64,000 nt of DNA, from contig NZ_LT607750.1 in assembly GCF_900090235.1 (NCBI RefSeq), positions 694,501-758,500 on the forward strand, written 5' to 3'. Position 1 is the stretch's first letter, and every line of letters begins with the position of its first letter. A program made the translations under genes and the position numbers. The notes under the pieces were generated by a model. The model saw only the letters and a list, made by a program, of their open reading frames with translations. It searched no databases and had not been told where the DNA came from. Origin of the DNA: Micromonospora echinaurantiaca (GTDB taxonomy: Bacteria; Actinomycetota; Actinomycetes; Mycobacteriales; Micromonosporaceae). Positions 1 through 64,000 of this stretch are shown in pieces.

Positions 1-1
1 C

Positions 2-757
2 GCCACCTCGCTGAAGCCGAGTTCGGAGATCTTCGCCAGCACGCCCCGGCCGGTGCCGAGCGAGCCGACCCTGGCGCACTACCGGGAGATCCTCACCGGC
101 AACCTGATCCCCGGGGTGACCTTCGCCGACTTCTTCCTCAACAGCGCGCTGGTCGCGGTCTCCACCGTGCTGCTCAGCGGCCTGGTCGCGCTGCTCGCCG
201 CGACCGCGGTGGCCCGGTTCCGGTTCAAGCTGCGGACCAGCTTCCTGATCATGCTGCTGGTGGTGCAGATGATCCCGCTGGAGGCGCTGGTCATCCCGCT
301 GTTCCTGATGATCCAGCGGCTCGGGCTCTACAACACCCTGCCCAGCCTGATCCTCACCTACCTCGGCTTCTCGCTGCCGTTCGCGGTCTGGATGCTGCGC
401 GGGTTCGTCGCCGCGGTGCCCAAGGAACTGGAGGAGGCGGCCGCGATCGACGGGGCCAGCCGGGCCCAGATCTTCCGCCGGATCCTCTTCCCGCTGGTGG
501 CGCCCGGCCTGGTGGCGACCAGCATCTTCTCCTTCATCACCGCCTGGAACGAGCTGATCTTCGCGTTGACCTTCATCAACGACCAGGACCGCTACACCCT
601 GCCGGTGGCGATGACCTTCTTCTTCGGCCGCGACGACACCGCCTGGGGGCCGGTGATGGCCGCCTCCACGCTGTTCACCCTGCCCGTGATCATCTTCTTC
701 CTGCTGGTGCAGCGCCGGATGGTCTCCGGCCTGGTCGCCGGCGCCGTGAAGGGCTGA
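2..757 (+). CDS. ABC sugar transporter permease, MalG-like (5' end missing)
   Basis: This is the inner-membrane permease of a carbohydrate-type ABC importer (CUT1/MalG family); it pairs with a second permease, a binding protein and an ATPase that should lie upstream. The frame is open from the first bases of the window and reads TSLKPSSEIF before the first in-frame GTG at 53. That is typical MalG sequence after the first membrane segment, so the true start lies outside the window. Several hydrophobic segments follow. The EAA loop that docks on the ATPase is present (EEAAAIDGASRAQIFRRI). The protein ends in the usual short basic tail. The sugar cannot be told from this fragment. Confidence 0.9.
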   Translation, partial: ATSLKPSSEIFASTPRPVPSEPTLAHYREILTGNLIPGVTFADFFLNSALVAVSTVLLSGLVALLAATAVARFRFKLRTSFLIMLLVVQMIPLEALVIPLFLMIQRLGLYNTLPSLILTYLGFSLPFAVWMLRGFVAAVPKELEEAAAIDGASRAQIFRRILFPLVAPGLVATSIFSFITAWNELIFALTFINDQDRYTLPVAMTFFFGRDDTAWGPVMAASTLFTLPVIIFFLLVQRRMVSGLVAGAVKG

Positions 758-772
758 GCGGCGGGGCCTGAC

Positions 773-778
773 TAGGCT
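773..778 (+). promoter_or_regulatory. -10 box of a leaderless promoter (MOSC gene)
   Basis: TAGGCT lies 7 bases before the ATG at 786, which places the transcription start at or next to the start codon. No Shine-Dalgarno sequence is present. The promoter is inferred from this spacing. Confidence 0.5.
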
Positions 779-785
779 GATCACC

Positions 786-1433
786 ATGACGGGCAGGCTG
801 GCGGCGGTGAACCTCGGGATCGTCACCGAGGCGGAGTGGGCGGGCGATCCGAGCGGCCGCAGCGGCATCGACAAGCGGCCGGTGGACGGCCCGGTGCTGA
901 TCCGTACCGAGGGCGTGGCCGGCGACTTCATCGGCGAGCGGGCCCACCACGGCGGGCCGGACCAGGCCGTCTACGCCTACGCCGAGGAGGACGCCGCCTG
1001 GTGGGCCGCCGAACTGGGCCGGGCGATCCGCCCGGGCGGCTTCGGCGAGAACCTGACCACCGCCGCGGTCGACGTGACCGGGGCGGTGATCGGCGAGCAG
1101 TGGGCGATCGGGTCGGTGCTGCTCCAGGTGACCAAGCCGCGCACCCCGTGCACCACCTTCGCCGGCTTCTGGGGCGTACCCGATCTGATCAAGCGGTTCA
1201 CCGTACGCGCGCTGCCCGGGGCGTACCTGCGGGTGCTGCGGGAGGGCGAGGTCGGCGCGGGCGACCCGGTCGAGGTGATTGAGCGTCCGGCGCACGGGGT
1301 GACCATCGGCGAGGTGTTCCGGGCGCTCAACCTGGAGCCGGAGCTGCTGCCCCGACTGCTGGACGCCCCGGATTTGCCCGAGCCGATCCGGGAGAAGGCC
1401 CGCCGCCGGCTGGCCGGCCGCGCGCCCCGCTGA
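786..1433 (+). CDS. MOSC domain-containing protein (YiiM-like)
   Basis: This 215-residue protein belongs to the MOSC family, related to the C-terminal domain of molybdenum-cofactor sulfurases and to YiiM. The family motif HGGPDQAVY is at about residues 55-63. GGFGENL follows at about 84-90, and the conserved cysteine of PRTPCTTFAG is at about residue 122. Stand-alone MOSC proteins are thought to bind the molybdenum cofactor or to reduce N-hydroxylated substrates, but the substrate here is unknown. The gene stands alone between the sugar permease and a convergent dioxygenase gene, and appears to be leaderless. Confidence 0.88.
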   Translation: MTGRLAAVNLGIVTEAEWAGDPSGRSGIDKRPVDGPVLIRTEGVAGDFIGERAHHGGPDQAVYAYAEEDAAWWAAELGRAIRPGGFGENLTTAAVDVTGAVIGEQWAIGSVLLQVTKPRTPCTTFAGFWGVPDLIKRFTVRALPGAYLRVLREGEVGAGDPVEVIERPAHGVTIGEVFRALNLEPELLPRLLDAPDLPEPIREKARRRLAGRAPR

Positions 1434-1473
1434 CCGGCCTTACGTCGGTGTGAAGGAAGTCCGGAAGAGCGGA

Positions 1474-1506
1474 ACGGGCCCCGTCCCGCGAGGGGAGGGG
1501 GCCCGT
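1474..1506. terminator. Bidirectional terminator hairpin
   Basis: A perfect 9-bp stem (ACGGGCCCC at 1474-1482 with GGGGCCCGT at 1498-1506) encloses a loop that can pair further. It sits between the convergent MOSC and dioxygenase genes. There is no T-tract, as is common in actinomycetes. Confidence 0.6.
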
Positions 1507-1517
1507 CCGGCGTCGGG

Positions 1518-2462
1518 TCAGCGCAGCCAGGGGATGCTGCGGTCGAGCAGACCGCGCTCCTTGAGCTCCTTGCGCAGCGGGATCTCGTCGTCGATGTAGC
1601 CGTCCCAGTTGATGCCCCAGTAGTTCGCGGTGTGCGTGCCCTCACCGCAGAGCTGGCGCTGCACCGGGGTGCGGTTGGCCCACCACTCGCCGTCCTTGTC
1701 GATGTGCAGCTCGTCCAGCGGGCGGATCCACCGGTAGGTGTAGCCGACGAAGAGCATCTTGCGGGTGATGGTCGACAGGTTGGTCGACCGGGAGTGCCAC
1801 TGGCGGCGGTCGAAGATGAACGCGTCACCCGGGTTGGCGGTGATCTCCACCGTGCCCTCCGGGTCCGGGTTGTGCACAGTGGTGTCCGCCGGGCGGGGCA
1901 GCGAGTTCCACAGGTGGCTGCCCGGGATGACCTTGGTGGCGCCGCGCCCGGTCTCCGACAGGTCGGAGAGCACGTAGGCGACCTTCAGCGAGAACATCGG
2001 CCGGGGGAGGTTCGGGTCCATCGTCTCCGGGTCGGAGTTCTGCCGGTACCCGTCCTGGTGCCAGCCCCAGTACGGCTTCTCCGGCTCCAGCGCCGGCGGG
2101 GTCACGTCCAGGTGGTTGTGGTGGCTGTAGATGTTCCACCCGGCCAGCCCCCACATGTACGGGAAGGCGATCGGGTGGGTGAGCAGGTCGCCGAAGAGCT
2201 CGTCCCGGTTCAGGAAGCCCAGCAGGTGCAGGGTGCCGTCCTTGGTGGTGTTGCCCTTGGCCTTCTCCTCGGCGTAGACGCGGTCGACCGCCGCCTCCAG
2301 CGCCGCCCGGTGGTCCTCCGTCAGGACGTTCCGCAGCAGCATGAAGCCCTGCTCGTGGAACTCCTTACGGTCAGTGTCGCTGATCGGCTCGTAACCGGTC
2401 CGGTCGCCGTAGTCGAACGCCACGTCGTACCCCTCCCCATGAGGCGAAACCATTGCTGGCAC
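1518..2462 (-). CDS. Phytanoyl-CoA dioxygenase (PhyH) family protein
   Basis: This is an Fe(II)/2-oxoglutarate-dependent oxygenase of the PhyH family, 314 residues. The metal ligands are visible as H135 and D137 (motif WHQDG) and the distal H223 (QWHSRS). R234 is a candidate for binding the 2-oxoglutarate carboxylate. The substrate is not evident; relatives hydroxylate acyl-CoAs or small natural-product intermediates. The GTG at 2462 follows a TACGAT -10-like box (2472-2477, minus strand) almost directly. In-frame alternatives are ATG at 2453 and GTG at 2423; the latter has a strong GGGGAGGGG ribosome site. The gene is monocistronic. Confidence 0.88.
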   Translation of the reverse strand: MPAMVSPHGEGYDVAFDYGDRTGYEPISDTDRKEFHEQGFMLLRNVLTEDHRAALEAAVDRVYAEEKAKGNTTKDGTLHLLGFLNRDELFGDLLTHPIAFPYMWGLAGWNIYSHHNHLDVTPPALEPEKPYWGWHQDGYRQNSDPETMDPNLPRPMFSLKVAYVLSDLSETGRGATKVIPGSHLWNSLPRPADTTVHNPDPEGTVEITANPGDAFIFDRRQWHSRSTNLSTITRKMLFVGYTYRWIRPLDELHIDKDGEWWANRTPVQRQLCGEGTHTANYWGINWDGYIDDEIPLRKELKERGLLDRSIPWLR

Positions 2463-2641
2463 AGGCCGCCGATCGTAACGCGCTGCAAGGGCGGGCGGGA
2501 ATGCCCGACCCGCCGCCGAGGCGGCGGTCGGACCATGGGCAGTGGTACGAATGCGGTGGGTATACCTCGAACGGCCACGTCGGGGCTATCGCCGGGAATG
2601 CCGGTTTGTGCGGTGACTGCGGGTAAGGAGATCGGGGTCCG

Positions 2642-3505
2642 TCACCCCTCGGCGAAGACCTCCGCCACCACCCGGGACTCCTCCGGGGAGCCGTCGGTCA
2701 CCCGGTTCCAGGTGCCGCCCCGGGCGGTCCACTCCAGGTCGCCGAAGCGCACCCGCTTCAATCCGTGGTCGCTGGCGTGGGAGACCAGCCAGTGCGCGTA
2801 CCGCCAGCCGCCGCGCTGGTCCGCGGCGGGCACGCTGAGGCCGGTCAGGTCGGTAGCGGCGACCGACGCGGCCAGGCCCCAGTCGAGGGCCAGCCCGCGG
2901 GTCAACGCTGCCGTCGCGGCGGTGCCGCGCAGCACCGGATCCCGGCCCACCGTGCAGGCGACCGCGCCGGTGGCGTGCCCGAGCAGCGCCCGGGTGAGCA
3001 CCTGGGACTCGTCCGCCCACTTCTGGTACGCCTCCGGGAAGGCCGACCGCTGCACCTTCTGCGCCGCGTCGGTGACCCGCATCCGCTCCCAACCGCGCAC
3101 CTTCTTCAGAGCCGCGTAGAACCGGTTCGCCGCGTACCGAGGATCGCGGATCTGCGCGGGAGTGCCCCAGCCCTGGCTCGGCCGCTGCTGGAACAGCCCG
3201 ATCGAGTCGCGGTCGCCGCCGTCGAGGTTGCGCAGGCCGGACTCCTGGTACGCGGTGGCCAGCGCCACCACCACCGCCCGCTCCGGCATCTTCCGCTGGA
3301 TCCCGATCGCCGCGATCGTCGCCGCGTTGGCCATCTGGTCGCCGTCCAGCGCCACCTCGCCGTCGGCCTGCACCTTGCAGGTGCGGCTGGCCAGCGGCAG
3401 CCGCAGCCCCTCGCCGAACTGGCGGACGACGTACAGGACCCCGATCACGGCGACGAGCACGAGGACGACTCCACCCGCCACGACTGCCCGAGTTCGCACC
3501 CACAC
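2642..3505 (-). CDS. Membrane-anchored lytic transglycosylase-like protein
   Basis: This 287-residue protein has one N-terminal membrane segment (about residues 8-27) followed by an extracytoplasmic domain. That domain resembles lytic transglycosylases: a helical start, then the glutamate of AYQESGLRN, then GLFQQRPSQGWGT, which matches the substrate-cleft motif of the fold. Proteins of this type are common in actinomycetes and are often labelled 'heavy metal transporter' in databases, which nothing in this sequence supports. A role in cell-wall turnover is inferred. The GTG start has a GGGGGT ribosome site directly before it. Confidence 0.7.
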   Translation of the reverse strand: MWVRTRAVVAGGVVLVLVAVIGVLYVVRQFGEGLRLPLASRTCKVQADGEVALDGDQMANAATIAAIGIQRKMPERAVVVALATAYQESGLRNLDGGDRDSIGLFQQRPSQGWGTPAQIRDPRYAANRFYAALKKVRGWERMRVTDAAQKVQRSAFPEAYQKWADESQVLTRALLGHATGAVACTVGRDPVLRGTAATAALTRGLALDWGLAASVAATDLTGLSVPAADQRGGWRYAHWLVSHASDHGLKRVRFGDLEWTARGGTWNRVTDGSPEESRVVAEVFAEG

Positions 3506-3670
3506 CCCCTGTTCGACAGCCCGACAAGCGTACGTCCCCGGACGGCCCGTCCGGGTCGTCCGACCGGATCGGGCCCGGCCCCGGGGTTGCGTGCCCCGGC
3601 CGATGAGTGACCGGAAGGTTCCCGTTCCGGCAGGTTCCTCACCTGGACATCCGGCCCGCCCCGGGAGGCG

Positions 3671-4477
3671 TCATCCGGAAACCTCCGCCGCCTCGTCCAG
3701 CTCGGCCACCCAGCGCGGCGGACGCTTCTCCCGGAACGCCAGGACGCCCTCCCGACCGTCGTCGGAGAGGAAGAACCCGGTGGAGAGCTCGGCCAGGTCG
3801 GCGATCTCGGCGCGCAGGTCGGTGGCGGGCGGCCGGCCTAGCAGCCGCTTCGCCCCGGCGAGCGCGGCCGGCGCGCCACGGACCAGCGAGTCGCAGTACC
3901 GGGCGACCGCCGCGTCCAGCCCGTCGGCCGGCACCGCGGCGGTGACCAGGCCGATCTCGGCGGCCCGGCGGCCGTCGAAGGTGTCCCCGGTCAGGTACAG
4001 CTCCGCCGCCGCCCGCGGGTGCAGCCGGGGCAGCACGGTCGCCGAGATCACCGCGGGGATCACCCCGATCCGCACCTCGGTGAAGGCGAAGGTGGCCTCC
4101 TCGGCGCAGACGGCCAGGTCGGCCGCAGCGATCAGGCCGAGGCCGCCCGCCCGGGCCGGCCCGGCGACCCGGGCCAGCACCGGCTTCGGGCACTCCCAGA
4201 CGGCGGCCAGCACGTCGCCGAGCATGCCCGCCGGCACCGTTCCGCTGGCGTACGCGGCGGCGGTCTCCTTCAGGTCGGCGCCGGAGCAGAAGACCGGGCC
4301 GGTGTGGTCGAGCACGATCACCCGGACCGTGTCGTCGGCGACCGCGGCGGCCAGGCCGGCGAGCAGCTCGGTCATCAGCGGGGTGGAGAGCGCGTTGCGG
4401 TTGTGCGGGCTGTCCAGGGTGAGGGTGGTCACCCCACGGGTCGTGGCGACCCGCACCAGCGCGTCGGGAGAGGTCAT
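3671..4477 (-). CDS. Enoyl-CoA hydratase family protein
   Basis: This crotonase-fold enzyme of 268 residues probably hydrates 2-enoyl-CoA in fatty-acid or branched-chain amino-acid breakdown. The oxyanion-hole segments CSGADLK (about 64-70) and ARAGGLG (about 108-114) are present. Both catalytic glutamates of true hydratases are conserved, as E134 (AFTEVRIG) and E159 (AAAELYLTG), so activity is likely. The start codon lies only 18 bases from that of divergent hemW, so both promoters must overlap there. Confidence 0.88.
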   Translation of the reverse strand: MTSPDALVRVATTRGVTTLTLDSPHNRNALSTPLMTELLAGLAAAVADDTVRVIVLDHTGPVFCSGADLKETAAAYASGTVPAGMLGDVLAAVWECPKPVLARVAGPARAGGLGLIAAADLAVCAEEATFAFTEVRIGVIPAVISATVLPRLHPRAAAELYLTGDTFDGRRAAEIGLVTAAVPADGLDAAVARYCDSLVRGAPAALAGAKRLLGRPPATDLRAEIADLAELSTGFFLSDDGREGVLAFREKRPPRWVAELDEAAEVSG

Positions 4478-4483
4478 GCGGGC

Positions 4484-4489
4484 ACACTA
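4484..4489 (-). promoter_or_regulatory. -10 box of a leaderless promoter in an 18-bp divergent gap
   Basis: On the minus strand TAGTGT lies exactly 6 bases before the ATG at 4477. The same bases lie within the 8-bp palindrome CACTAGTG (4485-4492). On the plus strand CACACT (4483-4488) sits 7 bases before the hemW ATG, so both genes may start leaderless from interlocked -10 regions. Confidence 0.45.
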
Positions 4490-4495
4490 GTGGCC

Positions 4496-5719
4496 ATGCC
4501 CGGCGTCCTTCCAGAAGGCGAACCCGTCCCGGTCGACGGTTCGCTGCCCGCCACCGCCACCCGCGCGGTCGGCGCGCGTGGCTTCGGCGTGTACGTGCAC
4601 GTGCCGTTCTGCGCCAGCCGCTGCGGCTACTGCGACTTCAACACGTACACGGCGGCGGAGCTGGGCGGCGGGGCGAGCCGGGAGAGCTACGCCGACACCG
4701 TGCTGGCCGAGCTGGCGCTCGCCGCCCGGGTGCTCGGCGACGCCCCGCCGCCGCGGGTGGACACCGTCTTCGTCGGCGGCGGCACCCCGACCCTGCTTCC
4801 CGCCGACGACCTGGCCCGGATCCTGGACGGCATCGACCGCACCTGGGGGCTGGCCGCCGACGCCGAGGTGACCACCGAGGCCAACCCCGAGTCGGTCACC
4901 CCGGAGTCGCTCAAGACGCTGCGCGCGGCCGGCTACACCCGGATCTCGTTGGGCATGCAGTCCGCGTCGCCGGGCGTGCTGGCGATCCTGGACCGGACGC
5001 ACAGCGCCGGCCGGGCCACCGCCGCCGCGGCCGAGGCGCGCGACGCCGGGTTCGACCACGTCAACCTGGACCTCATCTACGGCACGCCGGGGGAGAGCGC
5101 GGAGGACTTTGCCGCCTCGCTGGCGCAGGTGGTGGCGGCCGGGGTCGACCACGTCAGCGCGTACGCCCTGATCGTGGAGGACGGCACCCGGCTGGCCGCC
5201 CGGATGCGCCGAGGCGAGCTGCCGTACCCCAGCGACGACGTCGCAGCGGACCGCTACCTGGCTGCGGAGGCCGCGCTCTCCGCCGCCGGCTTCGCCTGGT
5301 ACGAGGTCTCCAACTGGGCCCGCACGCCGGCCGGCCGGTGCCGGCACAACCTGCTCTACTGGACCGGCGCGGACTGGTGGGGCCTCGGCCCGGGGGCGCA
5401 CAGCCACGTCGGCGGGGTGCGCTGGTGGAACGTCAAGCACCCCACGGCGTACGCCCAGCGGCTCGCCGCCGGGCGGTCGCCCGGCCTGGCCCGGGAGGTG
5501 CTCACCCCCGACGAGGCGCACACCGAGGACGTCATGCTCCGGCTGCGGCTCGCCGACGGGCTGCCGCTGGCCAGCCTGGACGCGGCCGGCCGGGCCGGCG
5601 CCGAGCGGGCGCTGGCCGACGGGCTGCTCGCCGCGCCCGAGTACGCGGCCGGCCGGGCCGTGCTCACCCTGCGCGGGCGGCTGCTCGCCGACGCCGTGGT
5701 GCGCGACCTGCTGCCCTGA
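4496..5719 (+). CDS. hemW: HemW, radical SAM heme chaperone
   Basis: HemW (407 residues) is a radical SAM protein that binds heme and hands it to target enzymes; older annotation calls it an oxygen-independent coproporphyrinogen oxidase. The iron-sulfur motif is C39-x3-C43-x2-C46, followed by DFNT. This is the HemW pattern rather than the HemN pattern (CGCN). FVGGGTPT, the ANPES motif and the ISLGMQS segment are also present. The ATG at 4496 gives the expected N-terminus, although the frame is open further upstream. In many bacteria hemW precedes hrcA-dnaJ; here one membrane protein gene intervenes on the other strand. Confidence 0.93.
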   Translation: MPGVLPEGEPVPVDGSLPATATRAVGARGFGVYVHVPFCASRCGYCDFNTYTAAELGGGASRESYADTVLAELALAARVLGDAPPPRVDTVFVGGGTPTLLPADDLARILDGIDRTWGLAADAEVTTEANPESVTPESLKTLRAAGYTRISLGMQSASPGVLAILDRTHSAGRATAAAAEARDAGFDHVNLDLIYGTPGESAEDFAASLAQVVAAGVDHVSAYALIVEDGTRLAARMRRGELPYPSDDVAADRYLAAEAALSAAGFAWYEVSNWARTPAGRCRHNLLYWTGADWWGLGPGAHSHVGGVRWWNVKHPTAYAQRLAAGRSPGLAREVLTPDEAHTEDVMLRLRLADGLPLASLDAAGRAGAERALADGLLAAPEYAAGRAVLTLRGRLLADAVVRDLLP

Positions 5720-5761
5720 CCGGGGCTGCCCGGAGCCGGCCGGGGGAGCGGCCGGCCCGGG

Positions 5762-6421
5762 TCACCTGGTGAAGCTGTAGGTCATCGGGTAGCGGTAGAG
5801 CACGCCCTCGTTGGCCTTGAACCCGCCGATGATCCCGAAGATCAGCGGCACCAGCCAGACGAGCATCGGGACGAAGAACAGGATCCCGCAGGTGACCAGC
5901 GTGACCACCCAGCTCAGCACGCTGACGATCGTCCAGGTGAGCTGGAAGTTCAGGGCCGCGACGGCGTGCGCCCGGACGGTCGGCGACTGCTGCCCGCGCA
6001 CCATCATCGCGATGAGCGGCGCCAGCCAGCCGAGCAGGCCACCGCCAATGATCACGCCCGCCGCGCCGCCGAAGTGGGCGATCAGGGCCCAGGTCTTGTC
6101 CTCGTTGTTGGCGTAGCCGGCGGGTGGGCCGTAGCCGCCACCGGCCGGGTAGCCGGGCCCCGGGGGGTAGCCACCGGGCGGCGGGTAGCCACCGGACGGG
6201 GGAGCGCCGGCTGGCGGAGGGTAGCCACCCGACGGCGGTTGGTCACCGGTGGGCGGCGGATAGCCACCGGGCGGGGGATAGCCGCCCGGGGCCGACGCCC
6301 CGGACAGTGGTGCGGTGGGTTCGTCACCGGCCGGCGGGCCGGGAACGGCCGACGGAGCGGTCGGGTCCGGCGGCGGTGCGCCGGGGCCGTCGGCTCCCGG
6401 GGGGCGAGGCGGTTCAGTCAT
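5762..6421 (-). CDS. DUF4870 membrane protein with Gly/Pro/Tyr-rich N-terminus
   Basis: This 219-residue protein has a disordered N-terminal half built from repeats of GGYPPP type (about residues 45-105) and a C-terminal DUF4870 domain with about three membrane helices, starting near NEDKTWALIAHFGG. The start at 6421 (MTEPPRPPG) was chosen because the open frame upstream is not protein-like. The repeats make this stretch of DNA an imperfect tandem repeat (about 6130-6300). The function is unknown; similar low-complexity tails on small membrane proteins are common in actinomycetes. It is convergent with hemW and divergent from hrcA. Confidence 0.85.
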   Translation of the reverse strand: MTEPPRPPGADGPGAPPPDPTAPSAVPGPPAGDEPTAPLSGASAPGGYPPPGGYPPPTGDQPPSGGYPPPAGAPPSGGYPPPGGYPPGPGYPAGGGYGPPAGYANNEDKTWALIAHFGGAAGVIIGGGLLGWLAPLIAMMVRGQQSPTVRAHAVAALNFQLTWTIVSVLSWVVTLVTCGILFFVPMLVWLVPLIFGIIGGFKANEGVLYRYPMTYSFTR

Positions 6422-6529
6422 GCACGTCACGGTAGGGGCAGCCGGCAAGGACGCACCAGAGCGACATCGACCGGCTTGTCCGGATGATCGGCCGGCGCGG
6501 GCGCACCGGTGGTCCGTCTTGATCATCGC

Positions 6530-6547
6530 GTCGGCGGGCCCGCCGAC
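6530..6547. promoter_or_regulatory. 18-bp perfect palindrome upstream of hrcA
   Basis: GTCGGCGGG is followed directly by its reverse complement with no spacer. It ends one base before the TAGACT -10 box at 6549-6554 of the hrcA promoter, so it occupies the space where the -35 region should be. A protein may bind here in addition to HrcA. Confidence 0.4.
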
Positions 6548-6552
6548 GTAGA

Positions 6553-6579
6553 CTGGCACTCGCTACAGTCGAGTGCCAG
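6553..6579. promoter_or_regulatory. CIRCE element (HrcA operator)
   Basis: CTGGCACTC, nine bases, then GAGTGCCAG form a perfect inverted repeat with the 9-9-9 geometry of CIRCE; the core GCACTC-N9-GAGTGC is identical to the consensus. It overlaps the end of the TAGACT -10 box (6549-6554). HrcA bound here would block transcription, giving autoregulation of hrcA-dnaJ and induction by heat shock. Confidence 0.93.
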
Positions 6580-6637
6580 GACGCGCCGCGCGGCCGGCAG
6601 TGCGCCGCCGGCCGACGTTGCGACAGGAGGTGGGGAG

Positions 6638-7660
6638 ATGGGTCTCGACGACCGCAAGCTCGCGGTGCTGCGCGCGATCGTCGAGGACTACGTCGCCACG
6701 CAGGAGCCGGTCGGCAGCAAGGCGCTGGTCGAGCGGCACCAGCTCGGGGTCTCCCCGGCCACGGTGCGCAACGACATGGCCGTGCTGGAGGAGGAGGGCT
6801 ACATCCGGCAGCCGCACACCAGTGCCGGCCGGGTGCCTACCGACCGCGGCTACCGGCTCTTCGTGGACCGGCTGTCCCGGGTCAAGCCGCTCAGCCCGGC
6901 CGAGCGCCGGGCGATCGAGCGGTTCCTGGTCGGCGCGGTCGACCTCGACGACGTGGTGCACCGCACGGTGCGGCTGCTGGCGCAGCTGACCCGGCAGGTC
7001 GCCGTCGTGCAGTACCCGAGCCTGGCCCGCTCCTCGGTGCGCCACCTGGAGCTGGTGCCGATCTCCACCACCCGGCTGATGCTCGTGATGATCGCCGACA
7101 CCGGCCGGGTCGAGCAGCGGCTGGTCGAGATGCCCGGCCCGATTCCGGCCGACGACGTCCTCGACCTGCGCCGGCTGGTCAACGAGAAGCTGGTCGGCAC
7201 CCGGCTGTCGGAGACCCCGCCGCTGGTGCAGGCGCTGGTCGACGAGGCCACGCCCGACCTGCGGCCGGCGATGGCCACCCTCTCCACCGTGCTGCTGGAG
7301 ACGCTGGTCGAGCGGCACGAGGAGCGGATCGCGCTGGCCGGCACGGCCAACCTGACCCGCGGCGGACTGCTCGACTTCCAGGGCTCGCTGCGGCCCATCC
7401 TCGAGGCGCTCGAGGAGGAGGTCGTGCTGCTCAAGCTGATCGGCGAGGTCGAGCCGAGCACGCTGCGGGTCCGGATCGGCGACGAGAACGAGATCGACAA
7501 CCTGCGCGCCGCCTCGGTGGTCAGCACCGGCTACGGCCCCGGTTCGACCATCGTCGGTGGTCTCGGCGTGCTGGGGCCGACCCGGATGGACTACCCCGGC
7601 ACCATCGCCACGGTGAGGGCCGTGGCACGCTACGTGGGCGACCTGCTGGCCCAGAACTGA
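6638..7660 (+). CDS. hrcA: Heat-inducible transcription repressor HrcA
   Basis: HrcA (340 residues) represses class I heat-shock genes by binding CIRCE and is kept active by the GroE chaperonin. The N-terminal winged-helix domain covers about residues 1-75, with the family motif [16 protein letters not shown] and then [17 protein letters not shown]-like dimerisation and sensing domain follows. The ATG at 6638 has a strong ribosome site (ACAGGAGGTGGGG), and its own operator lies 59 bases upstream. It is followed by dnaJ, as in Streptomyces, where this second dnaJ is also under HrcA. Confidence 0.95.
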
Positions 7661-7733
7661 CCAGGCAGTACCGACGGCCGGTTCCGGCCGGCGACCGGCG
7701 CAACGCGAGACGAACATGAGGACACGGAACGCA

Positions 7734-8876
7734 GTGGCCAGGGACTACTACGGCATTCTCGGCGTGAGCCGGGACGCCTCCGACGACGAGATCAAGCGCG
7801 CCTACCGCAAGCTGGCGCGGCAGTACCACCCGGATGTCAATCCGGATCCGGAGGCCCAGGAGAAGTTCAAGGACATCAACGCCGCGTACGAGGTCCTCTC
7901 GGACGACCGGAAACGGCAGATCGTCGACCTGGGCGGCGACCCGCTCGCCCCGGGTGGCGGGGGCGCGGGCGGCCCCGGGGGGCCCGGCGGCGCCGGCCCG
8001 TTCGTCGGCTTTCAGGACATCATGGACGCCTTCTTCGGCGGCGCGGGTGGCTCCCGCGGGCCGCGGCCGCGTACCCGGCCGGGCGCGGACGCGATCCTGC
8101 GGCTGGAGCTGGACCTGCACGAGACGGCGTTCGGCGTGGAGGCCCCGATCACCGTCGACACCGCCGTGCTCTGCACCACCTGCTCCGGCGCCGGCACGGC
8201 CGCCGGCACCCACCTGGCCACCTGCGAGGCGTGCGGCGGCCGGGGCGAGGTGCAGTCGGTGCAGCGCACCTTCCTCGGCCAGGTGGTCTCGGCCCGCCCG
8301 TGCACGGTCTGCCAGGGCTACGGCACCACCATCCCGCACCCCTGCCCGACCTGCGCCGGTGACGGCCGGGTCCGCACCCGGCGGTCGCTGACCGTGAAGA
8401 TCCCGGCCGGCGTCGAGGACGGCATGCGGATCCGGCTGGCCCAGCAGGGCGAGGTCGGCCCCGGCGGCGGCACCGCCGGCGACCTCTACGTGGAGATCCA
8501 CGAGCGGCCGCACGACGTCTACTCCCGCAAGGGCGACGACCTGCACTGCCGGGTCACCGTGCCGATGACCGCCGCCGCGCTCGGCACCCGGCTGACCATC
8601 AAGACGCTGGACAGCGAGGAGACCGTCGACGTCAAGCCGGGCACCCAGCCGGGCAGCACGCTGCGGCTGCGCGCCCGGGGCGTGCCGCACCTGCGCGGTA
8701 CCGGCCGCGGCGACCTCTACGTCCACCTCGACGTGCGCACCCCCACCAAGCTCGACGCCGAGCAGGAGCGGATGCTGCGCGAGTTCGCCAAGACCCGGGG
8801 CGAGGAGGTCGCCGAGCTGACCAAGCAGGGCGGCTTCTTCTCCCGGATGCGCGACGCCTTCAACGGCCACGCCTGA
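7734..8876 (+). CDS. dnaJ: Chaperone DnaJ (HrcA-linked copy)
   Basis: This Hsp40 co-chaperone stimulates the ATPase of DnaK and holds unfolded clients. From the GTG at 7734 it has 380 residues. The J domain carries HPD at 32-34. A Gly-rich linker covers about 68-110. Four CxxCxGxG zinc motifs follow, with cysteines at 147/150, 164/167, 190/193 and 204/207. The C-terminal substrate domains complete the protein. The GTG gives the usual [11 protein letters not shown] start with GGAA just upstream; ATG 7716 would add six residues. It is co-transcribed with hrcA. Confidence 0.94.
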
Positions 8877-8900
8877 TCCGCCCGGCACGCCGCGCCGCGC

Positions 8901-8934
8901 CCCGGGCTCGGCGCGGCCGCGGCCGCGCCCCGGG
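8901..8934 (+). terminator. GC-rich hairpin after hrcA-dnaJ
   Basis: A perfect 20-bp palindrome (8910-8929) is flanked by CCCGGG on both sides (8901-8906 and 8929-8934). It can fold into a long stem at the end of the heat-shock operon. No T-tract follows. Confidence 0.5.
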
Positions 8935-9025
8935 TAGGGGCGGCCGCGGCCGTCAGCGGGCGGCGGGCGCGGCGCGGGTGACCGGCCGTCGCCCGCCTCA
9001 CCGCCCCGGCCATCGGCGCGGCCGA

Positions 9026-9031
9026 TAGCCT
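9026..9031 (+). promoter_or_regulatory. -10 box of a leaderless promoter (rsmE)
   Basis: TAGCCT lies exactly 6 bases before the GTG start at 9038, and there is no Shine-Dalgarno sequence. rsmE therefore seems to have its own promoter besides any read-through from dnaJ. Confidence 0.5.
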
Positions 9032-9037
9032 GAGCCG

Positions 9038-9772
9038 GTGTCCGCGCCGCTGTTCCTGGTCGAATCGTTGCCGACCGCCGACTCGCTGACCCTCGACGGC
9101 CCGGAGGGCCACCACGCCGCCACGGTGCAGCGCCTGCGGGTCGGCGAGGAACTGCTGCTCGCCGACGGGCACGGTGGCACGGCCACCGCCGTGGTCACCG
9201 CCGTCGGCCGGGGCAGCCTGGAACTGGACATCCGCTCCCGGGGGTACGTCGACGCGTCCGTGCCGCGGCTGGTGGTGGTGCAGGGCATCGCCAAGGGCGA
9301 CCGGGGCGAGCTGGCCGTGCAGGCGATGACCGAGGTCGGGGTGGACGAGATCGTGCCGTGGGCGGCGGCCCGCTCGGTCACCCAGTGGCGCGGCGACCGG
9401 GGCGTACGGGCCCGGGAGAAGTGGGCGGCGACCGCCCGGGAGGCCGCCAAGCAGGCCCGCCGCGCCTGGCTGCCGGTGGTCGCCGGGGCACCGGACGAGT
9501 CCACCGGCACGGTGGCCCGCCGGATCGCCGGCGCGGCCGCCGCGTTCGTGCTGCACGAGGAGGCCGCCGACCGGCTGACCACCGCCGAGCTGCCCGATGC
9601 CGGCGAGATCGTGCTGGTGGTCGGCCCGGAGGGCGGCATCGCCCCGGCCGAGCTGGACGCGTTCACCGCGGCCGGCGCCCGCCCGGTGCGCCTCGGCTCC
9701 GCCGTGCTGCGCACCTCGACGGCGGGAGTGGCCGCGCTCGCCGTGCTGTCGGCCCGCCTGCACCGCTGGTAG
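9038..9772 (+). CDS. rsmE: 16S rRNA (uracil-1498-N3)-methyltransferase RsmE
   Basis: RsmE (244 residues) methylates U1498 in helix 44 of 16S rRNA using S-adenosylmethionine. An N-terminal PUA-like domain precedes a SPOUT domain. The knot region is recognisable by VVGPEGGIAPAELDAF and the later RLGSAVLRTSTAG, which form the cofactor pocket. The protein has the usual family length. Its place behind dnaJ is conserved in many bacteria. Confidence 0.93.
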   Translation: MSAPLFLVESLPTADSLTLDGPEGHHAATVQRLRVGEELLLADGHGGTATAVVTAVGRGSLELDIRSRGYVDASVPRLVVVQGIAKGDRGELAVQAMTEVGVDEIVPWAAARSVTQWRGDRGVRAREKWAATAREAAKQARRAWLPVVAGAPDESTGTVARRIAGAAAAFVLHEEAADRLTTAELPDAGEIVLVVGPEGGIAPAELDAFTAAGARPVRLGSAVLRTSTAGVAALAVLSARLHRW

Positions 9773-9871
9773 CCGTTCCGCCCGCAGCACCCCCGACCGC
9801 ACCGAGCAGTTGATCAGCCCTGGGCAGCGGCCATGGCGGCGTCCCGGAGCCGCGCGGCGGGTCGGGCCCGG

Positions 9872-10645
9872 TCAGCTGCGCAGGTAGGAGGCGCCGTTGA
9901 GGTCGACGATGGTGCCGGAGGCCCACTCGGCCTCGGGGGAGGCGAGCCAGTGCACAGCGGCGGCGATCTCCTCCGGGCGGGCGACCCGGTCGAACGGGCT
10001 CTGCGCCCGGACCGCCGCGCCGCGCTCGGCCTTCAGGTGCTCGTTGGTCATGTCGGTAGCCACGAAACCGGGCGCGACCGTGGCCACCGCGATCCCGTAC
10101 GGGGCCAGCGCCACCGCGAGCGACTGGCCCATCGCGTTCAACCCCGCCTTGCTCGCCCCGTACGCCGGGTTGCCCGGCTCGCCGCGGAAGGCGCCGCGCG
10201 AGGAGACGTTGACGATCCGCCCGCCGCGCCCGCGCATGTGCTGGGCGGCGCACCAGGTGGCGTTGGCCGCGCCGAACAGGTTGGTGTCCAGGACCTCGCG
10301 CCAGCGCTGCCGCCACTGCTCGTAGCTGCTCTCGAAGACCGGGTGCGGCGGGTCGGCGGGCCCGAACACGCCCGCGTTGTTCACCAGCACGTCCAGCCCG
10401 CCGAGCCGTTCGGCGGCCTGGTCCACCATCGCCCGGACCGCGTCCGGGTCGGCGAGGTCGGCGCGGACCACGACGTGCCCGTCGCCGGGCAGTTGCGCGC
10501 GCAACTCCTCGGCCAGCTCCGCCGACTCCCGATGGTGGATCGCCACCCGGTCGCCGCCGGCCGCGAAGGCCCTGACCACCGCCCGCCCGATGCCGCGCGA
10601 GCCCCCCGTCACCAGTACCGCCCGTGAAGTCACGCCGGCCATCAT
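9872..10645 (-). CDS. SDR family oxidoreductase (FabG-like)
   Basis: This 257-residue short-chain dehydrogenase has a classical Rossmann fold: the cofactor motif TGGSRGIG at about 13-20, NNAG at about 89-92, and the catalytic Ser-Tyr-Lys set in SSRG and AYGASKAG. The end of the protein, GTIVDLNGASYLRS, resembles 3-oxoacyl-ACP reductases and their relatives. The substrate cannot be deduced. Two adjacent ATG codons are possible starts. The gene is divergent from the HIT gene, with 56 bases between them. Confidence 0.88.
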   Translation of the reverse strand: MMAGVTSRAVLVTGGSRGIGRAVVRAFAAGGDRVAIHHRESAELAEELRAQLPGDGHVVVRADLADPDAVRAMVDQAAERLGGLDVLVNNAGVFGPADPPHPVFESSYEQWRQRWREVLDTNLFGAANATWCAAQHMRGRGGRIVNVSSRGAFRGEPGNPAYGASKAGLNAMGQSLAVALAPYGIAVATVAPGFVATDMTNEHLKAERGAAVRAQSPFDRVARPEEIAAAVHWLASPEAEWASGTIVDLNGASYLRS

Positions 10646-10689
10646 GCCGGAGCGGTCCGGCCCTGCTCACCGGCCCCCGGCGCAGCGCA

Positions 10690-10695
10690 TAACAT
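10690..10695 (+). promoter_or_regulatory. -10 box of a leaderless promoter (HIT gene)
   Basis: TAACAT lies exactly 6 bases before the ATG at 10702, and no ribosome site is present. Confidence 0.55.
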
Positions 10696-10701
10696 GCCCG
10701 A

Positions 10702-11052
10702 ATGGGAGCCGACTGCCTGTTCTGCCGCATCGTCGCCGGGGAGATCCCGGCCACCATCGTCCGGGAAACGGACACCACCCTCGCCTTCCGCGACATCGAC
10801 CCGAAGGCGCCGGTGCACGTGCTGGTGATCCCCAAGGAGCACTACGCCGACGTGGCCACCCTCGGCCAGGGCGACCCCGCGCTGGCCGGTGCGGTGCTCG
10901 CCACGGCCGCCGCGGTGGCCGAGGACGAGGGGCTGCTCGGCGACGGGTTCCGGCTGATGTTCAACACCGGCACGTACGGCGGCCAGGAGGTCTTCCACGC
11001 GCACGCGCACCTGCTCGGCGGCGCGCCGCTCGGCCCGATGCTCTGCCGCTGA
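10702..11052 (+). CDS. HIT family nucleotide hydrolase/transferase
   Basis: This 116-residue HINT-type protein carries the histidine triad as H99-x-H101-x-H103 within FHAHAHLLGG, the catalytic motif of enzymes that split nucleoside phosphoramidates and AMP-linked compounds. An N-terminal CxxC pair (CLFC, residues 5-8) is typical of the zinc-binding bacterial subgroup. It is full length. In many actinomycetes a HIT gene sits just before phoH, as it nearly does here. Confidence 0.92.
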   Translation: MGADCLFCRIVAGEIPATIVRETDTTLAFRDIDPKAPVHVLVIPKEHYADVATLGQGDPALAGAVLATAAAVAEDEGLLGDGFRLMFNTGTYGGQEVFHAHAHLLGGAPLGPMLCR

Positions 11053-11085
11053 CCCGTCGCCGCCCGCCGGCCCGCCGCTCCTCCT

Positions 11086-11091
11086 TACACT
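11086..11091 (+). promoter_or_regulatory. -10 box of a leaderless promoter (serine hydrolase)
   Basis: TACACT lies exactly 6 bases before the GTG start at 11098. Confidence 0.55.
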
Positions 11092-11097
11092 GCCCGG

Positions 11098-12474
11098 GTG
11101 ACGGATGTGGGGGACCGCCTCGGGCGGATGGTGCGGTGGGTGCAGGCGCAGGCGCGGGTGCCGGCGGTGTCGGCGGCGCTGCACCGGTCCGACCGGCCGC
11201 TGTGGCAGTGCACGGTCGGCTGGACCGGCAACGACACCGCGCTCGACCCGGAGACCCGGTTCCGGATCGGCTCGGTCACCAAGACCTTCACCGCCGTGCT
11301 GACCCTGCAGTGCCGCGACGACGGCCTGCTCGACCTCGACGACCCGATCGGCCGACACCTCGACCTGCCGGCGCACGGCGAGCTGACCGTCCGCCGGCTG
11401 CTGTCGCACACCGCCGGCCTGCAACGGGAGCCGTACGGCGACGTCTGGGACACCCTGCGCGCCCCGGACGCCGACGCGCTCCTCGCCGACCTGGCCCGCG
11501 CCGAGCGGGTGCTGCCGCCGGGCCGCCGCTACCACTACTCCAACCTCGGCATGGCGCTGCTCGGCCGGATGGTCGGCGAGCTGCGCGGCGCCACCTGGGC
11601 CGAGGTGCTGACCGAGCGGGTGCTGACCCCGCTGGGGCTGACCCACACCACGGTGGCGCCCGGTCGGCGGGCCGCGACGGGCTTCCTGGTCGACACGTAC
11701 TCCGACGAGGCGCACCCGGAGCCGCCGACCGACTTCGGCGCGGTCGGTCCGGCCGCCCAGCTCTGGAGCACCGCCGGCGACATGGCGCGCTGGGCCGCCT
11801 TCCTGGCCGACCCCGCGGCGCTCGACGCCGCCGGCCGGGTGCTCGCCCCGGCGACCCTGGACGAGATGCGCTGGCCGGTGACGATGACCGACGAGACGCT
11901 CTGGTCCGGCGGCTTCGGGCTCGGGCTGATCCTGGTCCCGCAGGGCCGGCGGATCATGCACGTCGGGCATGACGGCGCGATGCCCGGCTTCCTGGCCGCC
12001 GTTTACGGCCGGCGGGGCGGCGAGGGCACCGCCGGCGCGATGGGCGCGGCGGTGCTCGGCTCCTCCGGCACCGCGGCGGAGCTGTTCGAGCTGACCCACC
12101 GGCTGCTCAACGCGGCGGTGGAGCACGACCCCGCCGAGATCGAGCCGTGGCGGCCGGGCCCGCCCGCCCCCGAGGGGGTACGCGGGCTGCTCGGCCGCTG
12201 GTGGGGCGAGGGCTTCGAGTACGTCTTCTCCTGGCACGACGGGGCGCTGCGGGCGCGGGGCGCCGACGACCCGGCGGGGAAGCCGCCGGCGGTCTTCGCG
12301 CCGCTGCCGGACCAGCCGGACGTCTACCGCACGGTGTCCGGCCGGGAGGTCGGTGAGCTGCTCCGGCTGACCCGGGACGAGCGCGGCACGGTGGTCCGGA
12401 TGCACTGGGCGACGTACCGGTTCACCCGCACCCAGGAGACCTTCGAGCGGTACGACTTCCGCGCCGGAAGCTGA
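11098..12474 (+). CDS. Serine hydrolase, beta-lactamase family (class C-like)
   Basis: This 458-residue protein has the penicillin-binding fold of the beta-lactamase/esterase superfamily. The nucleophile motif is S59-V-T-K62 (IGSVTKTF) and the second motif is Y147-S-N149. HVGHDGAMPGF further on probably stands for the third motif. There is no signal peptide, so it acts in the cytoplasm, which argues against a role as a secreted beta-lactamase. A C-terminal domain of about 120 residues follows the catalytic domain. It may be an esterase or a D-aminopeptidase. Confidence 0.83.
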   Translation: MTDVGDRLGRMVRWVQAQARVPAVSAALHRSDRPLWQCTVGWTGNDTALDPETRFRIGSVTKTFTAVLTLQCRDDGLLDLDDPIGRHLDLPAHGELTVRRLLSHTAGLQREPYGDVWDTLRAPDADALLADLARAERVLPPGRRYHYSNLGMALLGRMVGELRGATWAEVLTERVLTPLGLTHTTVAPGRRAATGFLVDTYSDEAHPEPPTDFGAVGPAAQLWSTAGDMARWAAFLADPAALDAAGRVLAPATLDEMRWPVTMTDETLWSGGFGLGLILVPQGRRIMHVGHDGAMPGFLAAVYGRRGGEGTAGAMGAAVLGSSGTAAELFELTHRLLNAAVEHDPAEIEPWRPGPPAPEGVRGLLGRWWGEGFEYVFSWHDGALRARGADDPAGKPPAVFAPLPDQPDVYRTVSGREVGELLRLTRDERGTVVRMHWATYRFTRTQETFERYDFRAGS

Positions 12475-12579
12475 CCCGGGGGCGGCGGAAATGGGCGAGG
12501 TGCCACCCGTGTTGAACCGATACGATGGGTGTAACGTCCGCACGCCGCGCCAGCAGGGCCGGCGCTGATTCGAGAGCAG

Positions 12580-13665
<1,086 letters not shown>

Positions 13666-13679
13666 ACAGAGGAAGACAG

Positions 13680-14153
13680 TTGTCCATCGAGATCGCCAAC
13701 GAGTCCGGTGTCGACGTCGACACCGACGCCGTGCTCGCCGTCGCCCGGCACGCCCTCGACGAGATGGGGGTCAACCCCCTCGCCGAGCTCTCCGTGCTGC
13801 TGGTCGACGTCGACTACATGACCGAGCTCAACCACCGCTGGATGGGTGGCGACGGGCCGACCGACGTGCTCGCCTTCCCCATGGACGAAGGCAGCGTCGA
13901 CCACGGGCCGGGGGAGGCCACCGCCGCGGGCGGCGAGCCCGCCCTGCTCGGCGACATCGTGCTCTGCCCCGAGGTGGCGGCCAAGCAGGCGGCCACCGCC
14001 GGGCACTCCGCCGCCGACGAGCTGCACCTGCTCACCGTGCACGGCGTGCTGCACCTGCTCGGCTACGACCACGCCGAGCCGGAGGAGGAGCGGGAGATGT
14101 TCGCGCTCCAGGCCCGTCTGCTGGCGAGCTGGCGGTCGACCCGGTCCCGGTGA
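13680..14153 (+). CDS. ybeY: Endoribonuclease YbeY
   Basis: YbeY (157 residues) is a zinc-dependent endoribonuclease needed for 16S rRNA 3'-end maturation and ribosome quality control. The metal site H-x3-H-x5-H is visible in [11 protein letters not shown]. The gene starts with TTG, chosen because AGAGGAAG lies just before it and no ATG or GTG fits; this rare start may lower expression. It lies 14 bases after phoH, and its stop codon overlaps the next gene's ATG as TGATG. Confidence 0.93.
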
Positions 14154-15544
14154 TGTCCACACCGCTACTGGCGGCCGGCGCGACCGCCGGCCTGCCCGAC
14201 GCGCAACTGATCGTCTTCGCGGCCGGCCTGGTGGTGCTCGCCGGCCTGATCGCGATGACCGAGGCCGCGCTGGCCGCGGTCTCCCCGGCCCGGGCCGCCG
14301 AGCTGGCCCGGGACGGCGCGCGCGGCGCGCGTACCCTCCAGGCCGTCGCCGGCGACGTGGTCCGCCATCTCAATCTGCTCCTGCTGCTGCGGCTGCTCGC
14401 CGAGCTGACCGCCACCACCCTGGTGGCCCTGGTCGCGGTGGACACCTTCGGGGCGGGCTGGCGGGCCGCGCTGATCACCGCCGGGGCGATGACCGTGGTC
14501 AGCTTCGTGGTGGTGGGCGTCGGTCCGCGCACCCTCGGCCGGCAGCACGCGTACGCGGTGGGGCGGGCGGTCGCGCCGCTGGTGCGCTGGCTCGGCCGGG
14601 CGCTCAACCCGCTCGCCTCGCTGCTGATCCTGATCGGCAACGCGGTGACGCCGGGGCGCGGCTTCCGGGAGGGGCCGTTCGCCACCCAGGTGGAGCTGCG
14701 CGAGCTGGTCGATCTGGCCGAGCAGCGCGGCGTGGTGGAGCACGGCGAACGCCAGATGATCCACTCGGTCTTCGCGCTCGGTGACACCATCGCCCGCGAG
14801 GTGATGGTGCCGCGTACGGAGATGGTGTGGATCGAGGGGACCAAGAACCTCTCCCAGGCGCTGGCGCTCTTCCTGCGTTCCGGGTTCTCCCGGATCCCGG
14901 TCATCGGCGAGAGCGTCGACGACGTGCTCGGCGTGCTCTACCTCAAGGACCTGATCCGGCGCACCCAGGGCGGCGCGCCGGAGGACCGGCGGCTGCCGGT
15001 GGCCGAGCTGATGCGCCCGGCCACCTTCGTGCCCGAGTCCAAGCCGGTCGACGACCTGCTGTCCGAGATGCAGGCCGCCCGCAACCACCTGGTGATCGTC
15101 GTCGACGAGTACGGCGGCACCGGCGGGCTGGTCACCATCGAGGACATCCTGGAGGAGATCGTCGGCGAGATCACCGACGAGTACGATGTCGAGCGCCCGC
15201 CGGTCGAACGCCTGGAGGACGGGGCGGTGCGGGTCACCGCCCGACTTCCGGTGGAGGACCTGGGCGAGCTGTTCGACACCGAACTGCCCACCGACGAGGT
15301 GGAGACGGTCGGCGGCCTGCTCGCCCAGTCACTCGGTCGGGTCCCGATCCCCGGGGCGCAGGCCGAGGTGGCCGGCCTCCGGCTGGTCGCCGAGGGCACC
15401 ACCGGCCGGCGCAACCGGATCGACACGGTGCTGGTGCGCCGGATGGAGTCGACCGGCGAACCGGACGGCTCCGGCCGGGGCGAGCACCCCGAGTCCCGGG
15501 GCAACCACAACCGATCCGAGGAGAGGCAACCCGCCGATGCCTGA
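14153..15544 (+). CDS. CorC/HlyC-type membrane protein (DUF21-CBS)
   Basis: This 463-residue protein has an N-terminal DUF21 domain with about four membrane helices (to about residue 165), then a pair of CBS domains (from about [14 protein letters not shown] to [14 protein letters not shown]), then a CorC_HlyC domain. Such proteins are linked to magnesium or cobalt export and tolerance; 'hemolysin C' is a historical label. The gene overlaps ybeY by one base, so the two are translationally coupled. Confidence 0.9.
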
Positions 15545-15923
15545 GTCATCCGCCGCGCCGGCCGCCCGGCCCACCCCGTCCGAGCCGGTCGAGCTGAGCG
15601 CCGAGGACGCCAAGCTGGTCGTGCTGGCCCGGGGCGCGCGGGGCCGGGTGGGCGCCGTGGAGGGCGCGGCGGTCCGCGACCAGGACGGCCGGACGTACGC
15701 GGCGGCCAGCGTCTCGCTGCCCTCGCTGACGATCACCGCGCTCCAGCTGGCGGTCGCCTCGGCGGCCGCGGCCGGCGCCACCCGGCTGGAGGCGGCCGTG
15801 GTGGTCACCGAGGCGTCGACGCTGGACGGCGCCGGGCACGCAGCGGTGCGGGACCTCTCCGCCGACGCGCCGGTCCACGTGGCCGCCCCGGACGGCAGCG
15901 TCCTCGGCACGGTGACCGCGTGA
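15537..15923 (+). CDS. Cytidine-deaminase-like protein lacking the zinc site
   Basis: This 128-residue protein occupies the slot between corC and era where actinomycetes carry a gene usually annotated as cytidine deaminase. It keeps the fold's order of strands and helices ([14 protein letters not shown], then a long helix). The catalytic His/Cys-Ala-Glu and the Pro-Cys-x2-Cys motifs are absent; the helix reads [13 protein letters not shown], and the protein has no cysteine at all. It is therefore probably not a deaminase. The ATG overlaps the corC stop by 8 bases with a GAGGAGAGG ribosome site upstream, so it is coupled to that gene. Confidence 0.72.
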
Positions 15924-15990
15924 CCCGGCGGATCGTCCAGCCCCACGGCGGAGCGCCGCGGATCGCTGCCGCATCGAGCGGGGCGACGGC

Positions 15991-16887
15991 GTGAGCGACC
16001 TGGCACAGCGCCCGTACCGGGCCGGGTTCGCCTGCTTCGTCGGCCGGCCGAACGCCGGCAAGTCGACGTTGACCAACGCGATCGTCGGGCAGAAGATCGC
16101 GATCACCTCGAACAAGCCGCAGACCACCCGGCACGTGATCCGGGCCGTGCTGCACCGGCCCGACTCGCAGCTCGTCCTGGTCGACACCCCCGGCCTGCAC
16201 CGCCCCCGTACGCTGCTCGGCGAGCGCCTCAACGACCTGGTCCGGCAGACCTGGAGCGAGGTCGACGTGATCGGGCTGTGCATCCCGGCCGACGAGCCGG
16301 TCGGCCGGGGCGACCGGTTCATCACCGGCGAGCTGGCCGGGCTGAAGGCCACCGTGCTGGCCGTGGTGACCAAGACCGACCTGGTGGACCGCAAGCGACT
16401 CGCGGAGCAACTGCTCGCGGTCAGCGAGCTGGGCGAGTTCGCCGAGGTGGTGCCGGTCAGCGCGGTCTCCGGGCACCAGCTGGACACGCTGGTCGACGTG
16501 ATGACCCGCTACCTGCCCGAGTCGCCCCAGCTCTACCCGGACGACATGCTCACCGACGACCCGGAGCAGGTGCTGGTCGCCGAGCTGATCCGGGAGGCCG
16601 CCCTGGAGGGCGTCCGCGACGAGCTGCCGCACTCCATCGCGGTGGTGGTCGAGGAGATGATCCCCGAGGGGCAGCTCACCAGGATCTACGCCGACGTCTA
16701 CGTGGAGCGGCCCAGCCAGAAGGCGATCGTGATCGGCCACCGGGCCAGCCGGCTCAAGGAGGTCGGCACCACCGCCCGCCGGCAGATCGAGGAGCTGCTC
16801 GGCACCCGGGTCTACCTCGACCTGCACGTACGGGTGGCCAAGGACTGGCAGCGGGACCCGAAGCAGCTGCGCAAACTCGGCTTCTGA
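15991..16887 (+). CDS. era: GTPase Era
   Basis: Era (298 residues) is a GTPase that binds 16S rRNA and assists assembly of the 30S subunit. The G1 loop GRPNAGKST is at 18-26, G3 is DTPG in VDTPGLH, and G4 is TKTD. A C-terminal KH domain follows, with VIVIGHRASRLKEVG typical of its RNA-binding loop. The GTG start has GAGCGGGG upstream. Together with ybeY and phoH it forms a ribosome-maturation cluster. Confidence 0.95.
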   Translation: MSDLAQRPYRAGFACFVGRPNAGKSTLTNAIVGQKIAITSNKPQTTRHVIRAVLHRPDSQLVLVDTPGLHRPRTLLGERLNDLVRQTWSEVDVIGLCIPADEPVGRGDRFITGELAGLKATVLAVVTKTDLVDRKRLAEQLLAVSELGEFAEVVPVSAVSGHQLDTLVDVMTRYLPESPQLYPDDMLTDDPEQVLVAELIREAALEGVRDELPHSIAVVVEEMIPEGQLTRIYADVYVERPSQKAIVIGHRASRLKEVGTTARRQIEELLGTRVYLDLHVRVAKDWQRDPKQLRKLGF

Positions 16888-17069
16888 GCCCCCCGAGGTG
16901 GACGGCGGCGGCCAGGACGGACCGCCGCCGCGGCGGGCGCGGTGGCAGCTGCGGGGACGCGACCGTTCGGGATGATCGGTATCGGTCGGGCATATGGGGA
17001 TGTTCACGTTCGATCGGGGCCTCTGTCGTTTGGCGGGCCGGCGGCGCAGGGTAGGGGAGGAAGATCCCC

Positions 17070-18299
17070 GTGTCCCCGGACCCCTGCAGGCTGATGCGAA
17101 ACCGATACCTGGACCTGCTCCGCTTCCTGGCCATCGTTCGAGTGGTCGTCTACCACGTCACCGGGTGGGCCACCCTGACCCTGGTCTTCCCGGCGATGTC
17201 GGTGATGTTCGCGCTCGCCGGCTCGCTGATGGCCGCCTCGCTGCACCGCTGGGGTCCGACCGCCGTCGTCCGGCGGCTGCGTCGCCTGCTGCCGTCGCTC
17301 TGGGTGGTCGCCGCCGTCTTCGTACCGGCGATGCTGCTCACCGGGATGCCGCTGAGCCCGAAGGTGCTGCTCTGGCTCTTCCCGATCGCCGACCCGCCGG
17401 CGAACGACTGGGGCGCCCTGGCGCTGAGCGTGATCTGGTACCTGCGCGACTACCTCTGGTTCGTGCTCGCCTCGCCGGTCGCGCTCTGGCTGTTCCGGCG
17501 CGCCCCGGTGCCCACCCTGCTCGCCCCGTACGCCCTGCTCGCTTCGGTGGAGTTCGGCCTCTACCCGACGGCGCCGGTGGTGCTGCGCGAGTTCGGCCTC
17601 TACTTCGGCGCCTGGCTGCTCGGCTTCGCCCACCAGGCCGGGATGCTGCGCCGGCTGGCCAACCGGGTGCTGCTGCCGGTCGCCCTGGTCCTCGCCGCGG
17701 CCGGCGGCGCGTGGATCGTCACCCATCCGGGCCCGCGTGGCTTCGACCTCAACGACAACCACCTCGGCAACGCCCTCTGGTCGGCCGCCTTCGTGCTCGT
17801 CCTGCTGGGCCGGGGGCCGTCCGGCGCGGCCTGGTTGGGCCGGTTCCCCCGGTTCGACCGGCTGGTGACCGTGTTCAACCGGCGGGCGCTGACCGTGTAC
17901 CTCTGGCACATGCCGTTCGTGGTCGCGCTCACCCCGCTGGTCGACGTGGTCGGCTGGTCGCACCAGGACCCGGTCGGCCTGGCCATCCGGGTCGCCCTGG
18001 TGTTCGCGCTGGTCGCGGTGGTCACCGCGCTGGTCGGCTGGGTCGAGGACGTGGCGGCCAACCGCCCGCCGGAACTGGTCCCCGGAGGCCGGCGACCGGT
18101 CGCGGCCCGGCCGGCCCCGGTCCGCTCCGGTCCGGGCCGCGGGCTGGCGGCCGGCGAGCCGGTGCCGTCCAGCCCGCCGCCCGCCGGGGCCGCGCACCTG
18201 CCCGAGCCGGGCCTGCCGGTCAGCGGCCGGGCCGCGGTGCCGGCGCCACGCGAGGCCGGCGAGCCGGAGACCGTGGAACTCAGCGCTGGGCGACCGTGA
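17070..18299 (+). CDS. Membrane acyltransferase (acyltransferase-3 family)
   Basis: This integral membrane protein of 409 residues has about ten helices and belongs to the acyltransferase-3 family, which O-acylates sugars, antibiotics or surface glycans. The family signature near the N-terminus is RYLDLLRFLAIVRVVVYH, with the histidine expected to be catalytic. The last 80 residues or so (from about VPGGRRPV) are a proline-rich cytoplasmic tail. GTG 17070 has a GGGGAGGAAG ribosome site. The 3' end overlaps the convergent DUF4097 gene by 20 bases. Confidence 0.85.
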   Translation: MSPDPCRLMRNRYLDLLRFLAIVRVVVYHVTGWATLTLVFPAMSVMFALAGSLMAASLHRWGPTAVVRRLRRLLPSLWVVAAVFVPAMLLTGMPLSPKVLLWLFPIADPPANDWGALALSVIWYLRDYLWFVLASPVALWLFRRAPVPTLLAPYALLASVEFGLYPTAPVVLREFGLYFGAWLLGFAHQAGMLRRLANRVLLPVALVLAAAGGAWIVTHPGPRGFDLNDNHLGNALWSAAFVLVLLGRGPSGAAWLGRFPRFDRLVTVFNRRALTVYLWHMPFVVALTPLVDVVGWSHQDPVGLAIRVALVFALVAVVTALVGWVEDVAANRPPELVPGGRRPVAARPAPVRSGPGRGLAAGEPVPSSPPPAGAAHLPEPGLPVSGRAAVPAPREAGEPETVELSAGRP

Positions 18300-19056
18300 T
18301 GTTGCCGCTGCCGGTGCCCACGTCGATGACCAGCCGCGCGCTCGGGTCGTCGGGCACGGCGACGTGCACGTCGCCCGAGCCGGCCCCGGAGCGGACCCGG
18401 TAGGGGCCGGGGGGCACGAGCAGGGTGACGTCGCCGCTGGAGGCGTGCGCCCGGGCCGAGGCGGCGGTGCTCAGCTCCAGGTTGACGTTGCCGGAGCTGG
18501 CCTCGGCGTCCACCTCGCCGCCGAGCCGACGGGCGGTGATGTCACCCGAGGAGGCGCGCAGGGTGACCGGGGCGGCCACGTCGTCGACGTCGATGTTGCC
18601 GGAGCCGGTCTCGGCGCGTACCGGGCCGCTGGCGTCGCTGACCCGGATGTTGCCCGAGCCGAGCCGGAACTCCACCGGGCCGACCCGGCTCAGGTCGACG
18701 TCGCCGGAGCCGGTCTCGCCCTGGACCGCGACCCCCTCCGGGGCGGTGATCTCGTAGGAGACGCTGCACCGGTTTCCGCAGTCGGCGTCCAGCACCAGCT
18801 CGGCGCCCTTGATCTCGTACCGGGCGTCGGGCTGGCCGCCCTGGTAGCGCACCACCCGCTTGATCCGTACCTCGCCGGCCGGGCCGCTGGCCCGGACCAC
18901 CACGTCGCCGGAGCCGGGCAGCACCCGGATGGTGGTGATCCGCGCCGCCTCGGTGTTGTCGTAGTCGAGGCGCCGGAAGGAGAGGTTGTCGCACCCGGCG
19001 AGGACGATGAGGGTGGCGGCCGCGGCGACGGCGGCGGTGGTTCGGTGCAGTGCCAT
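18280..19056 (-). CDS. DUF4097 beta-repeat lipoprotein
   Basis: This secreted lipoprotein of 258 residues has a signal peptide ending in the lipobox LAGC, so it should be anchored to the outer face of the membrane. The mature part is a DUF4097 beta-solenoid: repeats of the type GSGDV / GSGNI / SSGDI recur about every 18-25 residues. The role is unknown; DUF4097 proteins occur near envelope-stress systems in other bacteria. The start at 19056 was chosen because it gives a proper signal peptide. It overlaps the acyltransferase gene tail to tail. Confidence 0.85.
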   Translation of the reverse strand: MALHRTTAAVAAAATLIVLAGCDNLSFRRLDYDNTEAARITTIRVLPGSGDVVVRASGPAGEVRIKRVVRYQGGQPDARYEIKGAELVLDADCGNRCSVSYEITAPEGVAVQGETGSGDVDLSRVGPVEFRLGSGNIRVSDASGPVRAETGSGNIDVDDVAAPVTLRASSGDITARRLGGEVDAEASSGNVNLELSTAASARAHASSGDVTLLVPPGPYRVRSGAGSGDVHVAVPDDPSARLVIDVGTGSGNITVAQR

Positions 19057-19157
19057 GGCGAGCACGCTACGGCGGATCCCCGGCGCCACACATCGGGGAC
19101 AGCCGGCAGCGCACCCCGAACCGACCCTGATTTCGCACCCCGAGGGAGAATGACCGG

Positions 19158-19967
19158 ATGGCCGGGTACCGCCGACAGCTCTACCGCGACGACGCGGTGG
19201 TCCTGCGCGTACAGAAGCTCGGCGAGTCCGACCGGATCATCACCCTGCTCACCCGCCGGCACGGCCGGTTGCGCGCGGTCGCCCGCGGCATCCGGCGCAC
19301 CACCAGCAAGTTCGGCGCCCGGTTGGAACCGTTCGGGCACGTCGACCTCCAGCTCGCCGGTGACCCGAAGGGCAACCAGGGCAGTTCGCTGCACACCGTC
19401 AGCCAGGTCGAGGGGATCGACCTCTACGGCAAGCGGTTCCTGGGCGACTACCCGCGCTACACCGCGGCCAGCGCGATCGCCGAGACGGCCGAGCGACTCA
19501 CCCCGGTGGAGCGGGAGCCCTCGCTGCGGCTGTTCCAGCTCACCCTCGGCGCGCTGCGCGCGCTGGCCGACGGCAGCCACGCCACCACCCTGGTGCTCGA
19601 CGCCTACCTGCTGCGCGGGATGGCGCTGGCCGGCTGGGCGCCGGCGTTGACCGCCTGCGCGGTCTGCGGCACCCCGGGGCGGCACCGGGCCTTCTCCGTA
19701 CCGGCCGGGGGCGCGGTCTGCCCGGACTGCCGGCCTCCCGGCGCCGCCCACCCCGCCCCGGCCACCATCGACCTGATGTCCGCGCTGACCAGCGGCGACT
19801 GGCGGGTCGCCGACGCCACCGAGACCGGCGTACGCCGGGAGTGCAGTGGCCTGGTCGCGGCGCACCTGCAGTGGCACCTGGAACGCGCGCTACGCTCGCT
19901 GCCGCTGGTCGACCGGGGTGCCCCGGCGTCCGGCGCGGAAGGCGCGAGCAGGGAGAAGAGCGAGTGA
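19158..19967 (+). CDS. recO: DNA repair protein RecO
   Basis: RecO (269 residues) loads RecA on single-stranded DNA together with RecF and RecR. An N-terminal OB fold (about 1-80; [29 protein letters not shown]) is followed by a helical domain with a four-cysteine zinc site (CAVCGTPG and CPDC). It is full length, with a GAGGGAGAA ribosome site. Its stop overlaps the GTG of uppS, so the two genes are coupled. Confidence 0.93.
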
Positions 19968-20776
19968 TCCGATCCATGAGGGCTGGCCGGCGCGAGCCGG
20001 TGCCGCCGACACCGCACCCGTCCGGCGCCCGGCCGCCGGCGCTGCCCCCGGAGGCGGTGCCCCGGCACGTCGCCGTGGTGATGGACGGCAACGGTCGCTG
20101 GGCCAAGGAGCGCGGGCTGCCCCGCACCAAGGGCCACGAGGCGGGCGAATTCTCCCTCTTCGACACTATCGAGGGCGCCATCGAGCTGGGCATCCCCTAC
20201 CTGTCGGCGTACGCCTTCTCGACCGAGAACTGGCGGCGCTCGCCGGAGGAGGTCCGCTTCCTGATGGGCTTCAACCGGGACGTCATCCGCCGCCGCCGCG
20301 ACCAGCTGGTCGACCTCGGCGTCCGGGTGGTCTGGTCCGGCCGGGCCGGGCGGCTGTGGAAGAGCGTGATCTCGGAGCTGCAGACCGCCGAGGAGATGTC
20401 CCGCGGCAACTCCACCCTGACCCTGCAGTTCTGCGTCAACTACGGCGGGCAGGCCGAGATCGCCGACGCGGCCGCCGCGATCGCCCGGGACGCCGCGGCG
20501 GGCCGGCTCGACCCGGCGAAGGTCACCGAGAAGACGGTGGCGAAGTACCTCTACCACCCGGAGGTCCCCGAGGTGGACCTCTTCCTCCGCCCCTCCGGCG
20601 AGCAGCGGATCTCCAACTACCTGCTCTGGCAGACCGCGTACGCCGAGCTGGTCTTCCTCGACACGCTCTGGCCGGACTTCGACCGCCGGCACCTGTGGTA
20701 CGCCTGCGAGCTGTACGCGCAGCGGGACCGGCGCTTCGGCGGCGCGTTGCCCAACCCGGTCGCCCCGCCCGCCTGA
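19964..20776 (+). CDS. uppS: Isoprenyl transferase (polyprenyl diphosphate synthase, UppS-like)
   Basis: This cis-prenyltransferase of 270 residues makes the long-chain polyprenyl diphosphate that carries cell-wall precursors. The catalytic aspartate is D41 in [12 protein letters not shown]. Later motifs are [20 protein letters not shown] and the [15 protein letters not shown] region that closes the active site. The GTG at 19964 overlaps the recO stop as GTGA with GGGAGAAGAG upstream; ATG 19976 is an alternative. Actinomycetes often have two such synthases with different chain lengths, and this cannot be settled here. Confidence 0.92.
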
Positions 20777-20863
20777 CCCGCAGGTCCGCCCCCGGGGCAG
20801 GCTTACCTACCCGTCACGCTGGGTACCAATCCGGTCAGCAGCCACTGACGGAGGTGAACCCAC

Positions 20864-21049
20864 ATGATCCAGAAGCGCATTGCCCAGTGGGCGGTGATGG
20901 CGATCGCGGTGCCGCTGGCGGCGGCCGGCGTGCGTCGGCTGAGCCACACGCTGGAGGCCCGGCGCGGCCCGTCCGGGGTCACCCGCCTGCTCACCAAGGG
21001 CGCCGACCTGATCCGCCCGCAGAAGGCCAGGCGTCGGCGCTTCTTCTGA
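20864..21049 (+). CDS. Small basic membrane-associated protein, 61 residues
   Basis: This is a small protein with one hydrophobic segment (about residues 8-24, WAVMAIAVPLAAAGVRR) and a very basic C-terminus (KARRRRFF). A strong GGAGGTG ribosome site lies 8 bases before the ATG, which makes it a credible gene despite its size. I do not recognise a characterised family. It follows uppS on the same strand by 87 bases. Confidence 0.72.
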   Translation: MIQKRIAQWAVMAIAVPLAAAGVRRLSHTLEARRGPSGVTRLLTKGADLIRPQKARRRRFF

Positions 21050-21087
21050 CCCCTTGCGGGGCCGCGTCCGATGGTGCCGGCGCCGCT

Positions 21088-21111
21088 CGGCGCCGCCGCT
21101 TCGCGGCGCCG
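21088..21111 (+). terminator. GC-rich hairpin after the 61-residue gene
   Basis: CGGCGCCGC (21088-21096) pairs with GCGGCGCCG (21103-21111) in a perfect 9-bp stem with a 6-base loop, 38 bases past the stop codon. No T-tract. Confidence 0.45.
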
Positions 21112-21309
21112 CTCCCGCCCCGGCCCGGCGGCCGATCGGGGAGTTCCTGGTGTTTGGCGACAGTCACCCGTCCGGGTGGATCGCCCACGCGGGACCGCCC
21201 GGTCGACCCCCGGGCCGGGGTTGGTGGTTTCCGGGGTGGGTGGGCATGGCGGTGCCTAGGATCGGAGCCGGGGGTACGCCCCGGACCGCGCCGAGCCTCG
21301 GGGGTGGGG

Positions 21310-21537
21310 ATGCGGGATCTCCGGTACAAGATGATCATGGCGTTGAACGCCGCCGACCTCGGTGACCCGATCTGCGAGCAGGTGGCCGAGATCTGCGCCG
21401 AGATCGCCGAGCAGCACTGCGCCGAGTTCGGCCACACGCCCCGACTGCGCGCGGGCGAGATCGCCGAACTGGCCACCGGGGAGCCGGCTCTGACCTGGGC
21501 CCCCGCGCCCACCGACACCGGGCAGCGTGCCTGGTGA
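21310..21537 (+). CDS. Small protein coupled to pirin, 75 residues
   Basis: I do not recognise this protein. It is acidic and mostly helical, with two cysteines (ICEQVAEIC) and a third in EQHCAEFGH, and it ends in a Pro-rich tail. Its stop overlaps the GTG of the pirin gene as GTGA, so the two are translated together. A TAGGAT box at 21257-21262 may be its -10 element. GTG 21304 is an alternative start. Coupling suggests a shared role, but none is known. Confidence 0.65.
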   Translation: MRDLRYKMIMALNAADLGDPICEQVAEICAEIAEQHCAEFGHTPRLRAGEIAELATGEPALTWAPAPTDTGQRAW

Positions 21538-22295
21538 CACTGCCCGTTCCGGGGGTGGACGTCCGGCGGGCCGACGACCGCTTCGCCACCCGGATCTCCT
21601 GGCTCGACTCGAAGCACTCCTTCTCGTTCTCCCGGCACTACGACCCGGCCAACACCCACCACGGCCTGCTGCTGGTCAACAACGACGACGTGGTCCGGCC
21701 GGGCACCGGCTTCGAGACCCACCCGCACCAGGACATGGAGATCGTCACCTGGGTGCTGCGCGGGTCGCTGGTGCACCAGGACTCCACCGGGCACTCCGGG
21801 GTGATCTATCCCGGGCTGGCCCAACGGATGAGCGCCGGCACCGGGATCCTGCACTCGGAGAAGAACGACTCCTGGCGGCTCGACGGCCGCGACCCGCACA
21901 CCGACCCGGTCCACTTCGTACAGATGTGGGTGCTGCCCGACACCGAGGGCGTCGACCCCGGCTACGAGCAGCTGGAGATCGACGACCAGTTGCTGCGCGG
22001 CGGCCTGGTGCCGGTGGCCTCCGGCATGGACCGGTACGACGGGGCGTCGGCGATCCGGATCCGCAACCGGTACGCGACCCTGCATGCCGCGCGGCTCCAG
22101 CCGGGCGACGAGGTGATCCTGCCGGACGCGCCCTTCGTGCACCTCTACGTGCCGGCCGGCGCGGTCACCCTGGAGGGCAGCGGCCCGCTCGGCACCGGCG
22201 ACGCCGCCCGGCTCACCGGCACCGGCGGCCAGCGGGTCACCGCCGCCGACCCCGCCGAGATCCTGGTCTGGGAGATGCACGCCACCATCGCCTGA
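21534..22295 (+). CDS. Pirin family protein
   Basis: This bicupin of 253 residues belongs to the pirin family, whose bacterial members include quercetinase-like oxygenases and redox sensors. The metal site in the N-terminal cupin is visible as ETHPHQDMEIV plus the later HSEKN. It is of normal length and intact. The GTG overlaps the stop of the preceding 75-residue gene. Confidence 0.9.
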   Translation: MTLPVPGVDVRRADDRFATRISWLDSKHSFSFSRHYDPANTHHGLLLVNNDDVVRPGTGFETHPHQDMEIVTWVLRGSLVHQDSTGHSGVIYPGLAQRMSAGTGILHSEKNDSWRLDGRDPHTDPVHFVQMWVLPDTEGVDPGYEQLEIDDQLLRGGLVPVASGMDRYDGASAIRIRNRYATLHAARLQPGDEVILPDAPFVHLYVPAGAVTLEGSGPLGTGDAARLTGTGGQRVTAADPAEILVWEMHATIA

Positions 22296-22315
22296 CCGCA
22301 GCGACCCCGACCACG

Positions 22316-22372
22316 CTCGTTCACTGAAAGAGTGGCTGTTCCGCGTCGGACAGCCACTTTTTCGTGAACGAG
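22316..22372. terminator. Strong bidirectional intrinsic terminator
   Basis: The inner stem AGTGGCTGT (22331-22339) pairs with ACAGCCACT (22350-22358), with A and T tracts on its two sides (GAAAG before, TTTTTC after). An outer pair, CTCGTTCAC (22316-22324) with GTGAACGAG (22364-22372), encloses it. It lies between convergent pirin and gnd and works in either direction. It is the only classical T-tract terminator I find in the window. Confidence 0.9.
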
Positions 22373-22420
22373 GCCGAAGCCGTGCGGGGCGGGGCGGGGC
22401 CGCCGCGCGGGGCGGGGCGG

Positions 22421-23866
22421 TCAGGCCTCCAGTTCGGAGCGGTCGCCGGCCCAGCGGGTGTGGAAGGTGCCGTCGCGGTCGACGCGGTGGTAGGTGTGCG
22501 CCCCGAAGTTGTCCCGCAGGCCCTGGATCAGCGCGGCGGGCAGCCGCTCGGCGCGCAGCGCGTCGAAGTACGCCAGCGAGGAGGCGAACGCCGGCGCCGG
22601 CACCCCGGCCCGGGCCGCCTCGGCCACCACCCGCCGCCAGCTCGGCACGCCGTCGTTGACGGTGTCCGCGAACCAGGGCGCGACCAGCAGCGTGGGCAGG
22701 TCCGGCTGCTCGTCGTACGCCTGCCGGATGCGGTCCAGGAAGCGGGCCCGGATGATGCAGCCGCCCCGCCAGATGGTCGCCGTCCCGCCCAGGTCGATGT
22801 CCCAGTCGTACTCCCGGCTGCCGGCGCGGATCTGGTCGAAGCCCTGCGCGTACGCGACGATCTTGCTGGCCAGTAGCGCCCGCCGGACGTCCTCGACGAA
22901 CGCGTCCCGGTCGGTGACCTGCCACTTCTTCTCGCCGGCGTCCGGGAACGCCCGGCGGGCCGCCGCCCGCTGGTCGGCGTGCCCGGACAGCGACCGGGCG
23001 AAGGTCGCCTCGGCGATGCCGGTGATCGGGATGCCCAGGTCGAGGGCGCTCTGCACGGTCCACCGGCCGGTGCCCTTCTGCTCGGCCCGGTCCAGCACGA
23101 TGTCGACGAAGGCCCGCCCGGTGGCCGCGTCCCGGTGCCCCAGCACGTCGGCGGTGATCTCGATGAGGAACGACTCCAACTCGCCGGCGTTCCACTCACG
23201 GAAGATCTCCGCGAGCTCCGCCGGCTCCGCGCCCAGCCCGGCCCGCAGCAGGTCGTACGCCTCGGCGATGAGCTGCATGTCGGCGTACTCGATGCCGTTG
23301 TGCACCATCTTCACGAAGTGCCCGGCGCCGTCCGGGCCGATGTGCCGGCAGCACGGCACCCCGTCCACCTGGGCCGCGATCTTCTCGAAGATCGGCCCGA
23401 GCTTCCGGTAGGACTCGGCGGAGCCGCCGGGCATGATGCTCGGCCCACGCAGCGCGCCCTCCTCACCGCCGGAAACGCCGGTGCCGACGAAGTGCAGCCC
23501 GTGGCCGCGCAACGCCTCCTCCCGGCGCCGGGTGTCGGCGAAGTGCGCGTTGCCGCAGTCCACCACGATGTCGCCGGCGTCCAGCAGCGGGATCAACTCG
23601 TCGATCACCGCGTCGGTGGGGCCGCCCGCCTTGACCATGACGATCACCGCCCGGGGACGCTCCAGCGCGGCGACGAAGTCGGCCATCGACTCGGCCGGCA
23701 CGAACGTGCCCTCGTCGCCGTGTTCCGCGACCAGGCTGCGGGTGCGCTCCGGCGAGCGGTTGTGCAGCGCCACGGTGAAGCCGTTGCGGGCCAGATTGCG
23801 GGCCAGGTTCCGGCCCATCACCGCCAGCCCGGTCACCCCGATCTGTGCCGTCGCCTGCTCGGCCAT
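22421..23866 (-). CDS. gnd: 6-phosphogluconate dehydrogenase (NADP, decarboxylating)
   Basis: This enzyme of the oxidative pentose phosphate pathway (481 residues) converts 6-phosphogluconate to ribulose 5-phosphate, CO2 and NADPH. The Rossmann motif GLAVMGRNLARN is at about 13-24. The substrate segment GTGVSGGEEGA and the catalytic lysine segment HFVKMVHNGIEY are intact. The long all-helical C-terminal domain is complete, which marks the long form of the family. The ATG at 23866 has AAGGTGG upstream. Confidence 0.96.
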   Translation of the reverse strand: MAEQATAQIGVTGLAVMGRNLARNLARNGFTVALHNRSPERTRSLVAEHGDEGTFVPAESMADFVAALERPRAVIVMVKAGGPTDAVIDELIPLLDAGDIVVDCGNAHFADTRRREEALRGHGLHFVGTGVSGGEEGALRGPSIMPGGSAESYRKLGPIFEKIAAQVDGVPCCRHIGPDGAGHFVKMVHNGIEYADMQLIAEAYDLLRAGLGAEPAELAEIFREWNAGELESFLIEITADVLGHRDAATGRAFVDIVLDRAEQKGTGRWTVQSALDLGIPITGIAEATFARSLSGHADQRAAARRAFPDAGEKKWQVTDRDAFVEDVRRALLASKIVAYAQGFDQIRAGSREYDWDIDLGGTATIWRGGCIIRARFLDRIRQAYDEQPDLPTLLVAPWFADTVNDGVPSWRRVVAEAARAGVPAPAFASSLAYFDALRAERLPAALIQGLRDNFGAHTYHRVDRDGTFHTRWAGDRSELEA

Positions 23867-24013
23867 CCGTCCGCCACCTTCCGCCGTCGACACCTGCCGC
23901 TGCGACCGTATCGCGGCCCCGACGGCCGGCGCGCCGAACATCGACACGGGGTGACCGCGGCGTAGCGGCGCGTCGGGTTCGACCGTGGTCGGTAATTCGG
24001 CTGCGCGGGTCCG

Positions 24014-24056
24014 GGTGGGGCGGTACCGTGTGGCCATGCGCAAGTGACGCCCCACC
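24014..24056 (+). other. Leader region: inverted repeat enclosing a leaderless four-codon frame
   Basis: The arms are perfect 9-mers (24014-24022 and 24048-24056) with a 25-base loop. In the loop TACCGT (24024-24029) is followed by exactly 6 bases and then ATG CGC AAG TGA (24036-24047), the same layout as the leaderless genes of this window. If the promoter is real, the transcript runs 235 bases to the start of the 79-residue gene at 24271. I see nothing else in the 404-base gap between gnd and that gene, and recognise no riboswitch class. Confidence 0.35.
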
Positions 24057-24270
24057 TCCGAGCCGGCCCGCCGCCCTTGCCGCGGGTCCGCGTGCTCCCG
24101 GGCGTCCGCATTCCCACCTGCCGCAGCGGCGGTGGTGTCCTCCGTGGTCGGTACCGGCGAGCAGTCCCGAATCCGTACGACCGTCGCCCGACGGTCACCT
24201 GACGAGCCGGATCGTCCGCCCGCCCGCGTCCAGCGCCGGCCGGAACGGTCCGCAGACAAGGAGGCACCGG

Positions 24271-24510
24271 ATGCCCGCCAAGCGCAATCCGAAGAAGACC
24301 CGCAGCGACCTGCCCACGCCCTCGGCCGCGGACCTGACGCCGGTCAACCTCGACCAGGTTGCCGTCGCGCCGGTGTCGCCGGCCGGTCCGGTGCTGCCGG
24401 CCGCCCGGCCCACCGCCCCGAAGGCCGGTCCGCCGGTCGGCGGCGGCAAGGCGGGCGGCCGCACCCAGCGGGCCGGGCAGACCCGCCGGTACGCCTTCCG
24501 GCGCAGCTGA
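24271..24510 (+). CDS. Small basic protein, 79 residues
   Basis: The protein starts with a very basic stretch (MPAKRNPKKTRSDLP), has a Pro/Ala/Val-rich middle and ends in another basic stretch (TQRAGQTRRYAFRRS). No domain is recognised and no membrane segment is present. A clear AAGGAGG ribosome site lies before the ATG, which supports translation. The composition suggests a nucleic-acid- or ribosome-associated protein, but this is only inference. Confidence 0.68.
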   Translation: MPAKRNPKKTRSDLPTPSAADLTPVNLDQVAVAPVSPAGPVLPAARPTAPKAGPPVGGGKAGGRTQRAGQTRRYAFRRS

Positions 24511-24518
24511 CCGGCGGC

Positions 24519-24566
24519 CCGGGGTGGAGGTGCCGCCGCCCACCGGCGGTGGCCCCTCCACCCCGG
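24519..24566. terminator. Bidirectional hairpin between convergent genes
   Basis: CCGGGGTGGAGG (24519-24530) pairs perfectly with CCTCCACCCCGG (24555-24566), and the enclosed bases can form a second stem (CCGCCG with CGGCGG). It separates the 79-residue gene from ykoC. Confidence 0.65.
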
Positions 24567-24575
24567 CGTGGCCGC

Positions 24576-25376
24576 TCAGCCGATCAGCGGGCGGAACGTG
24601 CCGAGCAGCACGCTGACCGTCAGGGCCGCGCCGGCCACCGCCGCCGCCCCGGCGATCAGCAGGCCGTCGGCGGCGCCGAACCGCTGCCGGCGGGCGACCG
24701 TGCGGGGGGTGCCCGCGTCGAAGCCCCGGGCGTCCATCGCCACCGCCAGCCGGGTGCCCCGCCGGATCGCCCCGACCAGCAGCGCGAACGCGGTCGAGAC
24801 GAAGAGCCGCAGCTTGGCCAGCGGGTTCCGACCGGCGTCGACCCCGCGGGCCCGGCGGGCCAGGCTGATCATCTGCCACTCCTGACCGAGCAGCGGCACC
24901 AGCCGGAACGCGGCCAGCGCTCCGATGGCGAACCGGGCCGGCGCCTTCGCGTTCTGGATCAGCGCGTCGGCCAGGTCGGTCGGGTCGGTGGTGGCGAAGA
25001 CGATCACACCCGGCAGCGCCACCGCGAACATCCGCAGCACCAGGCCGAGCGCGGTGAGCAGCACCCCGGAGGTGACCACCACCGGGCCGGCCTCGACCAG
25101 CACCCGGCCGGACCGCTCGGCGGCGAAGAGCACCAGGGTGACCAGGATTCCGACCGCGCCCAGCAGCAGTGGCCAGGCCCGCCGGGCCAGCACCCGGAAC
25201 CGGACCCCGAACAGCGGCAGCACGGCCAGTTCGACGGCGACCGCGATGGCCGGCGCCACCGGGTCCAGGGTGGCGATCATGATGAACGAGAAGACCAGGG
25301 CCGCGGCCAGCTTGGCCACCGGGTTGCGCCGGGCCAGCGGGGCGTCCGGCGCGGCGACCGGCTCCAGCGTGATCAC
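24576..25376 (-). CDS. ykoC: ECF transporter T component (YkoC-like)
   Basis: EcfT (266 residues) is the transmembrane scaffold that couples the ATPase pair to the substrate-binding S component. About five to six hydrophobic segments are visible. The two coupling-helix signatures are LARRARGVD and AMDARGFD, each with the Ala-Arg-Gly motif that contacts the ATPases. GTG 25376 gives a normal N-terminus. It overlaps the stop of a 23-codon frame that itself overlaps the ykoD stop. It is the last gene of the TPP-controlled ykoE-ykoD-ykoC operon. Confidence 0.9.
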   Translation of the reverse strand: MITLEPVAAPDAPLARRNPVAKLAAALVFSFIMIATLDPVAPAIAVAVELAVLPLFGVRFRVLARRAWPLLLGAVGILVTLVLFAAERSGRVLVEAGPVVVTSGVLLTALGLVLRMFAVALPGVIVFATTDPTDLADALIQNAKAPARFAIGALAAFRLVPLLGQEWQMISLARRARGVDAGRNPLAKLRLFVSTAFALLVGAIRRGTRLAVAMDARGFDAGTPRTVARRQRFGAADGLLIAGAAAVAGAALTVSVLLGTFRPLIG

Positions 25377-25444
25377 GGGCGGTCCAGGGTGCGGGGCCGG
25401 TCGGGCCGGAGGTGCGGTGTGGGGACGGGGTGTGAGCTGGTCAT
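25373..25444 (-). CDS. Possible 23-codon coupling frame between ykoD and ykoC
   Basis: An ATG overlaps the ykoD stop (ATGA at 25441-25444). The frame runs 23 sense codons and ends in a TGA that overlaps the ykoC GTG (GTGA at 25373-25376). The predicted peptide, MTSSHPVPTPHLRP and onward, is Pro/Arg-rich and unlike any domain. Two stop-start overlaps fit a bridge that carries ribosomes from ykoD to ykoC. A frameshift that detaches a ykoC extension is the alternative. Confidence 0.35.
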   Translation of the reverse strand: MTSSHPVPTPHLRPDRPRTLDRP

Positions 25445-26856
25445 GCGCGACCCAGGGTGAGGGTGCGGTCGGCCAGTGCGGCGACGAACTCCGGGTCGTG
25501 GGTCACGGTGACCACGCCGTGCCCGCCGTCGCGCTGCTCGGCGAAGAGGTCCACCAGCTCCAGCCAGGTCCGCCGGTCCTGGCCGAAGGTGGGTTCGTCG
25601 CAGATCAGCAGCCGGGGCGCGGTGGCCAGGGCGGTCGCGACGCTCAGCCGCCGCGCCTCGCCGCCGGAGAGGGTGTACGGGTTGGCGGCGGCCAGCCGTT
25701 CCAGCCGGAGCCGAGCCAGCAGCGCGTCCACGGTGGCGCGTATCGCGGGCTCGGGCGAACCGGTGCGGCGCGGCCCCAGCGCCAACTCGTCGAAGACCGT
25801 GCCGGTGACGAACTGGTGCTCGGGATCCTGGAAGACCGAGCCGATCCGCCGGGCCAGCGCCGGGGCGCGCCACCGGTGCGGGGGAGTGCGGGCGTCCGGG
25901 CCGGCCAGCGCCGGGCTCGCGGTCACCGTGCCGGCTCCGGGCCGGAGCAGCCCGCCGAGCAGCAGGGCCAGGGTCGACTTGCCGGCCCCGTTCGGGCCCA
26001 GCACGGCGAGCGCCTCGCCGGCGCGTACCCCGAGGTCGGTGGGGGCCAGCCGGGGCGGCAGGCCGAGCCGGTCGGCGGTGAGCAGCAGGTCGCCGGCCGG
26101 GGCGACGGCCCGGCGCGGCGGCACCGGACGGCCCGGCACCCAGACCCCCTCGGCGGCGAGCGCGTCGCCGTGCGCGCCGAACACCGCCTCCGGGGTGCCG
26201 TCGGCGCGGACGCCGCCGCCGGGTTCCAGCACCACCACCCGGTCGACCAGCGGCAACGCGTCGGCGACCCGGTGTTCCACCAGGATCAGCGTGGTGTCCG
26301 CGTCCAGCGCCCCGGCGACCGCGTCCCGGACCAGCGCGGCGCCGGCCGGGTCGAGGTTGGCGGTGGGTTCGTCGAGCAGCAGCAGGCCCGGGCGTAGGGC
26401 GAGCACCCCGGCCAGGGCCAGGCGCTGCTGCTCGCCGCCGGAGAGCGCGGCGGTGGGCCGGTCCCGGTGGTACGGGAAGCCGACCCGGCGCAGCGCCTCG
26501 TCCACCCGGGGCCAGATCTCCCCGGCGGGCACCCCCCGGTTCTCCAGCCCGAACGCGACGTCGTCGCCGCTGCGGGCCATCACCAGTTGGCTCTCCGGGT
26601 CCTGGAAGACGATGCCGACCCGTTCCCGGCCCTTGCGCGGGTCGAGCCCGTCGATCTCGACGGTGCCCTCCTGCTCGCCGGAGTCCTCGGGCAGCAGGCC
26701 GGCCAGCGCGGCGAGCAGGGTGCTCTTGCCGGCCCCCGAAGGCCCGAGCAGCAGCACCCGCTCTCCGCTCTCCACCCGCAGGTCCACCCCCCGCACCGCC
26801 CAAGCGCGCCGCCCCGCATGCCGCCACCCAAACCCCCGCACCAGTACGGAACTCAC
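25441..26856 (-). CDS. ykoD: ECF transporter ATPase, two fused ABC domains (YkoD-like)
   Basis: This 471-residue protein joins both ATPases of an ECF transporter in one chain. The first domain has GPSGAGKST and signature LSGGEQQRLA. The second has GPNGAGKST and LSGGEARRLS. Both Walker B boxes are present (LLLDEPTANLD and LLICDEPTFGQD). The layout matches B. subtilis YkoD. GTG 26856 was chosen over the upstream in-frame GTG at 26907 because it has GGGGGTGGGAG upstream and gives a normal N-terminus. Confidence 0.92.
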   Translation of the reverse strand: MSSVLVRGFGWRHAGRRAWAVRGVDLRVESGERVLLLGPSGAGKSTLLAALAGLLPEDSGEQEGTVEIDGLDPRKGRERVGIVFQDPESQLVMARSGDDVAFGLENRGVPAGEIWPRVDEALRRVGFPYHRDRPTAALSGGEQQRLALAGVLALRPGLLLLDEPTANLDPAGAALVRDAVAGALDADTTLILVEHRVADALPLVDRVVVLEPGGGVRADGTPEAVFGAHGDALAAEGVWVPGRPVPPRRAVAPAGDLLLTADRLGLPPRLAPTDLGVRAGEALAVLGPNGAGKSTLALLLGGLLRPGAGTVTASPALAGPDARTPPHRWRAPALARRIGSVFQDPEHQFVTGTVFDELALGPRRTGSPEPAIRATVDALLARLRLERLAAANPYTLSGGEARRLSVATALATAPRLLICDEPTFGQDRRTWLELVDLFAEQRDGGHGVVTVTHDPEFVAALADRTLTLGRA

Positions 26857-26882
26857 GCTCCCACCCCCGCCCGGGCAGGGTT

Positions 26883-26937
26883 GATCATGAAGTTGTTGCC
26901 GCGACACGCCGGTGCGGAGGGCAACAACTTCATGATC
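26883..26937. repeat. AT-rich 18-bp perfect inverted repeat inside the ykoE-ykoD gap
   Basis: GATCATGAAGTTGTTGCC (26883-26900) and its exact reverse complement (26920-26937) are separated by 19 bases. The arms are far more AT-rich than the surroundings. It lies 27 bases upstream of the ykoD start, within the operon, so it may act as an attenuator, a processing site or a mobile palindromic repeat. Confidence 0.75.
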
Positions 26938-26970
26938 GACGAGGTGGGGCGGGGGCGGGGCATGGGCGGG

Positions 26971-27564
26971 TCAGACCAGGGTGCGGTCGCGGGCGGCGGG
27001 GAAGCGGTCCAGGGCGCCGGTGCCGGCCAGGGCCCGGGTCAGGTACCAGCCGCCGACGCCGGCGATGATCGCGGCGCTGACCACGGTCAGCAGCGCGTAC
27101 GGGATCCGGTAGCTGCCCAGCGCGTAGTCGACGTTCCAGACGAAGAAGTCGAACAGCGCCGCGCCGAGGCCGGTCAGCGTGCCGGCGAGCAGCGCGGTCG
27201 GCAGCCGGAACGAGCGGTACCGGAAGGCGGCGAAGGCCAACTCGGCGCCGAGACCCTGGATCAGACCCTGGACGATGGTGATCCCGCCCCACTCGGAGCC
27301 GAGCAGCGCGGAGATCGTCGCGGCGACCGCCTCGCAGAACAGCGCCGCGCCGGGCTTGCGGATGATCAGGCCGCCGAGCACCGCCGGCACCAGCCAGACG
27401 CCGTACATGACCGCCTGGCCGGCCGGGAAGAACGCGAACGCCGGGTCGACGGCCCGCCAGAGCAGGCCCCAGGCCCAGAAGATGACGCCGAAGGCCACCG
27501 CGATCACCGCGGCCACGACGATGTCGATGGTGCGCCACCGGTTGGTGGCGGGGTGTTGTTTCAT
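26971..27564 (-). CDS. ykoE: ECF transporter S component (YkoE family)
   Basis: The substrate-binding membrane subunit of an ECF transporter (197 residues, about six hydrophobic segments) matches the YkoE family. B. subtilis YkoE takes up thiamine or its hydroxymethylpyrimidine precursor. The TPP riboswitch directly upstream supports a thiamine-related substrate. Typical features are IDIVVAAVIAVAFGVIFW near the start and EWGGITIVQGLIQGLGAELAFA in the middle. GGGAGC lies just before the ATG. Confidence 0.92.
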   Translation of the reverse strand: MKQHPATNRWRTIDIVVAAVIAVAFGVIFWAWGLLWRAVDPAFAFFPAGQAVMYGVWLVPAVLGGLIIRKPGAALFCEAVAATISALLGSEWGGITIVQGLIQGLGAELAFAAFRYRSFRLPTALLAGTLTGLGAALFDFFVWNVDYALGSYRIPYALLTVVSAAIIAGVGGWYLTRALAGTGALDRFPAARDRTLV

Positions 27565-27649
27565 GAGTGCTCCCAGTCCTGACTACGAACCAGGAGAAGA
27601 CGCACGCCGCGCCCGGTGCCCCGGACGGCGGCGCGGCTGGAGGTCGACC

Positions 27650-27735
<86 letters not shown>

Positions 27736-27806
27736 GATGTGAAGTTGTCCCGGCAGACGCTAGCACCGCCGGCAGCGCCGAGACGAGCCGCCCGCGCCGG
27801 CCTGGG

Positions 27807-27812
27807 TAGGCT
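27807..27812 (+). promoter_or_regulatory. -10 box of a leaderless promoter (epoxide-hydrolase-like gene)
   Basis: TAGGCT lies 7 bases before the ATG at 27820; no ribosome site is seen. Confidence 0.5.
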
Positions 27813-27819
27813 GCCGATC

Positions 27820-28653
27820 ATGCGCATCGACGCCCGAGGGTTGCGGTTCGAGGTACGCGTCGGCGGCCCGGAGGGCGGCGACCCCGCGCTCCTGCTGCAC
27901 GGCTTCCCCCAGCACGGTGGGGAGTGGGACGACGTGGTCCCGACGTTGCACGCCGCCGGACTGCGCACGTACGCGCCGGACCAGCGCGGCTACTCGCCCG
28001 GCGCGCGGCCGGAGGCGGTCGAGGCGTACCGGATGGACGAACTGGTCGCCGACGCGCTGGCCGTGCTGGACGCCCTTGGCGCGTCGACCGCGCACGTGGT
28101 CGGCCACGACTGGGGTGCGCTGGTCGGCTGGGAACTGGCCGTCCGGCACCCGGAGCGGGTGCGCACGCTGACCGCGGTCTCCGTGCCGCACCCGGCCGCC
28201 ATGGCGTACGCGCTGGCGAACGACCCGCAGCAGAAGGTGCGCTCGGCGTACATCGTGCTGTTCCGGCAGCCCGGCAAGGCCGAGAAGGTGCTGCTGGGGT
28301 TGAACGCCACGGCGCTGCGCCGGATGCTCGCCGGGGTTGGCGACGCCGACCGGGTGGCGGCGTACGCCGAGCCGATGCGCGAGCCGGGCGCGCTGACCGC
28401 CGCGCTGAACTGGTACCGGGCGATGCCGTCGCGGACGGAGCTGGCCGCCACCGGCCCGGTGACCGTGCCGACCACGTTCGTCTGGAGCGACCAGGACGTG
28501 GCGATCGGCCGGACCGCCGCCGAGGCGTGCGCCGAGCGGGTGACCGGGGACTACCGCTTCGTGGAACTGCCCGGGGTGAGCCACTGGATCCCGGACGAGG
28601 CGCCGGCGCCGCTGGCCGAGGCGATCCTGGCCCGGGTACGCGGACTGGCCTGA
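27820..28653 (+). CDS. Alpha/beta hydrolase, epoxide-hydrolase type
   Basis: This 277-residue alpha/beta hydrolase has the oxyanion motif HGFPQ (about 28-32) and the nucleophile elbow GHDWGA, where an aspartate stands in place of serine. That aspartate marks epoxide hydrolases and haloalkane dehalogenases. The acid lies in WSDQDVAIG and the catalytic histidine in GVSHWIPDE. The HGFPQ form favours epoxide hydrolase. The natural substrate is unknown. The gene is divergent from ykoE and shares the upstream region with its riboswitch. Confidence 0.87.
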   Translation: MRIDARGLRFEVRVGGPEGGDPALLLHGFPQHGGEWDDVVPTLHAAGLRTYAPDQRGYSPGARPEAVEAYRMDELVADALAVLDALGASTAHVVGHDWGALVGWELAVRHPERVRTLTAVSVPHPAAMAYALANDPQQKVRSAYIVLFRQPGKAEKVLLGLNATALRRMLAGVGDADRVAAYAEPMREPGALTAALNWYRAMPSRTELAATGPVTVPTTFVWSDQDVAIGRTAAEACAERVTGDYRFVELPGVSHWIPDEAPAPLAEAILARVRGLA

Positions 28654-28693
28654 CGGCCGACGCGAGGTGCAGGCAGTGATGGACGGAGGAAGC

Positions 28694-29443
28694 ATGACGG
28701 TGAGTGCCGAGGACTACCTGGCCGTGGTGACCGAGACGATGGGCCGGGTCGCCGCCAGCCAGCGCGAGGCGGTCGGACGGGCGGCCGACCTGATCGCCGA
28801 CGCGGTGCGCGCGGACGGGGTGGTGCACGCCTTCGGCACCGGGCACTCGGAGGCGCTGGCGATGGAGATCGCCGGCCGGGCCGGCGGCCTGGTGCCGACC
28901 AACCGGATCGCCCTGCGCGACCTGGTGCTGCTCGGCGGCGAGCCGGTCGACCTGCTCGGCCCGACCCTGGAGCGGGACCCGTCGGTGGCGCACAAGCTCT
29001 ACGACCTCGCCCCGGTCCGTCCCGGCGACGTCTTCGTGCTGGCCTCCAACTCCGGCGTCAACGGCGCGATGGTGGAGTTCGCGTCCCTGGTCAAGGAGAA
29101 GGGGCACGCCCTGGTGGCGATCACCTCGGCGCAGCACTCGGCCCGGATGACCTCGCGGCACCCGTCCGGTCGCAAGCTCGCCGACTACGCCGACGTGGTG
29201 CTGGACAACGGCGCCCCGTACGGCGACGCCACCCTGCCGCTGCCCGGCGGCGGCGCGGTCGGCGCGGTCTCGTCGATCACCGCGGCGCTGCTGGCCCAGC
29301 AGATCACGGTCGAGGTGGTGGCCCGGTTGCTGGCGGCGGGGGAGCGCCCGCCGGTCTACCTGTCGGCCAACATCGCCGGCGGCGACGAGCACAACCACGA
29401 GTTGGAGGCCCGGTACGCCGGCCGGATCCGGCGCGGGGCCTGA
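28694..29443 (+). CDS. SIS domain sugar-phosphate binding protein
   Basis: This 249-residue protein carries a SIS (sugar isomerase) domain: the phosphate-binding loop is in AFGTGHSEALAMEIAGRAGG and the second loop in LASNSGVNGAMVEFA. It resembles uncharacterised actinomycete proteins of the UPF0309 type and, more distantly, N-acetylmuramic acid 6-phosphate etherases. The reaction is unknown. ATG 28694 has a strong GGAGGAAG ribosome site. It follows the hydrolase gene by 40 bases and is probably co-transcribed. Confidence 0.86.
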   Translation: MTVSAEDYLAVVTETMGRVAASQREAVGRAADLIADAVRADGVVHAFGTGHSEALAMEIAGRAGGLVPTNRIALRDLVLLGGEPVDLLGPTLERDPSVAHKLYDLAPVRPGDVFVLASNSGVNGAMVEFASLVKEKGHALVAITSAQHSARMTSRHPSGRKLADYADVVLDNGAPYGDATLPLPGGGAVGAVSSITAALLAQQITVEVVARLLAAGERPPVYLSANIAGGDEHNHELEARYAGRIRRGA

Positions 29444-29550
29444 GCCACGGGGCCTGCGCCGCGGAGCGTCGAGCCCCGGGATGCCGAGGTCGCGGTACCG
29501 CCGGGCCCGGGTCGTGAGCCGGTTTCGTGACGAGCGCGGTGGGGCATCAG

Positions 29551-29588
29551 CGTTGCTGCCGGCGGGGTGGCCCCCGCCGGCAGTAACG
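29551..29588. promoter_or_regulatory. 17-bp inverted repeat upstream of the DUF6328 gene
   Basis: The arms (29551-29567 and 29572-29588) match at 16 of 17 positions around a 4-base loop. TAACGT (29584-29589), a possible -10 box, lies in the right arm, and the ribosome site CCGGAGGTGG starts 4 bases beyond. It could end transcription of the SIS gene or act as an operator of the next gene. Confidence 0.5.
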
Positions 29589-29608
29589 TCTCACCGGAGG
29601 TGGCCCCC

Positions 29609-30112
29609 GTGTCGAAGGAAACCGAGCGGCAGCGCTGGCAGCGCAACTTCGCCGACCTGCTGCAGGAGTTGCGGGTCGCCCAGACCGGTGTGCAGATCCT
29701 CTTCGCCTTCCTGCTCACCCTGCCGTTCAGCAACGGGTTCACCAGCACCAGCGGCTTCCAGAAGGACGTCTACATCGTCGCGTTGCTGGCGGCGGCGGCC
29801 GCCACCGCGATGATCATCTCGCCGGTGGCGTTCCACCGGGCGCTGTTCCGTCAGGGGCGCAAGCCGGAGCTGGTCCGCTTCGCCCACAAGATGGCCAGCG
29901 CCGGTCTCGCCTTCATGCTGATCTCGATGGTCAGCGCGGTGCTGCTGATCACCGACTTCGTGCTGGACCGGAGCGTCGCCCTGGTGCTCAGCGGCGCCGC
30001 CGGCCTGTGGTTCCTCACCTTCTGGGTGATCCTGCCGTTCGCCCGACGCAACTGGGGCGAGGACGACATCGACGACGAGGACGACGACCCGCGAAGCATC
30101 CCCGGCGACTGA
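29609..30112 (+). CDS. DUF6328-type four-helix membrane protein
   Basis: This 167-residue membrane protein begins with a conserved cytoplasmic segment (ERQRWQRNFADLLQELRVAQTGVQILFAFLLTLPF), continues with about four helices, and ends in an acidic tail (EDDIDDEDDD). It fits the DUF6328 family of actinomycetes, whose function is unknown. GTG 29609 has a good ribosome site (CCGGAGGTGG). It appears to be transcribed alone. Confidence 0.82.
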   Translation: MSKETERQRWQRNFADLLQELRVAQTGVQILFAFLLTLPFSNGFTSTSGFQKDVYIVALLAAAAATAMIISPVAFHRALFRQGRKPELVRFAHKMASAGLAFMLISMVSAVLLITDFVLDRSVALVLSGAAGLWFLTFWVILPFARRNWGEDDIDDEDDDPRSIPGD

Positions 30113-30161
30113 GCGCGTACCCCGGCCACTGGGCCGCGTCGAGAAAACTCGATCTTTACCG

Positions 30162-30196
30162 AACGCTACCCCTGGGTAACACCCGGGGGTAGCGTT
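30162..30196. promoter_or_regulatory. Operator-like palindrome before the acyl-CoA dehydrogenase gene
   Basis: AACGCTACCCC (30162-30172) and GGGGTAGCGTT (30186-30196) form a perfect 11-bp inverted repeat; the spacer can pair again as GGGT/ACCC. Size and position 52 bases before the GTG fit a TetR- or FadR-type operator. A terminator of the preceding gene is the other option. Confidence 0.5.
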
Positions 30197-30247
30197 GCGT
30201 GTGTCGAGCACGTTGACGCAGCCGGACCGAGGTTCGAGGGGGCAACC

Positions 30248-32269
30248 GTGACCACGACGCAGAACAGCCGCTCCGCGCCCGACGGCGCGGGCTCCGACCA
30301 GCCCACCCCCGCCGACGGCGTGACCGCGCCCGGCGTCGCCGGGCCGTTGCCGACCGAGGCGGGCCAGGTCTCCGAAAAGGAGGCCCGCCAGGTCGCCGAG
30401 GCCGCCCGGGAGTCCACCTGGGACCGTCCCAGCTTCGGCAAGGAACTCTTCCTCGGCCGGTTCCGGCTGGACCTGATCAACCCCTGGCCCCGCTCGGATC
30501 CGGCGGACGACGCGCGGGCCGACGAGTTCCTCGGCCAGCTCCGCGAGTTCCTCACCACCGAGGTGGACGGCGCCGCGATCGAGCGCGACGCGTCCATCCC
30601 GGACGAGGTCTTCCACGGGCTGGCCCGGCTGGGCGCCTTCGGCATGAAGATCGACCGGTCGTACGGCGGGCTGGGGCTGAGCAACCTGCACTACTGCCGG
30701 GCCCTGATGCTGGCCGGCTCGGTGAGCCCGGCGATCGGGGCGCTGCTCTCGGCGCACCAGTCCATCGGGGTGCCGCAGCCGCTGAAGATGTTCGGCACCG
30801 CCGAGCAGAAGCAGCGCTTCCTGCCCCGGCTCGCCGCCGGCGAGGTCTCCGCGTTCCTGCTCACCGAGCCGGACGTCGGCTCCGACCCGGCCCGGCTGGC
30901 CACCACCGCCGAGCCCACCGAGGACGGCACCGGCTACCGGCTCAACGGCGTGAAGCTGTGGGCCACCAACGGCACGGTCGCCACCCTGCTCGTGGTGATG
31001 GCCCGGGTGCCGGCGGCCGAGGGGCGGCGCGGCGGCATCACCGCCTTCGTGGTGGAGGGGGACGCCGAGGGCATCACCATCGAACGGCGCAACGCCTTCC
31101 TCGGCCTGCGCGGCCTGGAGAACAGCGTCACCCGGTTCCACGACGTCTTCGTGCCGAAGGAGAACGTGATCGGCGGCGAGGGCAAGGGCTTGAAGATCGC
31201 CCTGACCACCCTGAACACCGGTCGGCTGTCGCTGCCCGCGATGTGCGTCGGTGCCGGCAAGTGGGCGCTGCACGTGGCCCGGGGCTGGGCCGCCGAGCGG
31301 GTGCAGTGGGGCCGGCCGGTCGGCGAGCACGAGGCGGTCGCGCAGAAGCTCTCCTTCATGGCCGCCACCACGTACGGCATGGAGACCATGCTGGACCTGT
31401 GCTGCCTGCTGGCCGACGACGACCGTAACGACATCCGGATCGAGGCGGCGCTGGTCAAGCTCTACGCCAGCGAGATGGCCTGGCGGATCGCCGACGACCT
31501 GATCCAGATCCGAGGTGGGCGCGGCTACGAGACGGCCGAGTCGCTGGCCGCCCGGGGCGAGCGGCCGGCCGCGGTCGAACAACTGCTGCGTGACCTGCGG
31601 ATCAACCGGATCTTCGAGGGTTCCACCGAGATCATGCACCTGTTGATCGCCCGGGAGGCGGTCGACGCGCACCTCTCCGTCGCCGGAGACATCATCGACC
31701 CGGACGCCGGGCTCGGCCGCAAGGCGCGGGCGGGCGCGCGGGCCGGGGCCTTCTACGCGAAGTGGCTGCCCACCCTCGCCGTCGGCCGGGGCCAGACCCC
31801 CGGGGCGTACGCCGAGTTCGGGCCGCTCGCCAAGCACCTGCGGCAGGTGGAACGCTACTCGCGCAAGCTGGCCCGCTCGACGTTCTACGCGATGTCCCGC
31901 TGGCAGGGTCGGATGGAACGCAAGCAGGCGTTCCTCGGCCGGGTGGTGGACATCGGCGCCGAACTGTTCGCGATGTCCGCGGTCTGCGTCCGGGCGTACG
32001 CCGAACGGGACGCCCGGCCGGAGAACGTGGAGCTGGCGGACCTGTTCTGCCGGCAGGCCCGGGTCCGCGTCGACGCGCTCTTCACCGCGCTGTGGGACAA
32101 CACCGACTCGGTCGACGTTGCCGCGGCGAAGCGGATCCTCGACGGCCGCTACGCCGACCTGGAGTCCGGCGTCATCACCCCGGCCGACGACCTGCCCTGG
32201 GTGGCCCGCTGGTCGCCCGGACCGTCCACCGCCACCGACGTCCGCCGCCGCATCCCGCCACCGCGCTGA
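30248..32269 (+). CDS. Acyl-CoA dehydrogenase, long form
   Basis: This flavoenzyme (673 residues) catalyses the first step of fatty-acid beta-oxidation. It has an N-terminal extension of about 80 residues before the helical domain. The FAD/substrate motif FLLTEPDVGSDPARL, the QIRGGRGYETA motif and the catalytic-base segment FEGSTEIMHLLIARE follow. The C-terminal extension of about 200 residues resembles very-long-chain acyl-CoA dehydrogenases, so long acyl chains are likely substrates. The GTG start has GAGGGGGCAA upstream, and a perfect palindrome lies in its promoter region. Confidence 0.9.
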   Translation: MTTTQNSRSAPDGAGSDQPTPADGVTAPGVAGPLPTEAGQVSEKEARQVAEAARESTWDRPSFGKELFLGRFRLDLINPWPRSDPADDARADEFLGQLREFLTTEVDGAAIERDASIPDEVFHGLARLGAFGMKIDRSYGGLGLSNLHYCRALMLAGSVSPAIGALLSAHQSIGVPQPLKMFGTAEQKQRFLPRLAAGEVSAFLLTEPDVGSDPARLATTAEPTEDGTGYRLNGVKLWATNGTVATLLVVMARVPAAEGRRGGITAFVVEGDAEGITIERRNAFLGLRGLENSVTRFHDVFVPKENVIGGEGKGLKIALTTLNTGRLSLPAMCVGAGKWALHVARGWAAERVQWGRPVGEHEAVAQKLSFMAATTYGMETMLDLCCLLADDDRNDIRIEAALVKLYASEMAWRIADDLIQIRGGRGYETAESLAARGERPAAVEQLLRDLRINRIFEGSTEIMHLLIAREAVDAHLSVAGDIIDPDAGLGRKARAGARAGAFYAKWLPTLAVGRGQTPGAYAEFGPLAKHLRQVERYSRKLARSTFYAMSRWQGRMERKQAFLGRVVDIGAELFAMSAVCVRAYAERDARPENVELADLFCRQARVRVDALFTALWDNTDSVDVAAAKRILDGRYADLESGVITPADDLPWVARWSPGPSTATDVRRRIPPPR

Positions 32270-32354
32270 GGCCGGCTGACCGTCCCGCCCCGGCCCGCGC
32301 CCCGGCCGCCCGCGTCGGGCGCCGGCTCGGTCGGGTCGGGGGCGTGGCTCGGTT

Positions 32355-32435
32355 GTCGGCGTCGGGGCGCGCGGCTCGGCCGTCGGCGTCGGGGCATGTG
32401 CCTTGGCCGTCGGCGTCGGGCGCGCGCCTCGACTG
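32355..32435. repeat. 27-bp tandem repeat, three copies
   Basis: GTCGGCGTCGGG recurs at 32355, 32382 and 32409, exactly 27 bases apart, with related flanks. It opens a gene-free stretch (32270-32977) that also holds a long palindrome and a heptanucleotide repeat. I find no credible gene in that stretch on either strand. Confidence 0.7.
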
Positions 32436-32570
32436 ACCGTGTCGGGGTTCGAGAGTCGGTCCTCGGTGCTGTGGCCTGCTGGCGCCTCCTCGGCCAGGCG
32501 GGCCGTGACCCGCTGGCGGGCGACGACTCCTCGGGCGTGTCGCCACTGCCAGGGAGTACCACCACGGAGC

Positions 32571-32610
32571 TTGATACCTCTGAGTCATTTTGATGACTCA
32601 CAGGTATCAA
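32571..32610. repeat. 40-bp palindrome with TGAGTCAT core (copy 1)
   Basis: Two 18-base arms (32571-32588 and 32593-32610) match at 17 of 18 positions around the loop TTTG. The arm TGATACCTCTGAGTCAT recurs with one change at 45634-45650 on the other strand. Its AT content is well above the neighbourhood. Confidence 0.75.
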
Positions 32611-32627
32611 CCTCCATCGCGAGAATG

Positions 32628-32719
<92 letters not shown>

Positions 32720-32977
32720 TGGTGCCGCTGAGGCCAGCCGCTGACTGGTGCCGCGGCTTTCGGCTGGTGGCTATTCGATCGTGACCGAAGCTCCGACTGC
32801 GGCCGGAGGCGAGGATCGGGAACCCCGACCGATGATTCCCCCGACTCCGACCATGACCGACGACCGGGAACCAGCGCCGGGACTGACGGCCGACGATCGG
32901 GGCCCGCGCAGCGAGCGCCGGGGACCGAGAGCCGCGCAGCGAGCGCGGGGATCGAGGGCGGCGGTCGAGGACCGGGG

Positions 32978-33145
32978 TCAGCGGGCGATGGCCCAGGCCA
33001 GGATCGCCGCGAGGATCAGCCCGTTCAGCACGGCCAGCCCCAGGTACGCCGCCGGCGGGATCTTGCGACCCTTGCGGACGAAGGTGACCAGGACGGCGGC
33101 GTACGCCAGCAGCAGGACGGCGATGACGACCAGGAAGTAGAACAC
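32978..33145 (-). CDS. Small membrane protein, 55 residues
   Basis: This short gene starts with GTG at 33145 and encodes two hydrophobic segments (FYFLVVIAVLLLAYAAVLV and a second near LAVLNGLILAAILAWAI) joined by a basic loop (RKGRKIPPAAY). It lies 9 bases after the stop of the 201-residue membrane protein gene, with AAGG upstream, so the two form an operon. I recognise no family. Two well-formed helices joined by a positively charged loop argue that it is real. Confidence 0.65.
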   Translation of the reverse strand: MFYFLVVIAVLLLAYAAVLVTFVRKGRKIPPAAYLGLAVLNGLILAAILAWAIAR

Positions 33146-33154
33146 CCGACGACC

Positions 33155-33760
33155 TTAGCGGCCCCCGCGTAGGCCGAGTTGGCGCAGCTCCAGTGCGGCC
33201 AGCGCGTCGACCGTGGCGTCGTCGCCGCGCCGCCACGCCTCGGCCACGTCCGGCGCGATCCGGGTCAGCCGGCCCAGCGGTTGGGTGGCCAGCGCGCGCA
33301 GGGCCAGCAGGTCCCGGCCCGCGGGTGCGGCGGCCAGCTTCGCGGCGGACCCGGCGCGGCGCATCCAGCGCACCCGCAGCGGCAGCCAGCCGAAGAGCAC
33401 CAGGGCGAGCGGGAACACGAGTACCGCGACGGCGAGGGCCAGGGCCAGCTGGTCGACCAGCTCCTGCTGGTCCCGGCCGGCCTCGGCCAGCGACCGGGCG
33501 GCACCGGCGGCCCGCTCGAACGGCGCGGTCAGTTCGTCGCCGACCAGCGGCACCCGGCCGACCTTGCCGCCCGCCTCGGCCAGGTTGTCGGCCAGTCCGC
33601 CGCCGGCCCCCTCCAGCTTCTGCCCGGGTACGGCGAGCTTCTGCACCAGGTCGTGCAGCCAGAGCGCGCCGCGCACCGCGGCGTACACCCAGGCGACGAC
33701 GAGCAGGTCGGTGATCAGCTGACGGACGGCGATGGGGAAGCGATCAGCGTAGATCTTCAC
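33155..33760 (-). CDS. Membrane protein of unknown function, 201 residues
   Basis: The protein has an N-terminal hydrophobic stretch (LLVVAWVYAAVRGALWL), an extracytoplasmic loop of about 80 residues with a Gly-rich helical part (EGAGGGLADNLAEAGG), a second membrane helix (LALALAVAVLVFPLALVLFGWLPL) and a cytoplasmic helical tail ending in LAALELRQLGLRGGR. I do not recognise a named domain; similar proteins occur in actinomycetes. GTG 33760 (VKIYADRF) was chosen because the open frame before it is not protein-like. It is followed by a 55-residue membrane protein. Confidence 0.75.
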   Translation of the reverse strand: MKIYADRFPIAVRQLITDLLVVAWVYAAVRGALWLHDLVQKLAVPGQKLEGAGGGLADNLAEAGGKVGRVPLVGDELTAPFERAAGAARSLAEAGRDQQELVDQLALALAVAVLVFPLALVLFGWLPLRVRWMRRAGSAAKLAAAPAGRDLLALRALATQPLGRLTRIAPDVAEAWRRGDDATVDALAALELRQLGLRGGR

Positions 33761-33823
33761 GCCGGACAGCGTGCCACGGCCGGCCCTCGGCGGCATCCCG
33801 CCGGCGCGGCCCGGAGGGGGTGC

Positions 33824-34219
33824 TCAGCCGGCGCAGGTCGGGCAGGTGCCGAAGATCTCCAGGGTGTGGCTGACGTCGGCGTAGCCGTGCTGGGCGGCCA
33901 CCCGCTCGGCCCAGGTCTCCACCGCCGGGCCGGCCACCTCGACCGTCCGGCCGCAGGCTCGGCAGACCAGGTGGTGGTGGTGCCCCTCGCTGCACCGGCG
34001 GTAGAGGTGCTCGCCGCCGGGCGGCCGCATCACGTCGATCTCGCCCGCGTCGGCCAGCCCCTGCAGGGTGCGGTAGACAGTGGTCAGCCCGACCCGCTCG
34101 CCGCGCTGGCGCAGCATGGCGTGCAGGTCCTGTGCGCTGTGGAAGCCCTCCATCTCGGCCAGCAGGGCGCTGACCGCGGAGCGTTGGCGGGTGTTGCGGA
34201 CCGCCGAGCCGCTGCTCAT
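33824..34219 (-). CDS. zur: Fur family regulator, zinc type (Zur)
   Basis: This 131-residue Fur-family repressor has a winged helix (TTVYRTLQGLADAGEID) and two CxxC pairs for structural zinc (C86/C89 in CRACG and C126/C129 in CPTC). The His-rich stretch GHHHHLVC belongs to the sensing site. Its place behind znuACB and arsR points to zinc sensing, that is Zur, rather than iron. The ATG overlaps the arsR stop as ATGA. The arsR-zur pair corresponds to the SmtB-FurB pair of mycobacteria. Confidence 0.9.
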   Translation of the reverse strand: MSSGSAVRNTRQRSAVSALLAEMEGFHSAQDLHAMLRQRGERVGLTTVYRTLQGLADAGEIDVMRPPGGEHLYRRCSEGHHHHLVCRACGRTVEVAGPAVETWAERVAAQHGYADVSHTLEIFGTCPTCAG

Positions 34220-34515
34220 GATCCCTCCCCGGCATGGCTGACCGCGTCGGCCACGATGTGCGCCACATGCTCGTCGACCAGCGTGTACGCGATCTCCCGG
34301 CCGCGCCGGGAGCCGCGCACCACGCCCGCGCCGCGCAGCACGCGGAGGTGCTGGGAGACCAGCGGCTGCGCGACGCCGAGCTTCTCCACCAGCTCGTGCA
34401 CGCAGCGCTCGCCCGCGGCGAGTTCGCTGACGATGGCCAGCCGGATCGGCGCCGACAGAGCGCGCAGCAGCTCACTCGCGCCCTCGTACGCGTCGTAGCC
34501 TGACCCGCTGCTCAC
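34216..34515 (-). CDS. ArsR/SmtB family metal-responsive regulator
   Basis: This 99-residue winged-helix repressor resembles SmtB-type metal sensors: LRALSAPIRLAIVSELAAGERCVHELVEKLG, then the recognition helix QPLVSQHLRVLRGAGVV. The C-terminal helix contains DEHVAHIVADAVSH, which supplies acidic and histidine ligands typical of the alpha-5 zinc site. GTG 34515 is preceded by TACCGT and six bases, a leaderless start. It overlaps zur and follows znuB by 43 bases. By analogy with mycobacteria it should release DNA when zinc is high and so allow zur expression. Confidence 0.88.
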   Translation of the reverse strand: MSSGSGYDAYEGASELLRALSAPIRLAIVSELAAGERCVHELVEKLGVAQPLVSQHLRVLRGAGVVRGSRRGREIAYTLVDEHVAHIVADAVSHAGEGS

Positions 34516-34521
34516 CGGATA

Positions 34522-34527
34522 ACGGTA
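34522..34527 (-). promoter_or_regulatory. -10 box of a leaderless promoter (arsR-zur)
   Basis: On the minus strand TACCGT lies exactly 6 bases before the GTG at 34515. It sits inside GGTTACCGTTATCC (34517-34530), an imperfect symmetrical sequence that could be the SmtB operator. Confidence 0.5.
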
Positions 34528-34558
34528 ACCAATCCCGCCGCGACAGTGCCGCACGGGC

Positions 34559-35425
34559 TCAGTGGAGCACCACCTCGTGCGGTTCGGGCGCCGGCTCGGG
34601 CGTCGGCGTGCTCCGCCGGCGGAGCACCCGCCACGCGGCCCCGGCCCCGGCGACCACGGCGAACGAGGCGATCGCCAGCAGCACCACCGAGGCGCCCGGG
34701 GCGGTGTCGGCGGTGGCCGCCACCCAGACGCCCGCGCCGGCGGCGAACAGGCCGAGCGCCATCGCCGCCGTCATGGTGCTGCGGAAGCCCTTGGTGACCT
34801 GCTGCGCCGTGGCCACCGGCACCACCATCAGCGCGCTGATCAGCAGTACGCCGACCGCCCGCATGGCGATGGTCACGGTCACCGCGGTGGTGACCGCGAT
34901 GAGCAGGTTGAGGGTGCGGACGGGCAGGCCGGAGACCCGGGCGTACTCCTCGTCGTGGCTGACCGCGAAGAGCGCCGGGCGCAGCGCCAGCATGGTGACC
35001 AGGATCGCCACCCCCAGCACGGCGATGGTGGTCAGGTCGGCGGGGGAGATGGTGGTCAGCGACCCGAACAGGTAGGCGTTGAGGTTGGCGCTGGTGCTGT
35101 CGGAGAGACCGACCAGCATCACGCCGCCGGCGATGCCGCCGTAGAAGAGCAGCGCCAGGGCCAGGTCGCCGGAGGTGCGGCCGCGGGAGCGGACCACCTC
35201 GATGGTGATCGCGCCGATGGTCGCCGCGATCACCGCGACGAGCACCGGGGAGCGGTTGAGCAGCAGACCGGCGCCGACGCCGGTGAGCGCCACGTGGCCC
35301 ACCCCGTCGCCGATCAGCGCCAGCCGGCGCTGCACCAGGTAGATGCCGAGCGCCGGGGCGGCCAGCCCGATGACCAGCGCGCCGATCAGGGCACGCTGCA
35401 TGTAGGGGTACTGGAAGAGTTCCAT
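34559..35425 (-). CDS. znuB: Zinc ABC transporter permease ZnuB
   Basis: This 288-residue membrane protein of the manganese/zinc ABC-3 permease family has about eight helices. Typical features are MQRALIGALVIGLAAPALG at the start, RRLALIGDGVGHVALTGVGAG and the later AVGVLLISALMVVPVATAQ. It forms the channel of the importer with ZnuC and receives zinc from ZnuA. The ATG at 35425 lies 2 bases after the znuC stop. The last 20 residues are Pro/Glu-rich and end in HEVVLH. Confidence 0.93.
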   Translation of the reverse strand: MELFQYPYMQRALIGALVIGLAAPALGIYLVQRRLALIGDGVGHVALTGVGAGLLLNRSPVLVAVIAATIGAITIEVVRSRGRTSGDLALALLFYGGIAGGVMLVGLSDSTSANLNAYLFGSLTTISPADLTTIAVLGVAILVTMLALRPALFAVSHDEEYARVSGLPVRTLNLLIAVTTAVTVTIAMRAVGVLLISALMVVPVATAQQVTKGFRSTMTAAMALGLFAAGAGVWVAATADTAPGASVVLLAIASFAVVAGAGAAWRVLRRRSTPTPEPAPEPHEVVLH

Positions 35426-35427
35426 GG

Positions 35428-36189
35428 TCAGCTGCTCCAGAGCCCGGCGGGCTCGTCGGGACCGTGCGGGTGCACGTGGTCGTGGTCGGGCTCGGCGTGG
35501 TGGCCGGCCGGCTCGGGCACCGCCCCGTCGTGACAGATGCCGCCCTCGTGCACGACCACCGCGCGGCTGATCAACGGGCGCAGCGGCCCGAGTTCGTGCG
35601 CCACCAGCAGCACCGTCCCGCCGCCGGCGACGAAGTCGCGCAGCGCCCCGGCGAACGCCTCCTGGCTGTGCGCGTCCACCCCGGCGGTGGGCTCGTCGAG
35701 CACCAGCAGCTCGGGCCGGCCGGCCAGCGCCCGGGCGATGAGGGTGCGCTGCTGCTGCCCGCCGGAGAGGGTGGCGACCGGGTCCCTGGCCCGGTCGGCG
35801 AGCCCGACGGCGGCCAGCGCCGCGTCGACGGCGGCCCGGTCGGCCGCGCCCGGTGGGCGGAGCACCCCGCGCCGGGCGAGCCGGCCGGAGGCCACCACCT
35901 CGCGCACCGTGGCCGGTACGCCGCCGCCGGCGCCGAGGCGCTGCGGGACGTACCCGATCCGGTGCCACTGCCGGAACCGCCGCAGCGGTCGGTCGAAGAG
36001 GGTGACCGATCCGGCGCTGAGCGGGACCAGCCCGAGCACGGCGCGGATCAGCGTCGACTTGCCGGAGCCGTTGGCGCCGAGCACGGCGACCACCTCGCCG
36101 GCGGTCACGTTCAGCGAGACGTCCCGCAGCACGGGGCGGCCGTCGTAGCCGACCACCCCGTGCGTGACGGTGATGACAGGTGCGCTCAC
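35428..36189 (-). CDS. znuC: Zinc ABC transporter ATPase ZnuC
   Basis: This 253-residue ABC ATPase has Walker A GANGSGKST at about 38-46, signature LSGGQQQRTLIARAL and Walker B LLVLDEPTAGVD. The C-terminus carries a His/Asp-rich tail (HHAEPDHDHVHPHGPDEP) that can bind zinc and may sense cytoplasmic metal. It overlaps the znuA stop by 4 bases. The operon order is znuA-znuC-znuB-arsR-zur. Confidence 0.93.
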   Translation of the reverse strand: MSAPVITVTHGVVGYDGRPVLRDVSLNVTAGEVVAVLGANGSGKSTLIRAVLGLVPLSAGSVTLFDRPLRRFRQWHRIGYVPQRLGAGGGVPATVREVVASGRLARRGVLRPPGAADRAAVDAALAAVGLADRARDPVATLSGGQQQRTLIARALAGRPELLVLDEPTAGVDAHSQEAFAGALRDFVAGGGTVLLVAHELGPLRPLISRAVVVHEGGICHDGAVPEPAGHHAEPDHDHVHPHGPDEPAGLWSS

Positions 36190-37142
36190 GAGCAGCTCAA
36201 CGCCGTCCGAAGGGTCTCCAGGTTGGTATGCATCACCGAAAGGTAGTCCCCGCCGTGGTCGGCGGACAGGCCTTCCAGCGGGTCCAGCACGGCGGTGCGG
36301 GCGCCGACTTCGGCGGCGATCGTCTCGGCCACCTTCGGGCTGACCAGCGTCTCGAAGAAGATCGTGGTGGCGCCGTGCTCGCGGGCCTCCTCGGCCACCT
36401 CGGCCAGCCGCTGCGGGGCGGGCTCGACCTCCGGGCTGAGCCCGGTGAGGCCGATCTGCTCCAGCTTGTAGCGCTCGGCCAGGTAGCCGAAGGCGGTGTG
36501 GCTGACCACGATCTCCCGGCGCTGGCAGGTCTTCAGCCCCTCGGTGTACTCGGCGTCCAGCTTCGCCAGGTCGGTGCGGAGCGCCGCGGCCCGGGCGGTG
36601 TAGTCGGCGGCCCGGTCCGGGTCGGCCTGGCCGAACCGCTCGGCGAGCCGGTCGGCCACGGCGGACAGCCGGGTCGGGTCGAGCCAGAGGTGCGGGTCCT
36701 TGCCACCGGTCTCGTCGGCGTGCCCGGCCTCCTCACCCTCGTGCTCGTGCTGGTGCCCGCCGGCGCTGGCGTCCAGCAGCGGCTGCACCGTGGCCACGTC
36801 GAAGGAGCGGTCGGCGGCGTTCTGCGCGACGGCCTCGTCCACGGCCGGCTGGAAGCCCTTGAGGTAGACCACCAGCTCCGCCTCGGTGACCTGGCCCACC
36901 TGGCGCGGGTTGAGTTCCAGGTCGTGCGGCTCGGCGCCCGGCTTGACCAGGTTGCTGACCGCGGCCGCGTCCCCGCCCACCCGCTCGGCGACGAACTGCA
37001 ACGGGTAGAAGGCGGCCACCACGTCGACCCGCTGCGGGTCGGCGCCGGCCGCGCCGTCGTCGGAGCAGGCGGCCACGCCGCCGAGGGCGAGCAGGGCGGT
37101 GGTGGCTGCGGCCAGGGCGCGCGGAGCGGTGCGGAAGTTCAT
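36186..37142 (-). CDS. znuA: Zinc ABC transporter binding lipoprotein ZnuA
   Basis: This 318-residue cluster-9 metal-binding protein has a signal peptide with lipobox (GGVAAC). The mature protein begins the pattern VVAAFYPLQFVAERVGG, and a His-rich loop (GGHQHEHEGEEAGHADE) is characteristic of zinc-specific members. Ligand histidines are visible in EPHDLELN and VSHTAFGYLAERY. It captures zinc outside the membrane. A Zur/Fur-like box covers its promoter. Confidence 0.94.
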   Translation of the reverse strand: MNFRTAPRALAAATTALLALGGVAACSDDGAAGADPQRVDVVAAFYPLQFVAERVGGDAAAVSNLVKPGAEPHDLELNPRQVGQVTEAELVVYLKGFQPAVDEAVAQNAADRSFDVATVQPLLDASAGGHQHEHEGEEAGHADETGGKDPHLWLDPTRLSAVADRLAERFGQADPDRAADYTARAAALRTDLAKLDAEYTEGLKTCQRREIVVSHTAFGYLAERYKLEQIGLTGLSPEVEPAPQRLAEVAEEAREHGATTIFFETLVSPKVAETIAAEVGARTAVLDPLEGLSADHGGDYLSVMHTNLETLRTALSCS

Positions 37143-37164
37143 GACGTCAACTGTCCGCGCGAAC

Positions 37165-37179
37165 GATAATGATTGTCAA
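37165..37179 (-). promoter_or_regulatory. Zur/Fur-type box and znuA promoter
   Basis: GATAATGATTGTC (37165-37177) is a near-palindrome with the GATAATGAT core of Fur-family operators. It overlaps TTGACA on the minus strand (37179-37174), a perfect -35 box. After 18 bases comes GACAGT (37155-37150), and 7 bases later the znuA ATG. Zur bound here would block znuACB when zinc is sufficient. Confidence 0.8.
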
Positions 37180-37196
37180 AAACGCATGATTGCATG

Positions 37197-37454
37197 TCAG
37201 AGCAGCTTCACCAGCCCGGCGGTGATCAGCAGGGTGAGCACCAGCAGCCGGATCACCCGGGTCTGCGGGGTCTGCACCGACCAGGTGGTGACCAGCAGCG
37301 CGGCCATCCCGGCGGCCAGCAGCAGGGTGAGCAGGCCGCCCGCCACGCCCGGGGTGAAGAAGGCCACCAGCACCAGCACCAGCGTGACCAGGAACACCGT
37401 CGTCGGGTTCGCCCGGGCCAGCCGACCCGGCAGGGAGCTCTGCGTACGCTGCAT
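37197..37454 (-). CDS. Small membrane protein, 85 residues
   Basis: Three hydrophobic segments are visible (TVFLVTLVLVLVAFFTPG, LLTLLLAAGMAALLVTTW and RLLVLTLLITAGLVKLL). The N-terminus is short and basic (QRTQSSLPGRLARANP). I do not recognise a characterised family. The gene is divergent from the monooxygenase-like gene, with 27 bases between start codons, and lies 54 bases upstream of znuA in the same direction. Confidence 0.72.
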   Translation of the reverse strand: MQRTQSSLPGRLARANPTTVFLVTLVLVLVAFFTPGVAGGLLTLLLAAGMAALLVTTWSVQTPQTRVIRLLVLTLLITAGLVKLL

Positions 37455-37481
37455 CCCACAGACTCTACGAGGAGGTGGCCG

Positions 37482-37823
37482 GTGCTGGTGACCAACCGGT
37501 TCGTGGTCGAGGTCGATGTCGCCGAGGCGTTCACCGAGCGGGCGCACGCCGCCCTCGCGGCGCTCGCCGCCCGACCCGGCTACCTGCGCGGCCAGTTGGT
37601 CCGGGCGCTGGACGACCCGCGGCACTGGTGCCTTCTCACCGAGTGGGAGTCGGTGGGCACCTACCGGCGCGCCCTGGGCGGCTTCGACGTCAAGGTCACC
37701 GCCGTCCCGCTGCTCGCCGAGAGCCTGGACGAGCCGTCCGCGTACGAGGCGCTGGCCACCGCCGCCCCCGGTGGCGAGGTGGTGGTCGCGGCGAGCGATC
37801 GGGCCGCTGGTCCTTACCGCTGA
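37482..37823 (+). CDS. Antibiotic-biosynthesis-monooxygenase (ABM) domain protein
   Basis: This small ferredoxin-like-fold protein (113 residues) has the ABM pattern: a strand VTNRFVVEVD, a helix FTERAHAALAALAARPGYLRGQLVRAL, then WCLLTEWESVGTYRRALGGFDVK. Members include quinone monooxygenases and heme-degrading enzymes, but many are uncharacterised. GTG 37482 has an ideal GGAGG ribosome site 6 bases away. Nothing in the neighbourhood points to antibiotic synthesis. Confidence 0.8.
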   Translation: MLVTNRFVVEVDVAEAFTERAHAALAALAARPGYLRGQLVRALDDPRHWCLLTEWESVGTYRRALGGFDVKVTAVPLLAESLDEPSAYEALATAAPGGEVVVAASDRAAGPYR

Positions 37824-37835
37824 GCCCGCGGGCAC

Positions 37836-37841
37836 TACCCT
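37836..37841 (+). promoter_or_regulatory. -10 box of a leaderless promoter
   Basis: TACCCT lies exactly 6 bases before the ATG at 37848. Confidence 0.5.
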
Positions 37842-37847
37842 GCTCCT

Positions 37848-38423
37848 ATGACCGCTCCCGGACCGGCAGCCCCCTCGCCGTACCCCCAGCTGCCCGGCCA
37901 CGAGGGTGCTCAGCCGCCTTCGGTACCCGGGCCGCCGGCGGAGCCGGGCGCGCCCACGCCGCCGCAGGGGCCCGGGGTGGCCCCGCCGTTCGCGGCGCCG
38001 CCGACCGAGGGGCGGCGCACCCGGCTCTGGCTCGGCCTCGGCGCCGGGGCGCTGGCGGTGCTGATCTGCTGCGGCGGTGGCGGCGCGGCGGTGGTCGGGC
38101 TGGCGGTCAGCGGGGTGCAGGCGATCGAGGAGCAGGGCCGCACCGTCTCCGGGGACTACTACCAGGCGCTGGTGGAGCGGAAGTTCGGTGCGGCGTACGA
38201 CCAGCTCTGCGACGACGCGCAGCGGCGCGAGTCGCGGCGCGAGTTCGAGCGGCGGGTGGCCGCCGAGCCGCAGGTCGCCGCGTACCGGGTCGGCGAGGTC
38301 GACACCACCGACCTGACCGTGCCGGTCGACGTGACCTTCAGCGGCGGCCGGCAGGAACGCCAGCAGGTGATCCTCGGGCAGGACCGGCAGACCGGTGGCC
38401 TGGAGGTGTGCGGGGTCAACTGA
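37848..38423 (+). CDS. Single-pass membrane protein with extracytoplasmic domain
   Basis: This 191-residue protein has a Pro-rich cytoplasmic N-terminus (about 1-57), one membrane helix (LWLGLGAGALAVLICCGGGGAAVVGLAV) and a C-terminal domain of about 100 residues that looks NTF2-like or DUF4878-like (SGDYYQALVERKFGAAYDQLCDD). Two cysteines in that domain (QLCDD and EVCGV) may form a disulfide. The function is unknown. The start appears leaderless. Confidence 0.78.
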   Translation: MTAPGPAAPSPYPQLPGHEGAQPPSVPGPPAEPGAPTPPQGPGVAPPFAAPPTEGRRTRLWLGLGAGALAVLICCGGGGAAVVGLAVSGVQAIEEQGRTVSGDYYQALVERKFGAAYDQLCDDAQRRESRREFERRVAAEPQVAAYRVGEVDTTDLTVPVDVTFSGGRQERQQVILGQDRQTGGLEVCGVN

Positions 38424-38537
38424 CCCGCCCCCGGTATTCTGCTGGGCTCGGGACCCTGCTGGCCGTACCGTTGTCCCGAACTGCTCGTTCCGTCCACATC
38501 ACGTCCCCGCCGACCGCCAGCCGGCGTAGGAGGAAAC

Positions 38538-39917
38538 ATGCCAGCCGACCGTATCGACGCCGTCGTCAGCCTCGCCAAGCGCCGGGGCTTCGTCTTCCCC
38601 TCCAGTGAGATCTACGGAGGCACCCGGTCGGCCTGGGACTACGGTCCGCTCGGCGTCGAGCTCAAGGAGAACGTCCGCCGGCAGTGGTGGAAGACCATGG
38701 TCCAGCAGCGCGACGACGTGGTCGGCCTGGACTCCGCGGTGATCCTGGCCCGCGACGTCTGGGCCGCCTCCGGCCACCTGGACGCCTTCGTCGACCCGCT
38801 GACCGAGTGCCAGTTCTGCCACAAGCGGTTCCGGGCCGACCACCTCGAGGAGGCGTACGCCGAGAAGCACGGCAAGCCGCTGGCGTCGCTGGCCGAGCTG
38901 AACTGCCCCAACTGCGGTAACAAGGGCACCTTCACCGAGCCGAAGATGTTCAACGGTCTGATGAAGACCTTCCTGGGCCCGGTGGAGAGCGACGAGGGGC
39001 TGCACTACCTGCGCCCGGAGACCGCCCAGGGCATCTTCGTCAACTACAAGAACGTCGAGACGGTGGCCCGCAAGAAGCCGCCGTTCGGCATCGCGCAGAC
39101 CGGCAAGTCGTTCCGCAACGAGATCACCCCGGGCAACTTCATCTTCCGCACCCGCGAGTTCGAGCAGATGGAGATGGAGTTCTTCGTCGAGCCGGGCACC
39201 GACGAGCAGTGGCACGAGTACTGGCTGCGGGAGCGCTGGAACTGGTACCTCGACCTCGGCCTGTCGGAGGACAACCTGCGCTTCTACGAGCACCCCAAGG
39301 AGAAGCTCTCGCACTACTCGAAGCGGACGGTGGACATCGAGTACCGCTTCCAGTTCGGCGGCACCGAGTTCGCCGAGCTGGAAGGCATCGCCAACCGCAC
39401 CGACTTCGACCTCTCCACGCACAGCAAGCACTCCGGCGTCGACCTGTCCTACTTCGACCAGACCAAGGGCGAGCGCTGGGTGCCGTACGTCATCGAGCCG
39501 GCCGCCGGCCTCACCCGGGCGGTGCTGGCGTTCCTGCTGGAGGCGTACGACGAGGACGAGGCCCCGAACACCAAGGGCGGCGTGGACAAGCGGACCGTGA
39601 TGCGGTTCGACCCGCGGCTGGCCCCGGTCAAGGTGGCGGTGCTGCCGCTGTCCCGCAACGAGGCGCTCTCGCCGAAGGCCAAGGACCTGGCCGCCACGCT
39701 GCGCAAGCGCTGGGTGGTGGAGTTCGACGACTCGCAGGCGATCGGCCGCCGCTACCGCCGGCAGGACGAGATCGGCACCCCGTTCTGCGTGACCGTCGAC
39801 TTCGACACCCTCGACGACAACGCGGTGACCGTGCGGAACCGGGACACCATGGCCCAGGAGCGGATCTCGCTGGACCAGGTCGAGCGCTACCTGATCGAGC
39901 GCCTGCCCGGCTGCTGA
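38538..39917 (+). CDS. glyS: Glycyl-tRNA synthetase
   Basis: This class II synthetase (459 residues) attaches glycine to tRNA-Gly. It is the single-chain eukaryote/archaea-like type found in actinomycetes. The start ([23 protein letters not shown]), the cysteine pairs CQFCH and CPNC, motif 2 ([25 protein letters not shown]) and motif 3 ([12 protein letters not shown]) are all present. A GGAGGAAAC ribosome site lies before the ATG. A hairpin terminator follows directly. Confidence 0.96.
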
Positions 39918-39928
39918 ACCCCGACCGC

Positions 39929-39963
39929 GACGGCCCCGCCCCGATCCCGGGGGCGGGGCCGTC
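39929..39963 (+). terminator. Terminator hairpin after glyS
   Basis: A perfect 14-bp stem (39929-39942 with 39950-39963) encloses a 7-base loop, 12 bases past the glyS stop codon. No T-tract. Confidence 0.75.
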
Positions 39964-40107
39964 CGCCGTTGCGCACCATCCGTGAGCATTTTCCGGGCGA
40001 TCCGGACCAATCACCTGGTCGGTCGAGGTCAGCGGTCACCCGGTGGTTGAGCGGCCCATGATCTCGTGCGAGCATTCCCGGCGTTGAATCTCGTCACGGG
40101 GGTGTGC

Positions 40108-40941
40108 ATGACGCGCGCGTCGCAGGACCACGACCACGACCCGAACCGCCGGCGGCTGCTGCGCCGGGCGGCCACGGTCGCCGCCACCACGGCCGGCGCT
40201 GGCGTCGCCGCCGCGGTCGGCCTGCCCGGCACGGCCCAGGCCGCCCCGGGCGACAACCTCGTCATGGGTACGACGAACGACGCCGGCCCGGCCACCACCA
40301 CGGTGACCACCACCGCTGGGGAGGCGCTCGACCTCCAGGCGAGCGGCGGGGCGCCGCTGCGGCTCGTGCCCAGCGAGAGCCTCTACCCCCAGGTGCTCGA
40401 CTCCGAGGTGGGCACGCTCGCCGTCGACGACATGGGCGACCTGTTCGTCCGGGCGGGCGTCGACAGCGGGGAGAACGGCACCAACGGCTGGGCCTACACC
40501 AGCGAGTGGGCCACCACGTCGGTGGCCGTGCCGCCGACCCGGGTGCTCGACACCCGCAACGCCGACCTGCGCCGCCTGATCGTCTCGGGCGCGGACACGC
40601 TGGACTCCACCGGCCGGCTGACCCCCGGCAAGCCCATCGTGGTCAGCCTGGACTCCTACGTCCGGGACGGCTACGCGATGAAGGGCAACGTCACCGTGGT
40701 GGGGATGACCGGCTCCGGCGTGCTGACCGTGTGGGGCGCCGGCCCGCGGCCCGCCACGTCGACGTTGAACTGGTCGACCGCCGGCACGATCCTGTCCAAC
40801 TTCCTCTTCACCGAGCTCGGTGCCAGCGGGGCCTTCCGCAGCGTCATCACGATCCAGGCGACCACCTCGCCGACGCACGTGATCGTCGACCTGACCAGCC
40901 TGCTGGTCGGCCACCCGAGCCAGGTCGGCGGTGGCGCGTAG
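40108..40941 (+). CDS. Tat-exported PPTRxLDTR protein, paralogue 1
   Basis: This 277-residue protein is the first of three tandem relatives. It has a twin-arginine signal (NRRRLLRRAATVAA) with a cleavage site after AQA at about residue 45. The mature protein has an N-terminal beta-rich region (GDNLVMGTTNDAG to GGAPLRLVPS), then PPTRVLDTR at 142-150, then a domain with VTVVGM, LTVWGAGPRP, TLNWSTAGTILSN and VIVDLTSLL. Similar LDTR domains occur in actinomycete exported proteins, often attached to enzymes; here the domain stands alone. The ATG with GGGGGTG was chosen. Binding or surface function is inference. Confidence 0.78.
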   Translation: MTRASQDHDHDPNRRRLLRRAATVAATTAGAGVAAAVGLPGTAQAAPGDNLVMGTTNDAGPATTTVTTTAGEALDLQASGGAPLRLVPSESLYPQVLDSEVGTLAVDDMGDLFVRAGVDSGENGTNGWAYTSEWATTSVAVPPTRVLDTRNADLRRLIVSGADTLDSTGRLTPGKPIVVSLDSYVRDGYAMKGNVTVVGMTGSGVLTVWGAGPRPATSTLNWSTAGTILSNFLFTELGASGAFRSVITIQATTSPTHVIVDLTSLLVGHPSQVGGGA

Positions 40942-41018
40942 CCGCCGGGACGGTCGGCGTGCCCGCGCCGCCGTCCGGACCGCCAGCCGTAGACCAACCC
41001 AGCCAACGGGGGAATGAG

Positions 41019-41951
41019 ATGACTTCGTCCGAACCCGACCGCACCGCGTCGCGGCGTGGCCTGCTGCGCAAGGCCGCCGTGGCCGGTGGCGCCGCCGTCG
41101 CGGCCACCGCGGTGACCACCGCGAACGCCACGCCGGCCAGCGCCGCCTCGGGTGACCCGCTCACCATCGGCCTGCCCAACGAGGCCGCCGGCACCACCGC
41201 CGTCCTCAGCTCGGCGCCGGGCGCGACGCTCGCCCTGAAGAACTCCACCGGCGCGCCGCTGCACCTCAAGCGGCAGGACGTCACCAGCCCGGAGCACGGC
41301 TCGATCTTCCCCACCCGCGCCGGGTTGGGGTACAGCGTGCACGAATCCGGCGTGCCGGTCCGGTACGAGGCGCACACCACCGCCAACTCGACCATGCTGG
41401 TGCCGATCCCGCCGACCCGGATCCTGGACACCCGCAGCGCCGCCGGGCGGGCCCGGCTGGTCGAGGGCGCCGGCCGGATCGACTCGCAGGGCCGGGCGGT
41501 CGCCGACAGCTTCCTGGTGGTGCACCTGCAGGGCATCGCCGAGTACGCCGACGGGATGTTGGGCAACATCACCGTCGCCAAGACCGAGAAGGCCGGCTTC
41601 GTCACCGTCTACGGCCGGGGCGACCGCCCGAACGCCTCCACCATCAACTGGTGGAGCGCCGGGCAGCTGCTCTCCAACGGCGTGATCACCCAGCTCGGCG
41701 CGTACGAGACGGCCAACGGCGACTACTACCCGGACGTGGTCGGCATCTACGTGCCGAAGGCGAGCGCCACCGCGCTGATCCTCGACGTGACCGGGCTGCT
41801 GGTCTTCCACCCCGACTCGGCGGTCATCAACAGCCCCAAGACGACCGCCCGCACGTCGCTGGCCGCGGAGTCCGGCACTGCCGAGGTGCGGGCCCGCCAG
41901 ATCAAGGCGCTGGCCGAGCGCGGCGACCGGGAGGTGCGGACCGGTGAGTGA
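41019..41951 (+). CDS. Tat-exported PPTRxLDTR protein, paralogue 2
   Basis: This 310-residue relative of its neighbours has a Tat signal (SRRGLLRKAAVAG) and a cleavage region near ATPASAA (about 37-43). It shares the N-terminal pattern (GDPLTIGLPNEA, GAPLHLKRQ), PPTRILDTR at 131-139, then GNITVAK, FVTVYGRGDRPNASTINWWSAG, LLSNG and LILDVTGLLV. A C-terminal tail of about 45 charged residues is unique to it (from VINSPKTTARTS). It lies 77 bases after paralogue 1. Confidence 0.78.
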   Translation: MTSSEPDRTASRRGLLRKAAVAGGAAVAATAVTTANATPASAASGDPLTIGLPNEAAGTTAVLSSAPGATLALKNSTGAPLHLKRQDVTSPEHGSIFPTRAGLGYSVHESGVPVRYEAHTTANSTMLVPIPPTRILDTRSAAGRARLVEGAGRIDSQGRAVADSFLVVHLQGIAEYADGMLGNITVAKTEKAGFVTVYGRGDRPNASTINWWSAGQLLSNGVITQLGAYETANGDYYPDVVGIYVPKASATALILDVTGLLVFHPDSAVINSPKTTARTSLAAESGTAEVRARQIKALAERGDREVRTGE

Positions 41952-41976
41952 CCACGGAACCGAGGAGAGCAGCAGC

Positions 41977-42789
41977 ATGAGCGCCGACGAGCAGCCGTCG
42001 ACCAGCCGGCGTCGGATCATCAAGGCCGGCGTGGTCGCTGGTGCCGGCGCGGGCGTCGGCGCGGTGGCCGCCGCCGCGCCGGCGAGCGCCGACCCGGGGG
42101 ACCCGGTGGTCCTGGGCGCCCTGAACAACGCCCAGGGCTCGGAGACGGTGCTGGTGGGCGGTTCGTCGGCGAACCCCACGCTGGCCCTGCGCGGCGCGCC
42201 CGGCCAGGCGCCGCTGCGCTTCTCGCCCGAGCCGGACAACCTGCTCCCGACGGAGATGCCCACCGGCTCCCTCGCGGTCACCACCGAGGGGAACCTGGTC
42301 ATCGGTGGCCGGAGCAACACCAAGGCGTACGTGAACACCTCCCGGTGGGCGAACCGGACGGTGGCGATCCCGCCCACCCGGATTCTGGACACCCGCGCGG
42401 TGCCGACCTCCACCACCTACGACAAGTACATCGTCGGTGGGCGGGCCAACGTCGACAGCAGCGGCCGGCTGAAGGCCAAGACCGCCATCCAGTTGACGAT
42501 CAGCGGGCTGCCCGACGTCACTCCGGGCCAGGCGCAGGCGGCGTACGTCAACATCACGGTGGCCGGGACGGTCGCGGCCGGCTTCCTGACCGCGTACAGC
42601 GCCCAGCTGCCCCGGCCGGGTACCTCGTCGCTGAACTGGTGGGGGCCGAACCAGATCCTCTCCAACCTGGTCGAGGTGCAGGTCGGGACCTACAGCAACC
42701 GGCCGTACACGTTCACGATCTACACCGACAGCACCACGTCGGTGATCGTGGACGTCTCCGGGCTGATCCTGGCCAACCCGGCCAGCTGA
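41977..42789 (+). CDS. Tat-exported PPTRxLDTR protein, paralogue 3
   Basis: The third relative has 270 residues from ATG 41977. It has the Tat signal SRRRIIKAGVVAG and cleavage near APASADP (about 34-40). Shared landmarks are GDPVVLGALNNA, QAPLRFSPEP, IPPTRILDTR (131-140), YVNITVAG, FLTAYSAQLPRPGTSSLNWWGP and VIVDVSGLIL. GAGGAG lies 9 bases before the ATG. GTG 41944, overlapping the stop of paralogue 2, is an alternative start. All three genes appear to form one operon made by tandem duplication with strong divergence. Confidence 0.78.
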   Translation: MSADEQPSTSRRRIIKAGVVAGAGAGVGAVAAAAPASADPGDPVVLGALNNAQGSETVLVGGSSANPTLALRGAPGQAPLRFSPEPDNLLPTEMPTGSLAVTTEGNLVIGGRSNTKAYVNTSRWANRTVAIPPTRILDTRAVPTSTTYDKYIVGGRANVDSSGRLKAKTAIQLTISGLPDVTPGQAQAAYVNITVAGTVAAGFLTAYSAQLPRPGTSSLNWWGPNQILSNLVEVQVGTYSNRPYTFTIYTDSTTSVIVDVSGLILANPAS

Positions 42790-42889
42790 CCGGCGGCGGT
42801 CGCCGCCGCGGTGCGAGTTCGCTCACCATCGCGGCGGCGACCGGCCACCGGCGCCGGGCCGCCCCGGCCGGCGTGGGATTCTTGGGTAC

Positions 42890-44062
42890 GTGACCAGTCC
42901 CGCCGTTCCCGCGCTCCGCCCGCTCACCCTCGGGCGGCACCAGGTGTGGCCGCCGGTGGTGCTCGCCCCGATGGCCGGCATCACGAATGTCGGTTTCCGT
43001 CAGCTCTGCCGGGAGCAGGGCGGCGGCATCTACGTCTGCGAGATGATCACCACCGTCGCGCTGGTGGAGCGGAACCCCAAGACGCTGCGGATGATCGCGT
43101 TCGGCGCCGACGAGCGGCCGCGCAGCCTCCAGCTCTACGGCACCGACCCGGAGACCACCGCCGCCGCGGTGCGGATCGTGGTCGAGAAGGACCTCGCGGA
43201 CCACATCGACCTGAACTTCGGCTGCCCGGTACCGAAGGTCACCCGCAAGGGCGGGGGCGCGGCGCTGCCCTGGCGGCGCCGGCTCTTCGCCCGGCTGGTG
43301 CGGGCCGCGGTGGAGGCCGCGTCACCCGCCGGGGTGCCGGTCACGGTCAAGATGCGCAAGGGCATCGACGACGACCACCTGACGTACGTCGAGGCGGGGC
43401 TCGCCGCCCAGGAGGCCGGCGTGGCCGCGGTGGCCCTGCACGGGCGTACGGCCGCGCAGCGCTACTCGGGCACCGCCGACTGGGACGCCATCGCCACCTT
43501 GAAGCAGGCGCTGGACGTGCCGGTGCTCGGCAACGGCGACATCTGGGAAGCCGACGACGCGCTGCGGATGGTGGCGCACACCGGCGTGGACGGGGTGGTG
43601 ATCGGCCGGGGCTGCCTGGGCCGGCCGTGGCTCTTCGCCGACCTGGAGGCCGCGTTCGACGGCCGGCCGGAGCGGCGGCTGCCCACCCTCGGCGAGGTCG
43701 CCGCGACCATGCGCCGGCACGCCGAGCTGCTGGTCGAGCAGTTCAGCGCCGGGGCGCGTACGCCGGCGCGGGGCGAGCGGGACGGCTGCACCGACTTCCG
43801 CAAGCACGTCGCCTGGTACCTCAAGGGCTTCCCGGTCGGCAGCGAGCTGCGCCGCGAACTCGCGATGATCGACAGCCTGGCCCAGCTCGACGACCTGCTC
43901 GGCAAGCTGGACCCGACCGAGCCGTTCCCGGTCGCCACGCTGGGCCAGCCGCGCGGCCGGACCAACTCGCCGGGCAAGGTCTTCCTACCGGACGGCTGGC
44001 TGGCCAGCCGGGACGACGACACCGTCCCCGAGGGCGCCGAGCTGGCCGACTCCGGCGGCTGA
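42890..44062 (+). CDS. dusB: tRNA-dihydrouridine synthase (DusB)
   Basis: This FMN enzyme (390 residues) reduces uridines in tRNA. LAPMAGITNVGFRQLCRE opens the TIM barrel, the active-site cysteine is in DLNFGCPVPKVTRKGGGAA, and the phosphate-binding motifs GNGDIWEADDA and GVVIGRGCLGRPW follow. The C-terminal helical tRNA-binding domain (FRKHVAWYLKGF) is complete. The GTG start is preceded by GATTCT and 7 bases, resembling the leaderless layout with one mismatch. Confidence 0.94.
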   Translation: MTSPAVPALRPLTLGRHQVWPPVVLAPMAGITNVGFRQLCREQGGGIYVCEMITTVALVERNPKTLRMIAFGADERPRSLQLYGTDPETTAAAVRIVVEKDLADHIDLNFGCPVPKVTRKGGGAALPWRRRLFARLVRAAVEAASPAGVPVTVKMRKGIDDDHLTYVEAGLAAQEAGVAAVALHGRTAAQRYSGTADWDAIATLKQALDVPVLGNGDIWEADDALRMVAHTGVDGVVIGRGCLGRPWLFADLEAAFDGRPERRLPTLGEVAATMRRHAELLVEQFSAGARTPARGERDGCTDFRKHVAWYLKGFPVGSELRRELAMIDSLAQLDDLLGKLDPTEPFPVATLGQPRGRTNSPGKVFLPDGWLASRDDDTVPEGAELADSGG

Positions 44063-44137
44063 GCCGACGCGCTCCGCGCTGGGCCCGGCCCTCCCGCGCG
44101 CTGGGCACGGGCTCCTGCGCCCGGCCCTCGGATACGA

Positions 44138-44171
44138 CGAAGGGCCGGCCCCGGGTGGGGTCGGCCCTTCG
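44138..44171. terminator. Bidirectional terminator hairpin
   Basis: CGAAGGGCCGGCCCC (44138-44152) pairs with GGGGTCGGCCCTTCG (44157-44171), one G-T pair excepted, around a 4-base loop. It lies between convergent dusB and the peptidase gene. Confidence 0.75.
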
Positions 44172-44188
44172 AGCGTTGTTCGGTTGCG

Positions 44189-44839
44189 TCAGGCGGTGTA
44201 GCCGCGGGTGGCGATCCAGTCGGCCAGCGCCTCGGTGGTGATCCAGTAGGAGGCGGTGTCCGGGTTGGCCGAGTCGGCGATCTTCACCGTCTCGCCGCCG
44301 TCGCGGTACCCGACGACGCTGATGTAGTGCCCGCCCTCGAAGGAGTGGGTGTTGCCGTCGGTGTCGGTGGCGGTGCCGGCGATGTTGGCGACCACGGCGC
44401 GGCCCTCGTTGACGGCCTTGACGATGTCGGCGCGCAGCTTGTCGGTCTGCTTCTCGTCGGCCAGGCTGCCGGGGATCTCGACGCTGCGGTAGACGTCCTT
44501 ACCGGTCTCCTTGTTCAGCACCGGTGTGATGTCGTTGATGGAGTCGGTGCCGGCCTCGGTGGTGCCCATCTCCTCGGCCACGGCGTCCATGTCGATCTCC
44601 TTGCCCTGCACGCTCAGCGCGTTGCGGGCGGCGGCGGGGCCGCAGTAGTAGAAGTTCGGCTGGGCCTCGTAGCGCACGCCCAGTTCCCGCTCACCGTGCT
44701 TGCGGTCGGTGGTCACCGACGTCGAGGGCTGCTGCTCGGCGATGGCGTAGGCGGCGGTGATCGGGCCGGCGATGGCGCCGCCCGCGAAGGCGAGGCCGGC
44801 AGCGGTCAGAGCGGTCTTACGCAGCATGTCGGTACGCAT
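44189..44839 (-). CDS. Exported C39-type papain-like cysteine peptidase
   Basis: This 216-residue exported protein has a signal peptide (about 1-33, TALTAAGLAFAGGAIAGPITAAYA). The catalytic domain is of the peptidase C39-like type: cysteine C66 in NFYYCGPAAARNAL, histidine H171 in GGHYISVVGY, and a third residue probably D189 in IADSAN. The target is unknown; relatives cleave leader peptides or act in the cell wall. ATG 44839 is the assigned start; GTG 44848 has a closer AAAGG site and would add three residues. Four GGAAT-N18-GTT elements lie upstream and point at this gene. Confidence 0.85.
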   Translation of the reverse strand: MRTDMLRKTALTAAGLAFAGGAIAGPITAAYAIAEQQPSTSVTTDRKHGERELGVRYEAQPNFYYCGPAAARNALSVQGKEIDMDAVAEEMGTTEAGTDSINDITPVLNKETGKDVYRSVEIPGSLADEKQTDKLRADIVKAVNEGRAVVANIAGTATDTDGNTHSFEGGHYISVVGYRDGGETVKIADSANPDTASYWITTEALADWIATRGYTA

Positions 44840-44976
44840 GATGATCACAAGCCTTTCGATCCGGGGGAAACACGGCACACCCAAGGGGGGTGGTGGGCCG
44901 TGGGTGAGGAAAGGGTCGTGCGAAAGGGTGGATCGCTCCGGGCGGCGCGGGGGCCTGCTCGGGCGTCCGGGGATGT

Positions 44977-45264
44977 AACCATCCGGGCCGGCCCCTGATT
45001 CCGGGGTTCGGCGCCCGGGCCTGTTCGGCCTGTCCGGGGACACGGCCGTGGCCTGTCCGGGGTTGTTCAACGACCCGGGCTGGCCGGCCATTCCGGGGGC
45101 GTCGGCCGGGAGCCTGTTCGGCCCGTCCGGGGATTGGTCAACGACCCGAGGCCGGTAGGCATTCCGCCCTGCAATCCGGCTGGGCCGCTCCAACCGCATG
45201 CCAGCACCCGGGGGGTGTGGCGCGGGTATGCCATGTTCAACGACCCCGACCCGCCACCGATTCC
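44977..45264 (-). promoter_or_regulatory. Four tandem GGAAT-N18-GTT elements (ECF-sigma-type promoters)
   Basis: On the minus strand GGAAT followed by exactly 18 bases and GTT occurs four times: 45264-45239, 45165-45140, 45094-45069 and 45002-44977. In the upper three the -10 part reads GGTCGTTGA; the lowest has different flanks. GGAAT-N18-GTT is the published consensus for SigR/SigH-type ECF sigma factors of Streptomyces and mycobacteria. All four point toward the peptidase gene at 44839. Confidence 0.6.
45067..45264. repeat. Three-copy degenerate direct repeat
   Basis: TCAACGACCC is followed 23 bases later by ATTCC in three copies starting at 45067, 45138 and 45237. The first two also share GTCCGGGG just before. 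The copies were probably formed by tandem duplication and have since drifted, with the GGAAT/GTT positions kept. Confidence 0.65.
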
Positions 45265-45453
45265 ACCCCCAGCGTGGCCCCGACCACGCCACAGCCGCAC
45301 CCAAACCACCCAACCCGGCACAGCCGGACACACGCCGAAACGGACATCCCGGCCCTCACCCGGCACCACGACTGCACCGGCCCGCCGGCGCAAGCGTGGG
45401 CCGACCGGCACGCTGTGGAGCTGATGGCGCCAACGACTCACCACGCACCCCCG

Positions 45454-45532
45454 GTGATCCACACCGTGTCGGGGACATGGGGGTGTCCGCCGGCTCGGGA
45501 TGCCGCCACATCGCCGACACGGAGTGGATCAC
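45454..45532. repeat. Long imperfect inverted repeat
   Basis: Arms of 19 bases (45454-45472 and 45514-45532) match at 18 positions and enclose 41 bases. Inside, GGACA and TGTCC can form a second stem. It lies in the gene-free stretch 44840-46226, in which I find no credible gene on either strand. Confidence 0.6.
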
Positions 45533-45608
45533 GACTGCAAGAGCACCCTGGGCCAGTGCGCAGGGGTGCCAGGGCGTCGCGACGCCAGCGCCGACCGATC
45601 GCCCGACA

Positions 45609-45654
45609 GGCGTGATGACTCAGCGGCATATTTATGACTCTGAGGTATCACGCC
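45609..45654. repeat. Palindrome with TGAGTCAT core (copy 2)
   Basis: Arms of 15 bases (45609-45623 and 45640-45654) match at 13 positions. On the minus strand TGATACCTCAGAGTCAT (45650-45634) is the same as an arm of the palindrome at 32571-32610 except for one base. A second TGAGTCAT lies in the other arm. Confidence 0.6.
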
Positions 45655-46000
45655 GGTGCGGAACTGCCCGCTCCGGCCACGACACGCCCGAGCCGGCCGC
45701 CGCCACTGACGCCCGGTTGGCCCCGTTGCTGTTTCACCCCGTTGCACGGTTGGCTGCGGCACGGACGGGACGGATGAGTCGTCTGCGACATCAGCTCCAA
45801 AGGGCGCGGCCGGACGGTAGCTGGCCGCTGAGGGCTGGGCGTGGACAGCCAGTCCCAATGAGCGGTAGCCAAAGTGATGGAGTTTGGGGCAGCGGCCGGT
45901 AGTCGAGTCGACGGAGCACCAGCCCGACCCTGGCCACCTCGCCGGCACAGTCCATCCCGGCTGGCGACGACACCACCAGCGGCGGCGACCCGGCCGGGTG

Positions 46001-46133
46001 GGCCGGGGCCGGGGGCCGGGGCCGAGGGCCGGGTCGGGGGCCGGGGCCGGGGGTTGAGGGCCGCGGGGCCGAGGGCCGGTGGTCGGGGCCGGGGGCCGGG
46101 GGCCGGGGGTTGGGGGTTGGGGGTTGGAGGCCA
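46001..46133 (+). repeat. G-rich low-complexity tract
   Basis: Runs of three to five G are separated by CC, CCGA or TT over about 130 bases. At the end GGGGGTT is repeated three times (about 46106-46127). The plus strand should form G-quadruplexes readily. It lies just downstream of the 3' end of the hexosaminidase gene, on that gene's template strand. Confidence 0.75.
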
Positions 46134-46226
46134 GTTGCCGGAGTGTCGGGCGGGCCGGGCCCGGTGGTCGGGCCAGCCGCCGATCCCGGACGCGGGGTCG
46201 GCGGCTGGTCCGTTGCCAGCTGGGAG

Positions 46227-48029
46227 TCAGACGGACGGGGCGGTGGCCGGTGCGTCGTCGGGGCCGGGCTGCGTCGGGATCGCGGGCCGCGGACCCGCAG
46301 GCATCGGACCCGCAGGTACCGGAGCCGCCGCCGGAGCGGCCGCCGGGGCCGCCGTCGGAGCCTCCGCTGGGACCTCCGCCGGGGCCTCCGTCGGCCAGGA
46401 CACCTCCGGCGAGCGGTGGAAGGTGATGCCCGCGGCGGTCCAGCGTGGGCCGTGCCCGGCCAGCCGGTCGCGGAACCGGTCCCAGTCGTGCGTGGCCCGC
46501 GGCGACCAGCCCAGCTCGGCCAGGGCGGGCAGCCGGGGAAAGAGCATGAACTCGACCTCGGGCAGCGAGGTCACCGACTCGGTCCAGAGCGGCGCCTCGA
46601 CGCCCAGCACCGCCGTCTCCGGCACGCCCGTCACGTGCGCGCCCGGATCCCACTCGTAGGACCGCCGCAGGTCGATCAGGCCGGCCCAGTCGTGCCCGAT
46701 CGGGGTGTCCGGGGCGTACTTCATGTCCAGGTAGGCGTGGTTGCCGGGGGAGAGGAGCAGCCGGGCGCCCCGGCGTGCCGCCTCGGCGGTGGTCGGGTCG
46801 TCGGCGTCGGTGCCCCACCACTGGAGCACCCGGCCGTCGACGTGCCCGGCGGGCGCGAGCTGGTGCCAGCCGACCACGGTCTTCCCGAGGCCGGCGACGA
46901 TCCGCTGCGCCCGCTCGACGAAGCCGGTGTACGCCTCCCGCTTCACCTTGAACGCCTCGTCTCCGCCGATGTGCAGCCACGGGCCCGGCGTCATCGCGGT
47001 CACCTCGGCGAGCACGTCGGTGACGAAGTCGTACGTCCGCTCGCTGGCCGGGTCGACGTAGCTGAAGCCGACCTCGGTGCCGGTGTACGGCGTCGGCACG
47101 GTTCCCGCCGGGGCCAGTTCGGGGTACGCGACCAGCGCCGCGTTGGTGTGCCCGGGGAGGTCGATCTCCGGCACCACGGTGATGTGCCGCTCGGCCGCGT
47201 ACGCGACGATCCGCTGGTAGTCGGCCTTCGTGTAGAACCCGCCGGGGCCGTCGCCCACCTCGCCGACCCCGCCGACGGCGGCCAGCCGCGGCCAGGAGTC
47301 GACGGCGATCCGCCAGCCCTGGTCGTCGGTGAGGTGCAGGTGCAGGTGGTTGAGCTTGTACCGGGACAGGTGGTCGACCACCCGCAGCACGTCCTCGACG
47401 CCGAAGAAGTGCCGGGCCACGTCGAGCATCGCACCCCGGTAGGCGAACCGCGGCCGGTCGGTGATCGACCCGCCGGGCAGCGCCCAGCGCTCGGCGACCG
47501 GGGTGCGGCTCTCGATCGCCGCCGGCAGCAGCTGGCGCAGCGTCTGCACGCCGTGCAGCAGTCCGGCCGGTCCGGCCGCGGCGATGCGTACCCCCGCAGG
47601 GGTGATGTCCAGCTGGTAGCCCTCCGGGCCGAGGGTCTCGTCGTCGACCAGCACCAGCGCGATGCCGCCGGCCGGCTCGGGCCGGGCGGCGTCGGTGACC
47701 GGCAGCGGGTATCCGGTGGCCGGGCGGAGCAGCGCGGCCAGCTGCTCGGCCACGGCCAGCGCCGCCGGCCCGGTGCTGACCCGGATCACCGCGTCGGGAG
47801 TCAGCAGGTAGTCGGCGCCGGGGTCGGGCCGGACCTGCTCGGGGGCCGGCACCACGTCGTCGAGGCGGACCGGGGCGGGCGGGGCGAGCAGATCACCGGC
47901 GGCCCGGGCGGCGGTGCGCGCCAGGTCGGCGGCGGCGGGCTCGCGCAGCGGCAGCCGGCCCTGATCGGCGGCGGACTGCTGGCTCAGCGCGGGTCCGTCC
48001 TGGTCGGCGGCGGAGGGGAGGGTGGACAC
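46227..48029 (-). CDS. Beta-N-acetylhexosaminidase (GH20)
   Basis: This glycoside hydrolase of family 20 (600 residues) removes terminal N-acetylhexosamine from chitin fragments or glycans. An N-terminal GH20b domain (about 50-180) precedes the catalytic barrel (RFAYRGAMLDVARHFF onward). The catalytic Asp-Glu pair is in LHIGGDEAF, and the loop HLHLTDDQGWR is typical. No signal peptide is visible, so it is probably cytoplasmic. The last 60 residues are a Pro/Ala-rich tail not found in the family. GTG 48029 has GGGAG upstream. A perfect palindrome lies in its promoter. Confidence 0.92.
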   Translation of the reverse strand: MSTLPSAADQDGPALSQQSAADQGRLPLREPAAADLARTAARAAGDLLAPPAPVRLDDVVPAPEQVRPDPGADYLLTPDAVIRVSTGPAALAVAEQLAALLRPATGYPLPVTDAARPEPAGGIALVLVDDETLGPEGYQLDITPAGVRIAAAGPAGLLHGVQTLRQLLPAAIESRTPVAERWALPGGSITDRPRFAYRGAMLDVARHFFGVEDVLRVVDHLSRYKLNHLHLHLTDDQGWRIAVDSWPRLAAVGGVGEVGDGPGGFYTKADYQRIVAYAAERHITVVPEIDLPGHTNAALVAYPELAPAGTVPTPYTGTEVGFSYVDPASERTYDFVTDVLAEVTAMTPGPWLHIGGDEAFKVKREAYTGFVERAQRIVAGLGKTVVGWHQLAPAGHVDGRVLQWWGTDADDPTTAEAARRGARLLLSPGNHAYLDMKYAPDTPIGHDWAGLIDLRRSYEWDPGAHVTGVPETAVLGVEAPLWTESVTSLPEVEFMLFPRLPALAELGWSPRATHDWDRFRDRLAGHGPRWTAAGITFHRSPEVSWPTEAPAEVPAEAPTAAPAAAPAAAPVPAGPMPAGPRPAIPTQPGPDDAPATAPSV

Positions 48030-48069
48030 GGCAGCGGCTCCCGGGTGTATTCGCGGCGGTTATGGCAAA

Positions 48070-48099
48070 GGTGAAGTTCACCGAAACGCGTGCCGTCAA
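48070..48099 (-). promoter_or_regulatory. Promoter with palindromic operator (hexosaminidase)
   Basis: On the minus strand TTGACG (48099-48094) is a good -35 box, and 17 bases later lies CTTCAC (48076-48071), a poor -10 box. That -10 position is within the perfect palindrome GGTGAAGTTCACC (48070-48082), which could be a repressor site. I see no DasR-type site. Confidence 0.4.
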
Positions 48100-48138
48100 G
48101 GGTACGAGGGGAGGCCGGGATTGCGTGATCGTGCGCAT

Positions 48139-48149
48139 GGAAGCGTTCC
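48139..48149. promoter_or_regulatory. LacI-type operator half-palindrome
   Basis: GGAAGCGTTCC is symmetrical around a central C except for one pair and resembles sites of LacI-family sugar regulators. It lies between hexosaminidase and ppdK. The rest of the 312-base gap holds no gene; AACCTTCG occurs twice near ppdK (about 48233 and 48300). Confidence 0.3.
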
Positions 48150-48341
48150 CAGAAACCGGCACGAACGCGGATAGTCGTGATGGCTGTGCCTATTGTCACC
48201 GAACGGTCCCAGCCCACCCGTTGTTCGCTTAACCTTCGCCCACCGACTGGCGTGGCACCGGATTACCGGCGGCCGGCCGCGGGGTATTGGGAGCAACTAA
48301 ACCTTCGTTAAGTGTCGGACCGGCGCGCGTGGGAGGCTCTG

Positions 48342-51050
<2,709 letters not shown>

Positions 51051-51068
51051 CCCGCTGATCCGTACGCC

Positions 51069-51103
51069 CCGGCGGCGGACCCGGTCACCGGGTCCGCCGC
51101 CGG
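51069..51103. terminator. Perfect 16-bp terminator hairpin
   Basis: Arms at 51069-51084 and 51088-51103 are exact reverse complements around a 3-base loop (TCA). It lies 18 bases after ppdK and before the convergent roadblock gene. No T-tract. Confidence 0.8.
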
Positions 51104-51151
51104 TCGCGTCTGCGGAGACCGGCGACGGCAGTGACCCTCGGTGCGGCCGGC

Positions 51152-51649
51152 TCAGACGGGTGGGCGGCGCCAGGTGGCGTGCGGGTGCCGGGCGACGCGC
51201 CGGGTCGGCAGCGTGGTCCGGGTGGGGGTGCGCGTGGCGAGCGGGCCGAGCGTGGCCGGCAGCGCGCTGGCGCCGACCGGGCGCCGGTGCTCCAGCGCGG
51301 CACCGGCCCGGCGGGCGACCGCGCGGGCGTCGGCGTGCAGCGCGGCGAGGTCGCCGGTGGCCTCGGTGACCAGGGTGAGCAGCGCGTCGGGGCCGGCCGG
51401 GTAGGTCACCACGCAGCCGGCCGAGGTGTGCACCACGGACTCGCGGAACTCGCCCCGGCGTGCCGTGTCGGCCACCCGGTTGCCGAGGCCGAAGCCGGCC
51501 GCCGCCAGCGCCGCCAGGTGGGTCGCGTCCGTCGTCGGCAGGTCGCTGGAGATGAGCAGGCCGTCGGTGCCGGCGAGCACCGCGCCGACGACCTCCGGGC
51601 GGCGCCCGCGCAGCCCTCGCAACTCCGTTCCCACCACGTCCTCGTCCAC
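51152..51649 (-). CDS. Roadblock/LC7 domain protein
   Basis: This 165-residue protein has a Roadblock/LC7 fold (about 1-115: GLRGRRPEVVGAVLAGTDGLLISSDLP, then VVTYPAGPDALLTLVTEATGDLAAL). In actinomycetes such proteins usually work with small Ras-like GTPases in conserved operons that sense unknown signals. Here the gene is alone, without the GTPase or histidine kinase partners. The C-terminal 50 residues are basic and disordered (TRTPTRTTLPTRRVARHP). GTG 51649 has GGGGAG upstream. Confidence 0.85.
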   Translation of the reverse strand: MDEDVVGTELRGLRGRRPEVVGAVLAGTDGLLISSDLPTTDATHLAALAAAGFGLGNRVADTARRGEFRESVVHTSAGCVVTYPAGPDALLTLVTEATGDLAALHADARAVARRAGAALEHRRPVGASALPATLGPLATRTPTRTTLPTRRVARHPHATWRRPPV

Positions 51650-51830
51650 GCGTGTCTCCCCGTCGTGTCTCCGGTCGGTCGGTCACGTTCCGCATCGACG
51701 ACGCTACCGGTGGCCCCTGCCGTCCCGCGATCCCGTGACGGTCGGCGATCGGTTGGCAACTCTCGTCTGATCGGGGGTTGCGGGCCGCCGCACCGGACGT
51801 CGCGGGCGCGCCGGGACGGTCGTCCGGGCG

Positions 51831-51836
51831 TACCCT
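51831..51836 (+). promoter_or_regulatory. -10 box of a leaderless promoter (VOC gene)
   Basis: TACCCT lies 7 bases before the ATG at 51844; no ribosome site. Confidence 0.5.
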
Positions 51837-51843
51837 GATCGAC

Positions 51844-52197
51844 ATGAGCAGCGCCTGGGAGAGCCTGACCGTCGATGCCCGGGACCCGGCCCGACTGGCC
51901 CATTGGTGGGCCGAGGCGCTGGGCTATCAGGTGGTCACCGAGAAGCCGGACGAGGTGGAGATCCGCCAGTCCGCCGACCGGCTGCCGGGCATCGTGTTCG
52001 TGCCGGTGGCCGACGGCAAGGAGGGCAAGAACCGGCTCCACCTCGACCTGCGCCCCAGCGACCAGGAGGCCGAGGTCGAGCGGCTGGTGGACATGGGCGC
52101 CCGGCACGTGGACGTCGGGCAGGGCGACGTCGGGTGGACGGTGCTGGCCGACCCGGAGGGCAACGAGTTCTGCGTGCTGCGTGAGCGCGAGGGGTGA
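51844..52197 (+). CDS. VOC superfamily (glyoxalase-like) protein
   Basis: This 117-residue single-module VOC protein has the glyoxalase-like pattern SLTVDARDPARLAHWWAEALGYQVV, then NRLHLDLRPSD and VLADPEGNEFCVL. Members bind a metal or small ligands and act as isomerases, dioxygenases or resistance proteins. The substrate is unknown. It lies just upstream of dgt but probably has its own leaderless promoter. Confidence 0.83.
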   Translation: MSSAWESLTVDARDPARLAHWWAEALGYQVVTEKPDEVEIRQSADRLPGIVFVPVADGKEGKNRLHLDLRPSDQEAEVERLVDMGARHVDVGQGDVGWTVLADPEGNEFCVLREREG

Positions 52198-52230
52198 GCG
52201 GGTCTTGCGAGCCCCCAGCCGCGAACCGGG

Positions 52231-53553
52231 GTGGCCCGGCAGCGTGACCAGGCCGGTGGCCGGTTGACTGTCCAGCCCGAGCCCGGCCGGCCCGGGGTGG
52301 ACGACCCGGCCGAGCGCCGGGTCGAGGAGCCGCCGAAAGACTCCGGCTACGGGCGGTCGCCGTACGAGCGGGACCGCGCCCGGGTGCTGCACTCGGCGGC
52401 GTTCCGCCGGCTCGCCACGAAGACCCAGGTGCACACGGCCGGCACCGACGACTTCCTGCGTACCCGGCTCACCCACTCGCTGGAGGTCGCCCAGATCGCC
52501 CGCGAGATGGGCGCACGGCTGGGCTGCGACCCCGACGTGGTGGACACCGCCGGGCTGGCCCACGACCTGGGCCACCCGCCGTTCGGGCACAACGGCGAGG
52601 CCGCGCTGGACCAGCTCGCCGCGGCCTGCGGCGGCTTCGAGGGCAACGCGCAGACGCTGCGGGTGCTGACCCGGCTGGAGGCCAAGGTGCTGGGCCCGGA
52701 CGGCTCCTCCGCCGGGCTGAACCTGACCCGGGCCTCGCTCGACGCGGTCGCCAAGTACCCCTGGCCGCGCCGCCCGGGGCAGCGCAAGTTCGGGGTGTAC
52801 GCCGACGACCGGCCGGTCTTCGACTGGCTGCGTACCGGCGGCCCGGGCGGTGACCGGTGCTGCCTGGAGGCGCAGGTGATGGACTGGGCCGACGACGTGG
52901 CCTACTCGGTGCACGACGTGGAGGACGGCATCCACGGCGGCTACGTCACGCTGCACCCGCTGCTGACCGACCCGGACGAGCGGGCCGCCCTCTGCGCCGA
53001 CGTCGCCGCCACCTACTCCGGCGAGTCCCCGGCCGACCTCGGTGAGGTGCTGGTCGACCTGCTCGCCGACCCGGTGCTCGCCCCGCTCGCCGGGTACGAC
53101 GGCAGCCACCGCGCGCAGGCGGCGCTGAAGGCCACCACCAGCGTGTTGACCGGCCGCTTCGTCTCCGCCGCGGTGGCCGCCACCCAGGAGCGCTTCGGCG
53201 TCGGCCCGCACCGCCGGTACGCCGCCGACCTGGTGGTGCCGCGGTCGATCCGGGCCCGCTGCGCCCTGCTCAAGGGCATCGCCCTGCGCTATGTGCTGCG
53301 CCGACCGGGCGCGCGGGGTCGGTACGAGCGGCAGCGGGAGGTGATCGCCGACCTGGTCGCGGTGCTGGCCGACCGGGCACCGGACGCGCTCGACCCGGTC
53401 TTCGCGCCGCTGTGGCGGGCCGCCCCGGACGACGCCGCCCGGCTGCGGGTGGTGGTCGACCAGGTGGCCTCGCTCACCGACCCGGCGGCGGTGGCCTGGC
53501 ACACGCGGCTGGTGGGCGGTACCCCGGTCGGGGACCTGCCGAAGTTAGGCTAA
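52231..53553 (+). CDS. dgt: Deoxyguanosinetriphosphate triphosphohydrolase-like protein
   Basis: This HD-domain dNTPase (440 residues) removes triphosphate from dNTPs. Its HD metal ligands are in RTRLTHSLE, the HD pair of LAHDLGHPPFGHNGE and MDWADDVAYSVHD. The N-terminal segment KDSGYGRSPYERDRARVLHSAAFRRLATKTQV is conserved. The start is uncertain: GTG 52231 is used, but GTG 52297 gives an N-terminus closer to relatives, and neither has a clear ribosome site. Its stop codon lies inside the iron box of the next gene. Confidence 0.9.
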   Translation: MARQRDQAGGRLTVQPEPGRPGVDDPAERRVEEPPKDSGYGRSPYERDRARVLHSAAFRRLATKTQVHTAGTDDFLRTRLTHSLEVAQIAREMGARLGCDPDVVDTAGLAHDLGHPPFGHNGEAALDQLAAACGGFEGNAQTLRVLTRLEAKVLGPDGSSAGLNLTRASLDAVAKYPWPRRPGQRKFGVYADDRPVFDWLRTGGPGGDRCCLEAQVMDWADDVAYSVHDVEDGIHGGYVTLHPLLTDPDERAALCADVAATYSGESPADLGEVLVDLLADPVLAPLAGYDGSHRAQAALKATTSVLTGRFVSAAVAATQERFGVGPHRRYAADLVVPRSIRARCALLKGIALRYVLRRPGARGRYERQREVIADLVAVLADRAPDALDPVFAPLWRAAPDDAARLRVVVDQVASLTDPAAVAWHTRLVGGTPVGDLPKLG

Positions 53554-53558
53554 CCTAA
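53540..53558. promoter_or_regulatory. IdeR/DtxR iron box
   Basis: TTAGGCTAACCTAA (53545-53558) matches the last 14 positions of the 19-bp IdeR/DtxR consensus exactly; the first five match poorly. TAACCT (53551-53556) inside it lies 7 bases before the ATG at 53564 and fits a -10 box of a leaderless transcript. Iron-loaded IdeR would repress the siderophore-interacting protein. Confidence 0.88.
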
Positions 53559-53563
53559 CTGGC

Positions 53564-54400
53564 ATGACGGAGCGCGCCAAGAAGGTCACCACCGCCCGGG
53601 TGCTGCGCACCTCGCGGCCCACCCCGCACCTGATCCGGCTGGTGCTCGGCGGCGAGGAACTGGCCGGCCTGCCGGTGGGCGAGTTCACCGACCACTACAT
53701 CAAGATCCTCTTCCCGGCGCCCGGCGTCGACCACCCCGACCCGGTGGACCTGGCCGCGATCCGTCGTGACCTGCCCCGCGAGCAGTGGCCCCGGCTGCGC
53801 GCGTACACCGTGCGGGCCTGGGACCCGCTGGCCGGGGAGCTGACCGTCGACGTGGTGCACCACGGCGACGAAGGGCTGGCCGGCCCGTGGGCGGCCGCGC
53901 TGCGCCCGGGCGACCCGGTGCGCTTCGTCGGCCCCGGCGGGGCGTACGCGCCCGACCCGACCGCCGACTGGCACCTGCTGGTCGGCGACGAGAGCGCGCT
54001 GCCGGCGATCGCCGCCGCCCTGGAGCGGCTGCCCGTCGGCGCCCCGGCCGTCGCGCTGGTCGAGATCGGCGACCCGGCCGACGAGCAGCTGCTGCTCAGC
54101 CCCGGCGCGGTCCGGCTGTCCTGGCTGCACCGCGGCGACCGGCCGGTCGGTGAGGGGCTGCTGGCCGCGATCCGCGAGCTGGAGTTCCCGCCCGGTGACG
54201 TGCACGCCTTCGTGCACGGCGAGGCGACCTGGGTCAAGGAGCTGCGCCGGCTGCTCCGGGTGGAGTGGGGCGTCGCCCGGGAGCGGCTCTCCATCTCCGG
54301 CTACTGGCGGCGGGGCATGAACGACGAGGGCTGGCGTTCCACCAAACCCGAGTGGAATCGCCAGGTCGAGGCGGAGGAGTCCACCAGCCTCGCCGCCTGA
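53564..54400 (+). CDS. Siderophore-interacting protein (ferric-siderophore reductase)
   Basis: This flavin reductase of the SIP/ViuB family (278 residues) releases iron from imported siderophores by reducing Fe(III). The FAD domain has LRAYTVRAWD, where RxYTxR is the FAD motif. The nucleotide-binding domain has WHLLVGDESALPAI and ends in ISGYWRRGMNDEGWR, typical of the family. It is expressed from an iron-regulated promoter that overlaps the end of dgt. No siderophore synthesis or import gene lies next to it here. Confidence 0.93.
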   Translation: MTERAKKVTTARVLRTSRPTPHLIRLVLGGEELAGLPVGEFTDHYIKILFPAPGVDHPDPVDLAAIRRDLPREQWPRLRAYTVRAWDPLAGELTVDVVHHGDEGLAGPWAAALRPGDPVRFVGPGGAYAPDPTADWHLLVGDESALPAIAAALERLPVGAPAVALVEIGDPADEQLLLSPGAVRLSWLHRGDRPVGEGLLAAIRELEFPPGDVHAFVHGEATWVKELRRLLRVEWGVARERLSISGYWRRGMNDEGWRSTKPEWNRQVEAEESTSLAA

Positions 54401-54493
54401 CCCGCCGCGACCCCCGGCGAAGCCCCCGGGCTGACGTTTCCGCGATCCCCACCGGCGGCCCCCTCCGGTCAGCAGGATGGGGTGGGGGTGCGG

Positions 54494-56128
54494 ATGACCG
54501 AGCAGCAGGAGGCGCCGGTACACCGGGGGCGCGTCGACCCGGTGGTACTGGCGCTCAGCGTCGGCGGGGTGCTGGCCGTGGTGGCCTGGGGCGTGCTCGC
54601 CCGCGGCTCCCTGGCGGCTTTCGGGGAGTCCGGGCTGGCCTGGACGATCGGCACCTTCGGCTGGTTCTTCGTCCTGGCGGCCGACGCGTTCCTGGTGCTG
54701 GCGGTGGTGATCGCGGCGAGCCGGTTCGGCCGGATCCGGCTCGGCGCCGACCAGGACGAGCCCGAGTTCAGCTCGCTGGCCTGGATCGCGATGATGTTCA
54801 GCGCCGGGATGGGGATCGGCCTGGTCTTCTTCGCCGTCGCCGAGCCCATCCAGCACTACGCGACGCCGCCGCCGGCCACCGGCGTCGCACCGCAGACCGG
54901 CGCGGCCGGCGCGACGGCCATGCAGTACACGCTCTTCCACTGGACGCTGCATCCCTGGGGGATCTACGCGGTGGTGGCGCTGGCGCTGGCGTACTCGACC
55001 TTCCGGAAGGGCCGGGAGAACCGGATCTCCGCCGCGTTCCGTCCGCTGCTCGGCGACCGGGCCGACGGGGCGGCCGGGCGGGCGATCGACCTGCTGGCGG
55101 TCTTCGCCACCGTGTTCGGTTCGGCGACCAGCCTCGGCCTCGGCGCGCTCCAGGTCGCCGCCGGCCTCGACCTGGTGGCGGGCGTCCCGGACACGACAGC
55201 GGTGGAGCTGGTCGTGATCGGCGGGCTCACGCTGGCCTTCGTGATCTCGGCCTTCTCCGGCCTGCACAAGGGCATCAAGTGGCTCTCCACCACCAACGTC
55301 CTGCTGGCGGTGCTGCTGATGCTCTTCGTCTTCGTGGTCGGGCCGACCATCTACACGCTGGAGGTGCTGCCGGCCTCGGTCGGCGACTACCTGAGCAACC
55401 TGCTGTTCATGTCCACCCGTACCGGCGCCTTCTCCGACCCGTCGTGGCTCGGCTCCTGGACGATCTTCTACTGGGCCTGGTGGATCTCCTGGGCGCCGTT
55501 CGTGGGCACCTTCATCGCCCGCATCTCCAAGGGGCGGACGATCCGGCAGTTCCTGGTCGGGGTGCTGCTGGTGCCGAGCGGGGCCAGCGCGGTCTGGTTC
55601 GCGGTGATGGGCGGCAGCGCGCTGCGGGCGCAGGCCACCGGCGCGCGCGACCTGGTCGCGGACGTCGAGGCGGGCACCGAGCAGGCGCTGTTCGGCCTGC
55701 TGGACGCGCTACCGCTGGCGACCCTGACCAGCGTCCTGGCCATGGTGCTGATCGGGCTGTACTTCGTCACCAGCGCCGACTCCGCGTCGCTGGTGCTCGG
55801 CTCGCTGAGCTCCCGGGGAGCGCTGCGCCCGCACCGGGTGCTGGTGGTCACCTGGGGGGTGCTGATCGGCGCGACGGCGGCGGTGCTGCTGCTGGCCGGC
55901 GGGCTCGACGCGCTGCAACAGGCGACGATCATGGTGGCGCTGCCGTTCGTGGTGGTGATGCTCGGCCTGGCGGTGGCGCTGGTCCGGGACATGTCCCGGG
56001 ACCCCACGGTCAACCCGCCGGCCCGCAACCGCCGTTACGGCCTGGCCGCCGCGATCCGCGCCGCCCGGTCGTACCAGGAGGAGGATCCGCCGCCGGTGCG
56101 GCGCTACCTGCGCCGCCGCCCCCGGTGA
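54494..56128 (+). CDS. BCCT family transporter (betaine/choline/carnitine)
   Basis: This secondary transporter (544 residues, about twelve helices) takes up betaine, choline or carnitine, usually with sodium or protons. The unwound helix GMGIGLVFFAVAEP is present, with HWTLHPWGIYA and the tryptophan-rich segment TIFYWAWWISWAPFVGTFIARISKGRTIR that builds the substrate cage. It may serve osmoprotection. ATG 54494 is preceded by GGGGGTG; GTG 54482 is an alternative. A fragment of another gene follows in the same frame directly after the stop. Confidence 0.93.
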   Translation: MTEQQEAPVHRGRVDPVVLALSVGGVLAVVAWGVLARGSLAAFGESGLAWTIGTFGWFFVLAADAFLVLAVVIAASRFGRIRLGADQDEPEFSSLAWIAMMFSAGMGIGLVFFAVAEPIQHYATPPPATGVAPQTGAAGATAMQYTLFHWTLHPWGIYAVVALALAYSTFRKGRENRISAAFRPLLGDRADGAAGRAIDLLAVFATVFGSATSLGLGALQVAAGLDLVAGVPDTTAVELVVIGGLTLAFVISAFSGLHKGIKWLSTTNVLLAVLLMLFVFVVGPTIYTLEVLPASVGDYLSNLLFMSTRTGAFSDPSWLGSWTIFYWAWWISWAPFVGTFIARISKGRTIRQFLVGVLLVPSGASAVWFAVMGGSALRAQATGARDLVADVEAGTEQALFGLLDALPLATLTSVLAMVLIGLYFVTSADSASLVLGSLSSRGALRPHRVLVVTWGVLIGATAAVLLLAGGLDALQQATIMVALPFVVVMLGLAVALVRDMSRDPTVNPPARNRRYGLAAAIRAARSYQEEDPPPVRRYLRRRPR

Positions 56129-56155
56129 CCCGCGCCCACCGCCGTCATCGCGCAG

Positions 56156-56368
56156 GTGCTGCACTGCGTGCACGACGACGGTGGGCGCCTGACGCCGTCG
56201 GCGTGCCCGGGCATGGTCGAGCACCTGGAGCGGGAGCGGGCCCGCATCGCCGAGGCGATGGCGCGGCTCGGCACCGAACGGCAGGCGCTCGACACCCTGC
56301 TCGCCGCCATGCCGACGCGGGACGGCCGGTCCGACGTCCCCGGCCGGGAGCAGCCGGCCGGGGAGTAG
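56156..56368 (+). pseudogene. Fragment resembling the C-terminus of a MerR-type regulator
   Basis: The 70-residue frame from GTG 56156 reads [17 protein letters not shown] and then a helix [18 protein letters not shown]. This looks like the dimerisation helix at the end of MerR-family regulators; the DNA-binding domain is missing. The open frame begins right after the BCCT stop codon and is in phase with it. No ribosome site is seen. It is probably the remnant of a regulator gene replaced by the BCCT gene, though a small independent protein is possible. Confidence 0.5.
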
Positions 56369-56499
56369 CCTCGTCCGCGTCCCGGTCGGCCGCGTCCTTC
56401 CCTCCGGCTCGGCGTGGCGGTCGGCGCCACACCGGGGCGTCCCCCGGCGGCGGAGCGTCGGTCCGGCAGGGCAGGATGTACGCCGAGGGGGTGGCGAGC

Positions 56500-58374
56500 A
56501 TGGCTGGGCGGATCCGAGACGAGGACATCGCGCTGGTCCGCGAGCGCACCTCGATCGCGGACGTGATCTCCGAGACGGTGACCCTGAAGTCGGCCGGCGG
56601 CGGCAACCTCAAGGGCCTGTGCCCGTTCCACGACGAGAAGAGCCCCTCGTTCAACGTCTCGCCCGCCCGCAACGTCTGGTACTGCTTCGGCTGCGGCGCC
56701 GGTGGCGACGCGATCAAGTTCCTGATGGACGCCGAGCACCTGAGCTTCGTCGAGGCGGTCGAACGGCTCGCCGCCCGGGCCGGCATCCAGCTGCGCTACG
56801 TCGAGGGCGACCAGGCCGCGCCGCGGGCCGCCCGGCCGCAGCACGGGCAGAAGCAGCGCCTGGTCGCCGCGCACGCCGCCGCCGTCGAGTTCTACCGGGC
56901 CCAGCTCGGCACGGCCGGGGCCCGGCCGGCCCGGGAGTTCCTCGCCCGCCGCGGCTTCGACAAGGCCGCCGCCGAGCGCTACGGGTGCGGGTTCGCCCCG
57001 GACGGCTGGGACCTGCTCACCAAGCACCTGCGTCAGCAGGGCTTCACGCACGACGAGCTGGTCACCGCCGGGCTGTCCCGGCCGGCCCGTTCCGGCTCGC
57101 TGATCGACCGGTTCCGCCGCCGGTTGATGTGGCCGATCCGGGACATCACCGGTGACGTGATCGGCTTCGGCGCCCGGAAGCTCTTCGACGACGACGACGG
57201 CCCGAAGTACCTGAACACCCCCGAGACGCCGATCTACAAGAAGTCGCACGTCCTCTACGGCATCGACCAGGCCAAGCGCGAGATCGCCAAGCAGGGCAAG
57301 GTGGTCGTGGTCGAGGGCTACACCGACGTGATGGCCTGCCACCTGGCCGACGTGCCGACGGCGGTGGCGACCTGCGGCACCGCGTTCGGCGCCGACCACA
57401 TCGCCGTGCTGCGCCGGGTGCTCTTCGACAGCGACGAACGGGCCGGCGAGATCATCTTCACCTTCGACGGGGACGCCGCCGGGCAGAAGGCCGCGCTGCG
57501 GGCGTTCGAGGACGACCAGCGCTTCGTCGGGCGTACCTTCATCGCGGTCAGCCCCGACAACATGGACCCATGCGAGCTGCGGCTGGCCAAGGGTGACCTG
57601 GCGGTGCGCGACCTGGTCGCCCGCCGCGAGCCGCTGGTCGACTTCGCGCTGCGCCACGTGATCAGCCGGTACGACCTGGACACGGTCGACGGTCGGGTGG
57701 AGGCGATGCGTCGGGCCGCGCCCCTGGTCGCCAAGCTCAAGGACCGGGAGAAGCGCCCGGAGTACGTCCGCAAGCTCGCCGGCGACCTCGGCATGGAGAT
57801 CGAGCCGGTGCAGCGGGCCGTGCTGGCCGCCGCCTCCGGCCAACCCGGCCGGGAGGCCGCGCCCGCACCGTCCCGGCCGGCCAGGCCCGAACCGACCGTG
57901 GACAGCCCGCAGTCGATGGTCGAGCGCGAGGCGCTCAAGCTCGCCCTCCAGGAGCCGGTGCTGGCCGGGCCGATGTTCGACGCGGTCGAGGCGGTGGAGT
58001 ACCGCCATCCAGTGCACGCCGCGGTGCGCGCCGCCGTGGCGGCGGTCGGCGGGGCGTCGGCCGCGACCGGCGGCGCGGTCTGGATCTCCTCGGTCCGCGA
58101 CGCCTGCGAGGATCTCGCCGCCCAGGCGCTCGTCGGCGAACTGGCCGTGGAGCCGCTGCGGATCGACGGCGAGCCGGATCCGCGCTACGTCTCGGTAACC
58201 ATGGCCCGGTTGCAGTGGGGCTCGGTGACCAGCCGGATCAAGGAACTCAAGTCGCGGATCCAGCGGATCAACCCGGTCAGCAACAAGGACGAGTACTTCG
58301 CGCTCTTCGGCGAGCTGCTCTCGCTGGAGCAGCACGCCCGGGCGCTGCGCGAGCAGGCCGCGGGAGGGCTGTGA
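56500..58374 (+). CDS. dnaG: DNA primase
   Basis: DnaG (624 residues) makes RNA primers for replication. The zinc-binding domain has C41, H44, C62 and C65 ([11 protein letters not shown] and CFGCGAGG). The catalytic core has [13 protein letters not shown] sequence ([22 protein letters not shown]), and the TOPRIM motifs [12 protein letters not shown] and [11 protein letters not shown]. The C-terminal helicase-binding domain is complete. ATG 56500 was chosen with GGGGGTGG upstream; ATG 56476 and GTG 56491 are alternatives. The open frame extends far upstream but is not coding. Confidence 0.96.
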
Positions 58375-58910
58375 TGGGACTGTTCAACCGCAAGCCGAAG
58401 CTGCCGGCCGCCGCCCGCCCGCCGCTGGCCGCCGAGGAACGGGTGCTGGCCTGGGCCGCCGCCGGCAACGGCGAGGGCGACGGGGTGGTGGTGGCCAGCA
58501 ACCTCGGGCTCTGGCTGCCCGGCCGGGGGCACCGGCTGGGCTGGCACGACATCCTCAAGGCGGTCTGGTCGGGCCGCGAGCTGACCGTCACGCCGGCCGA
58601 GCGGGTCGCCGAGCGCGACGGCTACCTGGTGGTCGCCGACTGCCCGGCCGAGACGTACCTGCTGCTCGATCCGGGGGACCTGCCGCACCAGGTGCGCGCC
58701 CGGGTGACCCGCTCGGTGGCGTACACCCAGCACCACCCGCTGCCCGGCGGCGCCGGCCGGGTGGCCGCCCGGCGGGTGCCCGGCATGGACGGTCTGACCT
58801 GGACGGTTCGGCTCGACCCCGGCACCCCGGTCGACGACGACGCGGTGCTCGCCGAGACCGACCGGCTGGTCGCAGCCGCCCGCGCCGCCACCGCACCCAC
58901 CGACGTCTGA
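58374..58910 (+). CDS. Conserved protein downstream of dnaG, 178 residues
   Basis: This soluble protein overlaps the dnaG stop by one base (TGATG) with GGGAGGG upstream, so it is translationally coupled to the primase. It resembles PH-like small-domain proteins: strands VVVASNLGLWLPGRGHRLGWHDILKAVW, then LTVTPAER and YLLLDPGDLPHQVRARVTRSVAY. Homologues seem to follow dnaG in other Micromonosporaceae and relatives, as far as I recall. No function is known. The association with dnaG makes a replication or stress link worth testing. Confidence 0.78.
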   Translation: MGLFNRKPKLPAAARPPLAAEERVLAWAAAGNGEGDGVVVASNLGLWLPGRGHRLGWHDILKAVWSGRELTVTPAERVAERDGYLVVADCPAETYLLLDPGDLPHQVRARVTRSVAYTQHHPLPGGAGRVAARRVPGMDGLTWTVRLDPGTPVDDDAVLAETDRLVAAARAATAPTDV

Positions 58911-58918
58911 CCACACCG

Positions 58919-58950
58919 GCCACCGGTCACCGGGCCCGGCGGCCGGTGGC
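58919..58950. terminator. Hairpin between convergent genes
   Basis: GCCACCGG (58919-58926) pairs with CCGGTGGC (58943-58950). CCGGGCCCGG occurs twice nearby (about 58930 and 58958) and can form a competing stem. Confidence 0.4.
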
Positions 58951-58973
58951 GTCCGCGCCGGGCCCGGCCGAGG

Positions 58974-59999
58974 TCAGTTGGCGCCCAGGTCGCGCAGCGC
59001 CTTGTCCGCGCCGCGGTGCAGCGGTACGGGCTCCGTCCGGCGGGCCGTCTCCAGGCTGATGCCCTTCGCGGCCGGGTTGGCCTGGGCCAGCGCGTCCTTG
59101 CGCTCGAACACCGTCCGGGTGATCGCGCAGGCCACGTTCGCGTCCAGGTCCTTGCGCACCAGCAGCACGTTCGGCACCACGATGGTCGGCGTGTCCGCCG
59201 CCGTGCCGTACGCGTCCTTGCTGATCGTGCCCGCCTGGTAGGCCGGGTTCAGCTCGGCCATCTTCGGCAGCAGCGGCGTGATGTCGATGAACTTCACCTG
59301 GTCACCAGTGGTGGTGAAGAGGTCGGTCAGGCCGCCGGTGGGCACCCCGCCGGACCAGAAGAAGCCGTCGATGCTGCCGTCCTTGACGCCCTGCACCGTC
59401 TTGGCGAGGTCGAGCCGCTGCGCCTGGACGTCCTTGGCCGGATCCAGGCCGGCGGCCTCGAGCAGCCGGTTGGCGATCACCTCCGTGCCGGACTTGGGGG
59501 AGCCGGTGGAGATTCGCTTGCCCCGCATGTCCGCCACCGAGGCGATGCCCGCGTCGGCCCGCACCACGACCTGCGTGTAGTTGTCGTAGATCCGGGCGAG
59601 CGCCTCGACCGGCTGCGCGGCGGTGAAGCTGCCCTTGCCCTGCACCGCGTTGACCGCGCTGTCGAAGAGCGAGAAGGCGACGTCGTACTGGCCGGCGACC
59701 AGCTGCTCGATGTTCTGCACCGACGCGCCGGTCTCGGCGGCGGTGCCGGTCAGCTTCCCTCCGGTGGTGCCGGAGAGCTGGCCCGCGAGGGCGTTGCCGA
59801 CCGGGTAGTAGACGCCGGTCGCGTTTCCGGTCGCGATGCCCACCCGGGTGTCCGCGGTCACCTCGCAGGTGACCTCGCTGGCGGTGTCGTCCTTCGCCGC
59901 GCCGCCCTGCCGGCCGCCGCAGCCCGCCACGCCCGCCGCGGCGAGGGCGAGCACGCCCACCCCCGCCAGCAGCCGAATCCTGTTCCCGCTCACTGTCAT
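58974..59999 (-). CDS. TAXI-type TRAP transporter binding lipoprotein
   Basis: This 341-residue solute-binding protein of the TRAP-associated extracytoplasmic immunogenic (TAXI) family has a signal peptide with lipobox GVAGC. The mature part contains RVGIATGNATGVYYPVGNALAGQL and NIEQLVAGQYDVAFSLFDSAVNAVQGKGSF, the hallmark segments. Four cysteines occur after processing (lipid Cys, and in SEVTCEV and NVACAI, besides the export region). It delivers its ligand, often a dicarboxylate or glutamate, to the fused permease encoded upstream, with which it overlaps by 4 bases. Confidence 0.92.
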   Translation of the reverse strand: MTVSGNRIRLLAGVGVLALAAAGVAGCGGRQGGAAKDDTASEVTCEVTADTRVGIATGNATGVYYPVGNALAGQLSGTTGGKLTGTAAETGASVQNIEQLVAGQYDVAFSLFDSAVNAVQGKGSFTAAQPVEALARIYDNYTQVVVRADAGIASVADMRGKRISTGSPKSGTEVIANRLLEAAGLDPAKDVQAQRLDLAKTVQGVKDGSIDGFFWSGGVPTGGLTDLFTTTGDQVKFIDITPLLPKMAELNPAYQAGTISKDAYGTAADTPTIVVPNVLLVRKDLDANVACAITRTVFERKDALAQANPAAKGISLETARRTEPVPLHRGADKALRDLGAN

Positions 60000-62452
60000 A
60001 CCTCCCTGACCTCCGGTGATCCGGCGCGCGGCCCGGCGGCCCGGCCGGCGGATCCGCGTCGTACGAGCACTCCGGTGGCGGCCACGGCCGTCAGCGCGAC
60101 ACCGACCGCCACCGGCACCGGTTCGAGCCAGAGCAGGGTCACGCCGGCCAGCGCGCCGAGGACGCGCTCCGGCACGCCGGCCGGGCCGACGCCGGGCAGC
60201 CAGCCGCCCGCCGCCACGGCCAGCACGGCGACGCTGAGCGCCACCACCACGGCGGCGACCGCGATCCGTCGCGCGCCGCCGATGCCGAGCAGCCCGAGAC
60301 CGGCCGGGGTGAGCACGAAGGCGATCGGCGTCAGGTAGGCCGGCAGGGCGTACCGCAGGGTCTGCCACATGGTCGGCACCAGCCGGCCGCCGGTGACCGC
60401 CGCGGCCGCGACGGCGGCCAGCGCGGTCGGCGGGGAGACCTCGGAGAGCACCGCGAAGTAGAAGACGAACATCGCCACGGCGGGCGTCGACACGCCGAGG
60501 TCGAGCAGCGCCGGACCGATGATCACCCAGCCGATGATGAACGAGGCGGTGACCGGCACGGCCAGGCCGAGCAGGCTGAGCGCGACGGCGGCGAGCACCG
60601 CGGTGAGCGCGAGCACCAGGGTCGGGTCCGAGGCGACCGCCTGCGCGCCGCTCACCAGCAGCGCGGCCGCCTGGGGGCCGAGGCCGGTCTTGGTGGTGGT
60701 GGCGGTGATGATGCCGGCGGCGGCGCAGACGGCGGTCACCGCCAGCACTCCGCGTACGCCGGCGCCGAGGGCCGCGGCGAGCCGGGCCGGGGTGAGCCGG
60801 TGGGCCCGGTCCAGGAAGGACAGCGCGGCGGCCAGGACGGTGGCCAGCACCACCGCGCGGGTGGCGGAGAACCCGACGGCGAGCAGCACGACGATGGCGA
60901 CCAGCGAGGCGAAGTGGTAGCCGAACCGGGCCAGCAGCCGCCACGGCGAGGCGGTGTCGATCAGCACCGGGCGAACCCCGGACCGCCGGGCGTCGATCTC
61001 CACGGCCAGCAGGATGCCGAGGTAGTACAGGACGGTCGGCACGGTCGCCCAGCCGAGCACCTGCAGGTACGACACGCCCAGGTACTCGGCGATGATGAAC
61101 GCCGCGGCGCCCAGCGTCGGCGGCGAGAGGATGGCGCCCACCCCGGCCGCCGCGAGCATGCCGCCGGCCCGCTCCGGCGGGTAGCCGGCCCGGCGCAGGA
61201 TCGGCCAGGTCACCGCGCCGATGCTGACCGTCGTCGCGGCGCCGGAGCCGGAGACGGTGCCGAGCAGGAAGCCGGAGGCGACGGCGGTCCGCCCGGCGGC
61301 GGTCCGCGACCGGCGGAACGCGGCGGTGGACAGGTTGACGAAGAACCGCCCGGCGCCGGAGAAGTCGAGCACCGCGCCGTAGATAGTGAAGAGCACGATG
61401 TACGAGGCGGCGACGTCGAGCGGGGTGCCGTAGAAGCCGCTGTCGGAGTTGTAGAAGGCGTCGACCAGTTGGGTGAAGTCGAGCCCGGCGTGGGCGACCG
61501 GCCAGGACTGCGGCAGCAGCCCGCCGTAGTAGCCGTAGCCGAGGAACAGCAGGCAGACCGCGGGCAGGATCCAGCCGGTGGTGCGGCGGCACGCCTCCAG
61601 CAGCAGCAGGAGCAGCACCGTGCCCATCACCAGGTCCAGCGGCACGAGCAGGCCCTGCCGGTCGAGGAAGGCGTTGTACCCGCCGCCGCCTGCGCCGAGG
61701 CGGACCGGCAGCACGGGGTAGAGGCAGGCGACCAGGGCCAGGCCGGCCAGCGCCCAATCCGGCAGGGTCGGCCGCGCGTCGCCCACCGGCCGGCCCGGTT
61801 CGTCCACTCTGCCCGGTCGGTCCGTGCCGGACCGGGCGGGCCGGGTCGCGCGCCGGAGCCGGGCCGGCAGCGGCAGGTCGGCCGGGTAGGCCAGGAAGAC
61901 CAGCGGCAGTACGCCCGCCAGGAAGATGATCAGGTAGTACTTGCTGCCCTGCGGCAGTGGGCGGAACACCTGCCAGAGGGCGAGCGTGGCGACCGCGAGC
62001 GCCACGCCGGCGAGCAGCAGACCGGCCGGCCCGGTGAGGGTCCGGCCGGGCTTCTCGTCCTCGAACCGGGCGGCCAGGTCGGACGTCGCGGCGTCGGCCA
62101 CCGCCGGCCCGGTTCCACCCGCTCCGGCCTCCGGCCGCGCAACGCCGCCGCCGTCGGTCGCGATGCCCGCCGGGGTCGCGTCGCCTTCGGCGCGAACCGC
62201 GGAGCCGCGCCCCGCTGGCCTGGCGGTGGCGTCGCTGTCCGGGCGGGCGGCGGGCTCGGTGCCGACGGCGTCGCCGGCCGGGTGGTCGGAGTCGCGCGGC
62301 ACGGCGGGGGAGCCCGCCGGCACCGTTTCCGGTGCGGGCGGTGCCGCCGGCCGGGGCGGCGCCCCGGTTCCGGGTGGACCGGGCGCGGCCTGCGGTGCGT
62401 CGGCCGGACGACCGGGTGGCGGTGAGCCGTCGGGTGAGCGGGTGGGCGACAC
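59996..62452 (-). CDS. TRAP transporter permease, fused 4TM-12TM form
   Basis: This 818-residue membrane protein joins the small (DctQ-like) and large (DctM-like) TRAP subunits, as is usual with TAXI binding proteins. Landmarks are the membrane start LTGPAGLLLAGVALAVATLALW, the GSGAATTVSIGAVTWPILRRAGYPPERAGGMLAAAGVGAILSPP region and LGLAVPVTASFIIGWVIIGPALLDLG. Before the first helix lies an unusual tail of about 135 residues rich in Pro, Ala and Asp. GTG 62452 is 6 bases after TATCGT, a leaderless start. Uptake is driven by an ion gradient. Confidence 0.92.
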   Translation of the reverse strand: MSPTRSPDGSPPPGRPADAPQAAPGPPGTGAPPRPAAPPAPETVPAGSPAVPRDSDHPAGDAVGTEPAARPDSDATARPAGRGSAVRAEGDATPAGIATDGGGVARPEAGAGGTGPAVADAATSDLAARFEDEKPGRTLTGPAGLLLAGVALAVATLALWQVFRPLPQGSKYYLIIFLAGVLPLVFLAYPADLPLPARLRRATRPARSGTDRPGRVDEPGRPVGDARPTLPDWALAGLALVACLYPVLPVRLGAGGGGYNAFLDRQGLLVPLDLVMGTVLLLLLLEACRRTTGWILPAVCLLFLGYGYYGGLLPQSWPVAHAGLDFTQLVDAFYNSDSGFYGTPLDVAASYIVLFTIYGAVLDFSGAGRFFVNLSTAAFRRSRTAAGRTAVASGFLLGTVSGSGAATTVSIGAVTWPILRRAGYPPERAGGMLAAAGVGAILSPPTLGAAAFIIAEYLGVSYLQVLGWATVPTVLYYLGILLAVEIDARRSGVRPVLIDTASPWRLLARFGYHFASLVAIVVLLAVGFSATRAVVLATVLAAALSFLDRAHRLTPARLAAALGAGVRGVLAVTAVCAAAGIITATTTKTGLGPQAAALLVSGAQAVASDPTLVLALTAVLAAVALSLLGLAVPVTASFIIGWVIIGPALLDLGVSTPAVAMFVFYFAVLSEVSPPTALAAVAAAAVTGGRLVPTMWQTLRYALPAYLTPIAFVLTPAGLGLLGIGGARRIAVAAVVVALSVAVLAVAAGGWLPGVGPAGVPERVLGALAGVTLLWLEPVPVAVGVALTAVAATGVLVRRGSAGRAAGPRAGSPEVREV

Positions 62453-62458
62453 GAACGG

Positions 62459-62464
62459 ACGATA
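62459..62464 (-). promoter_or_regulatory. -10 box of a leaderless promoter (TRAP operon)
   Basis: On the minus strand TATCGT lies exactly 6 bases before the GTG at 62452. This decided the choice of start; no ribosome site is present. Confidence 0.5.
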
Positions 62465-62566
62465 CACGTCGATCAAGCGGTGAGCGGGGCATCGACATCC
62501 GTCCGCCCCGTGTCGTCGGCGCGGGCGGTCGGGGGTAAATCGGGTGGAGCTGTCGGACCCGGCGGC

Positions 62567-62572
62567 TAGGGT
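62567..62572 (+). promoter_or_regulatory. -10 box of a leaderless promoter (ABC exporter)
   Basis: TAGGGT lies exactly 6 bases before the GTG at 62579. Confidence 0.5.
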
Positions 62573-62578
62573 CGGGCG

Positions 62579-63511
62579 GTGACCACGGCTCAACCACTCA
62601 TCCAGGCCCGGGGGCTGGTGAAGCGGTTCGGCGACTTCACCGCCGTCGACGGCATCGACGTCGAGGTGCGCTCCGGCGAGGCGTTCGGCTTCCTCGGGCC
62701 GAACGGCGCGGGCAAGTCCTCGACCATGCGGATGGTCGGCTGCATCTCCCCGCCCAGCGGCGGTGAGCTGCGCATCCTCGGCATGGATCCGGTCCGCGAC
62801 GGCCCGGCGATCCGGGCCCGCCTCGGTGTCTGCCCGCAGCTCGACAACCTCGACCCCGAGCTGACCGTCCGGGAGAATCTGACGACCTACGCCCGCTACT
62901 TCGGCATCCCCCGCCGGGTGGCCCGGGCCCGCGCCGCCGAGCTGCTCGACTTCGTCCAGCTCAGCGAGCGCGCCGACAGCAAGGTCGAGCCGCTCTCCGG
63001 CGGCATGAAGCGCCGGCTCACCATCGCCCGTGCCCTGGTCAACGAGCCGGAGATCGTCCTGCTCGACGAGCCGACCACCGGCCTCGACCCGCAGGCCCGG
63101 CACCTGGTCTGGGAGCGGTTGTTCCGGCTCAAGCAGCAGGGCGTCACGCTGGTGCTCACCACGCACTACATGGACGAGGCCGAGCAGCTCTGCGACCGGC
63201 TGGTGGTGATGGACGGCGGCCGGATCGTCGCCGAGGGCTCACCGCGGGCGCTGATCGAGCAGCACTCCACCCGCGAGGTGGTCGAGTTGCGCTTCGCCGC
63301 CGAGTCCCAGGAGGCGTTCGCCGGCAAGGTCGACGGGCTGGCGGAGCGGGTCGAGGTGCTGCCCGACCGCATCCTGCTCTACGTCCCCGACGGCGACGCG
63401 GCGGTGGCCGAGGTCAACGCCCTCGGGCTCACCCCGGCCAACGTGCTGGTCCGGCGCAGCAGCCTGGAGGACGTCTTCCTGCACCTGACCGGGCGCACCC
63501 TGGTCGACTGA
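62579..63511 (+). CDS. ABC transporter ATPase, DrrA-like
   Basis: This 310-residue ATPase of the drug/antibiotic exporter type has Walker A GPNGAGKSS, signature LSGGMKRRLTIARAL and Walker B IVLLDEPTTGLDPQ. The C-terminal extension (about 230-310) ends in the LEDVFLHLTGR motif typical of DrrA and related exporters. The membrane partner would be expected downstream; the next frame starts 88 bases later but does not look like a typical permease. The start is leaderless. The substrate is unknown. Confidence 0.93.
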   Translation: MTTAQPLIQARGLVKRFGDFTAVDGIDVEVRSGEAFGFLGPNGAGKSSTMRMVGCISPPSGGELRILGMDPVRDGPAIRARLGVCPQLDNLDPELTVRENLTTYARYFGIPRRVARARAAELLDFVQLSERADSKVEPLSGGMKRRLTIARALVNEPEIVLLDEPTTGLDPQARHLVWERLFRLKQQGVTLVLTTHYMDEAEQLCDRLVVMDGGRIVAEGSPRALIEQHSTREVVELRFAAESQEAFAGKVDGLAERVEVLPDRILLYVPDGDAAVAEVNALGLTPANVLVRRSSLEDVFLHLTGRTLVD

Positions 63512-63599
63512 GGCCCGCGCCGCCGGGCGGGTCCGGTGCCCGTAGCATCGGCCGGACGCCCGGCCGCCGGTGGCCCGGGCGCGACGAGCGGGGGTGCCG

Positions 63600-64000
63600 G
63601 TGTCTGTCGAGGCGGTTCGGTTGCGGCGTCAGGGCGGGCTCGGAGCGCTCTACCTCGGCATCTTCGCCACCGTCTGGTTCAGCGTGCCGGCCGCCGAGCA
63701 GCCGCTGCGCGGCGTGCTGGTGGCCGGCAGCGTGGCGGCGCTGCTCACCGCGATCGGCGGCGGCATCGTCACGGCCCGGTCCCGGGGCGCCGACGCCGGG
63801 CCACGCGACCGCGCGGCGGACCGGCGCTACCTGCTGATCGTCGTGGCCGAGTTCGCCGCCGCCGCGCTCGGCGCGGTGGTGCTGGCCGCCGCCGGCTGGT
63901 CCGAGTTCACCCCGGCGCTGGTCTGCGCCGTGGTGGGGCTGCACTTCTTCCCGCTCGCCCCGCTGCTGGACGACCCGCTGCTGCGGCCGCTCGGCGTGGC
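63600..64000 (+). CDS. Membrane protein, 3' end outside the window
   Basis: The frame from GTG 63600 is open to the end of the window (about 133 residues). It has four hydrophobic segments: GALYLGIFATVWFSV, VLVAGSVAALLTAIGGG, LLIVVAEFAAAALGAVVLAAAG, and one near FTPALVCAVVGLHFFPLAPLL. A loop RSRGADAGPRDRAADRR lies between the second and third. GGGGGTGCC precedes the start. It does not look like an ABC-2 permease, so the exporter partner may lie beyond. I recognise no family. Confidence 0.7.
   Translation, partial: MSVEAVRLRRQGGLGALYLGIFATVWFSVPAAEQPLRGVLVAGSVAALLTAIGGGIVTARSRGADAGPRDRAADRRYLLIVVAEFAAAALGAVVLAAAGWSEFTPALVCAVVGLHFFPLAPLLDDPLLRPLGV

Follow-up and report, generated by a model that had tools for sequence, protein, structure and literature searches.

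Upstream of a gene for an exported peptidase in Micromonospora echinaurantiaca, the sequence GGAAT-N18-GTT occurs four times in a row on the minus strand. What kind of element is repeated here, what reads it, and why should a single gene carry four of them? The stretch of DNA analysed (the window, 64,000 nt) corresponds to positions 694501-758500 of a 7.2-Mb single-contig genome. The features of the locus are given below; elements are numbered from the distal end, and the scores are those of a weight matrix described further on.

44189-44839, minus strand: gene for an exported C39-like cysteine peptidase of 216 aa (PF13529), with an N-terminal signal-like segment recognized by eye
44840-44976, minus strand: presumed 5' leader, running from the proximal promoter; no Rfam match and no consensus fold
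44977-45002, minus strand: candidate promoter element 4 (proximal), GGAAT-N18-GTTACATCCCC; top matrix score, 29.1; start 163 nt before the ATG
45069-45094, minus strand: candidate promoter element 3, GGAAT-N18-GTT; matrix score 23.2
45140-45165, minus strand: candidate promoter element 2, GGAAT-N18-GTT; lowest matrix score of the four, 16.8
45239-45264, minus strand: candidate promoter element 1 (distal), GGAAT at 45264-45260 and GTT at 45241-45239, then GTTGAACATGG; matrix score 27.8

All four elements are oriented toward the C39 gene. An earlier, sequence-only reading of this DNA had described four minus-strand copies with a gap of always 18 nt facing a C39-type gene, and both its coordinates and its counts agreed with ours. 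The 500 nt before the ATG at 44839 contain four GGAAT and eight GTT, and each of the four GGAAT has a GTT at N18. First-order Markov sequences modelled on this stretch yielded one such pair in 115 of 20000 cases and two pairs in 0 of 20000. Over the whole window, 16 GGAAT pentamers were found on both strands and the 12 outside the array had no GTT at N18, in line with the earlier remark that no comparable element was noticed at the other pentamers checked. When the gap was left free at 15-20, the only window matches were the four array elements (chance mean 1.23), and at least four matches were reached in 1 of 100 shuffles. The Markov sequences for the 500 nt, together with the random placements over the genome reported below, rule out a chance origin of the clusters.

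The proximal copy had also been said to have flanks unrelated to those of the other three. The comparison did not bear this out: it matched the reference copy of the repeat at 62%, and other copies matched that reference at 62-73%. In an ungapped comparison with copy 3 (0.50 over the 20 nt upstream, 0.61 in the spacer) it was no less alike than other pairs. Since the flanks are not clearly unrelated, the argument built on them is weak, and the flank comparisons gave no support to an independent origin of the fourth copy. Among relatives, the gene-proximal copy often reads on as GTTACAYCCC. The case for the array is made instead by the spacing kept in relatives.

A leaderless reading of the distal element, in which an ATGG stands close after the GTT, was rejected: many relatives have CTGG at this place. 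No RNA element was detected in the leader region 44780-45700 by Rfam at E 0.1, nor was a consensus fold found in 48 aligned C39 leaders. At the gathering threshold, Rfam searches of the window and of loci L038 and L048 gave nothing except a TPP riboswitch elsewhere in the window (RF00059, 65.7 bits, 27636-27741, minus strand). The plus strand of the window also holds two adjacent ORFs, 40104-41951 and 41944-42789, which have sequence features in common and Tat-like leaders by eye (RRGLLRK and RRRIIKAG); the latter ORF had no Pfam match.

The product of 44189-44839 matched Peptidase_C39_2 (PF13529) with an E value of 3.7e-21 and 76.7 bits, the curated cut-off being 24. Residues Q60, C66, H171 and D189, which we take to be catalytic, were invariant in 24/24 C39 sequences. 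The structure model (pLDDT 79) had a papain-like fold, and its best-ranked fold matches included papain-like interbacterial toxin domains as well as a P210 CD lyase; it also resembled the peptidase domains of ComA and PCAT1, the phytochelatin-synthase-like Alr0975 and the pseudomurein endoisopeptidase PeiR. The fold matches at E 0.001 or better were at most 17% identical and of mixed functions, so that the role of the protein is not readable from its fold. Its likeness to C39 peptidases and their papain-like relatives consists in the PF13529 match, the fold and the conserved Cys, His and Asp. Unlike the C39 domains of the ComA/PCAT1 type, the protein is free-standing and exported, without a transporter part.

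In the genome, exact GGAAT-N18-GTT was found 72 times, and the pattern read backwards once. With gaps of 13-23 there were 298 matches, of which the ten spacings other than 18 accounted for 226, or 22.6 each. Forty of the 72 sites sit in 12 same-strand clusters of two to four, and adjacent pairs numbered 28; when sites were placed at random 2000 times, the mean was 0.07 and there were never more than 2. Tandem clusters of GGAAT-N18-GTT thus recur, at 12 loci, and the elements of all 12 point toward the gene. Four of these genes are of the C39 type (the window gene, L039, L040 and L048); the remaining eight encode exported muramidase-like proteins of 195-198 residues (L038 and L041-L047). The earlier description of ECF-type promoters aimed at one exported peptidase is well supported in its first half. 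The second half is too narrow, since 11 loci besides the C39 gene of the window carry stacks and two unrelated exported families are involved.

A distal element near-identical to that of the window array precedes the C39 paralogs L039 and L040, and a similar one, GGAATCGGGGCCGGGTCGGGGGCGTT, precedes seven of the eight muramidase-like array genes. What stands at the proximal place of L039 and L040 is only a degenerate copy; the elements farther upstream are intact. The genome has six full C39 matches. Two of them, L049 and L050, are without an element, which counts against the reading favoured below.

The 32 sites outside clusters are in slight excess over the 22.6 expected (Poisson P 0.036). 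Hence, single sites that do not lie before redox or related genes are not to be trusted. ORF look-up over all 32 gave no plausible gene for several; ten lay within about 160 nt before a gene start. The genes behind these ten sites code for two thioredoxins, an ATPase (Pfam ABC_tran) that is presumably SufC-like, an IscA-like protein, L31, L36, a CsoR-type regulator, a principal-type sigma factor, a luciferase-like oxidoreductase and another muramidase-like protein.

Two further sequence features were observed near the arrays. A palindrome of about 38 bp (TGATACCTC.GAGTCAT..), part of which lies at 45619-45650 (minus strand), is found upstream of the window array. The genome has 16 such sites with at most three mismatches (reversed-pattern control 0): nine at the 12 array loci (the window and 8/11 others) and seven at other places. 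The distance from the palindrome to the first element is about 290-390 nt at eight loci and about 730 nt at the ninth (1372612). It is a possible operator or a small dispersed element. In addition, an inverted repeat of 35 nt, its arms 80% complementary and 9 nt apart, lies at 45454-45532, between a GH20 gene and the array. A related GATGTGGCGG stretch occurs upstream of the C39 locus L039 and of all but one of the eight muramidase-like array loci.

The muramidase-like array proteins matched the muramidases 8b2e (E 3e-17) and 8b2h; in Pfam only SLT_3 was reached, at 15.5 bits, below the threshold of 27. We take PDB entry 8b2e to be that of the Kionochaeta muramidase. The invariant Glu104 aligns with a Glu of 8b2e that is number 41 by the count of the printed alignment, and residue 41 is the essential Glu of the Kionochaeta enzyme according to an excerpt of PMC10394673. 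The likeness to fungal GH184 muramidases (8b2e, 8b2h) lies in the sequence match and in this aligned, presumably catalytic Glu. Unlike the fungal enzymes, the array proteins are bacterial; the match is confined to the catalytic domain, and no sign of an SH3-like domain was found. Their structure model was poor, with a mean pLDDT of only 63.4. The best matches of these proteins, and of the C39 protein of the window, were in Micromonospora. Both families look like secreted lytic enzymes, as predicted from their sequences.

Of the 13 muramidase-like matches in the genome (E 1e-25), eight have arrays; the relative L032, 63% identical, has a single site. The eight array paralogs were 90-98% identical to one of them, whereas other genus genomes gave at most 88% among the matches listed, and near strains in a wider database reached 96%. 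Between the C39 copies L039 and L040 the mature protein does not differ. This likeness possibly reflects concerted evolution, or recent copying of the gene together with its promoter stack.

Dispersed repeats some 2.4 kb long carry the muramidase-like genes. At L038, 119-nt inverted repeats (2753-2871 and 5070-5188, 82% complementary) frame one muramidase-like unit, and the homology between units (L038 2722-5188 and L043 3499-5888, 90%) ends near these repeats. These genes may have spread as units.

Relatives of the C39 protein (E 1e-20) were present in 49/49 genus genomes and in 2/32 others. In a set of 30 C39 loci, own included, of which 28 could be read (L060 and L084 gave no row), the spacing was 18 in 61 cases and another value within 10-26 in 7. 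A second set comprised named C39 loci from Micromonospora, Salinispora and Phytohabitans; 63 of 80 were kept, with at least 600 nt upstream, and 17 with too little upstream DNA were dropped. Here the spacing was 18 in 134 cases versus 12 for the other spacings of 8-30, counts that are not fully independent since several loci share one genome. A GTT at N18 accompanied 134/150 GGAAT in these loci, and 0/6 on the opposite strand.

When GGAAY was counted, the 63 named loci contained 184 elements, one to six per locus, with two or more in 58/63; GGAAC stood in place of GGAAT in 50 of the 184. The nearest element started 131-170 nt before the ATG in 51/63 loci, and the distances between elements ranged from 53 to 394 nt. 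Muramidase-like loci (28 of 29, with a looser motif) showed a spacing of 18 in 62 cases versus 7 with another, and 25/28 had at least two elements. The longer motif GGAAT-N16-TCGTTACA was found in 46/49 genus genomes and 2/32 others (reversed-pattern control 0 in 81/81); the three genus genomes without it count against the reading favoured below. The arrays share a conserved GTT-R-Y-A-Y-C stretch, which is absent from most single sites and present in the site upstream of sigR in this genome.

Across species the spacing between the boxes is kept while spacer and flanks drift. The exactness with which it is kept in relatives supports the view that the elements are ECF-type promoters.

Among the sigma factors that could read such elements, SigR is known in actinobacteria for switching on redox repair and the quality control of proteins, and the genes for L31, L36 and the principal sigma factor are SigR targets in Streptomyces. 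One protein of this genome was above the cut-off for TIGR02947 (SigR/SigH), at 353 bits, and a gene for RsrA (TIGR03988, 106 bits, likewise above the cut-off) adjoins it. A weight matrix was made from 57 array elements of relatives and run over the 600 nt before sigma genes, 70 of the 75 region-2 matches in the genome being scanned. The best score, 21.5, was upstream of sigR (GGAAT-N19-GTTGCACCCCCC); the next sigma gene scored 7.6. GGAAT-N18/19-GTT preceded sigR in this genome and in all 15 other genus loci fetched for comparison from the 36 other genus genomes with sigR, and the motif was the best site in 8/14 readable loci of other families. The spacing is N19 in 14/16 genus sigR loci, while the arrays keep 18, which counts against a common reader.

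The boxes and their spacing are the same as in Streptomyces and Corynebacterium SigR (SigH) promoters, for which excerpts of PMC2375139, PMC9205884 and PMC10012870 give the consensus GGAAT-N18(-19)-GTT. The last of these places trxB1 and sufR among SigH-specific genes. The sigR-rsrA pair with its upstream site resembles the autoregulatory sigRp2 of Streptomyces as described in excerpts of PMC5472188 and PMC4921905. The guess of the sequence-only reading that SigR or another ECF factor is the sigma concerned is well supported by sigR-rsrA, by the motif upstream of sigR and by the sites before redox genes; SigR is the likely reader of the arrays.

Three differences from known SigR promoters were found. 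At 58/63 named C39 loci two to six GGAAY copies stand in a row; the GTT-R-Y-A-Y-C stretch is additional; and the stacks precede exported hydrolases, whereas known SigR promoters serve redox and proteostasis genes. The presence of GTT-R-Y-A-Y-C in the arrays and its absence from most single sites could point to a second factor; the stretch may be a mark of strong SigR promoters or a second requirement.

We therefore favour, with a probability of about 0.78, the reading that the four elements are tandem SigR promoters that would set the gain of transcription into the C39-like gene, an arrangement recurring at 12 loci and genus-wide. SigR is freed from RsrA by thiol oxidation in Streptomyces (excerpts of PMC5472188 and PMC4921905). 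Here, thiol oxidation of RsrA, or another form of release, would give free SigR, and the SigR-RNA polymerase would initiate at any of the four sites. With more start points, output or sensitivity would be higher than at thioredoxin and ribosomal-protein genes, which have one SigR promoter each: several weak or slow-firing starts in series would raise the highest attainable rate and let the gene respond better to low SigR levels. The 12 loci would multiply the effect again. We infer that SigR is the reader, that copies beyond the proximal one are used, that output grows with the number of copies, and that cell walls or proteins outside the cell are the targets of the products.

An alternative that we hold to be unlikely, and that overlaps with the favoured reading in that the latter allows for unused copies, is that the proximal element alone is a promoter and the upstream copies are inert duplicates kept alike by gene conversion. 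The proximal element is indeed the most constant in place (51/63 at -131 to -170), and the excess identity of the paralogs of this genome (90-98%, against at most 88% among the matches listed for other genus genomes) is a sign of homogenization; near strains reach 96%, so that recent copying may also account for it. The spacing of inert copies should drift, yet distal elements keep exact N18 across species at inter-element distances of 53 to 394 nt, and at L039 and L040 it is the proximal copy that is degenerate and the upstream elements that are intact.

Rather more doubtful is the possibility that these are true ECF promoters read by another ECF sigma factor, for instance a SigE-like one, alone or together with SigR. 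With 75 sigma region-2 matches in the genome there are candidates; 50 of the 184 array elements are GGAAC, which in C. glutamicum, according to an excerpt of PMC10012870, is common to SigH and SigE promoters; and the conservation of GTT-R-Y-A-Y-C in arrays, and its absence from most single sites, would fit a different reader. The same excerpt reports the GGAAT form, which predominates here, as SigH-specific, and no comparable upstream score was seen at the other sigma genes among the 70 scanned, although a scan that rests on autoregulation would miss any sigma factor lacking it.

It is very improbable that the boxes, instead of being promoters, are bound by some DNA-binding protein or belong to a gene-carrying dispersed repeat: the muramidase-like genes do lie in repeats of about 2.4 kb, which in L038 have inverted repeats close to their ends, and a palindrome lies upstream of 9/12 arrays, but the 12 clusters of this genome point geneward, the two different boxes stand at a fixed distance that stays constant while spacer and flanks drift, their sequence is a known sigma consensus and the same motif precedes sigR and thioredoxin genes.

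SigR promoters as such were already known. Among the titles and abstract openings listed from the open-licence literature, in part the first entries of longer lists, neither stacked SigR promoters nor exported hydrolases as SigR targets were found; stacks on dispersed genes for exported hydrolases appear to be new relative to these sources. In Micromonospora, the stacked SigR-type sites suggest that redox stress and secreted lytic enzymes are linked in a way that has had little notice. Most exact sites lie in stacks (40/72, many of the other 32 being due to chance), in front of multicopy genes for predicted exported murein hydrolases and cysteine peptidases. This leads to a wider and tentative proposal, which we hold to be somewhat doubtful: that the SigR regulon of the Micromonosporaceae is extended outward, the stacks setting the gain with which redox stress triggers a burst of secreted lytic enzymes. 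The stacks would also form the largest pool of SigR sites and thereby draw SigR from the single-promoter redox genes.

The natural loci, with one to six like promoters, offer a direct test of how output depends on the number of sigma sites. If the favoured reading is true, redox stress, or antibiotics that induce SigR, would be wired to extracellular attack, autolysis or wall remodelling, and this wiring would concern a major antibiotic-producing genus.
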